The notes under the pieces are model-generated. The model was not told where the DNA came from. It did no database searches and saw only the letters and a program-made list of their open reading frames with translations. Below, piece after piece: positions 1 through 47,122 of a stretch of DNA of 47,122 nucleotides (position 1 is its first letter; each line of letters begins with the position of its first letter). Position numbers and translations under genes: made by a program. The stretch is from an uncultured Bacilli bacterium (GTDB taxonomy: Bacteria > Bacillota_I > Bacilli_A > RF39 > UBA660), in assembly GCA_944359085.1 (NCBI GenBank), contig CALVSQ010000006.1, positions 1 through 47,122 of the forward strand, read 5' to 3'.

Positions 1-110
1 ACTCTTAAAAATATATCAACTATTCCTATATAATAAACTATATTACTAAATCTTTTAAAAATTAAAACTGCTAAAGCACCAACAACTAAAACGATTATTA
101 CTACGTTCAT
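1..110 (-). CDS. Partial N-terminus of a membrane protein
   Basis: A frame opens at an ATG at 110 on the minus strand behind a clear AGGAG ribosome binding site, two bases past the stop of the preceding gene, and runs off the left edge of the window. The visible ~36 residues start with a hydrophobic stretch (MNVVIIVLVVGALAVLIF) followed by a basic residue pair and a second hydrophobic run, typical of a small integral membrane protein. The tight spacing suggests cotranscription with fmt and the one-pass membrane protein upstream. The family cannot be named from this fragment. Confidence 0.6.
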   Translation of the reverse strand, partial: MNVVIIVLVVGALAVLIFKRFSNIVYYIGIVDIFLR

Positions 111-112
111 AC

Positions 113-664
113 CTAACTCCTCAATTCTATATTAACAACATATCCATAATAATTAGATAAATCAACAACTATTTTTGATTCATATTTAATTATTTTAATA
201 TATTCATCATTAATTATTTCATTATTATAAATTATTTTTTCAAAATCACTTATTTTTATTACATACGTATCACTTTTATCAATATAATTAGTTGATTCTA
301 ATGTTCCTACTTCCAATAATTTAGAAACATTATTAGGACTAAATATATTTAAATCATATTTACTTATAATTTCTGGAACACTATCTACTTCATAATAAAT
401 TCCATCATAAAATACTTTGTTAGTATTTGAATCATATGTAAAATTATTTTCACCAATTATTTCTAATTTATAATTAGTAACATCTTCTAATTTAATTTCT
501 TCATTATCTTTATTTGTTTCTTCATTATTTTGATAATTGTGACTTCCACTAGAAATTAAAGTAAATACAAATATAAAAAATATAACATAAATAATTAAAA
601 TAGCTAATGATCTTGTTCTTTTATTAGACCATAACTTTTTTATAAATTCAATAGTTTCTTTCAT
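113..664 (-). CDS. Single-pass membrane protein of unknown function
   Basis: 183 residues. A short basic N-terminus (KKLWSNKRTR) precedes one hydrophobic segment at about residues 19-38 (LAILIIYVIFFIFVFTLISS), then an Asn/Glu-rich linker and an outside domain of about 120 residues, so the protein is most simply a type II membrane-anchored protein. I recognise no family motif. Its ATG overlaps the fmt stop codon by four bases (ATGA) and the next gene starts two bases after its own stop, so it is translationally coupled in an fmt operon. Function unknown. Confidence 0.75.
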   Translation of the reverse strand: MKETIEFIKKLWSNKRTRSLAILIIYVIFFIFVFTLISSGSHNYQNNEETNKDNEEIKLEDVTNYKLEIIGENNFTYDSNTNKVFYDGIYYEVDSVPEIISKYDLNIFSPNNVSKLLEVGTLESTNYIDKSDTYVIKISDFEKIIYNNEIINDEYIKIIKYESKIVVDLSNYYGYVVNIELRS

Positions 665-1617
665 TGTAATATTTTACCTACTATATTTTTATCTCTTAAT
701 CCATTAATAAAACTAATAGCATCCATTTTATTTTTACCTTCAGGTTGAACTATTTTAAATACTACTTCACCATTACTTACTTTAACACCAATACCTTCTT
801 TATAAATAGCCGTAATTTGACCATTAAAACCAATAGGATAATTATCAGTTATAAAAGAATCCCAAATCTTAAGTATTTTACCTTCAAATATACAATAAGC
901 TCCAGGCCAAGAATTTAATCCTCTTATTTGATTATGAATTTGTCGTGCTGTTTTATTAAAGTTTAATTTTTCATCTTCTTTTTTTAATGTAAAAGCATAA
1001 GTTGCTTGTGATGAATCCTGTTTAGTTCTACTATTGGTTCCATTTATAATACTTGGTAATGTTTTAAGTAATAAATCTCTACCCAAAATACTTAACTTAT
1101 CATGTAATGAACTTGCTGTATCAGTATCTAATATTTCTATTTCTTCTTGAGTAATAATATCTCCTTCATCCATTTTAGTATTCATATACATAATAGTAAT
1201 CCCTGTTTTAGAATGACCTTCAATTATTGCCTTATGAATAGGAGCCCCTCCTCTTAATTTAGGAAGTAATGATGCATGAACATTGATACATCCTAATCTA
1301 GGACACTCTAATAATTCTCTTGGTATAATTTGGCCATAAGCACAAGTAATTATTATATCTGGTTTTAAATTAATTATTTCTTGATAATCTTCCCTTATTT
1401 TTTCAGGTTGTAAAACTAATATTGCCTTATCATTAGCTAATTTCTTAATTGGTGAAATATTAATTTGACCATGATTACCTTTTCTATCTGGTTGAGTTAC
1501 TACTGCCCTTACTTTATAATTATCTAATAATCCTTGTAAAACTGGTACAGCAAACTCTGGTGTACCCATAAATACAACTTGTAATTCTTTTTCTATTTTT
1601 ATATTGCTATAATCCAT
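661..1617 (-). CDS. fmt: Methionyl-tRNA formyltransferase
   Basis: Transfers a formyl group from 10-formyl-tetrahydrofolate to initiator Met-tRNA in the cytoplasm. The N-terminal domain starts with VVFMGTPEFAVPVL and carries the family signature INVHASLLPKLRGGAPIHKA plus MDEGDI, which supply the catalytic Asn/His/Asp set. A C-terminal OB-like domain follows (RGLNSWPGAYC). A longer frame begins with GTG at 1626, but that GTG lies inside the AGGTGAT ribosome binding site; the ATG at 1617 is 5 bases downstream of it and is preferred, giving 318 residues, the usual length. In many Bacillota fmt lies next to priA; here lemA-like and pilin-like genes separate them. Confidence 0.95.
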   Translation of the reverse strand: MDYSNIKIEKELQVVFMGTPEFAVPVLQGLLDNYKVRAVVTQPDRKGNHGQINISPIKKLANDKAILVLQPEKIREDYQEIINLKPDIIITCAYGQIIPRELLECPRLGCINVHASLLPKLRGGAPIHKAIIEGHSKTGITIMYMNTKMDEGDIITQEEIEILDTDTASSLHDKLSILGRDLLLKTLPSIINGTNSRTKQDSSQATYAFTLKKEDEKLNFNKTARQIHNQIRGLNSWPGAYCIFEGKILKIWDSFITDNYPIGFNGQITAIYKEGIGVKVSNGEVVFKIVQPEGKNKMDAISFINGLRDKNIVGKILQ

Positions 1618-1692
1618 TTTTATCACCTATTAATAATTTTACCATAAATTTGTGTATGTGTAAATTAAGTACAATAAAGATTTATAAAAAGA

Positions 1693-1731
1693 AAAAGCGA
1701 TTTTTCGATTTTACTCTACTAAACCGCTTTT
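1693..1731. terminator. Hairpin between pilin-like gene and fmt
   Basis: Inverted repeat AAAAGCG (1693-1699) / CGCTTTT (1725-1731) with a 25-base loop and A/T tracts on both outer sides. It lies downstream of the pilin-like gene and upstream of fmt, so it may end the pilin transcript. The large loop makes it weaker than the other terminators here. Confidence 0.45.
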
Positions 1732-1848
1732 ATTTTAATTGTATAATATTTAATATTTTTAGGTTTTATATCTAGTAAATAAAAATTGCTTTATGAAAAT
1801 TGATCATATGACTTTAATTCGGTTACAAATTACTTTAAAATATAATAC

Positions 1849-3555
1849 TCATTGTAATATGTATGGAGATTGAGCAGTTCCTTCTCCTTCAGAGAAAATT
1901 AATCCTAATTTTAAATATATAGCCGGGCGAACGCCACTTCTAGTCACATTTGTTTGCCCAGCACCATTAGCACCACCACCATTATTAACATTCAATACAA
2001 TATCGCTTGTAGTTCTATTCATTAACCAATAATAATCTGCTATATTTAAATTTTCTATAACATTCTTGTCTACAAATTTTTTTTCACTTCCCATATCTAT
2101 ATCATTGCAACTAAACATCTCTCCTACTGTTGGCAATCCAATGCTTGCTTCTAATGACTCATCTTGAACATCTTCATAATTTTTACCTATTTCTGATCCA
2201 TATGGATAATCCCCTATATAGAATGTCTTATTACCTGCATATCGATATTTATTGCTTATTCCTTCTAAAAAATTATTTAGAACTATATATATAGTGTAAT
2301 TTGTATTTATTACAGCAGAGTCTCCAAATGGGCTTGTATTAGAAAGTAGACCATTCAATACTACTTTGATACTATCATTATCTTTACTTACTACTCTAAA
2401 TGTACACATATTATCACTTCCACAAGCACTATCACTTCCACTATATGGCACATTAATATATTCTCCTACTTGGACTTCATTTGTATTGCTTGCTTTATTT
2501 ACAGTATGATAACTATTAGTAAGAGTTCCTTTTCCTCCGCTTATGGTCAAATCAGAAATTTTTATAACTACGCGAACGCCTAATTGACCAGAAATATTAG
2601 TTCTCTCGAGAAGACCATCACCGTAGACATAACGAACGTCATATGAATCATATCTATTTCCTAACAAAAAAATATCTTTGATATCTAAAAATGAATCTTC
2701 TCTTCCTGCTCTTTCATATTGCGTTTGATCTAACAATCCTACTTTTTGTGTTGTTGTTATTTCATCTACATCGGTATATATTCCTACATTAAATGTACTT
2801 TTTAATATATTACTTTGGATACTACTATCTAAACTATTCCAAAAATAATCATTAAGCCATTTGTTTATATAACTTGATTCATATTCTTCTTGAGTATCCC
2901 ATACTGCACTTGCTGGGTGGATTGCTGTTAATGGTTGTTGAGTAATCAAAGTTAATGTTTTTTCTGCAGTATCAAATTCTAATACTCGCCATTGATGGCC
3001 TCCATACCATAAGAAATTATTTGCTACTTCTTCATTTGTACCTGCATAATAATATATATTTTCATTTGTACTATCTTTTACTAAACCTGTTGTATTACCT
3101 TCTTTATATTGTCCTAATAATGTTGATATTAAATTACCTGATTGTGCTGCTTCATCATCACATTTTTTATCATCCATTGCAAATGTGCCACTTGGACATA
3201 ATGTAAATTTATGATTATTACTTGTTATAACTAATTCGGTTAATTTAGATCCATTATATGTTATTTTATCTATTGTCGCATTGCCTAAATTTACCATCTC
3301 TTTTACATTATTTACATCCATACTTATTGTACATATTCTTTTATAACTGTTGTCTAGCTGATATTTCATATCTTCTGTTGCACAATAATTATTTATTCCA
3401 CTCAATATCATATTTGATTCCGATCTACCAGCAGATATTCTTGCATCATCAATCACATCTAATATAATAGGTGTTGCTATAAGTGCTACTATAGCTAAAA
3501 TAATAATAACTGCCAGTAACTCAATAAGTGTAAAACCTAATTTTTTATTTTTCAT
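1849..3555 (-). CDS. Pilin-like surface protein with two repeated ectodomains
   Basis: 568 residues. The N-terminus (MKNKKLGFTLIELLAVIIIL) is a class III prepilin signal: a basic leader, Gly before Phe as the peptidase site, the conserved Glu at +5, then a hydrophobic helix. Ordinary pseudopilins are 100-200 residues; this one carries about 420 extra. The extra part looks like two copies of one fold: copy 1 runs from a WYGGHQWRVLEFD-like strand to GVRVVIKISDLTISGGKGT, copy 2 from CTFRVVSKDNDSIKVVLNG to GVRPAIYLKLGLIFSEGEGT. This resembles the DUF6273-type domain of large surface proteins (inference). GGGAG lies in front of the ATG. No assembly ATPase, membrane platform protein or prepilin peptidase is in the window, so the role in a pilus or type II-like system is open. 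Confidence 0.8.
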   Translation of the reverse strand: MKNKKLGFTLIELLAVIIILAIVALIATPIILDVIDDARISAGRSESNMILSGINNYCATEDMKYQLDNSYKRICTISMDVNNVKEMVNLGNATIDKITYNGSKLTELVITSNNHKFTLCPSGTFAMDDKKCDDEAAQSGNLISTLLGQYKEGNTTGLVKDSTNENIYYYAGTNEEVANNFLWYGGHQWRVLEFDTAEKTLTLITQQPLTAIHPASAVWDTQEEYESSYINKWLNDYFWNSLDSSIQSNILKSTFNVGIYTDVDEITTTQKVGLLDQTQYERAGREDSFLDIKDIFLLGNRYDSYDVRYVYGDGLLERTNISGQLGVRVVIKISDLTISGGKGTLTNSYHTVNKASNTNEVQVGEYINVPYSGSDSACGSDNMCTFRVVSKDNDSIKVVLNGLLSNTSPFGDSAVINTNYTIYIVLNNFLEGISNKYRYAGNKTFYIGDYPYGSEIGKNYEDVQDESLEASIGLPTVGEMFSCNDIDMGSEKKFVDKNVIENLNIADYYWLMNRTTSDIVLNVNNGGGANGAGQTNVTRSGVRPAIYLKLGLIFSEGEGTAQSPYILQ

Positions 3556-3598
3556 AATTTACTCCCTTCCTAAAATGATAGTTTTACTATCTTGAGTA

Positions 3599-3627
3599 AT
3601 TATACATTATTTTTTTATTATTTTCAA
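3599..3627 (-). promoter_or_regulatory. Sigma-A-type promoter of the pilin-like gene
   Basis: On the minus strand TTGAAA (3627-3622), a 17-base spacer and TATAAT (3604-3599). The 5' leader then has a small GATAG/CTATC hairpin before the GGGAG ribosome binding site. A GC-rich palindrome sits about 12 bases upstream of the -35 box. Confidence 0.65.
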
Positions 3628-3638
3628 GACATAAATTA

Positions 3639-3648
3639 CGTGCGCACG
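3639..3648. promoter_or_regulatory. GC-rich palindrome CGTGCGCACG upstream of pilin promoter
   Basis: A perfect 10-bp palindrome with eight G/C bases inside a region otherwise almost all A/T. It sits roughly 47-56 bases upstream of the inferred transcription start, a usual place for an activator or repressor site. I saw no second copy of this sequence in the window. Regulatory role is inference. Confidence 0.3.
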
Positions 3649-3681
3649 GAAAATTTTATTTTAAACTTTACAAAAAAAGAA

Positions 3682-4272
3682 TTAAAAATAATCCTCTTCT
3701 TTTTTCTTTTCTTCTAATATAACAGCTTCTCTTTTTGGTAATTCTGTTTTAATAACTTTTCTTGTTTGTTCATCAACATCATATATTTGTTTTGGATAAA
3801 ACTTTAATATTTTTGATAACAAATTATTAGGAAAAATATTAACAGCTCTATTATATTTTTTTACTACTTCATTATAATATTTTTTTGCTACTACGATCTC
3901 TTCTTCCACTAAATTAAATTGTTTAATAACATTTAAAAATACTGGATTTTGTTTTAAAATAATATTTGAATCTGCTATTTCCCATAATCTATCAATTAAC
4001 TTATTTAATTCAATATTTGTAATTATTTTTTCTTTTGATGTTTGTTTAGAATAATCATCTTTAGTTAAAAATAATATTCTATCAATGGTATCTTTTTCTA
4101 AATTGTATTGTTTAAATATATTAACTAAAGTTGGAAGTAAATTAATTCTTTTTTGAAAATAAGTATCTAATTCAACAAAATGTCTATCTGATTTATTACT
4201 TAAATGATTAAATAAATTATACATTCCATAAACATAACAAACTAAAATAATAATTATTATTACTATCCACAT
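3682..4272 (-). CDS. LemA-family membrane protein
   Basis: 196 residues. One N-terminal transmembrane segment (WIVIIIIILVCYVYGMYNLF) leads into a helical domain with the LemA pattern: basic residues and LLPTLVNIFKQY, then a central helix ending in NPVFLNVIKQFNLVEEEIVVAKKYYNEVVKKYNRAV and INIFP-like NIFPNNLLSKILKF. LemA proteins are widespread, outward-facing helical bundle proteins whose function is poorly defined. It follows priA with about 34 bases between stop and start and has a weak AGGTGG ribosome binding site. Its highly charged tail (EEKKKEED) is lineage-specific. Confidence 0.75.
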   Translation of the reverse strand: MWIVIIIIILVCYVYGMYNLFNHLSNKSDRHFVELDTYFQKRINLLPTLVNIFKQYNLEKDTIDRILFLTKDDYSKQTSKEKIITNIELNKLIDRLWEIADSNIILKQNPVFLNVIKQFNLVEEEIVVAKKYYNEVVKKYNRAVNIFPNNLLSKILKFYPKQIYDVDEQTRKVIKTELPKREAVILEEKKKEEDYF

Positions 4273-4306
4273 TTAAACCACCTATAAATTATTATACCAT
4301 ATTTTT

Positions 4307-6448
4307 TTAAATTTTATTTGGGTTAAAATCAATTCCCACATTTACTTTACTATTTAAATATTTATCATTTATAAATTTTAAATAATTATATATTTTTTTA
4401 GTATCTTTATATTTAATAATAATTTGATAATAATAAACATTATTTATTTTAGGTATTACTGAAGGACTGGGGCCTAAAATAATTTCATCTTTTAAATTAT
4501 ATTTTAAATAACTTATTATTTTATTTGCTTCTTCTTCACATTTAATATTATCAGTTCCCTGTATTTTAACTACACATAAGTTATAAAATGGTGGATATTT
4601 TAATATTTTTCTTATTCGCATTTCTTCATTATAAAAACTCAAATAATCATGCTTTTTAGCATAAACTAAACTATAGTGATCGATATTAAAAGCTTGAATA
4701 ATAACTTCACCTAATAAATCACTACGGCCTGCTCTACCTGCTACTTGATTTAATAATTGAAATGTTCTTTCACCACTTCTAAAATCAGGAATGTTTAAAG
4801 ATGCATCACCATTTAATACTCCTACTAATGTTACTTTAGGAAAATTTAATCCTTTAGCAATCATTTGTGTACCAATTAAAATATTATATTTTTCATTTTC
4901 AAAATCATTTATTATCTTTTGATGAGCTTGTTTTGTTCTAGTAGTATCAACATCCATTCTAACTACTTTAGCATTATTAAATTTGTTAATAACTTCTTGT
5001 TCTAATTTTTCAGTGCCCATACCTCTTTCTTTAATATCAGTACTATTACATTTTGGACACTTATATAATTTATTTGTTTCATAATTACAATAATGACATA
5101 CCATTTTTTTAGAATTTAAATGATAAGTTAATGGAATATCACATTTAGGACATTTATGAGTGAATCCACAATTATTACATGTTGTAATAGTAGTATATCC
5201 TCTTCTATTTAATAAAATAATAACCTGTTCATTATTATTTAATTTTTCATTAATCTTATCTTTTAAAAGTTTAGAAAATATATTATTTTTATTTTTTATT
5301 TCTTCTTTCATATCAACTAAAGTTACTTGGGGTAAGTTTTTATTAACTCTATTTTTCATTTCTAATAATTCATATATATTAGCTTTTGCTCTCGTATAAC
5401 TTTCAATTGATGGTGTAGCACTACCTAAGATAATTGGAATATTATATTTTTTAGCTCTATATAAACCCACATCAATCGCATTATATCTTGGATTATTTTC
5501 TTGTTTGTAAGTATTAGAATGCTCCTCATCTATTATAATAATACCTAAATTAGTTAAAGATGCGAATACTGCACTTCTAGCACCTATTACAATATTAACT
5601 TCTTTTTTTTCAATCTTTCGCCATTCATCATACTTTTCCCCATTACTTAAATGACTATGTAATATAGCAATATCATTACCAAATCTTTTTTTAAATGTTT
5701 CAACTAATTGTGGCGTTAAACTTATTTCTGGAACTAAAACTAAAGCTTGTTTATTTAAATCAATTACTTTTTTTATCAAATTCATATAAACTTCAGTTTT
5801 ACCACTTCCAGTTATTCCATGTAATAAATAAGGTTGAAATTTATTTAAATCTATTTTATTTATAACACTAGTTTGTTCTAAAGTTAATTGTTTTCCTTCT
5901 TCATATTCATATACTTCTTCATTTAGCCTATAAACTTCTTTTTCATATTTTTCTATAATATTATTTTTTATTAATTTATCTACTGCATATTTAGATATTT
6001 GACTTGCTTCTTTTAAAGAAATATCCTTATTATTTAACATATTAATTAATATTTCTTCATTTTGATTTTTTGGTTCATAATCTTTTATCTTTCTTAAAAA
6101 ATAAACATATTTTTTATTTACTTTTGTATTTGTTTTAGCTTTTAAAGCTGTAGGTAACATTGTTTGATAAGCACTAGTTAAAGTACATAATGTTTTCTTG
6201 CTAATGTATTTCCCTAAATCTAACAATTCTTCATTTAAAATTGGATTTTCATCAATTAAATTTATTATTTCTTTTAATTTATAATCACACTCAATATTAT
6301 CTTTTATTTCTACGATAAAACCTTTCAGTTTTCTATTACCAAAAGGTACTAAGCATCTAATTCCTACTTTAGCCTTCATATTGTTAGGTATCAAATAAGA
6401 AAATGTTTTATCTAATTTTTGAATTTCAACTAATACATTAGCTATCAT
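4307..6448 (-). CDS. priA: Primosomal protein N' (replication restart helicase)
   Basis: 3'-to-5' DNA helicase that reloads the replisome at stalled forks. N-terminal DNA-binding domain (VLVEIQKLDKTFSYLIP), Walker A GITGSGKTEVYMNLI near residue 215, DEEH box (IIIDEEHSN), then the zinc-binding insert CNNCGFTHKCPKC...CHYCNYETNKLYKCPKC with eight cysteines, and helicase motifs QMIAKGLNFPKVTLVG and QVAGRAGR. About 713 residues, slightly short of the common 730-800. The first in-frame ATG is at 6460, but the ATG at 6448 follows GGGTGAT and begins with the typical MIANVLVEI, so it is preferred. Probably the first gene of the minus-strand run down to the membrane genes. Confidence 0.93.
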   Translation of the reverse strand: MIANVLVEIQKLDKTFSYLIPNNMKAKVGIRCLVPFGNRKLKGFIVEIKDNIECDYKLKEIINLIDENPILNEELLDLGKYISKKTLCTLTSAYQTMLPTALKAKTNTKVNKKYVYFLRKIKDYEPKNQNEEILINMLNNKDISLKEASQISKYAVDKLIKNNIIEKYEKEVYRLNEEVYEYEEGKQLTLEQTSVINKIDLNKFQPYLLHGITGSGKTEVYMNLIKKVIDLNKQALVLVPEISLTPQLVETFKKRFGNDIAILHSHLSNGEKYDEWRKIEKKEVNIVIGARSAVFASLTNLGIIIIDEEHSNTYKQENNPRYNAIDVGLYRAKKYNIPIILGSATPSIESYTRAKANIYELLEMKNRVNKNLPQVTLVDMKEEIKNKNNIFSKLLKDKINEKLNNNEQVIILLNRRGYTTITTCNNCGFTHKCPKCDIPLTYHLNSKKMVCHYCNYETNKLYKCPKCNSTDIKERGMGTEKLEQEVINKFNNAKVVRMDVDTTRTKQAHQKIINDFENEKYNILIGTQMIAKGLNFPKVTLVGVLNGDASLNIPDFRSGERTFQLLNQVAGRAGRSDLLGEVIIQAFNIDHYSLVYAKKHDYLSFYNEEMRIRKILKYPPFYNLCVVKIQGTDNIKCEEEANKIISYLKYNLKDEIILGPSPSVIPKINNVYYYQIIIKYKDTKKIYNYLKFINDKYLNSKVNVGIDFNPNKI

Positions 6449-6552
6449 TATATCACCCATCTCATTTTAACACTCACATTATTTTTTTGTCAATTAAATT
6501 ATTTACATTCATTTTTTTTAATTATTTACATATTCTATTATAGAAGTGTGAG

Positions 6553-7757
<1,205 letters not shown>

Positions 7758-7801
7758 TTATATTTTTTTACAATTAATTTCATAATAAAAATGGTGATAT
7801 T

Positions 7802-8479
7802 ATGAAACCTATTATTGGTATTGTTGGAATAGATGATTATTCAATAAAACAAAAAAGTACTATTTGTATCTTTGAAAATTATAGAAAAGCTATTATTAAA
7901 TATGGTGGGATTCCTATTGTTATATTACCTCCTTTATTAATTGATTACTATAAAACTAGACCAAAAGATACTAACAAATTAAATAATGAAGATAAAGAAT
8001 TATTGACAAAACAAATTAATTTATGTGATGGCATCATAATTCCAGGCGGTTCAAAAAGATTTGAACATCATGTTTTTATATGTGATTATTGTAATAAAAA
8101 AAATATACCATTATTAGGTATTTGTATGGGTATGCAGACTATGTGTAATTATAACAACAATAATCAAAATATAGTTATTGAAAATAAATTTCATAATAGT
8201 AAAAATAATTACAAACATTTAGTAAATATTAAAAAAAATTCTAAACTATTCAATATATTAAAAGAAGATAAAATATTAGTAAATAGTTTTCATGATTATA
8301 AAGTATGTAATAGTGGTGATTATGATGTTGTTGGAACTTGTGATGATGTGATTGAAGCTGTTGAAAAAGATGGTTTATTTAATATTGGTTTACAATGGCA
8401 TCCTGAAAAAAACTATGATAAAGATTTAAATAGTAAAAAAATATTCACTAGTTTTATTGAATCTTGTAAAATTAAATAA
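7802..8479 (+). CDS. Class-I glutamine amidotransferase-like hydrolase (peptidase C26), copy 1
   Basis: 225 residues. The fold and active site match gamma-glutamyl hydrolase/PuuD-type enzymes, which cleave gamma-glutamyl amides: substrate loop MKPIIGIVG, oxyanion region IIPGGSKRF, nucleophile Cys in LLGICMGMQTM, NSFHDY, and the His-Glu pair in LQWHPEKN. GGTGAT sits just before the ATG. The second copy follows 50 bases later. The physiological substrate cannot be told; no putrescine-degradation or folate genes are adjacent. The amidotransferase-like domain stands alone, so a hydrolase is more likely than a synthase subunit. Confidence 0.8.
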   Translation: MKPIIGIVGIDDYSIKQKSTICIFENYRKAIIKYGGIPIVILPPLLIDYYKTRPKDTNKLNNEDKELLTKQINLCDGIIIPGGSKRFEHHVFICDYCNKKNIPLLGICMGMQTMCNYNNNNQNIVIENKFHNSKNNYKHLVNIKKNSKLFNILKEDKILVNSFHDYKVCNSGDYDVVGTCDDVIEAVEKDGLFNIGLQWHPEKNYDKDLNSKKIFTSFIESCKIK

Positions 8480-8529
8480 CTTTTCATAACCTTTATTTTA
8501 TGTTAAAATAAAAGATGAAAGAAGTTGAT

Positions 8530-9222
8530 ATGATGAAACCAATTATTGGAATAATAGGAAATGAAGATTATTCATATTTAGAAAAAAATTGTATTAGTGT
8601 ATTTGAAAATTATAGAAAAGCTATTATTGAATATGGTGGGATTCCAATTTTAATACTACCACCACAATTAATTAATTATCATGAAACACAACCAAAAGAC
8701 AATATTAATTTGACTGAAGAACAAAAAGATGATTTAATTAGACAAATTGAATTATGTAATGGTATTTTAATTCCAGGAGGTCATAAAATATTTGAATATC
8801 ATAAATTTATATGCGACTATTGTAATAAAAATAATATGCCATTGTTAGGTATTTGTATGGGTATGCAGACTATGTGTAATTATAATAATAACAATATTAA
8901 TATAAAAGTTGAAGATGGTTCTCATAAAAGTGATGATGATTATGTTCATTATGTTAAAATTAAAAAGGATTCTAAATTATATGATATTTTAAGTAAAGAT
9001 AAAATATTAGTTAATAGTTTTCACAATTATCAAGTTCCTAATGGTGGAGATTATAAAACAGTTAGCACTTGTGATAATATTATTGAAGCTGTTGAAAAAA
9101 AAGAAGACCTTTTCAATATTGGTCTACAGTGGCATCCTGAAAAAAATTATGATAAAGATTTAAATAGTAAAAAAATATTTAAAGCATTCATTGAAGCATC
9201 TAAATTATACTATCACGAGTAA
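8530..9222 (+). CDS. Class-I glutamine amidotransferase-like hydrolase (peptidase C26), copy 2
   Basis: About 230 residues and a clear tandem paralogue of the upstream gene; they share LGICMGMQTMCNYNNNN, ENYRKAI, ILVNSFH and GLQWHPEKNYDKDLNSKKIF, with the Cys-His-Glu triad intact. A longer frame starts at 8515, but GAAAGAAG just before 8530 and alignment with copy 1 favour an ATG at 8530 or 8533. Divergence is concentrated in the substrate-side loops (residues 50-90 and 125-145), which may reflect different substrates. Its 3' end overlaps the convergent yqeH by 23 bases. Confidence 0.8.
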   Translation: MMKPIIGIIGNEDYSYLEKNCISVFENYRKAIIEYGGIPILILPPQLINYHETQPKDNINLTEEQKDDLIRQIELCNGILIPGGHKIFEYHKFICDYCNKNNMPLLGICMGMQTMCNYNNNNINIKVEDGSHKSDDDYVHYVKIKKDSKLYDILSKDKILVNSFHNYQVPNGGDYKTVSTCDNIIEAVEKKEDLFNIGLQWHPEKNYDKDLNSKKIFKAFIEASKLYYHE

Positions 9223-10126
9223 ATACTGAAACATTATCTAAAGTGTATATATTTAATACACTTTTTTTATTTGTTTTAATAAAACATAAACCTTTTATTA
9301 CAATATCATTTTTATTAACTTCAATAGTATGTTTTTTTAAATTAGTAGATATATTTTTATAATATCTTTTTATTTCTAAATTATTTGATATATAAAAAGT
9401 TAAATCAATATCACTAGCTTCGATTTGCAAATAAGGATCTACAATTATAGTTTGTGGACCTTTTATTTGATATGTTATTGGTTTAATTTCTTTTTTAGGT
9501 ATTATTTTTTTTAATTCATTACCACTTACATAATTTACTATATCACCATCATCTAATAATCCTGGAGTATCAATTAAAGTAATATCATTTAATTTTATTT
9601 CAATTGTATTTAAAGTTGTACTAGGAAGCGGACTAGTAGTTATTTCAGTTTTTAAATCAAAATAATTATAAATCAACTTATTAATCATAGTAGATTTACC
9701 AGCATTTGTATATCCTACTACATAAACATTATTTGTTTTTTTATATTTATTTATTTTTTCTAACAATTCATCAAAATTATAATTTTTATTACTACTAATA
9801 ATTATTTTATCAATAAAATCTATTTTATAGTCATAATTATATAATTTATCTAAAGAAACACTTTTAGGTAATAGATCTCTTTTGGTTAATACTAATAAAA
9901 TATCATTTTTCAAATATTTTCTTATAATTGATAAATCACCGATATTAAATAAATCAACAACCAATAAAACTAAATCATTTGTTTTATTAATATTTTCTAA
10001 AATAGGAATAAAATCATTATTAGTTTTAGATACAACTTTATAATCATTATAATGTTTTATTCTAAAACATCTTTCACATAAATCGTTATTATCAATTAAA
10101 GTTCCACAACCTTTACATTTATTCAT
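9200..10126 (-). CDS. yqeH: Ribosome-biogenesis GTPase YqeH
   Basis: Circularly permuted GTPase that helps assemble the 30S subunit. An N-terminal zinc finger CKGCG...CERC is followed by motifs in permuted order: TKRDLLP (G4), IISSNKN (G5), GYTNAGKSTMINKL (G1), PLPSTTLN (G2) and IDTPGLLD (G3). The C-terminal domain is short, giving about 308 residues against roughly 365 in Bacillus. The open frame extends to 10153, but AAAGGAAAG five to eleven bases before the ATG at 10126 fixes the start, which lies inside the 3' end of yqeG (8-base overlap). The yqeG-yqeH order is conserved in Bacillota. Confidence 0.92.
   Translation of the reverse strand: MNKCKGCGTLIDNNDLCERCFRIKHYNDYKVVSKTNNDFIPILENINKTNDLVLLVVDLFNIGDLSIIRKYLKNDILLVLTKRDLLPKSVSLDKLYNYDYKIDFIDKIIISSNKNYNFDELLEKINKYKKTNNVYVVGYTNAGKSTMINKLIYNYFDLKTEITTSPLPSTTLNTIEIKLNDITLIDTPGLLDDGDIVNYVSGNELKKIIPKKEIKPITYQIKGPQTIIVDPYLQIEASDIDLTFYISNNLEIKRYYKNISTNLKKHTIEVNKNDIVIKGLCFIKTNKKSVLNIYTLDNVSVFTRDSII
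9241..9270 (+). terminator. Terminator of the plus-strand hydrolase pair, inside yqeH
   Basis: AAGTGTAT (9241-9248) / ATACACTT (9256-9263) followed by seven T on the plus strand. It lies 18 bases after the second hydrolase stop, within the coding sequence of the convergent yqeH. Confidence 0.8.
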
Positions 10127-10640
10127 AATACTTTCCTTTTGTAAACAAATCATTATCTCTTAATTTTTTTAATATTTTTCTTTCAAAATAACGATTAATT
10201 CTAGTCATCAATCTTTCTTTAGTACCTATGGGATTTACTAAAATTGTTGTAACTCCTATATTATTACCACCTTTTATATCAGTTAATAATTGATCTCCTA
10301 TACAAGCAACTGTTGCAACGTTTAATTTATATTCTTCTAATATTTTATTATATTTAAATTTAAATGGTTTTAATGCTCTAGCACAACAATCAACATCTAA
10401 TTCATCTTTGAATGGTTTTACTCTTGTTTTAGGACTATTAGAAAAAATAATAACTTTAAATCCTTTAGTTTTTAAATCATCAAATAATTCTTTAACTTTT
10501 TTATTAGGTTTCTTCATAGTAATTGGAACTATTGTATTATCTAAATCAATTAATAAACATCTAATTCCTCTATTATATAAAGCATCATAATTTATTGTAT
10601 AAATACTTTTTTGATAAATATCTGGTATATATTTTTCCAT
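10119..10640 (-). CDS. yqeG: YqeG-family HAD phosphatase
   Basis: 173 residues, HAD superfamily IIIA. Motif I is LLIDLDNTIV with both Asp residues, motif II IIFSNSPKTR, the motif III Lys is in ALKPFKFKY, and motif IV is IGDQLLTDIKGGN. The substrate of YqeG proteins is not firmly known. AGGAG directly abuts a TTG at 10649, so the ATG nine bases later at 10640 is the likely start. It overlaps yqeH and is probably cotranscribed with it. Confidence 0.9.
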   Translation of the reverse strand: MEKYIPDIYQKSIYTINYDALYNRGIRCLLIDLDNTIVPITMKKPNKKVKELFDDLKTKGFKVIIFSNSPKTRVKPFKDELDVDCCARALKPFKFKYNKILEEYKLNVATVACIGDQLLTDIKGGNNIGVTTILVNPIGTKERLMTRINRYFERKILKKLRDNDLFTKGKYYE

Positions 10641-10746
10641 ATCTAACAACTCCTAGATACAATTATATCAAATATTTAATTATATTTAAATAAATTTATT
10701 GTAAAAATTTGTTATTTTATAGCATAATTTTTTATAGGTGATTAAT

Positions 10747-11673
10747 TTGAATATAGTTGATAAAAATTTTAATGATTTAGTTGTAAAAATCAAAAACATG
10801 ACTTTAGAAGAAATATTTATAAATATTAAAAATAGTTTTAATAAAGTTCATCCTGATACTCAAAAGTCAATTCAAAAATTTTTAAATGATTTTAAATATT
10901 GGGGAACATTAGATATAGAAAAAAATGATTATAATGAAATATATGAAAAAGCCAAATCATTTTATGAACATATTGATGATTATATTTGGTTATACAATAA
11001 TTTAAAAGATTATACTTCTAAAAAATTATTATATGCAATACTAAATAATTGGTATCAATATGATTTTTTAACTTTAAAAGAATGTATGAATAATACTTTT
11101 AAACATTATTTTGATTTAGATATAATACCTAATTGTAATAATCAAGTATTTGTTGATATTGGTTCATTTATCGGAGATACAACTCTAGATTATATAGAAA
11201 CTTATAATAATTATAAAAGAATATATTGTTATGAAATAACTAATTATACAATGGCTACATTAAAAAATAATTTAAGTAAATATGAAAATATTATATACAA
11301 AAATAAAGCTGTTTCAAATGAAAATTCTACTATGTATTTAAAAAATAGTTTAGTGAATTCTTCTGCTAATCAAATTGATAATAATGGTGATATTGAAGTA
11401 GAAACAGTTAGTTTAGATAATGATATTTTAGAAAAAATAGATATGATTAAAATGGATATTGAAGGTAGTGAATATAATGCTTTAATAGGATCTAAAAATC
11501 ATATTATAAATGATAATCCTATTTTATTAATTTCTGTATATCATAACAACGAAGATTTATGGAAACTACCTAAATTAATTTATGACTATAATAATAATTA
11601 TAATTTTTATTTAAGATTTTATGGTAATAATATTTTTCCAACTGAAATGGTTTTATTTGCTATACCAAAATAA
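10747..11673 (+). CDS. FkbM-family SAM-dependent methyltransferase
   Basis: About 308 residues. A helical N-terminal part of 130 residues precedes a Rossmann methyltransferase domain: motif I VFVDIGSFIGDTTLDY, acidic motif II IYCYEI, then KNKAVSNENSTMYL and the FkbM hallmark IDMIKMDIEGSEYNALIG. FkbM enzymes usually O-methylate sugars or secondary metabolites; the substrate here is unknown and no glycosyltransferases are adjacent. The frame extends to a GTG at 10738 that lies within AGGTGATT; the TTG at 10747 at proper distance is preferred. Transcribed alone, convergent to the arginine operon. Confidence 0.8.
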   Translation: MNIVDKNFNDLVVKIKNMTLEEIFINIKNSFNKVHPDTQKSIQKFLNDFKYWGTLDIEKNDYNEIYEKAKSFYEHIDDYIWLYNNLKDYTSKKLLYAILNNWYQYDFLTLKECMNNTFKHYFDLDIIPNCNNQVFVDIGSFIGDTTLDYIETYNNYKRIYCYEITNYTMATLKNNLSKYENIIYKNKAVSNENSTMYLKNSLVNSSANQIDNNGDIEVETVSLDNDILEKIDMIKMDIEGSEYNALIGSKNHIINDNPILLISVYHNNEDLWKLPKLIYDYNNNYNFYLRFYGNNIFPTEMVLFAIPK

Positions 11674-11674
11674 A

Positions 11675-11694
11675 AGAGATGAAATTCATCTCTA
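11675..11694 (-). terminator. Terminator of the arginine deiminase operon
   Basis: AGAGATGAA / TTCATCTCT separated by one base; in the minus direction it is followed by TTTTATTTT. It overlaps the arcD stop codon and also lies just after the convergent methyltransferase gene, so it may serve both. Confidence 0.7.
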
Positions 11695-13149
11695 TACAAA
11701 CATCATTACTGTTGTTAAAATAACAATGTTAACAATAGCTATTGTTAATACTATCTTTAAAGCAAATTTAACCCAAGTTGCATATTCTACTTTAGCTAAT
11801 GCTAAACCACCCATAATAGCACCACAAGTTGGAGTAATTAAATTAACTAATCCATTTGCTGCTACTAAAGTCATAATAGTTCCTTCTACGCTATATCCCA
11901 ATTGATCTGCAATAGGACCAATAATAGGTGCAGATAAAGTTGCAAGTCCTGAACTAGATGGAACTAAAACTGATAATAAAATATGTACAACATAGTTAAA
12001 TGGTGCAAATACAATAATTGGAACATTTTTTAACATTTCTGCTGCATTATAGATAATATAATTATCTAAATAAGTACTTTGCATTAATACTGAAGCACCA
12101 CGAGCAATAGCAATTATTAAAACAACCCCTACCATATCAGCTGCTCCAGCAACAAATGTATCAACAAATTTTTTCTCGCCAATTTTATTAACAATTCCAA
12201 TAATGATAGCCATAATTAAGAACCATAAAGCTGATTCATAGAAATACCATTGTCCTAATGGCATACCTGTTAACCAACCTGTAAATTTAGTAAATATATC
12301 AATACCAAATGATTCCCATGGAATAAATCCTATTATCATAATTACAAATGTTAAAGCAAATAAACATAAAGTAACTTTTTGTTTTCCTGATAATTTAACT
12401 TTATCCAAGTCGGTGTCAGCATGAGCACCATACTCTTTTTCCATATTTTTTGTTTCTCTTAAAGATAAGAATGTTGAACCTTTATCTTTAATTACTTTTT
12501 TAGCATAAGCCATAACGAAAATAATTGAAATTAATAATGTTGTAAGCCATAGAGCTACACCAATACCAATTATTAAACCTTGATTTACTACAACGCCTTC
12601 TGGTAATGCAGATACTGCAGCTCCTACTGCAAATGGATTTACAGTTGATCCTAAAACACCAGATCCAGCTCCTAATAAAACAATAGCTGAAGCAACTAAT
12701 GTATCCATTCCTGCCATAACCATAGTTGCTGAAAGTAATGCATAAAAACCAACAGTTTCTTCTAGCATACCATAAGTTGTACCACCAACTGAAAAGATAA
12801 ACATCAAAATTGGTATTAAAACTAATTCTTTTCCTTTTAGTTTTTTAACTAAAACTTTAATTCCTGTTTCTAAAGCTTCAGTATGTGATATTATAGCCAA
12901 AAATCCGCCTAATATTAAAACGAATATACAAACATCAATTGCATTTTCAAATCCTAATATTGGAGATAATAATACATCTGGTAATGTTGCTCCTACAACA
13001 CCACTTCCATCTACAATTTCTTCAACTCCATCTGCAGTTGTTACAAATTCTGCTCTAGGTAGAAAATGTGAAACAATTCCTAAAACAAATATTAATATGA
13101 AAATAATTGAAAAGGCTGTTAAAAACTCTTTTCTTTTTTTCTTTACCAT
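11692..13149 (-). CDS. arcD: YfcC/ArcD-type amino acid carrier
   Basis: 485 residues with about 12 hydrophobic segments and the YfcC/DcuC-superfamily pattern: ILGGFLAIISHTEALETGI, FSVGGTTYGMLEETVGFY and the C-terminal LVPSSSGLATLSAPIIGPIADQLG. YfcC-type carriers occur in arginine deiminase loci of streptococci, in the place of the arginine/ornithine antiporter ArcD; that role is inferred here from position. It starts one base after arcC stops, with GAAAGGGAG before the ATG, and is the last gene of the operon. It would export ornithine in exchange for arginine. The unrelated APC-type ArcD is not present. Confidence 0.75.
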   Translation of the reverse strand: MVKKKRKEFLTAFSIIFILIFVLGIVSHFLPRAEFVTTADGVEEIVDGSGVVGATLPDVLLSPILGFENAIDVCIFVLILGGFLAIISHTEALETGIKVLVKKLKGKELVLIPILMFIFSVGGTTYGMLEETVGFYALLSATMVMAGMDTLVASAIVLLGAGSGVLGSTVNPFAVGAAVSALPEGVVVNQGLIIGIGVALWLTTLLISIIFVMAYAKKVIKDKGSTFLSLRETKNMEKEYGAHADTDLDKVKLSGKQKVTLCLFALTFVIMIIGFIPWESFGIDIFTKFTGWLTGMPLGQWYFYESALWFLIMAIIIGIVNKIGEKKFVDTFVAGAADMVGVVLIIAIARGASVLMQSTYLDNYIIYNAAEMLKNVPIIVFAPFNYVVHILLSVLVPSSSGLATLSAPIIGPIADQLGYSVEGTIMTLVAANGLVNLITPTCGAIMGGLALAKVEYATWVKFALKIVLTIAIVNIVILTTVMMFV

Positions 13150-13150
13150 A

Positions 13151-14092
13151 CTACTCTCCCTTTCTTAAAATAATTGTGCCTGTTTTTCCTAACAAAGCTT
13201 CCTTTAATTTACTTAATGATGTAATAATTGCTTTTCCATTTTTTTTATTTGTTACATAATCTAAACATGCTTCAATTTTAGGAAGCATACTCCCTTTTTT
13301 GAATTCGTCGTTATTCATGTATTCTTTTGCTTGTTTTAAAGTTAATAAATCTAATTCTTGTTCATTTTCTTTTCCAAAATTAATACAAACTTTTTCAACA
13401 GCTGTTAAAATTAAAAATATATCAGCATTTAGATTAACTGCCAACTTAGCACTTGTTTTATCCTTATCAATAACAGCATCAACACCTTGATATCCATTTT
13501 TCCCATTTATAATAGGAATTCCCCCACCACCAGCTGCAATTACAATATTTTTTTTACTTATCAAATCTTTTATTACTTTATTTTCTATAATTTCTACAGG
13601 ATTAGGACTAGCTACAACTCTTCTATAACCACGACCTGCATCTTCTTTGAAAATATATCCTTTTTCTTTAGTAATTTGATCTGCTTCTTCTTTTGTGTAA
13701 AAACTACCGATTGGTTTAGTTGGATTTTTAAATGCGGCATCATTATCATCTACTAATACTTGAGTTATAACAGTTATACAATTTTTACGTATCTTTCTTT
13801 TTAATAATTCATTTTGAATTGATTGTTGCAAATGATATCCAATATAACCTTGACTCATAGCACCACATTCAGCAAATGGCATATCTGGAGTATTAGATTT
13901 CTCGTGTGATACTTCCATTGCTAAATTAATCATACCAACTTGTGGTCCATTACCATGTGTTATAACTACATCATATCCATTTTCTATAATATCAACAATA
14001 TTTTTTGCTGTTGTTTTAATTAATTCTAATTGTTCACTAGGGGTATTGCCTAAAGCATTACCACCTAGTGCAATCACTACTTTTTTTCTCAT
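13151..14092 (-). CDS. arcC: Carbamate kinase
   Basis: 313 residues, full length. Converts carbamoyl phosphate and ADP to ATP, CO2 and ammonia, the energy-yielding step of the arginine deiminase pathway. Motifs: KVVIALGGNALG, THGNGPQVG, SQGYIGYHLQQSI, GRGYRRVVASPNP, IAAGGGGIPII, VDAVIDKDKTSAKLA, and KGSMLPKIEAC. The start ATG overlaps the carbamoyltransferase stop by four bases (ATGA), so translation is coupled. All catalytic motifs appear intact. Confidence 0.96.
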   Translation of the reverse strand: MRKKVVIALGGNALGNTPSEQLELIKTTAKNIVDIIENGYDVVITHGNGPQVGMINLAMEVSHEKSNTPDMPFAECGAMSQGYIGYHLQQSIQNELLKRKIRKNCITVITQVLVDDNDAAFKNPTKPIGSFYTKEEADQITKEKGYIFKEDAGRGYRRVVASPNPVEIIENKVIKDLISKKNIVIAAGGGGIPIINGKNGYQGVDAVIDKDKTSAKLAVNLNADIFLILTAVEKVCINFGKENEQELDLLTLKQAKEYMNNDEFKKGSMLPKIEACLDYVTNKKNGKAIITSLSKLKEALLGKTGTIILRKGE

Positions 14093-15078
14093 TTGTATAA
14101 TGTCGCAAACATGATTGCTTTGATTGTATGTAGTCTATTTTCAGCTTCATCAAAAACTTTAGATTGTTTTGATTCAAAAACTTCGTTAGTTACTTCCATT
14201 TCTGTTAAACCAAATTTCTCATGTATCTCTTTTCCTATTGTTGTTTTTAAATCATGGAATGATGGTAAACAATGCAAGAATATTGCATCACTATTAGCTA
14301 ATGACATCAATTCTTTGTTTACTTGATAAGGTTTTAATAAATTAATTCTTTCTTCCCAAATACTAGCATCTTCTCCCATTGAAACCCAAACATCTGTATA
14401 TAATACATCAGCATTTTTAACAGCTTCTTTAGGTTCTTCAATAAATTCTAGTTTAGAATTATACTTTTTAGCAAATTCTTCACATTGATTTATTAAATCT
14501 TTACTTGGGAATAATTTATTTGGTGAACAACAAACAAAATTGATTCCTAACTTTGAACAAACAACCATTAATGAATTAGCTACATTATTACGACCATCAC
14601 CTAAAAATACTAATTTTTTACCACGAACTTCTCCAAAATGTTCTTTTACTGTCATTATATCAGCTAACATTTGAGTTGGATGAAATTCATTTGTTAAACC
14701 GTTCCATACTGGAACTTTAGAGTATTTTGCAAGTTCTTCTACAATATCTTGTTCAAATCCTCTATATTCTATTCCATCATACATTCTAGATAATACTCTA
14801 GCTGTATCTTCAATACTCTCTTTTTTACCCATTTGAGAACCTGTTGGACCTAAATATGTTACTCCCATACCTAAATCCATAGCTCCTACTTCAAATGCAC
14901 ATCTTGTTCTAGTAGAATCTTTTTCAAATAACAAAACTACATTTTTTCCTCTTAAATAAGCATGATTTTTTCCTTCTTTTTTCTTTTGTTTAAAAAGAAT
15001 AGCAAGTTTAATTAAATGTTCAATTTCTTCTGGTGTATAATCAATTAACTTTAAAAAGTCTCTTCCATAAAAATTCAT
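14089..15078 (-). CDS. arcB: Ornithine carbamoyltransferase (catabolic context)
   Basis: 329 residues. Interconverts citrulline plus phosphate with ornithine plus carbamoyl phosphate. The carbamoyl-phosphate loop is DSTRTRCAFEVGAMDLG, followed by HPTQMLADIMT, the ornithine/Zn-type region FLHCLPSF and DEAENRLHTIKAIM. Sequence alone cannot separate catabolic from anabolic forms; position between arcA and arcC argues for catabolic use, although it could supply ornithine or citrulline for the argGH carried at 33.7-36.4 kb. GAAAGGGAG precedes the ATG. Confidence 0.95.
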   Translation of the reverse strand: MNFYGRDFLKLIDYTPEEIEHLIKLAILFKQKKKEGKNHAYLRGKNVVLLFEKDSTRTRCAFEVGAMDLGMGVTYLGPTGSQMGKKESIEDTARVLSRMYDGIEYRGFEQDIVEELAKYSKVPVWNGLTNEFHPTQMLADIMTVKEHFGEVRGKKLVFLGDGRNNVANSLMVVCSKLGINFVCCSPNKLFPSKDLINQCEEFAKKYNSKLEFIEEPKEAVKNADVLYTDVWVSMGEDASIWEERINLLKPYQVNKELMSLANSDAIFLHCLPSFHDLKTTIGKEIHEKFGLTEMEVTNEVFESKQSKVFDEAENRLHTIKAIMFATLYK

Positions 15079-15079
15079 A

Positions 15080-16321
15080 TTACATCTCCCTTTCTAATGG
15101 CATACTCATACATCTTGGGCCACCACGTCCACGAGATAATTCCGCACTATTCATTTCTAATACTTTTATACCATGTTGTTTTAATACTTCATTTGTTTCA
15201 TTATTTCTATCATAAACAATAACTACTCCTGGAGCTATACATAAAGTATTAGATCCATCATTCCATTGTTCTCTTTCAGCAGCAATTTTATCTCCACCTG
15301 CACAAGGAATTAAAGTTATATGTCTACCTAAATAATGAGATAAAATATTTTCTAATGAATCATTAATTTCTTTAACATTTAAATCTTCATCACTATCAGG
15401 AATATCTCCTTCTGTAATTTCAAATACTTGTAAAGTATCCATTATACCTGGATGATATGTAAATTTATCATAATCAATTTGTGTAAATACTGTATCTAAA
15501 TGCATAAATGCACGACTATTTGGAATATTAAATGCTAAGACAGTATCAATTTTACAATCTTTATCTTTAAATAAATTTTTTGCTAATTGATCAATTGCTT
15601 CTGGACATGTTCTTTGTGAATAACCAACAGCTAAAATATGTTCATTTAAATTTAAAACGTCACCACCTTCAATATGATGAGGTAAATATCTATCATAATA
15701 TAGTGATAATTGACCTTTAAATTCTGGATGATATTCAAATATATATTCAGCATAAATAGTTTCTCTATTTCTAGTTACTGAGTACATTTTATTTAAAGAT
15801 ACACCATTACCAATACTTGCAAATGGATCTCTTGTAAAATATAAGTTAGGCATTGGTTTAGCTAAGAATTTAGATTCTTCACTAACTAAATCAACTAAAG
15901 ATTTTTCAACTTCTCTTTTTTCGCGATCTAATTCACCAATTTGAATTCCTTCCATAGTTTTTAAAACTAATTCTTTAGTATCTTTTATACCATCTAAATA
16001 TTCATATACTAAATTTTTATATTTAGGAGTTCTAATACCTGCTTCGTAAATAAATTGTTTTAAGAATTTTTCTTTAATTCCAGGATTAAACATTAAAACT
16101 TCAGTCATTAAATCTTCTAAATATACTACTTCTACTCCATTTTCTCTTAAAATAGAAGCAAATTGATCATGTTCTTTTTGAGCTACTGGTAAATAAGGAA
16201 TATCATCGAATAGTAACTCGCTTAATGTATCTGGAGTTAAATTCAATAATTCCTTACCAGGACGATGTAATAAAACTTTTTTTAATTTTTTTATTTCACT
16301 ATTAACTTTTATAGCGTTCAC
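15080..16321 (-). CDS. arcA: Arginine deiminase
   Basis: 413 residues. Hydrolyses arginine to citrulline and ammonia. Signatures in order: LLHRPGKELLNLTP, NLYFTRDPFASIGNG, HHIEGGDVLNLNEH, FMHLDTVFTQID, IPCAGGD, and the C-terminal SRGRGGPRCMSMPL with the catalytic Cys at about residue 404. The start is a GTG at 16321 behind AAAGGGTGAAAAA, four bases after the ABC ATPase stop. It is the first enzyme gene of the pathway in the operon, directly after a dedicated importer. Confidence 0.96.
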   Translation of the reverse strand: MNAIKVNSEIKKLKKVLLHRPGKELLNLTPDTLSELLFDDIPYLPVAQKEHDQFASILRENGVEVVYLEDLMTEVLMFNPGIKEKFLKQFIYEAGIRTPKYKNLVYEYLDGIKDTKELVLKTMEGIQIGELDREKREVEKSLVDLVSEESKFLAKPMPNLYFTRDPFASIGNGVSLNKMYSVTRNRETIYAEYIFEYHPEFKGQLSLYYDRYLPHHIEGGDVLNLNEHILAVGYSQRTCPEAIDQLAKNLFKDKDCKIDTVLAFNIPNSRAFMHLDTVFTQIDYDKFTYHPGIMDTLQVFEITEGDIPDSDEDLNVKEINDSLENILSHYLGRHITLIPCAGGDKIAAEREQWNDGSNTLCIAPGVVIVYDRNNETNEVLKQHGIKVLEMNSAELSRGRGGPRCMSMPLEREM

Positions 16322-16325
16322 TTTT

Positions 16326-17027
16326 TCACCCTTTCAAAAATTCTTTTAATCTTTCTGTTTTTGGATTATTAAATAATTCTTTTGGACTACCACTTTCTAA
16401 AATTTTTCCTTCATCCATAAAAATTATTTTAGTTGCGAAATTAGAAGCAAAATTTAATTCATGTGTTACAACAATCATTGTTATTCCTTCTTTAGCAACA
16501 TCTTCCATTAAATTAAGTACTTCTTCAATCATTTCTCTATCCAACGCTGAAGTTGGTTCGTCAAATAAAATTACTTTAGGATTTGTCATTAAAGCTCTTA
16601 TAATGGCTACCCTTTGTTTTTGACCTCCAGACAAATCAGCTGGATAATTATTTTCTTTATCTTCTAATTTAATTTGTTTTAAATATTCTCTAGCTTTTTT
16701 AATAGCTTCTTGTTTACTTAACAATTTAGTTTTTATAGGAGCTAAAGTAATATTTTCTAAAACTGTTAAATTTTCAAACAAATTAAATGATTGAAATACC
16801 ATACCAATTTCATGAGTATTATGTATTTTTGTAATATCTTTGTTGTCAAAATATATCTTACCACTAGTAGGACTTTCTAATCTACCTAAACATCTAAGTA
16901 ATGTGCTCTTACCACTTCCTGAAGGACCTATAATAACTATTTTTTCTCCTTCTTTAATATCTAAATCAATTTCTTTTAAAACCTTTACTTTATCAAATTT
17001 TTTAACTAATTTTTTAACTTCGTACAT
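16326..17027 (-). CDS. Amino acid ABC transporter ATP-binding protein
   Basis: 233 residues, GlnQ/ArtP-like. Walker A IIGPSGSGKSTLLRC, Q-loop VFQSFNLF, signature LSGGQKQRVAIIRAL, Walker B VILFDEPTSALD and H-loop VVTHE are all present. Its start overlaps the permease gene by 14 bases. Together with the permease and the binding lipoprotein it forms a complete polar amino acid importer; because it leads straight into arcA, arginine is the likely substrate (inference). Confidence 0.92.
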   Translation of the reverse strand: MYEVKKLVKKFDKVKVLKEIDLDIKEGEKIVIIGPSGSGKSTLLRCLGRLESPTSGKIYFDNKDITKIHNTHEIGMVFQSFNLFENLTVLENITLAPIKTKLLSKQEAIKKAREYLKQIKLEDKENNYPADLSGGQKQRVAIIRALMTNPKVILFDEPTSALDREMIEEVLNLMEDVAKEGITMIVVTHELNFASNFATKIIFMDEGKILESGSPKELFNNPKTERLKEFLKG

Positions 17028-17712
17028 GATTTAATTTCCTTTCTAGCATTCTCATAAATCTAACTAATAAGAATGTGAAGAATAAATAAATTAAAGCTGA
17101 TACTATTAAAGGAAAAAAGTAATCATAAGTTCTACTTGATACTATATCAGAAGCTTTAAGTAGTTCAACTATTCCAATATATCCGGCTACTGAAGTATCT
17201 TTTAAAAGTGTTATAAATTCATTACCTAAAGCTGGTAGCATATTTTGTAGTACTTGTGGGAAAATAACATATCGCATTGTTTGAAAATAAGATAAACCTA
17301 ATGTTTTCGCTGCTTCCTTTTGTCCATTTCCAATTGATAAAATTCCTGATCTTATAATTTCTGAAACATAAGCAGCCGAGTTTAAACCAAAAGTTAAAAC
17401 TCCGACTAATACAATTGGAATATCAACAGTTTTGAAAACAACATAATACAAAATCATTAATTGTAATAAAACAGGTGTTCCTCTTATGACATAAACATAG
17501 AAATCACATATTTTAGCAAGTATCTTTAATTTGTTTTTTTCTTTGTTATAATCTTTTATTAAAGATATAATCATACCTAAAAATATTCCAATTAAAACTG
17601 CAAAAAAAGCAATAATTAAAGTATTTTTAATACCTTCTAAAAAATATAAATATCTATCATCATAAATAAAGCTTTTATAAAAAGAATCACCTATATCATT
17701 AAAAAAACTCAT
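17014..17712 (-). CDS. Amino acid ABC transporter permease
   Basis: 232 residues, HisM/GlnP-type. About five membrane helices; the family's EAA loop that docks the ATPase is visible as GQKEAAKTLGLSYFQTMRYVIFPQ, and the preceding RGTPVLLQLMILYYVVF is typical of polar amino acid permeases. The start codon overlaps the binding-protein stop (ATGA). A single permease gene implies a homodimer. Confidence 0.92.
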   Translation of the reverse strand: MSFFNDIGDSFYKSFIYDDRYLYFLEGIKNTLIIAFFAVLIGIFLGMIISLIKDYNKEKNKLKILAKICDFYVYVIRGTPVLLQLMILYYVVFKTVDIPIVLVGVLTFGLNSAAYVSEIIRSGILSIGNGQKEAAKTLGLSYFQTMRYVIFPQVLQNMLPALGNEFITLLKDTSVAGYIGIVELLKASDIVSSRTYDYFFPLIVSALIYLFFTFLLVRFMRMLERKLNHVRS

Positions 17713-18425
17713 TCTGAATACTTAATAATATATTCTTCTATCTTATTTTCATCTATTAATCTTTGTAATACTTTATTAACTACATCTAAAAGTTCTTTAT
17801 TACCTTTTTTAACTACCATACCATATTTATCAGTAAATAAAATTCCATCTAAAATTTTTAATTCAGGATTTTCTTTTACTAATTCTTTAGCAGGTAATTC
17901 ATCCATTACGATACAATCTGATTTACCACTTTTAACATCTTCTGCTGCTGCTAAGTATTTTTTTTGAGTTACTATATTAGCATCTTTATAATTTTCGTGT
18001 AAGTATAAATCAGCCGTTGTCCCCAATTGAACTGATATAGTTTTATCTTTAATATCATCAATAGATTTAATACTACTATCATTTTTAACTACAACAACTT
18101 GATTTGATACAACATATTCAATAGAAAAATCAACTTGTTCTTTTCTTTCATCATTAATACTCATTCCTGCTGCTCCAATATCACCTTTACCTGATTTTAT
18201 TTCATTAATAATAAAATCAAAAGCAACATCTTTAACAACTAATTCTTTACCTAATTCTTTTGCTATCTCTTTGCCTATTTCAATATCTACACCAACAATT
18301 TCTCCATTTTCATAAAATTCGTAAGGCGCAAATCCTGCTTCAGTAATTAAGACTAATTCATTATCATTTTTACCACAGCCAACTAACAAGCAAAGAGTAA
18401 TTATTACTAATACTTTCTTTAACAT
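17709..18425 (-). CDS. Amino acid ABC transporter substrate-binding lipoprotein
   Basis: 238 residues. Lipoprotein signal MLKKVLVIITLCLLVGCGK with lipidation at Cys17, followed by a type II periplasmic-binding fold: AGFAPYEFYENGEIVGVDIEIGKEIAKELG, KGDIGAAGMSINDERKEQVDFS and VQLGTTADLY. In this family the FAPYEF/GVDIEI region binds the ligand alpha-amino acid group. Probably arginine-specific because it heads the deiminase operon. GGGGAGGG lies before the ATG. Confidence 0.9.
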   Translation of the reverse strand: MLKKVLVIITLCLLVGCGKNDNELVLITEAGFAPYEFYENGEIVGVDIEIGKEIAKELGKELVVKDVAFDFIINEIKSGKGDIGAAGMSINDERKEQVDFSIEYVVSNQVVVVKNDSSIKSIDDIKDKTISVQLGTTADLYLHENYKDANIVTQKKYLAAAEDVKSGKSDCIVMDELPAKELVKENPELKILDGILFTDKYGMVVKKGNKELLDVVNKVLQRLIDENKIEEYIIKYSE

Positions 18426-18439
18426 TATCCCTCCCCTAT

Positions 18440-18465
18440 ATTGTATCTAATATAATGATATCATT
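18440..18465 (-). promoter_or_regulatory. Promoter and palindromic site of the arginine operon
   Basis: On the minus strand a -10-like TACAAT (18445-18440) precedes the AGGGGAGGG ribosome binding site. Just upstream, overlapping the space between -35 and -10, is a perfect 12-bp palindrome AATGATATCATT (18454-18465). No good -35 is seen, which would fit an activated promoter. Binding by an ArgR/AhrC-like regulator is possible but the site is not a clear ARG box. Confidence 0.4.
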
Positions 18466-18503
18466 TTTATTTTAAAAAGTAAATGTATTTGTCGAAATAT
18501 AAG

Positions 18504-18526
18504 AAAAAAACACAAATTAATGTGTT
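18504..18526 (-). terminator. Terminator of addA
   Basis: AACACA / TGTGTT with a 6-base loop followed by seven T in the minus direction, overlapping the addA stop codon. Confidence 0.8.
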
Positions 18527-21500
18527 ATTTCTAATATATTGGAATCAATTATTGAGTATAAATATAAATTAACTTTTTTATTAGTTTTATATTCAATAAA
18601 GTTTTTATAACCAGTTAATTGATCAATATATTTTTTATCATCAATATTTTTTAATTTATAATCAATTATATCAATATAATCATCATATTCTAACATCAAA
18701 TCAATAATTCCATGATATTTTATATTATCTTTAATATAGATAAATTCATATTCTTTATATACTTTAGCTTTATCAATATTTTTTAATAAATCACTATTTA
18801 AAAATTTATTTACTTTGTCATTTATTAATTTATTATCATTAATATATTTTTCTTTGAAATCGATATTTTCTAATATTTCGTGTACTTCTAACCCAAAGTT
18901 TAAATTGTCTTTTATTTCTTTAGTAATTAAGTCATTCATCTTTTTAGAAAAGCTACTATTTTCTATTTTTTCATTTTCTATGTTAATTTTTTCTACATCA
19001 ATTTTATCATTAGTTATTTCAATATTATCTTGATAATTACCTACTTTAATTAAGTTATAATCTTTAGATAAATTTAAATTATTTAAATCAATAGTTTTAG
19101 TATATTGTTCTAATTTATCTTTAATTGAATTGATTATATCAGCAAAACTACGATATTTTTCTTTAACTGAATCATCTACTTTAGTATAACTTATTTCTTT
19201 TTTAGGTAATACTAAAATCATTTTTTCTTTTGCTCTAGTAAGAGCTACATAAAACAATCTGATTTTTTCTGATATCTCTTCTTGTAGATAATCTTCTTTA
19301 ACTAATTTTTTATAAATTGTGTCTCCAATACCGTTATCAAAGTATGGTGTCACAATTCCATATTTATTGTTATATAAAAATCTTTCATTTAAATCACTTA
19401 TATTAAATGTTTTATAAAGGTTTGCAAAATAACAAATATGATATTCTAATCCTTTAGAATTATGAATAGTCATTATTTTAACATTATCACCAAAATTACT
19501 TTCGATTTTATATTTCATGTCTAATTTTTCTTTTAACATTTTATCTAAATGAAGAGAAAAATCAAATATATCATAACCTAATTTACTTAAATTATCAGCC
19601 ATATCTTTTATCTTATCTATTTTAATTATACTAGAATCAATATTGCCTATAGTAATTAGTTTTTCATAAAATTTAAATTCATTTAATATTTCATCAATAA
19701 TAGTACTAATTGAATTACTATTGATTAATTTAGTTATTTTTAAAGCATCATTATATAAACTACTTTCTTTAAAATTTTTATTAACAAAATATTTAAAAAT
19801 CACATCATCTTTTTCATTATATAAAAAACTACGCATTAAACTAATAAATAAATAATTATCATATTCTTTATTATATATTTTTAAAATATATTTAATTAAA
19901 TTATTTAAAACTAAGATATCATTATCATCATTCATCTTTTCATCTTTTAAAATATTTAAAGGTATTTTTTGATATTCAAATATCTTTTTAAATAAATCAA
20001 AATTAGAAGATCTATCTAATAAAATAACAAAATCACTATATTTAACATCTCTTAATTTTTTTTCATCTTTATCAAATACTTGATATTTATTTTCTATTTT
20101 TTCTTTAATATCATTAGCTATAATAAAACATTCTATTTCTTCTTTAGTATATGTTTTATCTTCTTCATAATCAATTAAATCTAAATTATAATTTTGATTA
20201 GTTTTTCCTTCATTAATATAAGTATCATTACCAAATACCATTTGATGAGATACTTTATAATCAGCCCCACCTATAAAATCATTCATAATAATATTAAATA
20301 TTAAGTTAATATTATCTAATACTTCTTTTCTTGATCTAAAGTTTTTATTTAAATCAATTTTATATCCATCTATATTTTTACTATATAAATCATATTTGTT
20401 TTTAAAGATATTTGGATTAGCATTTCTAAATCTATAAATAGATTGTTTAATATCTCCTACCATATAAACATTATTGTTAGTAATATATTTAATAAATTCT
20501 TCTTGTAAATCATTAGTATCTTGATATTCATCAATCATAATTTCTTTAAATGAATTTTTTATTTCTTCTCTTACACTTTTATTTTCTTTTACTATTTTTA
20601 TAGCAAGCAAAGCAATGTCTGTAAATTCATAAGCATCGTTTTCAAATTTAAATTTGTGTACTTTTTCCTCTAATTCTAAAATTATTGAAATTATGACATC
20701 AACATAATCTTTAGTTTTTAATATTGTATTTTTTATTTCTTCAACATTTTCATATATACATAATTCATTTATCTCATCTAATGCTTTCTTTAATTTTTCT
20801 TTTACTTTTTTAGCTTCTTCTAAACTATTTCGCGGTAACATTGGTAATTTAATTAAAGCATTTTCTTTAATAGATTGATAATCAAAACTATTTAATAAAT
20901 TACTTAAATCTAATTTTTCCATATAATTAGAATCAACATAATCACTTAACTCACTTAATAAATTACCTATACCATCAATTTTTTTCTTTAATAATAAAAT
21001 ATAATTATTAATATTTTGATTTATTTTATCATCGTTAAAATAGTCATAATTCTCTAGATATTCTTTTTTATTAGGCAACATATCTAATTTAGAACTTATA
21101 GTTAAAATTTGATTTCTAATATCTTTATCATCTTTAACACAAAAATCATTAATTAATTTAATAAATTTATCATCATTTAAATATCTATTTTCAAATATTT
21201 CATCTAAAATTTCTTTTCTTTTTATTTTTAATATATCTTCTTCTATTACATTAACATTTTTTGATACATTTAATAAGTAATGATATTTCTTTACTATTGA
21301 TAAAGCAAAACTATCAAATGTTGTAATATAAGATGCATCAATCATATCTAGTTCTTCTAATAAATTGTTTTCTTTTATTTTTTTTCTTATTCTTTCTTTC
21401 ATTTCTTTAGCTGCTGCTTTAGTAAATGTTAATAATAACAATTCATTAATATGAATCCCATTTTTTAATTTGGTTATAACTCTTTCACTTAATACCGCAG

Positions 21501-21588
21501 TTTTACCAGATCCAGCTCCTGCGCTTACTATTATATTAGTATTATCTTTATTTATGGCTTCACTTTGTTCTTTAGTCCATTTAGGCAT
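18517..21588 (-). CDS. addA: ATP-dependent helicase/nuclease subunit A
   Basis: UvrD-type helicase with a C-terminal RecB-like nuclease; with AddB it resects DNA ends for RecA repair. Helicase motifs: SAGAGSGKTAVLSERV, LLLTFTKAAAKEMKERI, IMIDEYQDTNDLQEEF, VGDIKQSIYRFRNA, MTIHNSKGLEYHICYF, LFYVALTRAKEKMILV. The nuclease motif is GLEVHEILE, then GIIDLML...IDIIDYKL. About 1,023 residues against about 1,230 in Bacillus, the loss being spread over accessory regions. The open frame reaches 21600, but GGTGAT plus four bases favours the ATG at 21588, which overlaps the end of addB by eight bases. Confidence 0.93.
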   Translation of the reverse strand: MPKWTKEQSEAINKDNTNIIVSAGAGSGKTAVLSERVITKLKNGIHINELLLLTFTKAAAKEMKERIRKKIKENNLLEELDMIDASYITTFDSFALSIVKKYHYLLNVSKNVNVIEEDILKIKRKEILDEIFENRYLNDDKFIKLINDFCVKDDKDIRNQILTISSKLDMLPNKKEYLENYDYFNDDKINQNINNYILLLKKKIDGIGNLLSELSDYVDSNYMEKLDLSNLLNSFDYQSIKENALIKLPMLPRNSLEEAKKVKEKLKKALDEINELCIYENVEEIKNTILKTKDYVDVIISIILELEEKVHKFKFENDAYEFTDIALLAIKIVKENKSVREEIKNSFKEIMIDEYQDTNDLQEEFIKYITNNNVYMVGDIKQSIYRFRNANPNIFKNKYDLYSKNIDGYKIDLNKNFRSRKEVLDNINLIFNIIMNDFIGGADYKVSHQMVFGNDTYINEGKTNQNYNLDLIDYEEDKTYTKEEIECFIIANDIKEKIENKYQVFDKDEKKLRDVKYSDFVILLDRSSNFDLFKKIFEYQKIPLNILKDEKMNDDNDILVLNNLIKYILKIYNKEYDNYLFISLMRSFLYNEKDDVIFKYFVNKNFKESSLYNDALKITKLINSNSISTIIDEILNEFKFYEKLITIGNIDSSIIKIDKIKDMADNLSKLGYDIFDFSLHLDKMLKEKLDMKYKIESNFGDNVKIMTIHNSKGLEYHICYFANLYKTFNISDLNERFLYNNKYGIVTPYFDNGIGDTIYKKLVKEDYLQEEISEKIRLFYVALTRAKEKMILVLPKKEISYTKVDDSVKEKYRSFADIINSIKDKLEQYTKTIDLNNLNLSKDYNLIKVGNYQDNIEITNDKIDVEKINIENEKIENSSFSKKMNDLITKEIKDNLNFGLEVHEILENIDFKEKYINDNKLINDKVNKFLNSDLLKNIDKAKVYKEYEFIYIKDNIKYHGIIDLMLEYDDYIDIIDYKLKNIDDKKYIDQLTGYKNFIEYKTNKKVNLYLYSIIDSNILEITH

Positions 21589-23881
21589 TTTCATCACCAC
21601 TTTCTAATATAACAATATCATTTTCTTTTCTAAAACAAACATCTCTAAATTCACAGTATTCACAACCGATATTTTTGTTATCAATTTTTTTAGGATTAAT
21701 TACAAAATTAGTATCTAATATTTCATCTCGAGCTATAGTTATTTTACTATCAACTAAATTAATTAAATTATTAATTTCTTCATTATTAATCATTTTAGAA
21801 TAACTACTAAAACCTTTAGATGTTGTTTTTAATGATTTTATAAAATTACTATTTTCATAATTTTTATCTAATTTTTCTAAAATATCTAAATCATCATTTG
21901 TATAACCAACTAGTTTTAAATTATCTTCTTTCAATTCTAAATAAGTATGTTTATTATCTTTTTTTATTTCATTATTTAATATTTTTTGTAAATAAAAGCC
22001 AGCTACTAGAACATTTTTTAAATCCATATTTTTACTCAAATATAAATAGATTGGTAATTGTAAACTTAATCCATATTTTGCATAATCAAGATTTATATCA
22101 GTATTACCCGTTTTATAATCAACAATACAGACAATAGTTTTGTCATTTTCTTCTTTATATAATAACTTATCAACAACACCCATAAAAGTTACTTTAACAT
22201 TAGTACTCTTATCAACAAATACTTTTCTTTCATAAAATGCGTTATTTAAATTAGTATCTTTATATTGTTTTTTTATTGTGTCAATAATAAATATTAATTC
22301 ATCTTTCGCTTTTTTTATAAAAAACTCTTCCATATTATTAAATTCGTATGTTTGTTTACTTAAAAATTCATTATAACATTTATCTAAATCAAAATTATCT
22401 AAAAACGCATTTGATAAAACATAATGAAATAAATTACCTAAAACTGTATAATATGTTTCTTGATAAGGAGATATTCTTAAAACATTATTTAAATAATATT
22501 TAAAACCACATTTAAAATAATTGTCTAAACTTGAATAAGATAATAATATTTTATTATTAATAAATTTATTAAAGTCATTTTTATCAATTTTAGTATATTT
22601 ATTATCATATTTCATATATTGAATATCTTGATAATTACTAAATAATTTAGATAAATTTTTTTCTTTAATATTATATTTAACTAATTTATCTAAAGAAGAC
22701 GTTAATTTTATTTTATTATAAATATCTGATTTAAAACTATCAATGTCATTATCAATCACATCTAAATTTAAAATATCATTCAAATTAGATATTGTATATT
22801 CTTCATTATTATTTTTTAATTTATAAGAAATAATTAAATTTTTAATATTATTTATTTTGTTAATTATTTTTTCTTTTTCATAAATATTCTTTTCTTTAGA
22901 TGTTAATAAACCTATTTTTTCTTTTATTTTATCAGATAAAAAATCTTCATCTTTATATATGTTTGGTATAACGCCATAGTTAAAACCTAAAATAAATAAA
23001 TAATCATCATCACTTACTAAACTATCAAATGATATTAATTTAATACTATTTTTTAATTCAATATCTTTTATCTTACAATTCTTAACTTCATAAATAATTA
23101 AATCTTTCACTTCATTAAAATCAAAATCTACATATTTATTAAAAATATCTATTAATTTATTAATTAATTCAACATCATTAAACTTATCTTTAATTTCATT
23201 TATTATATTTGAATTATAATTTTTAATAAAATAAGCTCCAACTAAAGTATCACTTAATTTAGTATCACTTGGTATTTCAATTGGAATATTATAAAAATTA
23301 CTCATTCTCTTTAAAGTATTATAATAATCATTACTAACAATTAATTTAATATTGTTTATATTTATATTATTTTTTAATAAATCAACTATTTTATCAAAAA
23401 CAAACTCAACTTCTTTTTCTAATGTTTTAAATTGATAAATTTTACTATGTTTATATTTTGGTTCATCTTTTATAACTTCAATATTATTACTTATTTTTTT
23501 TAATAAATCTAAATCAAATTTACTTAACTCATAACCATAAACAACAATATTTCTATTTTTATAAATATCCATTCTACTTGTAATAATATAATCTTTTACT
23601 TCATCTTTTAATTTTAATAATAATTTTAATTTATCATCATCAAAATCATCTTGAATATAAAACATATTATCTAAATATACTTTAGCTACTTCATATTTAA
23701 ATTTGTATTTATCCATTAAATAATAAATTGCTTTAATATCATAATTAAAAAACTTTTTATATAATTCTTCTAATGAAATATATTTGATATCTAATAAGTT
23801 GTTTTCACTAGTTATTTTTAAAATCATTTCTTCCTTTATTTCATTAGGTATAATTAATAAAGTATTATCTTTTATATTCAT
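21581..23881 (-). CDS. addB: Shortened AddB-like nuclease subunit
   Basis: 766 residues, about 400 fewer than typical AddB. The C-terminal RecB-like nuclease is intact (FMGVVDKLLY...VCIVDYKTG and a downstream Lys/Gln-rich QLPIYLYL), as are the iron-sulphur cysteines: one in FKCGFKYYLNN and three in CEYCEFRDVC (C-X2-C-X5-C). The N-terminal helicase-like part is reduced, and I see no clear Walker A motif. Position directly before addA identifies it. It probably still forms the AddAB complex but may have lost most of the recognition half. Confidence 0.85.
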   Translation of the reverse strand: MNIKDNTLLIIPNEIKEEMILKITSENNLLDIKYISLEELYKKFFNYDIKAIYYLMDKYKFKYEVAKVYLDNMFYIQDDFDDDKLKLLLKLKDEVKDYIITSRMDIYKNRNIVVYGYELSKFDLDLLKKISNNIEVIKDEPKYKHSKIYQFKTLEKEVEFVFDKIVDLLKNNININNIKLIVSNDYYNTLKRMSNFYNIPIEIPSDTKLSDTLVGAYFIKNYNSNIINEIKDKFNDVELINKLIDIFNKYVDFDFNEVKDLIIYEVKNCKIKDIELKNSIKLISFDSLVSDDDYLFILGFNYGVIPNIYKDEDFLSDKIKEKIGLLTSKEKNIYEKEKIINKINNIKNLIISYKLKNNNEEYTISNLNDILNLDVIDNDIDSFKSDIYNKIKLTSSLDKLVKYNIKEKNLSKLFSNYQDIQYMKYDNKYTKIDKNDFNKFINNKILLSYSSLDNYFKCGFKYYLNNVLRISPYQETYYTVLGNLFHYVLSNAFLDNFDLDKCYNEFLSKQTYEFNNMEEFFIKKAKDELIFIIDTIKKQYKDTNLNNAFYERKVFVDKSTNVKVTFMGVVDKLLYKEENDKTIVCIVDYKTGNTDINLDYAKYGLSLQLPIYLYLSKNMDLKNVLVAGFYLQKILNNEIKKDNKHTYLELKEDNLKLVGYTNDDLDILEKLDKNYENSNFIKSLKTTSKGFSSYSKMINNEEINNLINLVDSKITIARDEILDTNFVINPKKIDNKNIGCEYCEFRDVCFRKENDIVILESGDENA

Positions 23882-23912
23882 AACTTACCTCCTTTAAATA
23901 TTATAACATACA

Positions 23913-23947
23913 AATAAACCTTCTACTTAAAAAGTAAAAGGTTTATT
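23913..23947 (-). terminator. Hairpin after the small lipoprotein gene
   Basis: AATAAACCTT / AAGGTTTATT around a 15-base loop, between the lipoprotein gene and addB. The T-tract is weak in the minus direction, so termination is only partial at best. Confidence 0.45.
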
Positions 23948-23997
23948 GTTTATTTCTAAACTAAAAATACATTTTCCATATTAAAAATTTAATTATA

Positions 23998-24408
23998 TTA
24001 TTTTTCATTACATTCATAAGAATTTAAACTTTCCAAATATTTTATTACCTCATTATATGATTTTTCATAGTTATTTATTTCTTGTGTAAGAAATACTGTT
24101 TTATTATCACGAGTTATTTTGTATTTCCAACCATTATCACCTTCTAACGAAGAATAGCAAACATCATTTGAACACGTTAAATCCTTTGTATAATTATCAA
24201 TTTCTTCTTGTGCTTCTGTAATAGTATCATAAATGGTTTCATACTCATTTTTATAATAAGTGATTTTATCATCAACATGTTTAATTGTTATTATATGTTT
24301 CTCATTGGGAAAATCACTACCGTGATAATTACAAATAGTAATTACTTCTTTTTTTTCACATCCACATAAACATAAGCAGTATAATATAACAAATAAAATT
24401 TTTTTCAT
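23998..24408 (-). CDS. Small lipoprotein of unknown function
   Basis: 136 residues. The N-terminus MKKILFVILYCLCLCGCEKK is a lipoprotein signal with a lipobox ending at Cys17. The mature part is Tyr/Asn/Lys-rich with a Cys pair (CSNDVCY) that could form a disulphide. RBS GAGGAGGAAG before the ATG. I recognise no family; similar small lipoproteins near growth genes are common in this group. Confidence 0.7.
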   Translation of the reverse strand: MKKILFVILYCLCLCGCEKKEVITICNYHGSDFPNEKHIITIKHVDDKITYYKNEYETIYDTITEAQEEIDNYTKDLTCSNDVCYSSLEGDNGWKYKITRDNKTVFLTQEINNYEKSYNEVIKYLESLNSYECNEK

Positions 24409-24540
24409 AACTTCCTCCTCTTTGTTTTAATTATATCATACAATTAAACTTTTTTTGATTATATTTACCTAATAAATCTATTACATTAAAATTTAACATT
24501 TATATATATTCTAGTATTTTATGAGATTTAAAAATACATT

Positions 24541-25086
24541 TTAACCTTTAGAAATACGATTTAATTCTTTATCAATATAAATTACAGTATTATTACAATT
24601 TTTTCTATTATGTTTACTAGTAAAATCATTCCATTCAGATAAATAAAAATCTATATTATCTTTATTTACTTTATCTTCTAATATTGTTTTAGCTGTTTTA
24701 AAATAATTCATAACTGCAACACCACCTAAAGCATTAGGATAAGCTTCTTCTGGTATTGTTGAAATTTTATAAAACTCTAATGCTATATCATCTGTTATTT
24801 TTCTAGGATTAGTTAAAATTATTTTATCACTTCTAAATACGCCGTGAGGAGTTGCGGAATCTTTTACATCAATAACTATAGCATCATCAGGTATTATAAC
24901 ATCATAAATTGTATCCCCTCTATGCAACCATCTTAATAATTTTTCTGGTGTTGTAAAATTAAATCCACCAAATTCTTTTCCACTTTTAGCTTCAGGATTC
25001 CAAACATTTGCAACATTTACTTCGTCTATTTTATATTCATAATCAACGCCTTTATTACCAAACATCACTTTTATATATTTATTCAT
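24541..25086 (-). CDS. Conserved-looking protein of unknown function
   Basis: 181 residues, soluble, no signal or membrane segment. Notable stretches are EFGGFNFTTPEKLLRWLHRGDTIYDVIIP, DDAIVIDVKDSATPHGVFRSDKIILTNPRKI and PEEAYPNALGGVAVMNYF. The layout (an address-like HRGDTIYDV strand, then VFRSDKIIL) recalls small enzymes of the ADP-ribosyltransferase-like DUF group, but I cannot confirm this. It begins one base after the histidine phosphatase gene ends, so the two are cotranscribed. Confidence 0.6.
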   Translation of the reverse strand: MNKYIKVMFGNKGVDYEYKIDEVNVANVWNPEAKSGKEFGGFNFTTPEKLLRWLHRGDTIYDVIIPDDAIVIDVKDSATPHGVFRSDKIILTNPRKITDDIALEFYKISTIPEEAYPNALGGVAVMNYFKTAKTILEDKVNKDNIDFYLSEWNDFTSKHNRKNCNNTVIYIDKELNRISKG

Positions 25087-25087
25087 T

Positions 25088-25714
25088 TTAATTTTCCTTT
25101 ATATTTTCTATCTTAATCAATTTATTTTTTGTAAACTCTAGTTTAAATATTTCACAATAATTCCAATTACTCATACAATTAAAGAAACAAGTCCCTTCAA
25201 ATGTACAATTACCTTGATTATCAATATCAACAAATTTTTTCAATAAATATAAAATTGCTGTAGAATGACTTACAATTGCAATTCTTTTACCTTTACATTC
25301 TTTTATTATTTCCATTAAGCAATTATACATTCTATCACTTACTTCTTTTTGTGACTCACCATTGCCAATTTTATAATTTTCATCAACAAACTGTTTCATT
25401 TCAAAATCTTTAGGTAATTCATTCCAATTATTTATACCAAATTTTCTTTCGCCTAAAGCTTCAACTATATTTATTTTTATGTTATTTTCATTAGCAATAT
25501 ATTTAGCAGTTGATATAGTTCTTACATAATTAGACGAAAATAAAATATCTATATTTTGTAATTCATCTAGTTTACTTATTTTGCTTGCTAGCATTTCACC
25601 ATCAATAGATAAACATGATTTTTCATTTTGGATTTGTAAATTATCATTATTGATTATATTATTAATTTTTTTTAATTGTTCTGAATGTCTAATTAAATAT
25701 ATTGTTGTTTTCAT
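25088..25714 (-). CDS. Histidine phosphatase superfamily protein
   Basis: 208 residues. The catalytic motif is IYLIRHSEQ (phosphorylated His in RHS, where RHG is usual). The core Arg is in SSNYVRTISTAKYIA, the Glu in EALGERKFG and the second His in IAIVSHSTAIL. This places it with phosphoglycerate mutase-like phosphatases. The substrate is unknown. A GTG at 25717 precedes the ATG at 25714; AGGAAAA lies at better distance from the ATG. Confidence 0.8.
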   Translation of the reverse strand: MKTTIYLIRHSEQLKKINNIINNDNLQIQNEKSCLSIDGEMLASKISKLDELQNIDILFSSNYVRTISTAKYIANENNIKINIVEALGERKFGINNWNELPKDFEMKQFVDENYKIGNGESQKEVSDRMYNCLMEIIKECKGKRIAIVSHSTAILYLLKKFVDIDNQGNCTFEGTCFFNCMSNWNYCEIFKLEFTKNKLIKIENIKEN

Positions 25715-25794
25715 CACATTTTCCTTTCTAATTATAATAAATTTTGTTTCATTATAGTTTTTCTACACTAAAAATATTCCTTAACATATATAAT

Positions 25795-26928
25795 TTATTT
25801 TTTTTCTATAGCATCAGCATGTAATTTAGCATATTTTTCAACTTGACTATTTATTAATTCATAATCATTTCTATAATCTAAACCAATAGCAGCCTTAACT
25901 CTTGCAAGTGTTTTAGAAGCTTTTAATCTTGCTTTTTCACTTCCCTCAAATAAAATTTGATAAACTTCTGGTATATGTTTTTCCAATTCGTGTCTTCTAG
26001 CTCTAATTGGGGCTAAAGCGTCTTCTAAAACATAGTTTAAAAATTTTTTGACTTTCATATCCCCTAAGCCACCACGTTCATAATGAGATTTTAATTCATC
26101 TAAATTTTTATACTCAATTTCTCCCGTTTCTGGATTTTTAAAATATTCTTCAAAATGTTTATCTTTTGAAAATGCTGAAAGATATATAAATACTGGATTA
26201 CCTTCGGTTACACCTGGATCTTGTACTCTTAAATGATTTGGATCCGTAAACATTCCCATTACTTTTCTTTTTACTTCTTCCTTACTATCAGATAAATAAA
26301 TACAATTTCCTATTGATTTACTCATTTTAGCTTGACCATCAGTACCTGGTAATCTATGACAAGCAGTATTTTGTGGTAAAACAGCTTGTGGCTCAACCAA
26401 TGTATTACCATATAATCTATTAAAAGTACGAACTATTTCTCTAGTCTGTTCTACCATTGGTAATTGGTCATCACCAACTGGAATTATATTTGCATCAAAA
26501 GCTGTTATATCTGCGGCTTGACTAATAGGATAAGTCATAAATCCTACTGGCAATGTGTTTTGAAATCCTCTATATACAATTTCTTGTTTTACAGTTGGAT
26601 TTCTTTGTAATCTTGCAACAGTAACTAAATTCATATAATAAAATGTTAAATCACTTAACTCTGGAACTTCAGATTGTAGAAAAATTGTACATTTTTTTGG
26701 ATCTATTCCACATGCCAAATAATCTAATGCAACTTCTATAACATTATCCTTTACTTTTTGAATATTTCCTGAATTATCAGTTGTTGCTTGTGAATCTGCA
26801 ATTTCTATATACATTTCATCATATAATCCAGAATTTTGTAATTGCACTCTTTGTGCTAACGAACCAACTAAATGTCCTAAATGTAATCTTCCTGTTGGTC
26901 TATCTCCTGTTAATATAATATTTCCCAT
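25795..26928 (-). CDS. trpS: Tryptophanyl-tRNA synthetase
   Basis: 377 residues. Class I signature in [17 protein letters not shown] and KMSKS in [32 protein letters not shown] is the typical Trp-binding/ATP region. It belongs to the longer bacterial form that opens with ILTGDRPTG rather than the common ~330-residue FSGIQPSG form. AAAGGAG precedes the ATG. No T-box leader is visible upstream. Confidence 0.94.
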
Positions 26929-26986
26929 ATTAATCTCCTTTTCTACATCTTTATTTTTTCAATTATCATAATTGCTCATTTATAAC

Positions 26987-28417
26987 CTACCTTTTAGTAA
27001 ACTCTCTTATTAATCTTTTAGCTTGAGTAGTTACAGTTTTATCAAGCCAATCTTCTCTTGGTCCATAAGATAATATATCTGTTATAATTCTTACTCTATC
27101 TTTACTTTTTAGTACATAATCCGGTTCAACAACCCTATCATTAACTATAGCTGAAACCATTGTATTTCCAACATCTGGTCCAATACTATAAGCAAAGTCA
27201 ATAATAGTAGATCCTTTAGGTAATTCTATTATATCACCTTTAGTTGTATAAACATATATTCTATCAGAAAATAATTCTGATTTTACTTGTCTCACAAAAT
27301 CTTGATTATCTGAAAAAACACGATTAATTTCAATTAAAGATTTAAAAAATTGATATTTATTCTTTAAATCCTCTTGCATTATATATCTAGCATTTCCTTT
27401 ACTTATATCCCAATAAGCTGTAAGACCAAAGGAAGCAATTTTATCCATATCAAATGTTCTTATTTGAGTTTGAACTAACCTTTCTTCTTCTCCAAAAACA
27501 GTTGTGTGTAAAGATCTATACATATTAGTTTTAGGATTACAAATATAATCTTTAAATTTATCATTCACAGGATGATATTTAGAATGAATTAATCCTAAAG
27601 TTTGATAACAATTAGCTATATTATCAACCATTATTTTTAAAGATAATAAATCATGAATATCTGCTAGTTTATGTCCTTGTTCCATTCTTTTATATATCCC
27701 ATAAATATTTTTAGTTCTTAATTTAATTTCATGTGGAATGTTTTTATCATTTAATATTAAATTAATTGTTTGTAACATTTCCTGTAAACAATTTTTACTT
27801 TCTAATTCTATTTTTGATTTAATTTCTTCAATTCTTTTATATTTATCAGGATAAAGGTATTGAAGTGATAAGTCTTCTAATTGTGATTTTATTCTATAAG
27901 CTCCAATGTAATAAGCAAGTGGTACAAATATATCCATTGTTTCTAATGAATTTTCTTTTTGTTTAAATTCCGATTTAAATTGTAATGTTTGCATATTATG
28001 AAGCCTATCAGCTAATTTAATAATTATTATTCTAACATCATCAGTTATACTAGTTATTATTTTTCTAGTATTAGCATAATTTTGGTCTTGTTTAGAAGAA
28101 AAATTCATTTTAGCCAATTTAGTAACACCATCAACTAAATTAGCAATATTTTCATTAAAATCATGAGCTATTTCTTCTTTTGTTATATTAGTATCTTCTA
28201 ATGTATCATGTAACAATCCTGCACATATGGTATCACCATCAGCATGCATGTCAGCTAAAATACAAGCAACATTTAGAGGATGAATTATATAAGGTTCCCC
28301 ACTTTGTCTAAATTGTCCACTGTGTAAAATACTCGCATATTCATAAGCTTTTTTTACCTTTTCTATTTCTTCTGGATTGTACTCATTTAATTTTCCAATT
28401 AAAACATTTAAAGTCAT
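26987..28417 (-). CDS. Rel/SpoT homologue with intact hydrolase and degenerate synthetase
   Basis: 476 residues. The HD hydrolase domain is intact: HSGQFRQSGEPYIIHPL, LLHDTLEDTN and IIKLADRLHNMQTL. The synthetase domain aligns well (NIYGIYKRM, DIHDLLSLKIMV, KFKDYICNPKTNMYRSLHTTV), but where active enzymes have E-[VI]-QIRT it reads QTQIRT, so the metal/catalytic Glu is Gln. AIR is SLK, NGYQS is NMYRS and MHxxAE is MDKIAS. A TGS domain follows (DRIYVYTTKGDIIELPKG), after which the protein stops; the zinc-finger and ACT domains are missing. I infer a (p)ppGpp hydrolase without synthetase activity. GGAGGT fixes the ATG at 28417. A leader-peptide attenuator precedes it. Confidence 0.88.
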   Translation of the reverse strand: MTLNVLIGKLNEYNPEEIEKVKKAYEYASILHSGQFRQSGEPYIIHPLNVACILADMHADGDTICAGLLHDTLEDTNITKEEIAHDFNENIANLVDGVTKLAKMNFSSKQDQNYANTRKIITSITDDVRIIIIKLADRLHNMQTLQFKSEFKQKENSLETMDIFVPLAYYIGAYRIKSQLEDLSLQYLYPDKYKRIEEIKSKIELESKNCLQEMLQTINLILNDKNIPHEIKLRTKNIYGIYKRMEQGHKLADIHDLLSLKIMVDNIANCYQTLGLIHSKYHPVNDKFKDYICNPKTNMYRSLHTTVFGEEERLVQTQIRTFDMDKIASFGLTAYWDISKGNARYIMQEDLKNKYQFFKSLIEINRVFSDNQDFVRQVKSELFSDRIYVYTTKGDIIELPKGSTIIDFAYSIGPDVGNTMVSAIVNDRVVEPDYVLKSKDRVRIITDILSYGPREDWLDKTVTTQAKRLIREFTKR

Positions 28418-28438
28418 AATAAAATACCTCCAAAACAC

Positions 28439-28476
28439 AAAAAAGGCAACCAAAAATATTTTTAGTTACCTTTTTT
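28439..28476 (-). terminator. Attenuator hairpin in front of the Rel/SpoT gene
   Basis: An 18-bp stem with two G-U pairs: AAAAAAGGTAACTAAAAA pairs with TTTTTGGTTGCCTTTTTT, loop of two bases, ending in a T run, in the minus direction. It starts inside the last codons of the leader ORF and ends about 21 bases before the Rel start codon. It stands between its own promoter and the gene, so it is an attenuator rather than a gene-end terminator. Confidence 0.85.
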
Positions 28477-28521
28477 AAACAATATAAATGAAGAGTTATA
28501 ACGACATAAATTTATTCTCAT
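28462..28521 (-). CDS. Leader peptide of the Rel/SpoT gene
   Basis: A 19-residue ORF, MRINLCRYNSSFILFKKGN, behind the extended ribosome binding site GGTGAGGTGAGGAG. Its last Lys-Lys-Gly-Asn codons and TAA stop form the 5' arm of the attenuator hairpin. A ribosome that reaches the stop would cover that arm and prevent the terminator; absent or stalled translation would allow it. The transcription start inferred from the promoter lies about 24 bases upstream of the ATG. I know no family for the peptide. There is no run of a single regulatory amino acid, so it may sense translation state in general. Confidence 0.7.
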   Translation of the reverse strand: MRINLCRYNSSFILFKKGN

Positions 28522-28551
28522 ACTCCTCACCTCACCAAATAATTAAGTAGC

Positions 28552-28580
28552 ATTTTACTCTCATATTATTAAGTTGTCAA
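28552..28580 (-). promoter_or_regulatory. Consensus promoter of the leader-Rel unit
   Basis: TTGACA (28580-28575), exactly 17 bases, then TAAAAT (28557-28552) on the minus strand. It lies just after the alaS-like gene, so the Rel unit has its own start. Confidence 0.85.
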
Positions 28581-28595
28581 GATGTTAATTAAATT

Positions 28596-30380
28596 TTATT
28601 CTAAAACTGCTTTTATTCTTCTAACTCCAGCAGAAGAACTTTGTTCTTTTGCAATTTTAAATTTTCCTAAAGATGATGTTCTTTCAACATGTGGTCCACC
28701 ACATAATTCTTTTGATACATCACCGATTGTATAAACTGTTACAACATCTGGATAAGTTTCAATAAACATACATTCTGCACCTGTTTTAACAGCATCTTCT
28801 TTATTCATCGTTTCTTTTTTAACTTCTAAATCTTCTTTTATCCATTTATTAACTAAATTTTCAACTTCTATTTTTTCTTCATCAGTTAATTTATGATCAC
28901 AGTTAAAATCAAAACGCATTCTTTCACTAGTTATGTTACTACCCATTTGATGAATATTTTTATCAACAACTACTTTTAAAGCAGCATTTAATAAGTGAGT
29001 TGCTGTATGATATTTAGTTTCAATTTCACCTGAAGAAGCTAAGCCACCTTTAAATTCACCAGATAATACTCTTGATTTTTCTTGATGTTCTCTAAACTTT
29101 TCTTTGAAAGCATCAGTATCTACTGAAAGACCAATTTCATTTGCTAATTCTATTGTTAACTCAACAGGGAACCCATAAGTATCATATAATTTAAAACTAT
29201 CTGGTCCATTAATTACTTTAACATTATTATTTATAAGTCTATTAGTAAGTTTATAAAATTCATTCATTCCAGAATTTATAGTTTTTTCAAATTTATCAAT
29301 TTCTTTTTTTAATTCAGTTAAAATAAAATCTTTTGATTTAATTAAATTAGGGTAAACATCACCATAAACATCATCAATAAAATTATTAGCTATTTCATAA
29401 AATACATCTGTTTTAATATTTAATTTTTTAGCTTGAACAACCGCTCTTCTTATTAATCTACGAAGAATATAACCCGCTCCTATATTAGAAGGCGTTAAAT
29501 GTTTTTCATCACCTAAAAGCATAACACTAGTTCTTATATGGTCAGCTATAATACGCATTGATATAGTTGTTGATTTTTCTTCATTATATTTTTTACCTGT
29601 TTCTTCTTCTAATATTTTTATTGCACCATTAAATAAATCAGTAAAATATACATCACCATTAGTATTTAAGAATGCTAACATTCTTTCTAATCCCCAACCA
29701 GTATCAACATTTTTGTTTTTTAATGGTTCATATTCATTGTCACTTATTCTATCATATTGCATGAAAACATCATTACCTATTTCAATGAAATGGCCACAAT
29801 CACATGAAGGATTACAATTAGGTCCACATGGTTGTTTATCAGTTATATAAAACATTTCACTATCTGGTCCACATGGTCCTCTTTCTAATTCCCACCAATT
29901 ATGTTCTTTAGGCAAATAATAAATATTTTCTTTTAAGAATCCTGATTCTTCTCTTAATTTAGCAGTTTCTTCATCTTTTGGTACATTTTCATTACCACTA
30001 AATACTGTAGCAGCTAATCTATCTTTAGGTAAATCAAATACTTGAGTTAATAATTCGTAACTCCAAATAGTTCTTTCTTTTTTAAAATAATCACCTAAAC
30101 TCCAACTACCAAGCATTTCAAAAAATGTTACGTGACTAGAATCACCTACTGATTCAATATCATTTGTTCTTACGCATCCTTGAACATTACATAATCTTTT
30201 TCCTTTTGGATGTTCTTTTCCTAATAAATAAGGCATCAAAGGTTGCATACCTGCTACATTAAATAAAACACCTGTAGTCCCATCACCAATTAAAGAAACT
30301 GCCCCAATATCAACATGACCTCTTTGTTCATAAAATTTAATCCATTCTTTTCTAAGTTCTTTAGAAGACATTTTTTTCAC
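28596..30380 (-). CDS. alaS: Short alanyl-tRNA synthetase without C-terminal domain
   Basis: 594 residues against 860-880 for standard enzymes. The class II core is present (motif 1 RKEWIKFYEQRGHV, motif 2 region HVTFFEMLGSWSLGDYFKK, GWGLERMLAF, YILRRLIRRAV), as is the editing domain with TATHLLNAALK and CGGPHVERT. The protein ends right after the editing domain (SSAGVRRIKAVLE) and lacks the oligomerising, tRNA-elbow-binding C-Ala region. A Cys-rich insert, PCGPNCNPSCDCGHF, replaces the usual GPCSEIYYD region and may bind zinc. The start is a GTG at 30380 behind AAGGTGAT. It may be the only AlaRS or a second one; the window cannot tell. Confidence 0.85.
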   Translation of the reverse strand: MKKMSSKELRKEWIKFYEQRGHVDIGAVSLIGDGTTGVLFNVAGMQPLMPYLLGKEHPKGKRLCNVQGCVRTNDIESVGDSSHVTFFEMLGSWSLGDYFKKERTIWSYELLTQVFDLPKDRLAATVFSGNENVPKDEETAKLREESGFLKENIYYLPKEHNWWELERGPCGPDSEMFYITDKQPCGPNCNPSCDCGHFIEIGNDVFMQYDRISDNEYEPLKNKNVDTGWGLERMLAFLNTNGDVYFTDLFNGAIKILEEETGKKYNEEKSTTISMRIIADHIRTSVMLLGDEKHLTPSNIGAGYILRRLIRRAVVQAKKLNIKTDVFYEIANNFIDDVYGDVYPNLIKSKDFILTELKKEIDKFEKTINSGMNEFYKLTNRLINNNVKVINGPDSFKLYDTYGFPVELTIELANEIGLSVDTDAFKEKFREHQEKSRVLSGEFKGGLASSGEIETKYHTATHLLNAALKVVVDKNIHQMGSNITSERMRFDFNCDHKLTDEEKIEVENLVNKWIKEDLEVKKETMNKEDAVKTGAECMFIETYPDVVTVYTIGDVSKELCGGPHVERTSSLGKFKIAKEQSSSAGVRRIKAVLE

Positions 30381-30397
30381 TTTTAATCACCTTTTTC

Positions 30398-30415
30398 AAT
30401 AACGTTATTATTGTA
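30398..30415 (-). promoter_or_regulatory. Promoter and palindrome of the alaS-like gene
   Basis: An extended -10, TGGTACAAT (box TACAAT at 30415-30410), is followed at the inferred start of transcription by a perfect 12-bp palindrome AATAACGTTATT (30398-30409). The palindrome is a candidate operator. No clear -35 is seen. Confidence 0.4.
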
Positions 30416-30498
30416 CCATAAAATCTTTTAATTAGTAAATAATTTTATCAACATCTATGATAAAATTTATTTGTAAATATACAATTTAATCAAAAATA

Positions 30499-30522
30499 AA
30501 GAACTACCTATAGGTAATTCTT
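30499..30522 (-). terminator. Hairpin after the BRO-type gene
   Basis: AGAA-TACCTA / TAGGTA-TTCT with one mismatch, followed in the minus direction by CTTTATTTTTG. It lies 59 bases after the end of the extended BRO-type reading frame. Confidence 0.55.
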
Positions 30523-30580
30523 CTATATTAAACAATATGATTAATGTTATTTCAAAATATGATATAAATTATAAAACTAA

Positions 30581-31420
30581 TTAATTTTCTTCAATATATT
30601 TTATTCCAATATTATTATTGTTTGTTATAGCACTATTTCCAGTTTCTTGTTCATATAATAATCTAGTAGTTTTAGCTACATTATCACCTCTTCTAGCAAC
30701 ATTCATATTTTATTTTAATCCAAGTGGCTTTTCTTTTTTAGCAATATCTCTTGTTGTTATTTCTCCTATATCAATAAGAGCAATTTCAATATCACTCATA
30801 TTATCTCTTAATGATTCTTTTCTTAATCCTTTAAAATTTTTATATTCATTAGCCTTCATTCCTGACCAAGTTTTATATATTTCATTTGTTAATATTGCAT
30901 ATTCATAATTTTGATTAATTCCATTCTCTTTCCATACATCAGTTAATTTTTTTCTATTAAGTATTCCCTTTAATCTAACTTCAATCCAACTATCATCATA
31001 ACCTTTATTTCTATAATAATCTATTGCTCTATTAATAGCTTTTTCTGGATCAAACACTTCATCAATTCTTTCTTTACCCAAATTAGCCAACCACATTTTA
31101 AAAGGTTCTGCTTTAGGACTTGGAATTGATTCAATAAGTCTTAATATTCCTTCAGTATTTAATGTATCAGTTAAATAATATTTATTATCCTTTTTAGATA
31201 GTAACTTAAGTTGTACGATTTTTTCGTACAACTTACTTCCCTCTGATACTAATTTTCTTTTAATATCTGACCAATATCTTTTTGGAATATTACTATCAGT
31301 TAATACTTTAATTACATCAACAACACTAAAATAGTAATCTTCTTTTTCACTATTCCAAATACTTCTAATTTCTGTTCCTTCAAATAAATTTGTAATTGTT
31401 TTTAAATTGTTTTCTTTCAA
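30581..31420 (-). pseudogene. BRO-N/DinD-like antirepressor gene with a premature stop
   Basis: The first part encodes 236 residues with a BRO-N-type domain: NLFEGTEIRSIWNSEKEDYYFSVVDVIKVLTDS, YYLTDTLNTEGILRLIESIPSPKAEPFKMWLA and later ITTRDIAKKEKPLGLK. Such proteins are phage antirepressors or DinD-like DNA-damage proteins. At 30712 a TAA stops the frame, but the same frame continues for 42 more codons with NMNVARRGDNVAKTTRLLYE, which is the conserved end of the family (usually KPxGLKEN-xxxARRGGxVA). One base change (GAA to TAA) explains it. The start is a TTG at 31420 behind AAAGGAGG. The truncated product lacks about 15% and may or may not work. Confidence 0.8.
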
Positions 31421-31442
31421 AATTGATTCCTCCTTTGCTTAA

Positions 31443-31495
31443 ATAATTATATTAGTGGATAATATAATTATATCAAACGAACGTTTTATAATCAA
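31443..31495 (-). promoter_or_regulatory. Promoter and large operator of the BRO-type gene
   Basis: TTGATT (31495-31490), 17 bases, TATAAT (31472-31467) on the minus strand. A perfect inverted repeat ATAATTATATTA / TAATATAATTAT with a 5-base spacer (31443-31471) covers the -10 box and transcription start, as expected for a repressor site. It could be autoregulated or respond to a phage-type repressor. Confidence 0.65.
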
Positions 31496-31510
31496 TGATT
31501 TTGAAATACT

Positions 31511-32017
31511 TTAATTAAAAATTTGTTTTAAATATCTTAAATATAATTCAAATATATTAGCTTTCTTAACATCATCTTTAACAGTTAAATCTATTGTTCT
31601 GATAACATTGTTATCTTCTTTTAAAGTAAGTTTTCCAACCACATCCCCCTTAGATAATGGTGCTTTTAAATTATCTACTTCTACTTCATATGTAAAATTT
31701 CCAGTTCCGTCGTTTTTATTATATAAATCTGTAACATCTTCTTTAGCAACTATACCAACATTTTCTACTTTTCCTTTTTCCACACTAACCTCTTCTAAAA
31801 CTGTTTCAGTATCAACTATTTTCTGTAATCCATATTGTGCATATACATAATCAAATACACTTGATACATCTTTATTTCTTGTTTCACTATCCGGTTCACC
31901 CATAACAACAGTAATTATTCTCATATCATTGATATTAGCAGTAGCAGTTATACAAAAACCAGCTTCAGAAGTATATCCAGTTTTAAGTCCATCTACTCCT
32001 TTGTAAAATCTGACCAG
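31511..32017 (-). pseudogene. dacA: 3' half of interrupted D-Ala-D-Ala carboxypeptidase gene
   Basis: 168 codons plus stop. Translation in the frame of the joined gene begins LVRFYKGVDGLKTGYTSEAG, with the KTG box of penicillin-binding proteins, and continues through MRIITVVMGEPDSETRNK, a PBP5-type C-terminal domain and an amphipathic tail (FELYLRYLKQIF) that would attach to the membrane. There is no start codon with a ribosome binding site at its 5' end; the first ATG (31924) is past the KTG box. The SxxK and SxN boxes are in the 5' half at 36.8-37.4 kb. The 4,740-bp element at 32018-36763 lies between the halves. Confidence 0.92.
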
Positions 32018-32033
32018 TTTATTTGTACATTAA
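32018..32033. repeat. Left attachment junction of the argGH element
   Basis: Core TTTATT (32018-32023) followed by T and the arm GTACATTAAT (32025-32034 region). The dacA side continues as CTGGTC on the minus strand. The arm is the exact reverse complement of the arm at the other junction. Confidence 0.8.
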
Positions 32034-32076
32034 TATTACTATAATAAATAAAAAATTATATATCTTTTTTTGTTAT

Positions 32077-33501
32077 TTAAAATTCAACATTTTTGATAAT
32101 TACTGTATCGTTAACTTTTTCTACTTCAATAAATTTAACAAATCGTTCTAAAAAAATTTTCTTTTCGTGATTATTCAAATTTATAAAATTATTTTTTAAA
32201 TTAATAATTATTTTTTTTATTTTTTCTAAACTATTTGATTGTATAATGCTATTAGATTTCAACTCTTTATATAATAAATTTATTTTATTATCAATTACTT
32301 CTTTTATTTGTTTAAATGTTTCATAATCTATATTATCCATAGAAAATAATTCCGTTATATTATATCTTTTTTTCTTTAACTTCGTTATTTCTTCTTTAAT
32401 CTTTTTATTATCATTATTTTCCATCAATTGATTTTTTTCTTCTAAAACTCGTTCATTAAAATCAAAATTTTCAATGGTATCCAAAAATTTAAGAAAAGCC
32501 TCTTCCATTTTTAAATGAGAAAATCCACAAGTATCACAGCTATCATTATATTTACCATTACATCGGTAAGTAATATATTTCTTACCATTTTGTATTTGTT
32601 GTTTAGCATGAAATTTATTTCCACATTTAGAACATTTTAATACTTTAAAATAATACGTATCGTCTGATGAATATCTATTTGTTTTGAGTTTATTTCTTTT
32701 TTTTATCAAATTTTGAACATTATAAAATAAATTTTCGTTTATTAGTGGTGTTATATTTTTACCAATTACTTCGAAACTATTTTTTTTCTTTACACCATAT
32801 CTAATATTACCAATATAAAGTGGATTAGTTAAAATAGAAGAAATAGTTGATTGATTCCAATTTCCACCTCTTTTAGTATGTACATTAAAATCTTTTAATT
32901 TTTCTGCTATTTTTAACATTGATTCACCATTCAAATACCATTCATATATTTTTTTTACATACTTAGCTTCTTCATAATTAACTTTTAATATTCCTTTACC
33001 TATTAAATAATCATAACCAAATACTCCGTTACAATTAGTATAATTTCCTTCCTTTGTTTTTTGTTCATAACCAAAACTAACTCTTTCTGCTAAATTTTCT
33101 CTTTCAAATTCAGCAAATATTCCAATTATTTTCACAAACATTCTACCAACAGCATTTGAAGTATCAATTTTTTCAGTTTGAGAATTAAACGTACAATTAT
33201 TTTTATCAAATAATTCAATCAAATATATTAAATCTTTAACGCTACGAGTCAATCTATCTAATTTATATACTAGTACATTTGTAATTTTTTTAGCTTTTAC
33301 ATCATTAATTAATCTATTTACTTCAGGTCTTTCAGTCAAATTTTTACCACTTATACCATCATCGATATAATAATCCACAATATTCCAATCATTTATTTCA
33401 GCATATTTAGTAAGTTTATCCTTTTGAGCGTTTATACTAAATCCTTCATTTGCTTGTTCTTCTGTAGATACTCTAACATATATCGCTGTTTGCATGAACA
33501 T
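32077..33501 (-). CDS. Large serine recombinase (integrase)
   Basis: 474 residues. Resolvase domain with catalytic Ser12 in AIYVRVSTEEQANEGFS, the arginines in YKLDRLTRS and the helix IFAEFERENLAERV; a recombinase domain (GYDYLIGKGILKVN...STISSILTNPLYIGNIRYG); a zinc ribbon with CSKCGNKF and later Cys residues in YRCNGKYNDSCDTCGF; then a long coiled coil and a C-terminal beta part (FLERFVKFIEVEKVNDTVII). This is the architecture of phage and transposon integrases that act on short attP/attB sites. It lies 54 bases from the left end of the element. Its ribosome binding site AGAAG is inside a hairpin overlapping the end of the small ORF. Confidence 0.95.
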   Translation of the reverse strand: MFMQTAIYVRVSTEEQANEGFSINAQKDKLTKYAEINDWNIVDYYIDDGISGKNLTERPEVNRLINDVKAKKITNVLVYKLDRLTRSVKDLIYLIELFDKNNCTFNSQTEKIDTSNAVGRMFVKIIGIFAEFERENLAERVSFGYEQKTKEGNYTNCNGVFGYDYLIGKGILKVNYEEAKYVKKIYEWYLNGESMLKIAEKLKDFNVHTKRGGNWNQSTISSILTNPLYIGNIRYGVKKKNSFEVIGKNITPLINENLFYNVQNLIKKRNKLKTNRYSSDDTYYFKVLKCSKCGNKFHAKQQIQNGKKYITYRCNGKYNDSCDTCGFSHLKMEEAFLKFLDTIENFDFNERVLEEKNQLMENNDNKKIKEEITKLKKKRYNITELFSMDNIDYETFKQIKEVIDNKINLLYKELKSNSIIQSNSLEKIKKIIINLKNNFINLNNHEKKIFLERFVKFIEVEKVNDTVIIKNVEF

Positions 33502-33505
33502 TAAT

Positions 33506-33533
33506 ATAACTTCTTTAGCTAATTAGAAGTTAT
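33506..33533 (-). promoter_or_regulatory. Hairpin hiding the recombinase ribosome binding site
   Basis: ATAACTTCT / AGAAGTTAT, nine perfect base pairs with a 10-base loop. The 3' arm holds the AGAAG ribosome binding site of the recombinase; the 5' arm holds the last codons and stop of the upstream small ORF. Translation of the small ORF would open the hairpin, so recombinase synthesis is probably coupled to it (inference). Confidence 0.6.
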
Positions 33534-33615
33534 TCCTCTCATTTAACATTCTAGGAATACTGGTTTTCATAAAAAACTTCATTATTTCTATTTGTAATTC
33601 TTGTTTTAATTTCAA
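33523..33615 (-). CDS. 30-residue ORF upstream of the recombinase
   Basis: Starts with TTG at 33615 behind AGAAAGAAGGAA and ends inside the hairpin that controls the recombinase. The peptide begins MKLKQELQIEIMKFFMKTS and ends in IPRMLNERNNF; it is basic and helical, with no membrane segment. It could be a recombination directionality factor or only a leader that sets recombinase translation. A TATAAT lies upstream near 33660, without a good -35. Confidence 0.5.
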   Translation of the reverse strand: MKLKQELQIEIMKFFMKTSIPRMLNERNNF

Positions 33616-33717
33616 AATTATTCCTTCTTTCTATTAAAACTTTATTACAATAGAATTATACGAGGTCACTTTTTAATTATTCCATTGTTATTAAATTTTA
33701 TCAAACAAAATTTTTAC

Positions 33718-33749
33718 ATAAAAAAATACTATATATTTACTATAGTATT
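33718..33749 (-). terminator. Terminator of argGH
   Basis: AATACTATA / TATAGTATT with a 7-base loop and a run of seven T in the minus direction, directly at the argH stop codon. Confidence 0.85.
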
Positions 33750-35125
33750 TATATATTATTAAGTTTTTCTTTTAACATTTCAATATGTTTCTCAACTATT
33801 GATGGCGCTGGTCCACCAAAAGATGTTCTAAGATTAACACAATTAATTAAATCGATAGCATCATAAATATCTTTATCAAATAAAGATGAATATTGTTTAT
33901 ATTCTTCCAACGATAATGTATCTAAAGTTTTATTATTATCAATTGCATAAGCTACAATAGTACCAGTAATTTTATAAGCTTCTCTAAATGGTAGACCTTT
34001 TTTTACTAAATAATCAGCACAATCAGTCGCATTAATAAAGCCCTTTTTAGCAGCATTTTCCATATTTTCTTTTATTACTTTCATTGTATCTAACATTGGA
34101 ATAAATGTATAAATGCACATTTTAGTATTATCTATACTATCAAAAATAGCTTCTTTGTCTTCTTGCATATCTTTATTATAAGCTAAAGGTTGACCTTTCA
34201 TCATAGTAAGTAATCCCGTTAAATGACCAAATACTCTACCAGATTTTCCCCGAATTAATTCTGTGATATCAGGATTTTTCTTTTGTGGCATAATAGAAGA
34301 TCCCGTTGAAAAAGCATCATCTAATTCAACAAATTTAAATTCCCAACTACACCACAAAATAATTTCTTCGCTAAATCTAGACATATGAACCATAATTATT
34401 GATAATGTTGATGCCATTTCTAATACAAAATCACGATCTGAAACGCCATCTAAACTATTGTTACAAGGTGAATCAAAACCTAATAACTCACTGGTTAGCT
34501 CTCTATTTATGTTATGAGTAGTACCAGCTAAAGCACAACTACCTAGTGGATTAACATTCATTCTTTTAATAACATCTTTCATTCTATCAATATCACGCAT
34601 AAACATTTCAGCATAAGCCATCATATGATGAGCAAAAGTTATTGGTTGAGCTCTTTGTAAATGAGTATAGCCTGGCATAATAGTTTTAGTATTTTCAGCA
34701 GCCTTCCTAATAATAACCTCAATTAACTCTTTAAGAAGAGAAATTATTTCATATGCTTCATCACGCAAATAAAGTCTAATATCAACAGCTACTTGATCAT
34801 TACGACTACGAGCTGTATGTAATCTTTTACCAGTTGCTCCAATTCTATTTGTTAATTCACTTTCAACAAACATATGAATATCTTCAGCATTTCTATCAAT
34901 TTCTAAATTACCATTTTCTAAATCCACTAAAATTTCTTTTAAACTTTTAATAATTTTTTCACTTTCAGAAGCATCAATAATTTTTTGATTACCCAACATT
35001 GTTGCATGTGCAATACTTCCTTGAATATCTTGTTTATACATTCTTTTATCAAATTTTATTGAAGAATTAAAATCATTTGTTTTACTATCTAACTCTTTTT
35101 TAAATCTTCCAGCCCATAATGGCAT
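33749..35125 (-). CDS. argH: Argininosuccinate lyase
   Basis: 458 residues, full length. Splits argininosuccinate to arginine and fumarate. Signatures: LWAGRFKKELDS, DIHMFVESELTNRIG, TARSRNDQVAVDIRLY, TMPGYTHLQRAQPITFAHH and the mobile active-site loop GSSIMPQKKNPDITEL. GGGAGG before the ATG, 24 bases after argG. Cargo of the integrated element. Confidence 0.96.
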   Translation of the reverse strand: MPLWAGRFKKELDSKTNDFNSSIKFDKRMYKQDIQGSIAHATMLGNQKIIDASESEKIIKSLKEILVDLENGNLEIDRNAEDIHMFVESELTNRIGATGKRLHTARSRNDQVAVDIRLYLRDEAYEIISLLKELIEVIIRKAAENTKTIMPGYTHLQRAQPITFAHHMMAYAEMFMRDIDRMKDVIKRMNVNPLGSCALAGTTHNINRELTSELLGFDSPCNNSLDGVSDRDFVLEMASTLSIIMVHMSRFSEEIILWCSWEFKFVELDDAFSTGSSIMPQKKNPDITELIRGKSGRVFGHLTGLLTMMKGQPLAYNKDMQEDKEAIFDSIDNTKMCIYTFIPMLDTMKVIKENMENAAKKGFINATDCADYLVKKGLPFREAYKITGTIVAYAIDNNKTLDTLSLEEYKQYSSLFDKDIYDAIDLINCVNLRTSFGGPAPSIVEKHIEMLKEKLNNI

Positions 35126-35149
35126 AAATATAACCTCCCTTAAAACAAT

Positions 35150-36364
35150 TTAGTCTAAATAATTTTCTTTATTTGTTTTCAAACTTAAACCATATAAATT
35201 AATAAAACCAGTGGCATCAGCTTGATTATAATTATCATCAACATCAAATGAAGCTGTTTTTGTAGAATAAAGTGAATATGGACTTTCTAAACTCATAACT
35301 ATAATATTTCCTTTATATAATTTTAATTTAACTTCACCTGTAACATTTTTTGAAGCTTCATCAATAAAAGCTTGCAAAGATTTACGTAATGGACTATACC
35401 ATTTAGCTTCGTACAATAGTTCAGCAAATTTTACACTAACATTTTGTTTAAAACGAAATGTATCTTTATCTAGACAAATAGTTTCTAAAACTGCATGAGC
35501 TTTGTAAATAATACTTCCTCCTGGTGTTTCATATACTCCACGTGATTTCATTCCAACTAAACGATTTTCAACCATATCAACAATACCTATACCATTTTTA
35601 CCACCAATATCATTTAATTTATAAATTATATCCATTGGTGACATTTTTACTCCATCTATAGATGATGGCACACCTTGATCAAATCCTAAAGTTAAATAAG
35701 TTGGTGTATCTGGAGCTTTTTCTGGAGTTACTCCCATTTCTAAAATTTTATCATAATCAGGTGCATTTTTAGGATCTTCCAAATCAAGTCCTTCGTGTGA
35801 CAAATGCCATAAATTTTTATCTTTAGAATAACTTTCTTCACGACTTGTATTTAATTTTATACCATGTTTTTCAGCATAATCTAATGCTTGTTCACGACTT
35901 TTAATATTCCAAATACGCCAAGGAGCAATTATTTTAATATTTGAATTAAAAGCTTTTATTCCTAATTCAAAACGAACTTGATCATTTCCTTTACCAGTAC
36001 ATCCATGACATATTGCATCTGCACCTTCAGATTCTGCAATTTCTACTAATTTTTTAGCAATTAATGGTCTAGAAAAAGTTGTACCTAATAAATAAACATT
36101 TTCATAAACTGCTGAAGCTTTAATTGCTGGAACAATATAATTATTAACTAATTCTTCTCTTAAATCTAAAACATAAAGTTTGCTAGCTCCAGAATTCAAA
36201 GCTTTTTCTTCTAATCCTACTAATTCACTATCTCCTTGTCCAACATTTGCTGTTACACAAACAATTTCACAACCACCATAATTTTCTTTAAGCCATGGTA
36301 TCATTATTGATGTATCTAATCCACCAGAATAAGATAAAATAATTTTTTTATAATTTTCTTTCAT
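35150..36364 (-). CDS. argG: Argininosuccinate synthase
   Basis: 404 residues, full length. Joins citrulline and aspartate using ATP. P-loop-like ATP pyrophosphatase motif [17 protein letters not shown], then ATGxGNDQ-type [34 protein letters not shown] and [24 protein letters not shown] precedes the ATG. It is first in the argGH unit and is controlled by the T-box leader. No argF, carA/B or ornithine synthesis genes are in the element, so it completes arginine synthesis only from citrulline. Confidence 0.96.
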
Positions 36365-36408
36365 TTATGATCTTCCTTTCAAAATAACATTTATAATTAT
36401 TTAAATAA

Positions 36409-36656
36409 TAAAAAAGCTCTAGATAAATATCTAGAGACGACAAATTCGCGGTACCACTCTAATTGTCTATTATAAATAGACCACCTCAAATCAATAACGG
36501 AATTACCCGGAATATTATACTTTGCTTTTAATTACACATTTCCAACAATCACTCATAAGCTCTTTTCAATTATTCTAGACTGTTAGACTTTCACCATCTC
36601 TAACTCGCTTTTGCCATCAAAATAACCTACTTCTCTTAGTCGTCGCTTTTTTATTA
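36409..36656 (-). ncRNA. T-box leader of argGH
   Basis: The T-box bulge motif TGGTACCGCG (36456-36447) precedes a terminator CTCTAGATA / TATCTAGAG with six or seven T (36436-36411), about 45 bases before argG. Upstream are the stem I features: AGTA-containing internal loop (GAAGTAGG), a GTTAGA / TCTAAC stem capped by GATGGTGAAAG, and the opposite strand with GAAAAGAGC (36567-36559). AGA in that stretch (36563-36561) would be an Arg specifier, fitting argG; AAG (Lys) can also be read there, so the codon is not certain. Uncharged tRNA would allow readthrough. Confidence 0.9.
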
Positions 36657-36662
36657 AAAATA

Positions 36663-36691
36663 ATTTTATAATATTATATATTTTTTGTCAA
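36663..36691 (-). promoter_or_regulatory. Promoter of the T-box-argGH unit
   Basis: TTGACA (36691-36686), 17 bases, TAAAAT (36668-36663) on the minus strand, inside the element about 55 bases from its right end. The cargo therefore does not depend on dacA transcription. Confidence 0.85.
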
Positions 36692-36744
36692 CACTAAACA
36701 AATAAATTTTAATTATTTGTTTCATCATTATTTATTATTGCAAA

Positions 36745-36763
36745 ATTAATGTACGACTTTATT
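36745..36763. repeat. Right attachment junction of the argGH element
   Basis: Arm ATTAATGTAC (36745-36754), GAC, then core TTTATT (36758-36763), leading into the 5' half of dacA. Joined with the left arm this gives a 30-bp attP with 10-bp perfect inverted arms. Confidence 0.8.
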
Positions 36764-37384
36764 AGTATTAACTAACCAAAAAGATCTATCAGTGCCTTTT
36801 CTTAAATAATCTTCATAAATTGAAGTAAATTCGAATATTTTTGTATGTTTAACTAATTCTTTAGCCATTATTGCCATATCATAAGCAGTTGAGTAATGAT
36901 TAGCTTCATCTAAACCATGACAGTTCTTAAAATTAGTATCTTGTAACCCTAATTCTTTAGCTCTATCATTCATCATTTTAACAAACATTTCTTCTGTACC
37001 AGCTATTTTTTCAGCTAAAGCAACAGCTGCATCATTACCAGAAGCCACAGCTAAACCTTTAAACATATCATAAACACTCATCTGTTCTCCTGTCTCTAAT
37101 AAAATTTGACTTCCTCCCATACTAGAAGCATTACTAGATACAGTTATCATATCTTCCCATTTAATAATATCTTTTTCAATTGCTTCCATAACTAGTAACA
37201 TTGTCATTATTTTAGTCATACTAGCGGGATGTCTTCTTTCATGAGAATTTCGTTCATATATAATTTCACCAGTAGTAGGTTCCATTACAATAACACTGGA
37301 AGCATTAGTTGCAAGTTCCATAGCCTTTATATTAAAAGGAAATAACATAACTAACGCTAATAAAACACAACATATTTTTTTCAT
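36746..37384 (-). pseudogene. dacA: 5' half of interrupted D-Ala-D-Ala carboxypeptidase gene
   Basis: Encodes 209 native residues then VVH and a stop from the element. A signal peptide (MKKICCVLLALVMLFPFNIKA) is followed by the SxxK box in HPASMTKIMTMLL and SGN in VASGNDAAVALAEKIAG. The KTG box is missing, being in the other half at 31.5-32.0 kb. This secreted fragment could bind but not complete the enzyme's active site. The start at 37384 is set by AGGTGAT four bases upstream; a GTG at 37393 lies inside that site. Reconstituted length is about 377 residues, normal for PBP5-type enzymes. Confidence 0.92.
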
Positions 37385-37428
37385 CAAAATCACCTATTAA
37401 AACTTATGAATCAAATTAAAAAAAATGT

Positions 37429-37456
37429 CAAAAAAAATTAGGAATAAATCCTAATT
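37429..37456 (-). terminator. Terminator of the Nudix gene
   Basis: AATTAGGA / TCCTAATT with a 4-base loop followed by eight T in the minus direction, overlapping the Nudix stop codon and ahead of dacA. Confidence 0.85.
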
Positions 37457-37969
37457 ATCTTGAATTAAATCTAAAAATGCATCAATATTTGTTTTCCTAA
37501 TATTATCGTTGTTATTTATTAATTCCATAATTTCATCTTTTGAAAGATACTTTACATACTCTACTTCATCTAATTGTAATTTAAGTTTATTTACGTCTAT
37601 ATCTTTTTTTATATAGAAAATATCTTTAAATGCGTCTTCATATTTATATGTTTTAAATAGTGTTATTTCACTAGAATCTATTTCTATTCCTAATTCTTCT
37701 TTTATTTCTTCCATTATAGCTTCTAGACTTGTTTGGCCTGATTTTACATGTCCACCTGTTGTTGCCCAAACATTATTTTTTCTTTTAGAAGTCATTTGAA
37801 ACAAAAACTCTCCATTAGAATTTTCTATAAAAGCTAATACAACTACTATGTATCTATTACTTGGTACCGCTAATTTTGTTCCTTTTTCTCTAAATAATTT
37901 CTCACCAGTTGGTTTTTTGTTTTCATCATATAAATCTGTATATTCTCCATATTTTCCACTATTAATCAT
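37451..37969 (-). CDS. Nudix hydrolase
   Basis: 172 residues. Nudix box GGHVKSGQTSLEAIMEEIKEELGI: the metal-binding EExxEE core is present, while the first Glu of the consensus is Gln and the Arg is Glu. The N-terminal part (DLYDENKKPTGEKLFREKG) and central RYIVVVLAFIENSNGEFLFQMTSKRK resemble the MutT/IPP-isomerase-like group that opens with an Asp-Glu-x-x-x-PTG motif. The substrate is unknown. AAAAGGTAG lies before the ATG. A terminator follows, so it is its own unit. Confidence 0.85.
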   Translation of the reverse strand: MINSGKYGEYTDLYDENKKPTGEKLFREKGTKLAVPSNRYIVVVLAFIENSNGEFLFQMTSKRKNNVWATTGGHVKSGQTSLEAIMEEIKEELGIEIDSSEITLFKTYKYEDAFKDIFYIKKDIDVNKLKLQLDEVEYVKYLSKDEIMELINNNDNIRKTNIDAFLDLIQDN

Positions 37970-38013
37970 AATATTTTCTACCTTTTAATCAATATAAATT
38001 TATATTATATAAC

Positions 38014-40263
38014 CTAATTTAAATATTGTTTTACAATTTCTAATATATTATTTAATTCAGTTAATAAAATATTGAAATTATTATTAACATATGTAGCATC
38101 ATTTTCTTTACTCTTTAATTCATGTTGTAAACAAATATCTGCTAATTTGTCAAATCCTAAATATCTACTTTCGCTTTTTAAAGAATGAACTAAAATAGCA
38201 TAATTTTCCATATCATTATTGTTTTTAAAATTCGTTAAATTAGTTACTTTCTCATTTACACCATTAACATATTCTCTTAATATTTCATTATATGTTGACA
38301 CATCTCCTAAAAGTTCTAAAGCAGAATCAATATTTACACCTTTTTCTTTTAAATAATTAATATTACCTTTGTTAACATTTACATTATTATTAGTTATTGT
38401 TTCTTTAAAAACATTCTCACTATTATTTGATATATTATTTTTACTATTACCTAAATATTTGTTTAAAATATAAAACAATTTATCCTTTTCTATTGGTTTA
38501 GCTAAATAACCATTAAATCCTTTGCTTAAATATTGTTCTTCCATACCATTAATAGCATTAGCTGTTAATACTATAACAGGTGTATTAAAATTAGGATTCT
38601 CTTTTAATTTAACTAATACTTCGCCACCTCTCATTTTAGGCATCATGTCATCTAACAAAATTAAATCATAATTATTTACTTTAACTTTTTCTAAACATTC
38701 AAATCCACTTTCACATGAATCAATAGTAGGATTATATTTAGCCAGTATTTTTTCAGCTACTTTAATATTTAATTTATTATCATCAACAATTAATATCTTT
38801 TTACCTGTTAAATCTAAATCAGTATTAACACTTTCTTCTTTTTCTTGTTCTAATTTAGCTAAAGATAATCTTTGATCTATAGCAACAGTAAATTCAGAAC
38901 CTTCACCATAAACACTATTAACAACAATATTTCCATTCATCATTTGAACTAATTGTTTAGTAATAGCTAATCCTAAACCAGTTCCTTCAATAGTTGTATT
39001 TCTATCTTCATCAACTCTTTGAAATTTAGTAAATAATTTGTTGATATCTTCTTTTTTTATACCTCTTCCTGTATCTTTAACAGATACAATTAAACGACAT
39101 ATTTCATTTGTTTTAACACATTTTACATTTAAACTAATCCATCCTTGATCTGTATATTTAACTGCATTAGTTAATAAATTAATCATTATTTTCTTAACAT
39201 TAATATGATCTCCATATAAAACTTTAGGAATATCTTCTGCGATACTCACTTTAAAATCTAAAGGTTTTTCACCAATTCTTGCTTTTATTAATTTTACTAT
39301 ATCATTAAATAATTTATTTGTGTCATAATCTGTATTAACTAATTCTAATTTACCTGCTTCAATTTTAGATATATCTAATATTCCATTTACTATTTCTAAT
39401 AAAGTATTAGAAGCAGTTATAACATCATTTGCATTATCTTTTGCTTCTTCCAAACTATCAGCATTAGCAATGCATTCTGAAAAACCCACTATTGCATTTA
39501 ATGGTGTTCTTATTTCATGTGACATACTAGATAAAAAGTCACTTTTAGCTCGATTAGCTTTTTCAGCCGTGTCTTTGGCAAGATTTAGAGAGTCTATCAT
39601 TTTCACATCAGGATTTTCTATTGTATGATACATCAAAGAAGTTATAAATGTTTCTATATAAGTAATTAAAAGAATACTTGGATTAAACATTTGAAATATC
39701 ATTGATAAAGATCCTAAAAATAAAAATGCAAATAAAGGTAAAAACTTTTTGGTTTTTAATTTTTTATAATTTTTCAACATACAATAAAGCATAATTAAAG
39801 TTAAAATAAAAGAAATAAAATAAGTAAAATATACACTTAATCCTTGGGTATATCTTGTTTCAAAATTATTCTCAACAACCAAATTTATAGGTAATATAAA
39901 TATGCCTAATATAGTAATATAATAAAATATACTAGATAATATTGTACCTTTTTTTTTGATTTTTATCATATATTCCCTGTCGTGTGAAATATAATAAATA
40001 TATATAGTAAAAATAAATGCCCAAGTAATTAAACAAACCAAATATAATTTTAAAATAAATTGACTAAAAATTGGGTATTGTTCATAAATAATTGCAGCAA
40101 AAGTACAAGCTAATTCTACAAGTAATCCTATAAAATTTGTTATAATTAATAACCCATAAATTTTTGTTTCTGCTGTTTTAATATGCCCTTTAAGAAAAAA
40201 CAAAAGCAATATTAAAATACTAAATAAAATTGCGCTTAAAGGAAAATATATTCCACTTCCCAT
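38014..40263 (-). CDS. Hybrid sensor histidine kinase with receiver and Hpt domains
   Basis: 749 residues. About seven hydrophobic segments fill the first 220 residues, with almost no outside loop, so the sensor is membrane-embedded. Then HisKA (FLSSMSHEIRTPLNAIVGF, phospho-His), HATPase (GTGLGLAITKQLVQMMNG), a receiver domain (KILIVDDNKLN ... LILLDDMMPKMRG ... VLTANA ... YLAKPI) and a C-terminal Hpt domain with HSLKSESRYLG. Such phosphorelay kinases pass phosphate to a separate regulator, and none is encoded nearby. AGAGAGGTAG precedes the ATG. Confidence 0.9.
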   Translation of the reverse strand: MGSGIYFPLSAILFSILILLLFFLKGHIKTAETKIYGLLIITNFIGLLVELACTFAAIIYEQYPIFSQFILKLYLVCLITWAFIFTIYIYYISHDREYMIKIKKKGTILSSIFYYITILGIFILPINLVVENNFETRYTQGLSVYFTYFISFILTLIMLYCMLKNYKKLKTKKFLPLFAFLFLGSLSMIFQMFNPSILLITYIETFITSLMYHTIENPDVKMIDSLNLAKDTAEKANRAKSDFLSSMSHEIRTPLNAIVGFSECIANADSLEEAKDNANDVITASNTLLEIVNGILDISKIEAGKLELVNTDYDTNKLFNDIVKLIKARIGEKPLDFKVSIAEDIPKVLYGDHINVKKIMINLLTNAVKYTDQGWISLNVKCVKTNEICRLIVSVKDTGRGIKKEDINKLFTKFQRVDEDRNTTIEGTGLGLAITKQLVQMMNGNIVVNSVYGEGSEFTVAIDQRLSLAKLEQEKEESVNTDLDLTGKKILIVDDNKLNIKVAEKILAKYNPTIDSCESGFECLEKVKVNNYDLILLDDMMPKMRGGEVLVKLKENPNFNTPVIVLTANAINGMEEQYLSKGFNGYLAKPIEKDKLFYILNKYLGNSKNNISNNSENVFKETITNNNVNVNKGNINYLKEKGVNIDSALELLGDVSTYNEILREYVNGVNEKVTNLTNFKNNNDMENYAILVHSLKSESRYLGFDKLADICLQHELKSKENDATYVNNNFNILLTELNNILEIVKQYLN

Positions 40264-40302
40264 AAAATCTACCTCTCTTAACTCTTAAATTAATTATACC
40301 AC

Positions 40303-40337
40303 AAAAAAACTATTTTTTATATAAATAGTCTTTTTTT
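40303..40337 (-). terminator. Terminator of the acyl-adenylating enzyme gene
   Basis: AAAAGACTATTT / AAATAGTTTTTTT around a 7-base loop in the minus direction, two bases after the stop codon and upstream of the histidine kinase gene. Confidence 0.85.
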
Positions 40338-40338
40338 A

Positions 40339-42099
40339 TTATCTTAATACTTTTACTTTTTCTTGTTGATATTCTTCAGCCGCTAAGTTTTCTAAATATG
40401 TATAATCTATTTTATCAGCTTCTTTAATTCTTGGTAATTTTGAAACAAATTCAAAACTACTTGGTATTTCATAAGGTTTTAACTGAGCATATTCATCTTT
40501 ATCGTTTATTAATAATTGTCCTTTTAACTTTTCTTTTATATACTCTATACACTCTTGGCTTGGTTCAATACCATCTTTCAAAACAATAAAAGCTTTACCA
40601 ACAAACAAATTATCTTTATCTGGTTTTTTTACAACTGCACAAGAATCAACAATATCAATAGATGAAATAATATTTTGAACTCTATCACAATAAACTTTAT
40701 TTAATGTTGACATAATATAAAATCTTGTATTTCTTCCAGTTAAAGTAAAATATCCTTGTTCATCTAATATTCCTCTTGTTCCTGTTTTAAAATATGTTTT
40801 ACCTTTATATATAAATTTACTTTGATTAGTTATATCAGGACTCTTATAATATTCTTTAAAAACGTGTTTACCACTAATACAAAGTAATCCTTCTTCTCCA
40901 TATTTTAATTCTTTTCCTGTTTCTTCATCTATTATTATCGCAGATGTTCCTAATAAAACTTTACCAACTGTTTCTGGTCTTACTTCTAATCCCACTGCAT
41001 TAGTACTTGCACCTGTAGTTTCCGCATTACCTGAACCATTACATATAACAACAGATGAATTATTATGATCTTTAAAAAATTTTCTTGTTTTGTCATATTG
41101 AGAAATTGTTAAAAAGTCTCCTCCAGAAATAAAAGTATTTATTGAAGATAAATCTTGTTCACTAGGAACATTTCTTTTTATAAGTTCTAAAAGTGCTGGA
41201 CTACCAAAAACAATATTTGGTTTTTTTTCTAAATAGTAACTAATATTTTTATATGATAAATTAGGTGTTAAAATAGCTTGTCTGCCACATAATAAAGACA
41301 TTAAAGTAGATGTTACAAATCCATATGGATAACTAAATGGAACACAAACTAAACTTTTTTCACCTCTAGCATCTGATAAATGAGTAGAATTTTTCATGTA
41401 TATACCAGAAGCTAAAATATTTTGATTAGTCAATAATACCGATTTAGGATTGCCGGTAGAGCCACTTGTAAATAGTATTAAAGAATTTTGACTTCCACCA
41501 TAAATAGTTCTAAATGGCTTTTTGTAATAATCAGCTACAGCTTTCATGTCTTTAAATGATATAAAATCATTATATCCAGACACACTTGACGATGAATCAA
41601 ATTTTTTAACATTTAAATCTTTTTTGTCTAACGTTATAATTTGTTGCACCCTAGTTCCTTTTTTTATATTTTGATTATATTCCATTGATTTATCATAATT
41701 TATAAACAATGGTGATTCAAACAAATTTAAATAATGTTTTATTTCATCAATTGAAGATGAAGCATTCAAAAATGTTGTAACCGCACCAATTCTATTAGCC
41801 GCAAGATACACTGTAATTGCTTGAATAAAATTAGGCATACAAACAACAATTATATCATTACTTTTTACTCCTAATTCTTTAAATGATTTAGACAAAATTG
41901 CAGCATTATTAATTAATTCTTCAAAATTAATTGTTGTTTCCAAGCAATTAACTGCATCATCACTTTTATAAGCACTACTTATTAATTTTAATGCATTATA
42001 TATATTAATGCCTGGTATGATAGGATGTTTTTCAAAAAAAGTTGCATCCTGAATATGTGTTTTATCAATAGATGGATATCCTGTTTTTAAATTTTCCAT
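40339..42099 (-). CDS. AMP-forming acyl/aryl-adenylating enzyme (ANL superfamily)
   Basis: About 586 residues. Adenylation motifs: LILFTSGSTGNPKSVLLT (P-loop), an INTFISGGDFLT turn, NGSGNAETTGASTNAVG, TGTRGILDEQGYFTLTGR and a C-terminal PRIKEADKIDY with the probable catalytic Lys. This type activates a carboxylate as acyl-AMP and transfers it to CoA or a carrier protein; substrate unknown. No acyl carrier protein or transferase is adjacent. The frame reaches 42120, but GGGAGAAG favours the ATG at 42099. Confidence 0.85.
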   Translation of the reverse strand: MENLKTGYPSIDKTHIQDATFFEKHPIIPGINIYNALKLISSAYKSDDAVNCLETTINFEELINNAAILSKSFKELGVKSNDIIVVCMPNFIQAITVYLAANRIGAVTTFLNASSSIDEIKHYLNLFESPLFINYDKSMEYNQNIKKGTRVQQIITLDKKDLNVKKFDSSSSVSGYNDFISFKDMKAVADYYKKPFRTIYGGSQNSLILFTSGSTGNPKSVLLTNQNILASGIYMKNSTHLSDARGEKSLVCVPFSYPYGFVTSTLMSLLCGRQAILTPNLSYKNISYYLEKKPNIVFGSPALLELIKRNVPSEQDLSSINTFISGGDFLTISQYDKTRKFFKDHNNSSVVICNGSGNAETTGASTNAVGLEVRPETVGKVLLGTSAIIIDEETGKELKYGEEGLLCISGKHVFKEYYKSPDITNQSKFIYKGKTYFKTGTRGILDEQGYFTLTGRNTRFYIMSTLNKVYCDRVQNIISSIDIVDSCAVVKKPDKDNLFVGKAFIVLKDGIEPSQECIEYIKEKLKGQLLINDKDEYAQLKPYEIPSSFEFVSKLPRIKEADKIDYTYLENLAAEEYQQEKVKVLR

Positions 42100-42131
42100 A
42101 AACTTCTCCCTTTTTTTCATTTTTCGCCGTT

Positions 42132-42160
42132 ATTCTAACACAAACTAAAAATATTGTCAA
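42132..42160 (-). promoter_or_regulatory. Promoter of the acyl-adenylating enzyme gene
   Basis: TTGACA (42160-42155), 17 bases, TAGAAT (42137-42132) on the minus strand. The -35 lies within a 16-bp sequence that is repeated upstream at 42243. Confidence 0.75.
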
Positions 42161-42258
42161 TTTTATGTATGAAACAATTCAAATTACGTCTCAAATATTA
42201 ATATACTTGTTTTAAACATTATACCATAATTTATTAAATGTGAAAATATTGTCAATTT
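42148..42258. repeat. 16-bp direct repeat in the divergent promoter region
   Basis: AAAATATTGTCAATTT occurs at 42148-42163 and again, unchanged, at 42243-42258. The first covers the -35 box of the minus-strand promoter; the second lies about 12 bases upstream of the plus-strand vanY -35. Possible binding sites of one regulator acting on both genes. Confidence 0.55.
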
Positions 42259-42269
42259 GTATTTATTTC

Positions 42270-42298
42270 TAGACTTTACTTATTTTATATAGTATAAT
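42270..42298 (+). promoter_or_regulatory. Promoter of the VanY-type gene
   Basis: TAGACT (42270-42275), 17 bases, TATAAT (42293-42298), followed by AAGGTGAT and a TTG start. Confidence 0.7.
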
Positions 42299-42317
42299 TT
42301 TATTAAGGTGATGATAT

Positions 42318-43223
42318 TTGAAAAAAGAAGAAATGAAAAAAATTATTATTATTGTTGTTTGCGTTGCTATATTAGTTTCAATTATACTTTTTATTAAAGG
42401 ATTAGATAGTACAAAAAGCGATTTAAAAAAAATTGGATATTCTAAAGATGAAATCAATACTATAATTGAAAAATTAAATGAAGAAGAAATTACTAAAATA
42501 TTGAATATGGATTATAATAAAAATTTAGTTAGTATAATTAATGAACAATATTATATTCCTTATAATTTAGATAGATATTTAAGTTATGCTAACAAAAATG
42601 AAAATATTAAAGATGTAATTAGTATTGTTAATGTTGGAGCTGACAGTGAATGGTATACTAATACAAAAGAAGCGAATATTGATGAAGGAATAAAAATGTT
42701 AGTTAATAAATTTCATTATTTAAAAGAAGATTATTCTCCAGATGATATAGTATCTATTAGTAATTGGTATGCTTATGAAGGACATTCTACAAAAAAAGAA
42801 GTTTATGATAAATATGTAAGTATGTGGGAAGCTGCTAACAAAGAGGGATTAACATTATTAGTTAACTCTTCTTATAGAACATTTGAAGACCAGCAAAATG
42901 AATATGATATGTCCAATGATGATTATGCTTCTAGACCTGGATTTTCAGAACATCAAACAGGTTTAGCTTTAGATATTGTAACTTATGATATTCAAGGAAA
43001 TCAATTTGAAAATACAGATGAATTTAAATGGTTACAAGAAAATGCTCATTTATATGGTTTTATTTTAAGATATCCTAAAGGTAAAGAATACATAACTGGG
43101 TATAATTACGAATCATGGCATTATCGTTATGTTGGAAAAGAATTAGCCACTAAGGTAAAAGAAAGTGGATTAACATATGATGAATATTATGCTTATTATT
43201 GTGAATATAAAAAAGCTTGTTAA
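42318..43223 (+). CDS. VanY-type D-alanyl-D-alanine carboxypeptidase
   Basis: 301 residues. One N-terminal membrane anchor (IIIIVVCVAILVSIILFI), a linker domain, then a zinc D,D-peptidase domain: LLVNSSYRTFEDQ, ASRPGFSEHQTGLALDIVTYD with the His and Asp zinc ligands, and ESWHYRYVG with the third ligand and general base region. It trims the terminal D-Ala of peptidoglycan stem peptides at the outer face of the membrane. The TTG start follows AAGGTGATGATA. Because the PBP5-type gene is interrupted, this may be a main carboxypeptidase of the strain (inference). Confidence 0.92.
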   Translation: MKKEEMKKIIIIVVCVAILVSIILFIKGLDSTKSDLKKIGYSKDEINTIIEKLNEEEITKILNMDYNKNLVSIINEQYYIPYNLDRYLSYANKNENIKDVISIVNVGADSEWYTNTKEANIDEGIKMLVNKFHYLKEDYSPDDIVSISNWYAYEGHSTKKEVYDKYVSMWEAANKEGLTLLVNSSYRTFEDQQNEYDMSNDDYASRPGFSEHQTGLALDIVTYDIQGNQFENTDEFKWLQENAHLYGFILRYPKGKEYITGYNYESWHYRYVGKELATKVKESGLTYDEYYAYYCEYKKAC

Positions 43224-43246
43224 GATAGATTATTCTATCTTTTTTA
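43222..43246 (+). terminator. Terminator of the VanY-type gene
   Basis: AAGATAGA / TCTATCTT with a 4-base loop and a T run, overlapping the stop codon. Confidence 0.85.
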
Positions 43247-43253
43247 GTGCATT

Positions 43254-43280
43254 AAAAAAGTTTAGAATATTTCTAAACTT
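43254..43280 (-). terminator. Terminator of the Amidase_6-small protein unit
   Basis: AAGTTTAGAA / TTCTAAACTT with a 2-base loop and six T in the minus direction, overlapping the end of the 39-residue ORF and facing the vanY terminator. Confidence 0.85.
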
Positions 43281-43381
43281 GCAATTTCAACTTCTTTATT
43301 CGTATCTATTTTATAATATATAACAATACAACCTATTATTATTAATATAATTGCTATTATTTTTATAATATCTTTTTTCAT
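43262..43381 (-). CDS. Small membrane protein or lipoprotein, 39 residues
   Basis: Its ATG overlaps the stop of the Amidase_6-type gene (ATGA), and the frame ends in the unit's terminator. A basic start is followed by the hydrophobic IIKIIAIILIIIGCIVIYY and a short charged tail (KIDTNKEVEIASLEIF). IIGC could be a lipobox. Function unknown; coupled translation suggests a partner of the upstream protein. Confidence 0.55.
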   Translation of the reverse strand: MKKDIIKIIAIILIIIGCIVIYYKIDTNKEVEIASLEIF

Positions 43382-44652
43382 TCGTTCCATCCATAAACTT
43401 TAATTAAACTAACATAAGGATACGAATAAGCTGAAATAGGATAATTTTCTAAATCAACAGTATTAGAATTAACTAATATATCAATTGTTTTACCATCTTT
43501 TTTGTAATCTCCTACTACTATTAAAGCATGTCTAGTAGGACCAGTTGTACCAACATGAATTACATCTCCTGCTTCAGCATAATACAAGTTTTCATCAACT
43601 GAAGCACATAATCCATAACCTGTATTATTTAAAGCATATTCTCTAAAATAAGGAACATATGTCCATGTATAAACATATCCTTTATCTATTTCATTTTCAT
43701 TATAAGTACCATCATACATTTTCCATTGTAAGTACTTTGAAGCACTACCAGTATAATCCATTGGAATACCACCACTATATAAAACTTGAGAAACAAAATT
43801 TTGGCAATTTGAACTAAATTCTGTCCATTCTGAATCACGTTTATTTACCCAAACTGTTTGCTTTAAAGCTTCTTCTCTATTATATTCATGATCACAAGTT
43901 TTTCTAGTAATACCTGTTCCATTTAAGAAATCATTATAATCTTTTCTATCTTTTTCTAACTTATCATTTATTAAATCTAAATAATCTTGTTTAATTTGAT
44001 CTAATTTAGCTTTACCACCACTACTATATAAATCTGTTATCATAACAAAGAAATCTTGGACCTTATTATACTTAGTTATTTTATATTTTCCATCTACTTT
44101 TTCTAAAGTAAATTCATTTTTAATATTATATATTTTTGATTCTATTTCTTTCATGAAATTAAAATTTAAATAATTGTTTTCTAAAACTGTTACTTGTACT
44201 GTATCACCATTAGTAGTTACTTCAGTAAAGTCTAAATCATATTTTGCTTTATCTAAACTTAAATCATTTGGTTTTAATTTTCTAGTTTCAATTAATAAAG
44301 ATAAAGCTGTTTGATTGATTAAAGCTTGCTCTGAAGTAAAATCTTTAAATAAATATGTCATATCATTTTCTTTTAATTCTTTAATTGAATTATAATAAAC
44401 ATTTAAAAATTCAACTATTACATCTTCTACTTCTTTATCCACTTTAACTGTATATTTAACATTATTTAAATAGTTAGTACCTATTTCGTCCACAATATTT
44501 TCTTCATTTGGATTGTCACTAGGATTTTCTGTATTTGGATTGTCACTTGGGTTATTGATATTTTCTTTTTTAGTTAAAATTAAAAACAAGCATACTACTA
44601 TAATTGTTAATATTACAAATAATATTATTTTAAATTTCATGTTTTTTTTCAT
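43378..44652 (-). CDS. Membrane-anchored Amidase_6-type protein
   Basis: 424 residues. N-terminal anchor (FKIILFVILTIIVVCLFLIL), a linker with two NPSDNPN-type repeats, a helical middle region, and a C-terminal domain that matches the putative amidase family Amidase_6: EYNREEALKQTVWV, SSNCQNFVSQVLYSGGIPMDY (candidate catalytic Cys), AEAGDVIHVGTTGPTRHALIVVGD (candidate His) and a closing VYGW. Probably an extracellular cell-wall hydrolase, transpeptidase-like enzyme or ligand-binding relative. A GTG at 44661 is inside AGGTGAA; the ATG at 44652 is preferred. Confidence 0.82.
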   Translation of the reverse strand: MKKNMKFKIILFVILTIIVVCLFLILTKKENINNPSDNPNTENPSDNPNEENIVDEIGTNYLNNVKYTVKVDKEVEDVIVEFLNVYYNSIKELKENDMTYLFKDFTSEQALINQTALSLLIETRKLKPNDLSLDKAKYDLDFTEVTTNGDTVQVTVLENNYLNFNFMKEIESKIYNIKNEFTLEKVDGKYKITKYNKVQDFFVMITDLYSSGGKAKLDQIKQDYLDLINDKLEKDRKDYNDFLNGTGITRKTCDHEYNREEALKQTVWVNKRDSEWTEFSSNCQNFVSQVLYSGGIPMDYTGSASKYLQWKMYDGTYNENEIDKGYVYTWTYVPYFREYALNNTGYGLCASVDENLYYAEAGDVIHVGTTGPTRHALIVVGDYKKDGKTIDILVNSNTVDLENYPISAYSYPYVSLIKVYGWNE

Positions 44653-44661
44653 ATAATTCAC

Positions 44662-44867
44662 CTATAAAAAGTATATCAAAAAAAATATTTTAAAACAAGA
44701 ATAGTTAATTTTAATTTTTCTTAAAGACATATTCTTTACGAATAATAAAATTTTAGCTATATCAAATTTTTAAATAACAAAACTTAAATATTTAATATTA
44801 TTTTCATATCATCTATTACTATTCTTATAATCGAATAATATTTCTTCATCAAATTTCTTTAACAAAC
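44662..44867. other. Intergenic region with no recognisable feature
   Basis: AT-rich stretch between the XRE gene terminator and the Amidase_6-type gene. It must hold the latter's promoter, but no convincing -35/-10 pair is seen. Confidence 0.5.
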
Positions 44868-44899
44868 AAAAAATGATTTATTTTTTTAAATCATTTTTT
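44868..44899 (-). terminator. Terminator of the minus-strand XRE gene
   Basis: AAAAAATGATTT / AAATCATTTTTT with an 8-base loop, reaching into the last codons of the XRE gene (Lys-rich tail). Confidence 0.75.
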
Positions 44900-45102
44900 A
44901 ATTCTTCTAAAAATATCTTATCTGGCTTAGTATTTAATATTTTAGCTATTTTAAAAGCCATTTTATAAGTTAAATTTCTTTCTTTATTTTCAATTTGCCA
45001 ATAATAGCATTTGCTAATATTTAAATTATCTGCCATTTTTTGATAAGTATAACCTTTACTAATTCTTAATTCTTGTAATTTTTTAAAATAATCTCGTCCC
45101 AT
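44878..45102 (-). CDS. Small XRE-family DNA-binding protein
   Basis: 74 residues, a lone helix-turn-helix: LQELRISKGYTYQKMADNLNISKCYYWQIENKERNLTYKMAFKIAKIL. Cro/C1-type. AAAGGAATAAAT fixes the ATG at 45102 instead of 45117. Divergent from another XRE gene, separated by about 105 bases, so the two may share an operator. No toxin gene is adjacent. Confidence 0.82.
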   Translation of the reverse strand: MGRDYFKKLQELRISKGYTYQKMADNLNISKCYYWQIENKERNLTYKMAFKIAKILNTKPDKIFLEELKNDLKK

Positions 45103-45208
45103 ATTTATTCCTTTCATTATTATTTTAACATATTTTCTAAATAAAGTACATATATTAAATGTAGTCGTTTTCTATTTGTATATGAGAAGATTTAATTAGG
45201 TGAGATAA

Positions 45209-45448
45209 ATGAAAATTGATGAAAATAATAATAAATATATCTACGTAGTTGTTGGAAAAAACATTAGAAGAATTAGAAAGGCTAAAGGGCTTACTCAAGT
45301 TCAATTAGCCGATTTAATTCAATATAATGAAGGAACTATCGCTAATATTGAAAACAATAGTTTCCAAACATTCAGTTTAGAATTTTTATATATTATATCT
45401 AAAAAATTAAATGTTCCCATGGAAGAATTTTTTAAAGATTTACATTAA
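45209..45448 (+). CDS. Small XRE-family DNA-binding protein
   Basis: 79 residues. Helix-turn-helix IRRIRKAKGLTQVQLADLIQYNEGTIANIENNSFQTFSLEFLYIISKKLNV. AGGTGAGATAA before the ATG. It is a different subtype from the divergent neighbour. Its 3' end overlaps the convergent cardiolipin synthase gene by nine bases. Confidence 0.82.
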   Translation: MKIDENNNKYIYVVVGKNIRRIRKAKGLTQVQLADLIQYNEGTIANIENNSFQTFSLEFLYIISKKLNVPMEEFFKDLH

Positions 45449-46948
45449 AGGTGCGAACAATCTTAATACTGCTCGTTTTAAACTTCTAAATAATCCTATT
45501 TTAGTATCTTTTAAAGTTATTTGTCTTGATATTTCTAAAGTTTCAGAAATATCTTTTTTAATGTCTTTTATACTATCTGTTTTATATAATAATATTCCAC
45601 ATTCAAAATGTAAATGTAAACTTCGATAATCTAAATTAACTGTACCTACAGTTGCGATTTCATCATCAACCAAAAATGTTTTAGCATGAATAAATCCTTT
45701 AGTATATTCATATATTTTTACACCATTATCTAATAAATTATTATAGTATGCCTTAGTTACTTCGTTTACTATTTTTTTATCAGGTATACCAGGCGTTATA
45801 ATTCTTACATCAATACCACTTTTAGCTGCTAAACATAAAGAAGTATCTAATTCATTATCAATAATTAAATAAGGTGTTGTAATATAAACATATTTTTTAG
45901 CTTTATTAATCATATTTAAGCATATATTTTCACTAACTAATTCATCATCAAATGGACTATCATCATAAGGTTGGACATATCCACTACCTTTTATTTTAAT
46001 ATCTGGTTTAAATTTATTTAAATTTTCTTTAGTATTATTAATATGATCCCACAAATTTAAAAATATATTAGTTAAATTAAATACTGCATCACCTTTTAAC
46101 AATATACCATTATCTTTCCAATGACCAAATCTTACTTTTTTATTTATATATTCATCTGCTAAATTAATACCACCAGTAATTCCTACATTACCATCAATAA
46201 CAGTTATTTTTCTATGATCTCTATTATTTAATTTAGCTGTTAAAATTGGTACAAACTTATTAAATGAACATGCTTTAATACCATATTTTTTTAATTCATC
46301 GTAATATTTATTCGGTAGTGTTACGATACATCCCATATCATCATAAATAACTCTTACATCCAATCCTTCACTAGCTTTTTGTTTTAAAACATCTAAAATA
46401 TCATTCCAAAATATACCTTTTTCAATTATAAAATATTGCATAAAAATAAATTTTTTGGCTTTTTTTAATTCTTCAATTAATCTTTTATAATAAACTTCCC
46501 CTACCTCTAAATATTCGGTATAGGTATTTTTATATATTGGATAACCTGCATTATTATATATATAGCTAGTTTGGTTATAAAAATTTATATCAGTTATTTC
46601 TTTAAGTATATTTTCATCTTGAATTAAAGTTTGTTTCATTTTATTTTTATGTTCTAATAACTTTCCTTTTTTGTTTATTTTATTACCAAATATTAAATAT
46701 ATAAATGTTCCAAAAATAGGAATTGTTAAAACGGGAATAATCCAAGCTATTTTGTAACTAGGATTCGCATTACCATTTATTATTTTTAGTAACACCAAAA
46801 TTCCTATAATATAGAAAAATATATAAAAATACCAACCATATTCCTCAAATTTATTTAATATTAAAATTAAAACTAATAATTGTATTAATAACAATACTCC
46901 TACTATAAAAATTCTATGGGTTAAAAATTTTAGAACTTTCTTAATCAT
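45440..46948 (-). CDS. cls: Cardiolipin synthase
   Basis: 502 residues. Two N-terminal membrane helices and a PLDc_N-type segment (YKIAWIIPVLTIPIFGTFIYLIFG), then two phospholipase D motifs: HRKITVIDGNVGITGG and HAKTFLVDDEIATVGTVNLDYRS. Condenses two phosphatidylglycerols to cardiolipin and glycerol. GGTGGTAG before the ATG. Full length. Confidence 0.93.
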   Translation of the reverse strand: MIKKVLKFLTHRIFIVGVLLLIQLLVLILILNKFEEYGWYFYIFFYIIGILVLLKIINGNANPSYKIAWIIPVLTIPIFGTFIYLIFGNKINKKGKLLEHKNKMKQTLIQDENILKEITDINFYNQTSYIYNNAGYPIYKNTYTEYLEVGEVYYKRLIEELKKAKKFIFMQYFIIEKGIFWNDILDVLKQKASEGLDVRVIYDDMGCIVTLPNKYYDELKKYGIKACSFNKFVPILTAKLNNRDHRKITVIDGNVGITGGINLADEYINKKVRFGHWKDNGILLKGDAVFNLTNIFLNLWDHINNTKENLNKFKPDIKIKGSGYVQPYDDSPFDDELVSENICLNMINKAKKYVYITTPYLIIDNELDTSLCLAAKSGIDVRIITPGIPDKKIVNEVTKAYYNNLLDNGVKIYEYTKGFIHAKTFLVDDEIATVGTVNLDYRSLHLHFECGILLYKTDSIKDIKKDISETLEISRQITLKDTKIGLFRSLKRAVLRLFAPLM

Positions 46949-46993
46949 ACTACCACCAACTTAATAATACCATATTTTTAAAATTAAATAAAG

Positions 46994-47014
46994 AAAAAAG
47001 AGTTTATTTAAACT
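46994..47014 (-). terminator. Terminator of secG
   Basis: GAGTTTA / TAAACTC closely spaced, followed by six T in the minus direction, directly after the secG stop codon. Confidence 0.8.
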
Positions 47015-47122
47015 CTAAAATCCGATTACTAAACATATGACAAAAAATAATAACCCTAAAACCATAGTTAATCTAGTTATAAATAATTCGCCACCACGTT
47101 CTTTTCTGTTAGCAAATAAAGC
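47015..47122 (-). CDS. secG: SecG preprotein translocase subunit (C-terminal part)
   Basis: The last 35 codons of a gene entering from the right edge: ALFANRKERGGELFITRLTM then a hydrophobic VLGLLFFVICLVIGF. This is the end of SecG: the LFxxRKxxGxELFxxRxT loop and second membrane helix. It stops with TAG at 47015. The start lies outside the window. Confidence 0.8.
   Translation of the reverse strand, partial: ALFANRKERGGELFITRLTMVLGLLFFVICLVIGF

Follow-up and report, generated by a model that had tools for sequence, protein, structure and literature searches.

Why is a rel gene of an uncultured Bacilli bacterium preceded by its own promoter, a short open reading frame (ORF) with a ribosome-binding site (RBS), and an intrinsic terminator, and could a ribosome on this leader decide whether RNA polymerase reaches the gene? 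The locus lies on the minus strand of the window, i.e. the whole stretch of 47,122 nt of DNA analyzed here, in the order alaS (30380-28596), promoter, leader ORF, terminator, rel, and trpS (26928-25795). An earlier note on this DNA had described a consensus promoter, a 24-base leader, a 19-codon ORF with an extended RBS, and an 18-bp terminator hairpin in front of rel, and each of these parts was found where it had been placed (Table 1). A scan of 3 kb detected three terminator-like sites against 0.4 ± 0.6 in shuffled sequences, the folding energy of the leader corresponds to z = -5.5 relative to shuffles, and the hairpin is separated from rel by only about 22 nt. A second hairpin in the predicted fold is formed by the leader RBS (segment A) and a segment inside the ORF (segment B).

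Table 1. Features of the rel leader and gene in the window
Feature	Coordinates	Strand	Description
Sigma-70 type promoter, TTGACA-17-TAAAAT	28552..28580	-	11/12 consensus match; kept in close relatives
Promoter boxes	TTGACA 28580-28575; TAAAAT 28557-28552	-	17-nt spacer
Segment A, leader RBS, ending with the A of the leader ATG	28521..28537	-	Shine-Dalgarno (SD) duplex -10.7 kcal/mol; pairs with segment B
Leader RBS sequence		-	GAGGTGAGGAG
Leader ORF, 19 codons	28462..28521	-	MRINLCRYNSSFILFKKGN; ATG 28521; stop TAA 28464-28462, within the terminator 5' arm
Cys codon TGT (codon 6), candidate regulatory codon	28504..28506	-	29 nt before the terminator; in-frame Cys hot spot of the family
Segment B, anti-RBS stretch inside the leader ORF	28480..28497	-	AACTCTTCATTTATATTG; A:B -13.5 kcal/mol, z -2.5
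Intrinsic terminator	28438..28477	-	18-bp stem, 4-nt loop, -17.7 kcal/mol, T-rich tail
rel Shine-Dalgarno, GGAGG	28427..28431	-	Read from sequence
Short rel	26987..28417	-	476 aa; ATG 28417; HD hydrolase, RelA_SpoT domain with E323Q, TGS

The gap between rel and trpS (26929-26986) is short, about 58 nt, and has no evident terminator, so that the attenuator may also act on trpS in the genus of the window. Just upstream of alaS, two minus-strand ORFs resemble a serine recombinase (32077-33501) and a phage antirepressor (30710-31420), which suggests that the ORFs within 30710-33501 of the window belong to an inserted element.

The short Rel protein and its distribution

The gene encodes a second, short Rel beside a normal long one: the same genome has a 724-residue Rel on another contig, to which the short protein is 51% identical. 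As assigned with Pfam and NCBIfam, the short Rel shares the HD, RelA_SpoT, and TGS domains with the long bifunctional Rel of Bacillota, but it stops after TGS and lacks the C-terminal regulatory domains, carries E323Q and an altered synthetase motif, and is preceded by a leader. In a motif census, E323Q was present in 99/99 short Rel proteins, whereas E was retained in 20/20 long ones, and the HD motifs (R, HD..ED, LADRLHN) are invariant or nearly so across the 99 short proteins; the positions come from an alignment to B. subtilis Rel, the first residues of which, outside the motifs, were filled in. In the streptococcal RelSeq, E323Q abolishes synthetase activity (PMC13299517). Because its hydrolase motifs are intact while its synthetase domain carries this inactivating substitution, the short Rel, judged by its sequence, is very probably a dedicated, hydrolase-only (p)ppGpp enzyme.

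In the searches made, at strict thresholds, the short Rel was confined to the window's own family of uncultured gut Bacilli; the matches that bear a name are assemblies from gut metagenomes labelled Bacilli, and the closest of these is Candidatus Faecisoma merdavium. A survey of 2011 recorded Mollicutes with only Rel, at zero to one per genome (PMC3153485). The short Rel proteins group apart from the long ones, and the leader is found on most of their branches and is missing on some early ones. In deeper branches without a leader (L095, L096, L098, L099, L130, L135, and L136), the promoter sits near the start of rel. Two short Rel genes whose upstream leaders differ considerably coexist in several genomes (L006/L031, L002/L032, L069/L071, and L061/L098), some of which also carry the long Rel. 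A phage origin was rejected, as relatives were not found in viral contigs.

Conservation of the leader within the family

We compared 165 distinct upstream regions, of which 144 precede short Rel genes; the latter represent many genera of a single family. A terminator lies just before rel at 122 of the 144 short-Rel loci, compared with 12% of neighbouring genes; at ΔG <= -8 kcal/mol, the respective counts are 116/144 and 29/245 other genes, and several of these 29 control terminators are evident T-box leaders. A clear open leader ORF of at least 13 codons with a good RBS and promoter was identified at 110 loci (66 after thinning by Rel similarity), a few of which may be wrong because leader starts were picked by SD and promoter score. 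The median SD energy of the 110 leaders is -8.45 kcal/mol, and promoters with at least 9 of 12 matches are located 18-48 nt, mostly 26-34 nt as counted from the -10 box, upstream of 113 of the 122 leader starts. Two loci, L058 and L100, were scored as lacking a terminator, yet their leaders are visible by eye. Among the family loci compared, the leader is absent from the long Rel genes. The leader-ORF attenuator layout before a (p)ppGpp-hydrolase gene, which the earlier note had proposed for a single locus, is thus family-wide, with a direction of control that we predict below. The element is wider than one locus, and the RBS:ORF hairpin and the Cys-codon checkpoint are features that had been missed.

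The five closest sequences retain the promoter, the RBS, the ORF of 19 codons, and the terminator; in the most distant of the five, compensating indels shift the element, and the ORF still ends inside the terminator arm. Substitutions in the leader peptide are distributed over codon positions as 90/104/81, i.e. with neither third-position bias nor a coding signature, in a comparison where leader pairs below about 80% identity are mostly chance alignments; constraint on the frame is therefore seen in its openness and its Cys codons only. A conserved functional peptide was rejected on these grounds, as the sequences diverge freely, and such free change is as expected for a leader. No Rfam family was detected at the leader, the only hits being chance matches with E of 2.7 and 4.

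The position of the stop codon is less informative than it appears. The earlier note had concluded from the geometry that the terminator is blocked once a ribosome completes the ORF; in these genomes, however, ordinary genes end equally deep inside their own terminators (median +9.5 nt versus +12 nt for the leaders, p = 0.22). The stop position alone thus proves nothing, and the stop within the hairpin was discarded as a diagnostic geometry. Gene ends within their own terminator hairpins are common in the compact genomes of these loci.

Pairing of the ribosome-binding site and in-frame cysteine codons

Two other properties of the leaders, the A:B pairing and the in-frame Cys codons, are the strongest evidence. 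On the 66 thinned leaders, A:B complementarity amounts to z = -1.54 ± 0.20. For each B the leader's own A fits better than the A of foreign leaders (p = 3e-8 and 4e-8 in two analyses, values that are optimistic, like that for Cys below, because the thinning leaves some shared ancestry), so A and B covary. The predicted folds hold A:B in 101/110 leaders and the terminator in 110/110. On the same 66 leaders, A:C, B:C, and B:D gave z of about 0, and all tested pairs except the terminator arms were near zero; likewise, own-versus-foreign complementarity was not detected for B:C, A:C, A:D, M:C, or M:D. Since B:C is even worse than in foreign pairs (p = 0.0017), the textbook antiterminator (2:3 pairing) appears to be absent. 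The possibility that B serves as an anti-SD of rel itself, i.e. translation attenuation, was rejected, as the rel RBS:B comparison gave no signal (p = 0.63).

Read in frame, the leaders contain 104 TGC codons; the two other frames contain 24 and 25. Cys codons are densest at the 5' edge of B, 20-40 nt ahead of the terminator, and make up 14-16% of codons there and 21-24% in the central bin; the peak exists in frame only, which rules out an artefact of composition or RNA pairing. At the edge of B, Cys accounts for 13.9% of in-frame codons, compared with 5.7% and 3.6% out of frame. Among the over-represented leader residues, Cys is a clear outlier (OR 3.3, p = 1e-8 on the 66 leaders). The local excess is about three-fold relative to out-of-frame codons of the same leader segment (about 4-5%), which are the fair baseline, and seven-fold relative to Rel proteins (0.9% Cys), a baseline that inflates it. 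Cys is placed with respect to B or the terminator and not to the stop codon. Few Cys codons lie closer than 10 nt to the hairpin, and about 14% of the leaders contain no Cys. More than half of the Cys codons in the hot spot are TGC, versus 11% (52/459) of the rel Cys codons at the same 110 loci.

Proposed control of the hydrolase by the leader ribosome

Because no alternative RNA pairing is detected, the only evident route past the terminator would be a ribosome, or some protein, sitting on its 5' arm. The lack of a detectable antiterminator together with the conserved RBS lock provides stronger grounds for ribosome-dependent read-through than the geometry does. For the earlier proposal that the hydrolase is tied to translation, the grounds are now the conserved anatomy, the lock, and the lack of a detectable antiterminator; it loses the geometry argument, and read-through upon translation is what we infer from the remainder.

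On balance, we lean towards a translation-gated transcription attenuator that controls the dedicated (p)ppGpp hydrolase and needs both brisk initiation and charged Cys. The transcript would begin some 24 nt upstream of the leader ATG. A prompt ribosome would trail RNA polymerase through the ORF, clear the Cys codons, and come to rest on the terminator's 5' arm, and the polymerase would then enter rel. Upon late loading, the end of the ORF (B), once transcribed, would pair with the RBS (A), locking the leader, and the terminator would form; the lock thus implies that loading has to precede the synthesis of B. Under a shortage of Cys-tRNA, a ribosome paused at the Cys codons would still be about 6-26 nt away from the terminator, far enough back to leave it free to form. 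In starvation, no hydrolase would be produced and (p)ppGpp would be spared; this direction of control would suit an enzyme that ought to be missing at such times. The direction, the role of cysteine as signal, and the physiology are what we infer from the leader. Points against the model are that in B. subtilis the polymerase usually outruns the ribosomes, that about 14% of the leaders lack Cys, that the peptides have no third-position bias, and that the opposite sign has been proposed for the Cys leader described in Rhodobacterales (PMC8632094). A more specific version, which we offer tentatively and with some doubt, is that the self-locking leader gauges the speed of ribosome loading and the charging of Cys-tRNA, gating the hydrolase as a positive-feedback switch: because (p)ppGpp slows initiation, high (p)ppGpp would shut off its own destroyer.

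The main rival is a classical Cys attenuator of the opposite sign, in which a ribosome stalled at Cys prevents termination and the hydrolase rises when cysteine is short. It would account for the in-frame Cys hot spot, a stalled ribosome would cover B and leave the RBS open, and read-through upon stalling has been proposed for the Rhodobacterales cysS leader uORFC-8-2 (PMC8632094). Such a device, however, normally needs an antiterminator, for which there is no pairing signal and B:C is worse than in foreign pairs, and Cys codons are rare at less than 10 nt from the hairpin, where stalling could block it directly; we regard it as rather unlikely. It is less probable still that Cys codons act only through slow decoding, which would keep the ribosome at a set pace behind the polymerase, so that general translation and not cysteine supply is sensed: Cys is indeed rare in these proteins (0.9% in Rel), but Trp, an even rarer residue, shows no enrichment, and strong over-representation in frame is confined to Cys. 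A leader that senses drugs or encodes an arrest peptide, like those of ABC-F and erm genes, in which antibiotics or the nascent chain stall the ribosome and rel is turned on, shares its layout with leader-ORF attenuators of Bacillota resistance genes such as vmlR (PMC9226507); the freely diverging peptides, the tracking of RNA elements by Cys irrespective of the distance to the stop codon, and the lack of an antiterminator make it improbable. That the hairpin is simply the terminator of an upstream gene (alaS in the window) followed by a chance ORF, with no regulation, is highly improbable, since the promoter separates alaS from the hairpin, the same parts recur in relatives with unrelated upstream sequence, only about 22 nt lead from the hairpin to rel, and neither the Cys signal nor the A:B signal would be expected.

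Our preferred model, the translation-gated attenuator, shares with ribosome-mediated attenuators (trp, his, and ilv; the vmlR and erm class in Bacillota) a promoter, a short ORF with an RBS, an intrinsic terminator, and an output expected to depend on the leader ribosome. It differs in having no detectable antiterminator, in the conserved pairing of the RBS with the ORF end, and in its target, a (p)ppGpp hydrolase. Judged by its sequence, the rel leader has the features of a leader-peptide attenuator (ORF with RBS, terminator, and codons placed relative to structure), the classical antiterminator excepted. The closest parallel in cysteine, uORFC-8-2 before cysS, carries a tandem pair of Cys codons near positions 14-15 (PMC8632094); both are Cys-codon upstream ORFs that favour UGC, with the Cys codons in stem 1 and the terminator as stem 2. 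The rel leader, however, belongs to another phylum and gene, its Cys codons vary in number and position instead of forming a fixed tandem, its first stem pairs with the RBS, and its predicted sign is opposite.

In T-box leaders of the same genomes, amino acid supply likewise governs a terminator before the gene, but the T-box reads the tRNA directly, whereas the rel leader uses a translated ORF and has no T-box match. One such T-box leader (Rfam RF00230, 114.9 bits) is located in the window at 36430-36652, on the minus strand, before argG-like and argH-like ORFs, and in relatives evident T-box leaders lie ahead of several aminoacyl-tRNA synthetase genes.

In the open-access literature searched, no gene for Rel or SpoT was found to be described as controlled by a leader ORF, in agreement with the earlier note, which knew of none for a Rel gene. 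The turnover of (p)ppGpp is commonly attributed to the activity of the Rel protein itself. Here, a hydrolase-only second Rel is seemingly placed under a transcriptional ribosome test by a self-locking RBS without an antiterminator, an attenuator design simpler than the textbook one. Decay of the alarm signal would thereby be coupled to translation and to the supply of cysteine.
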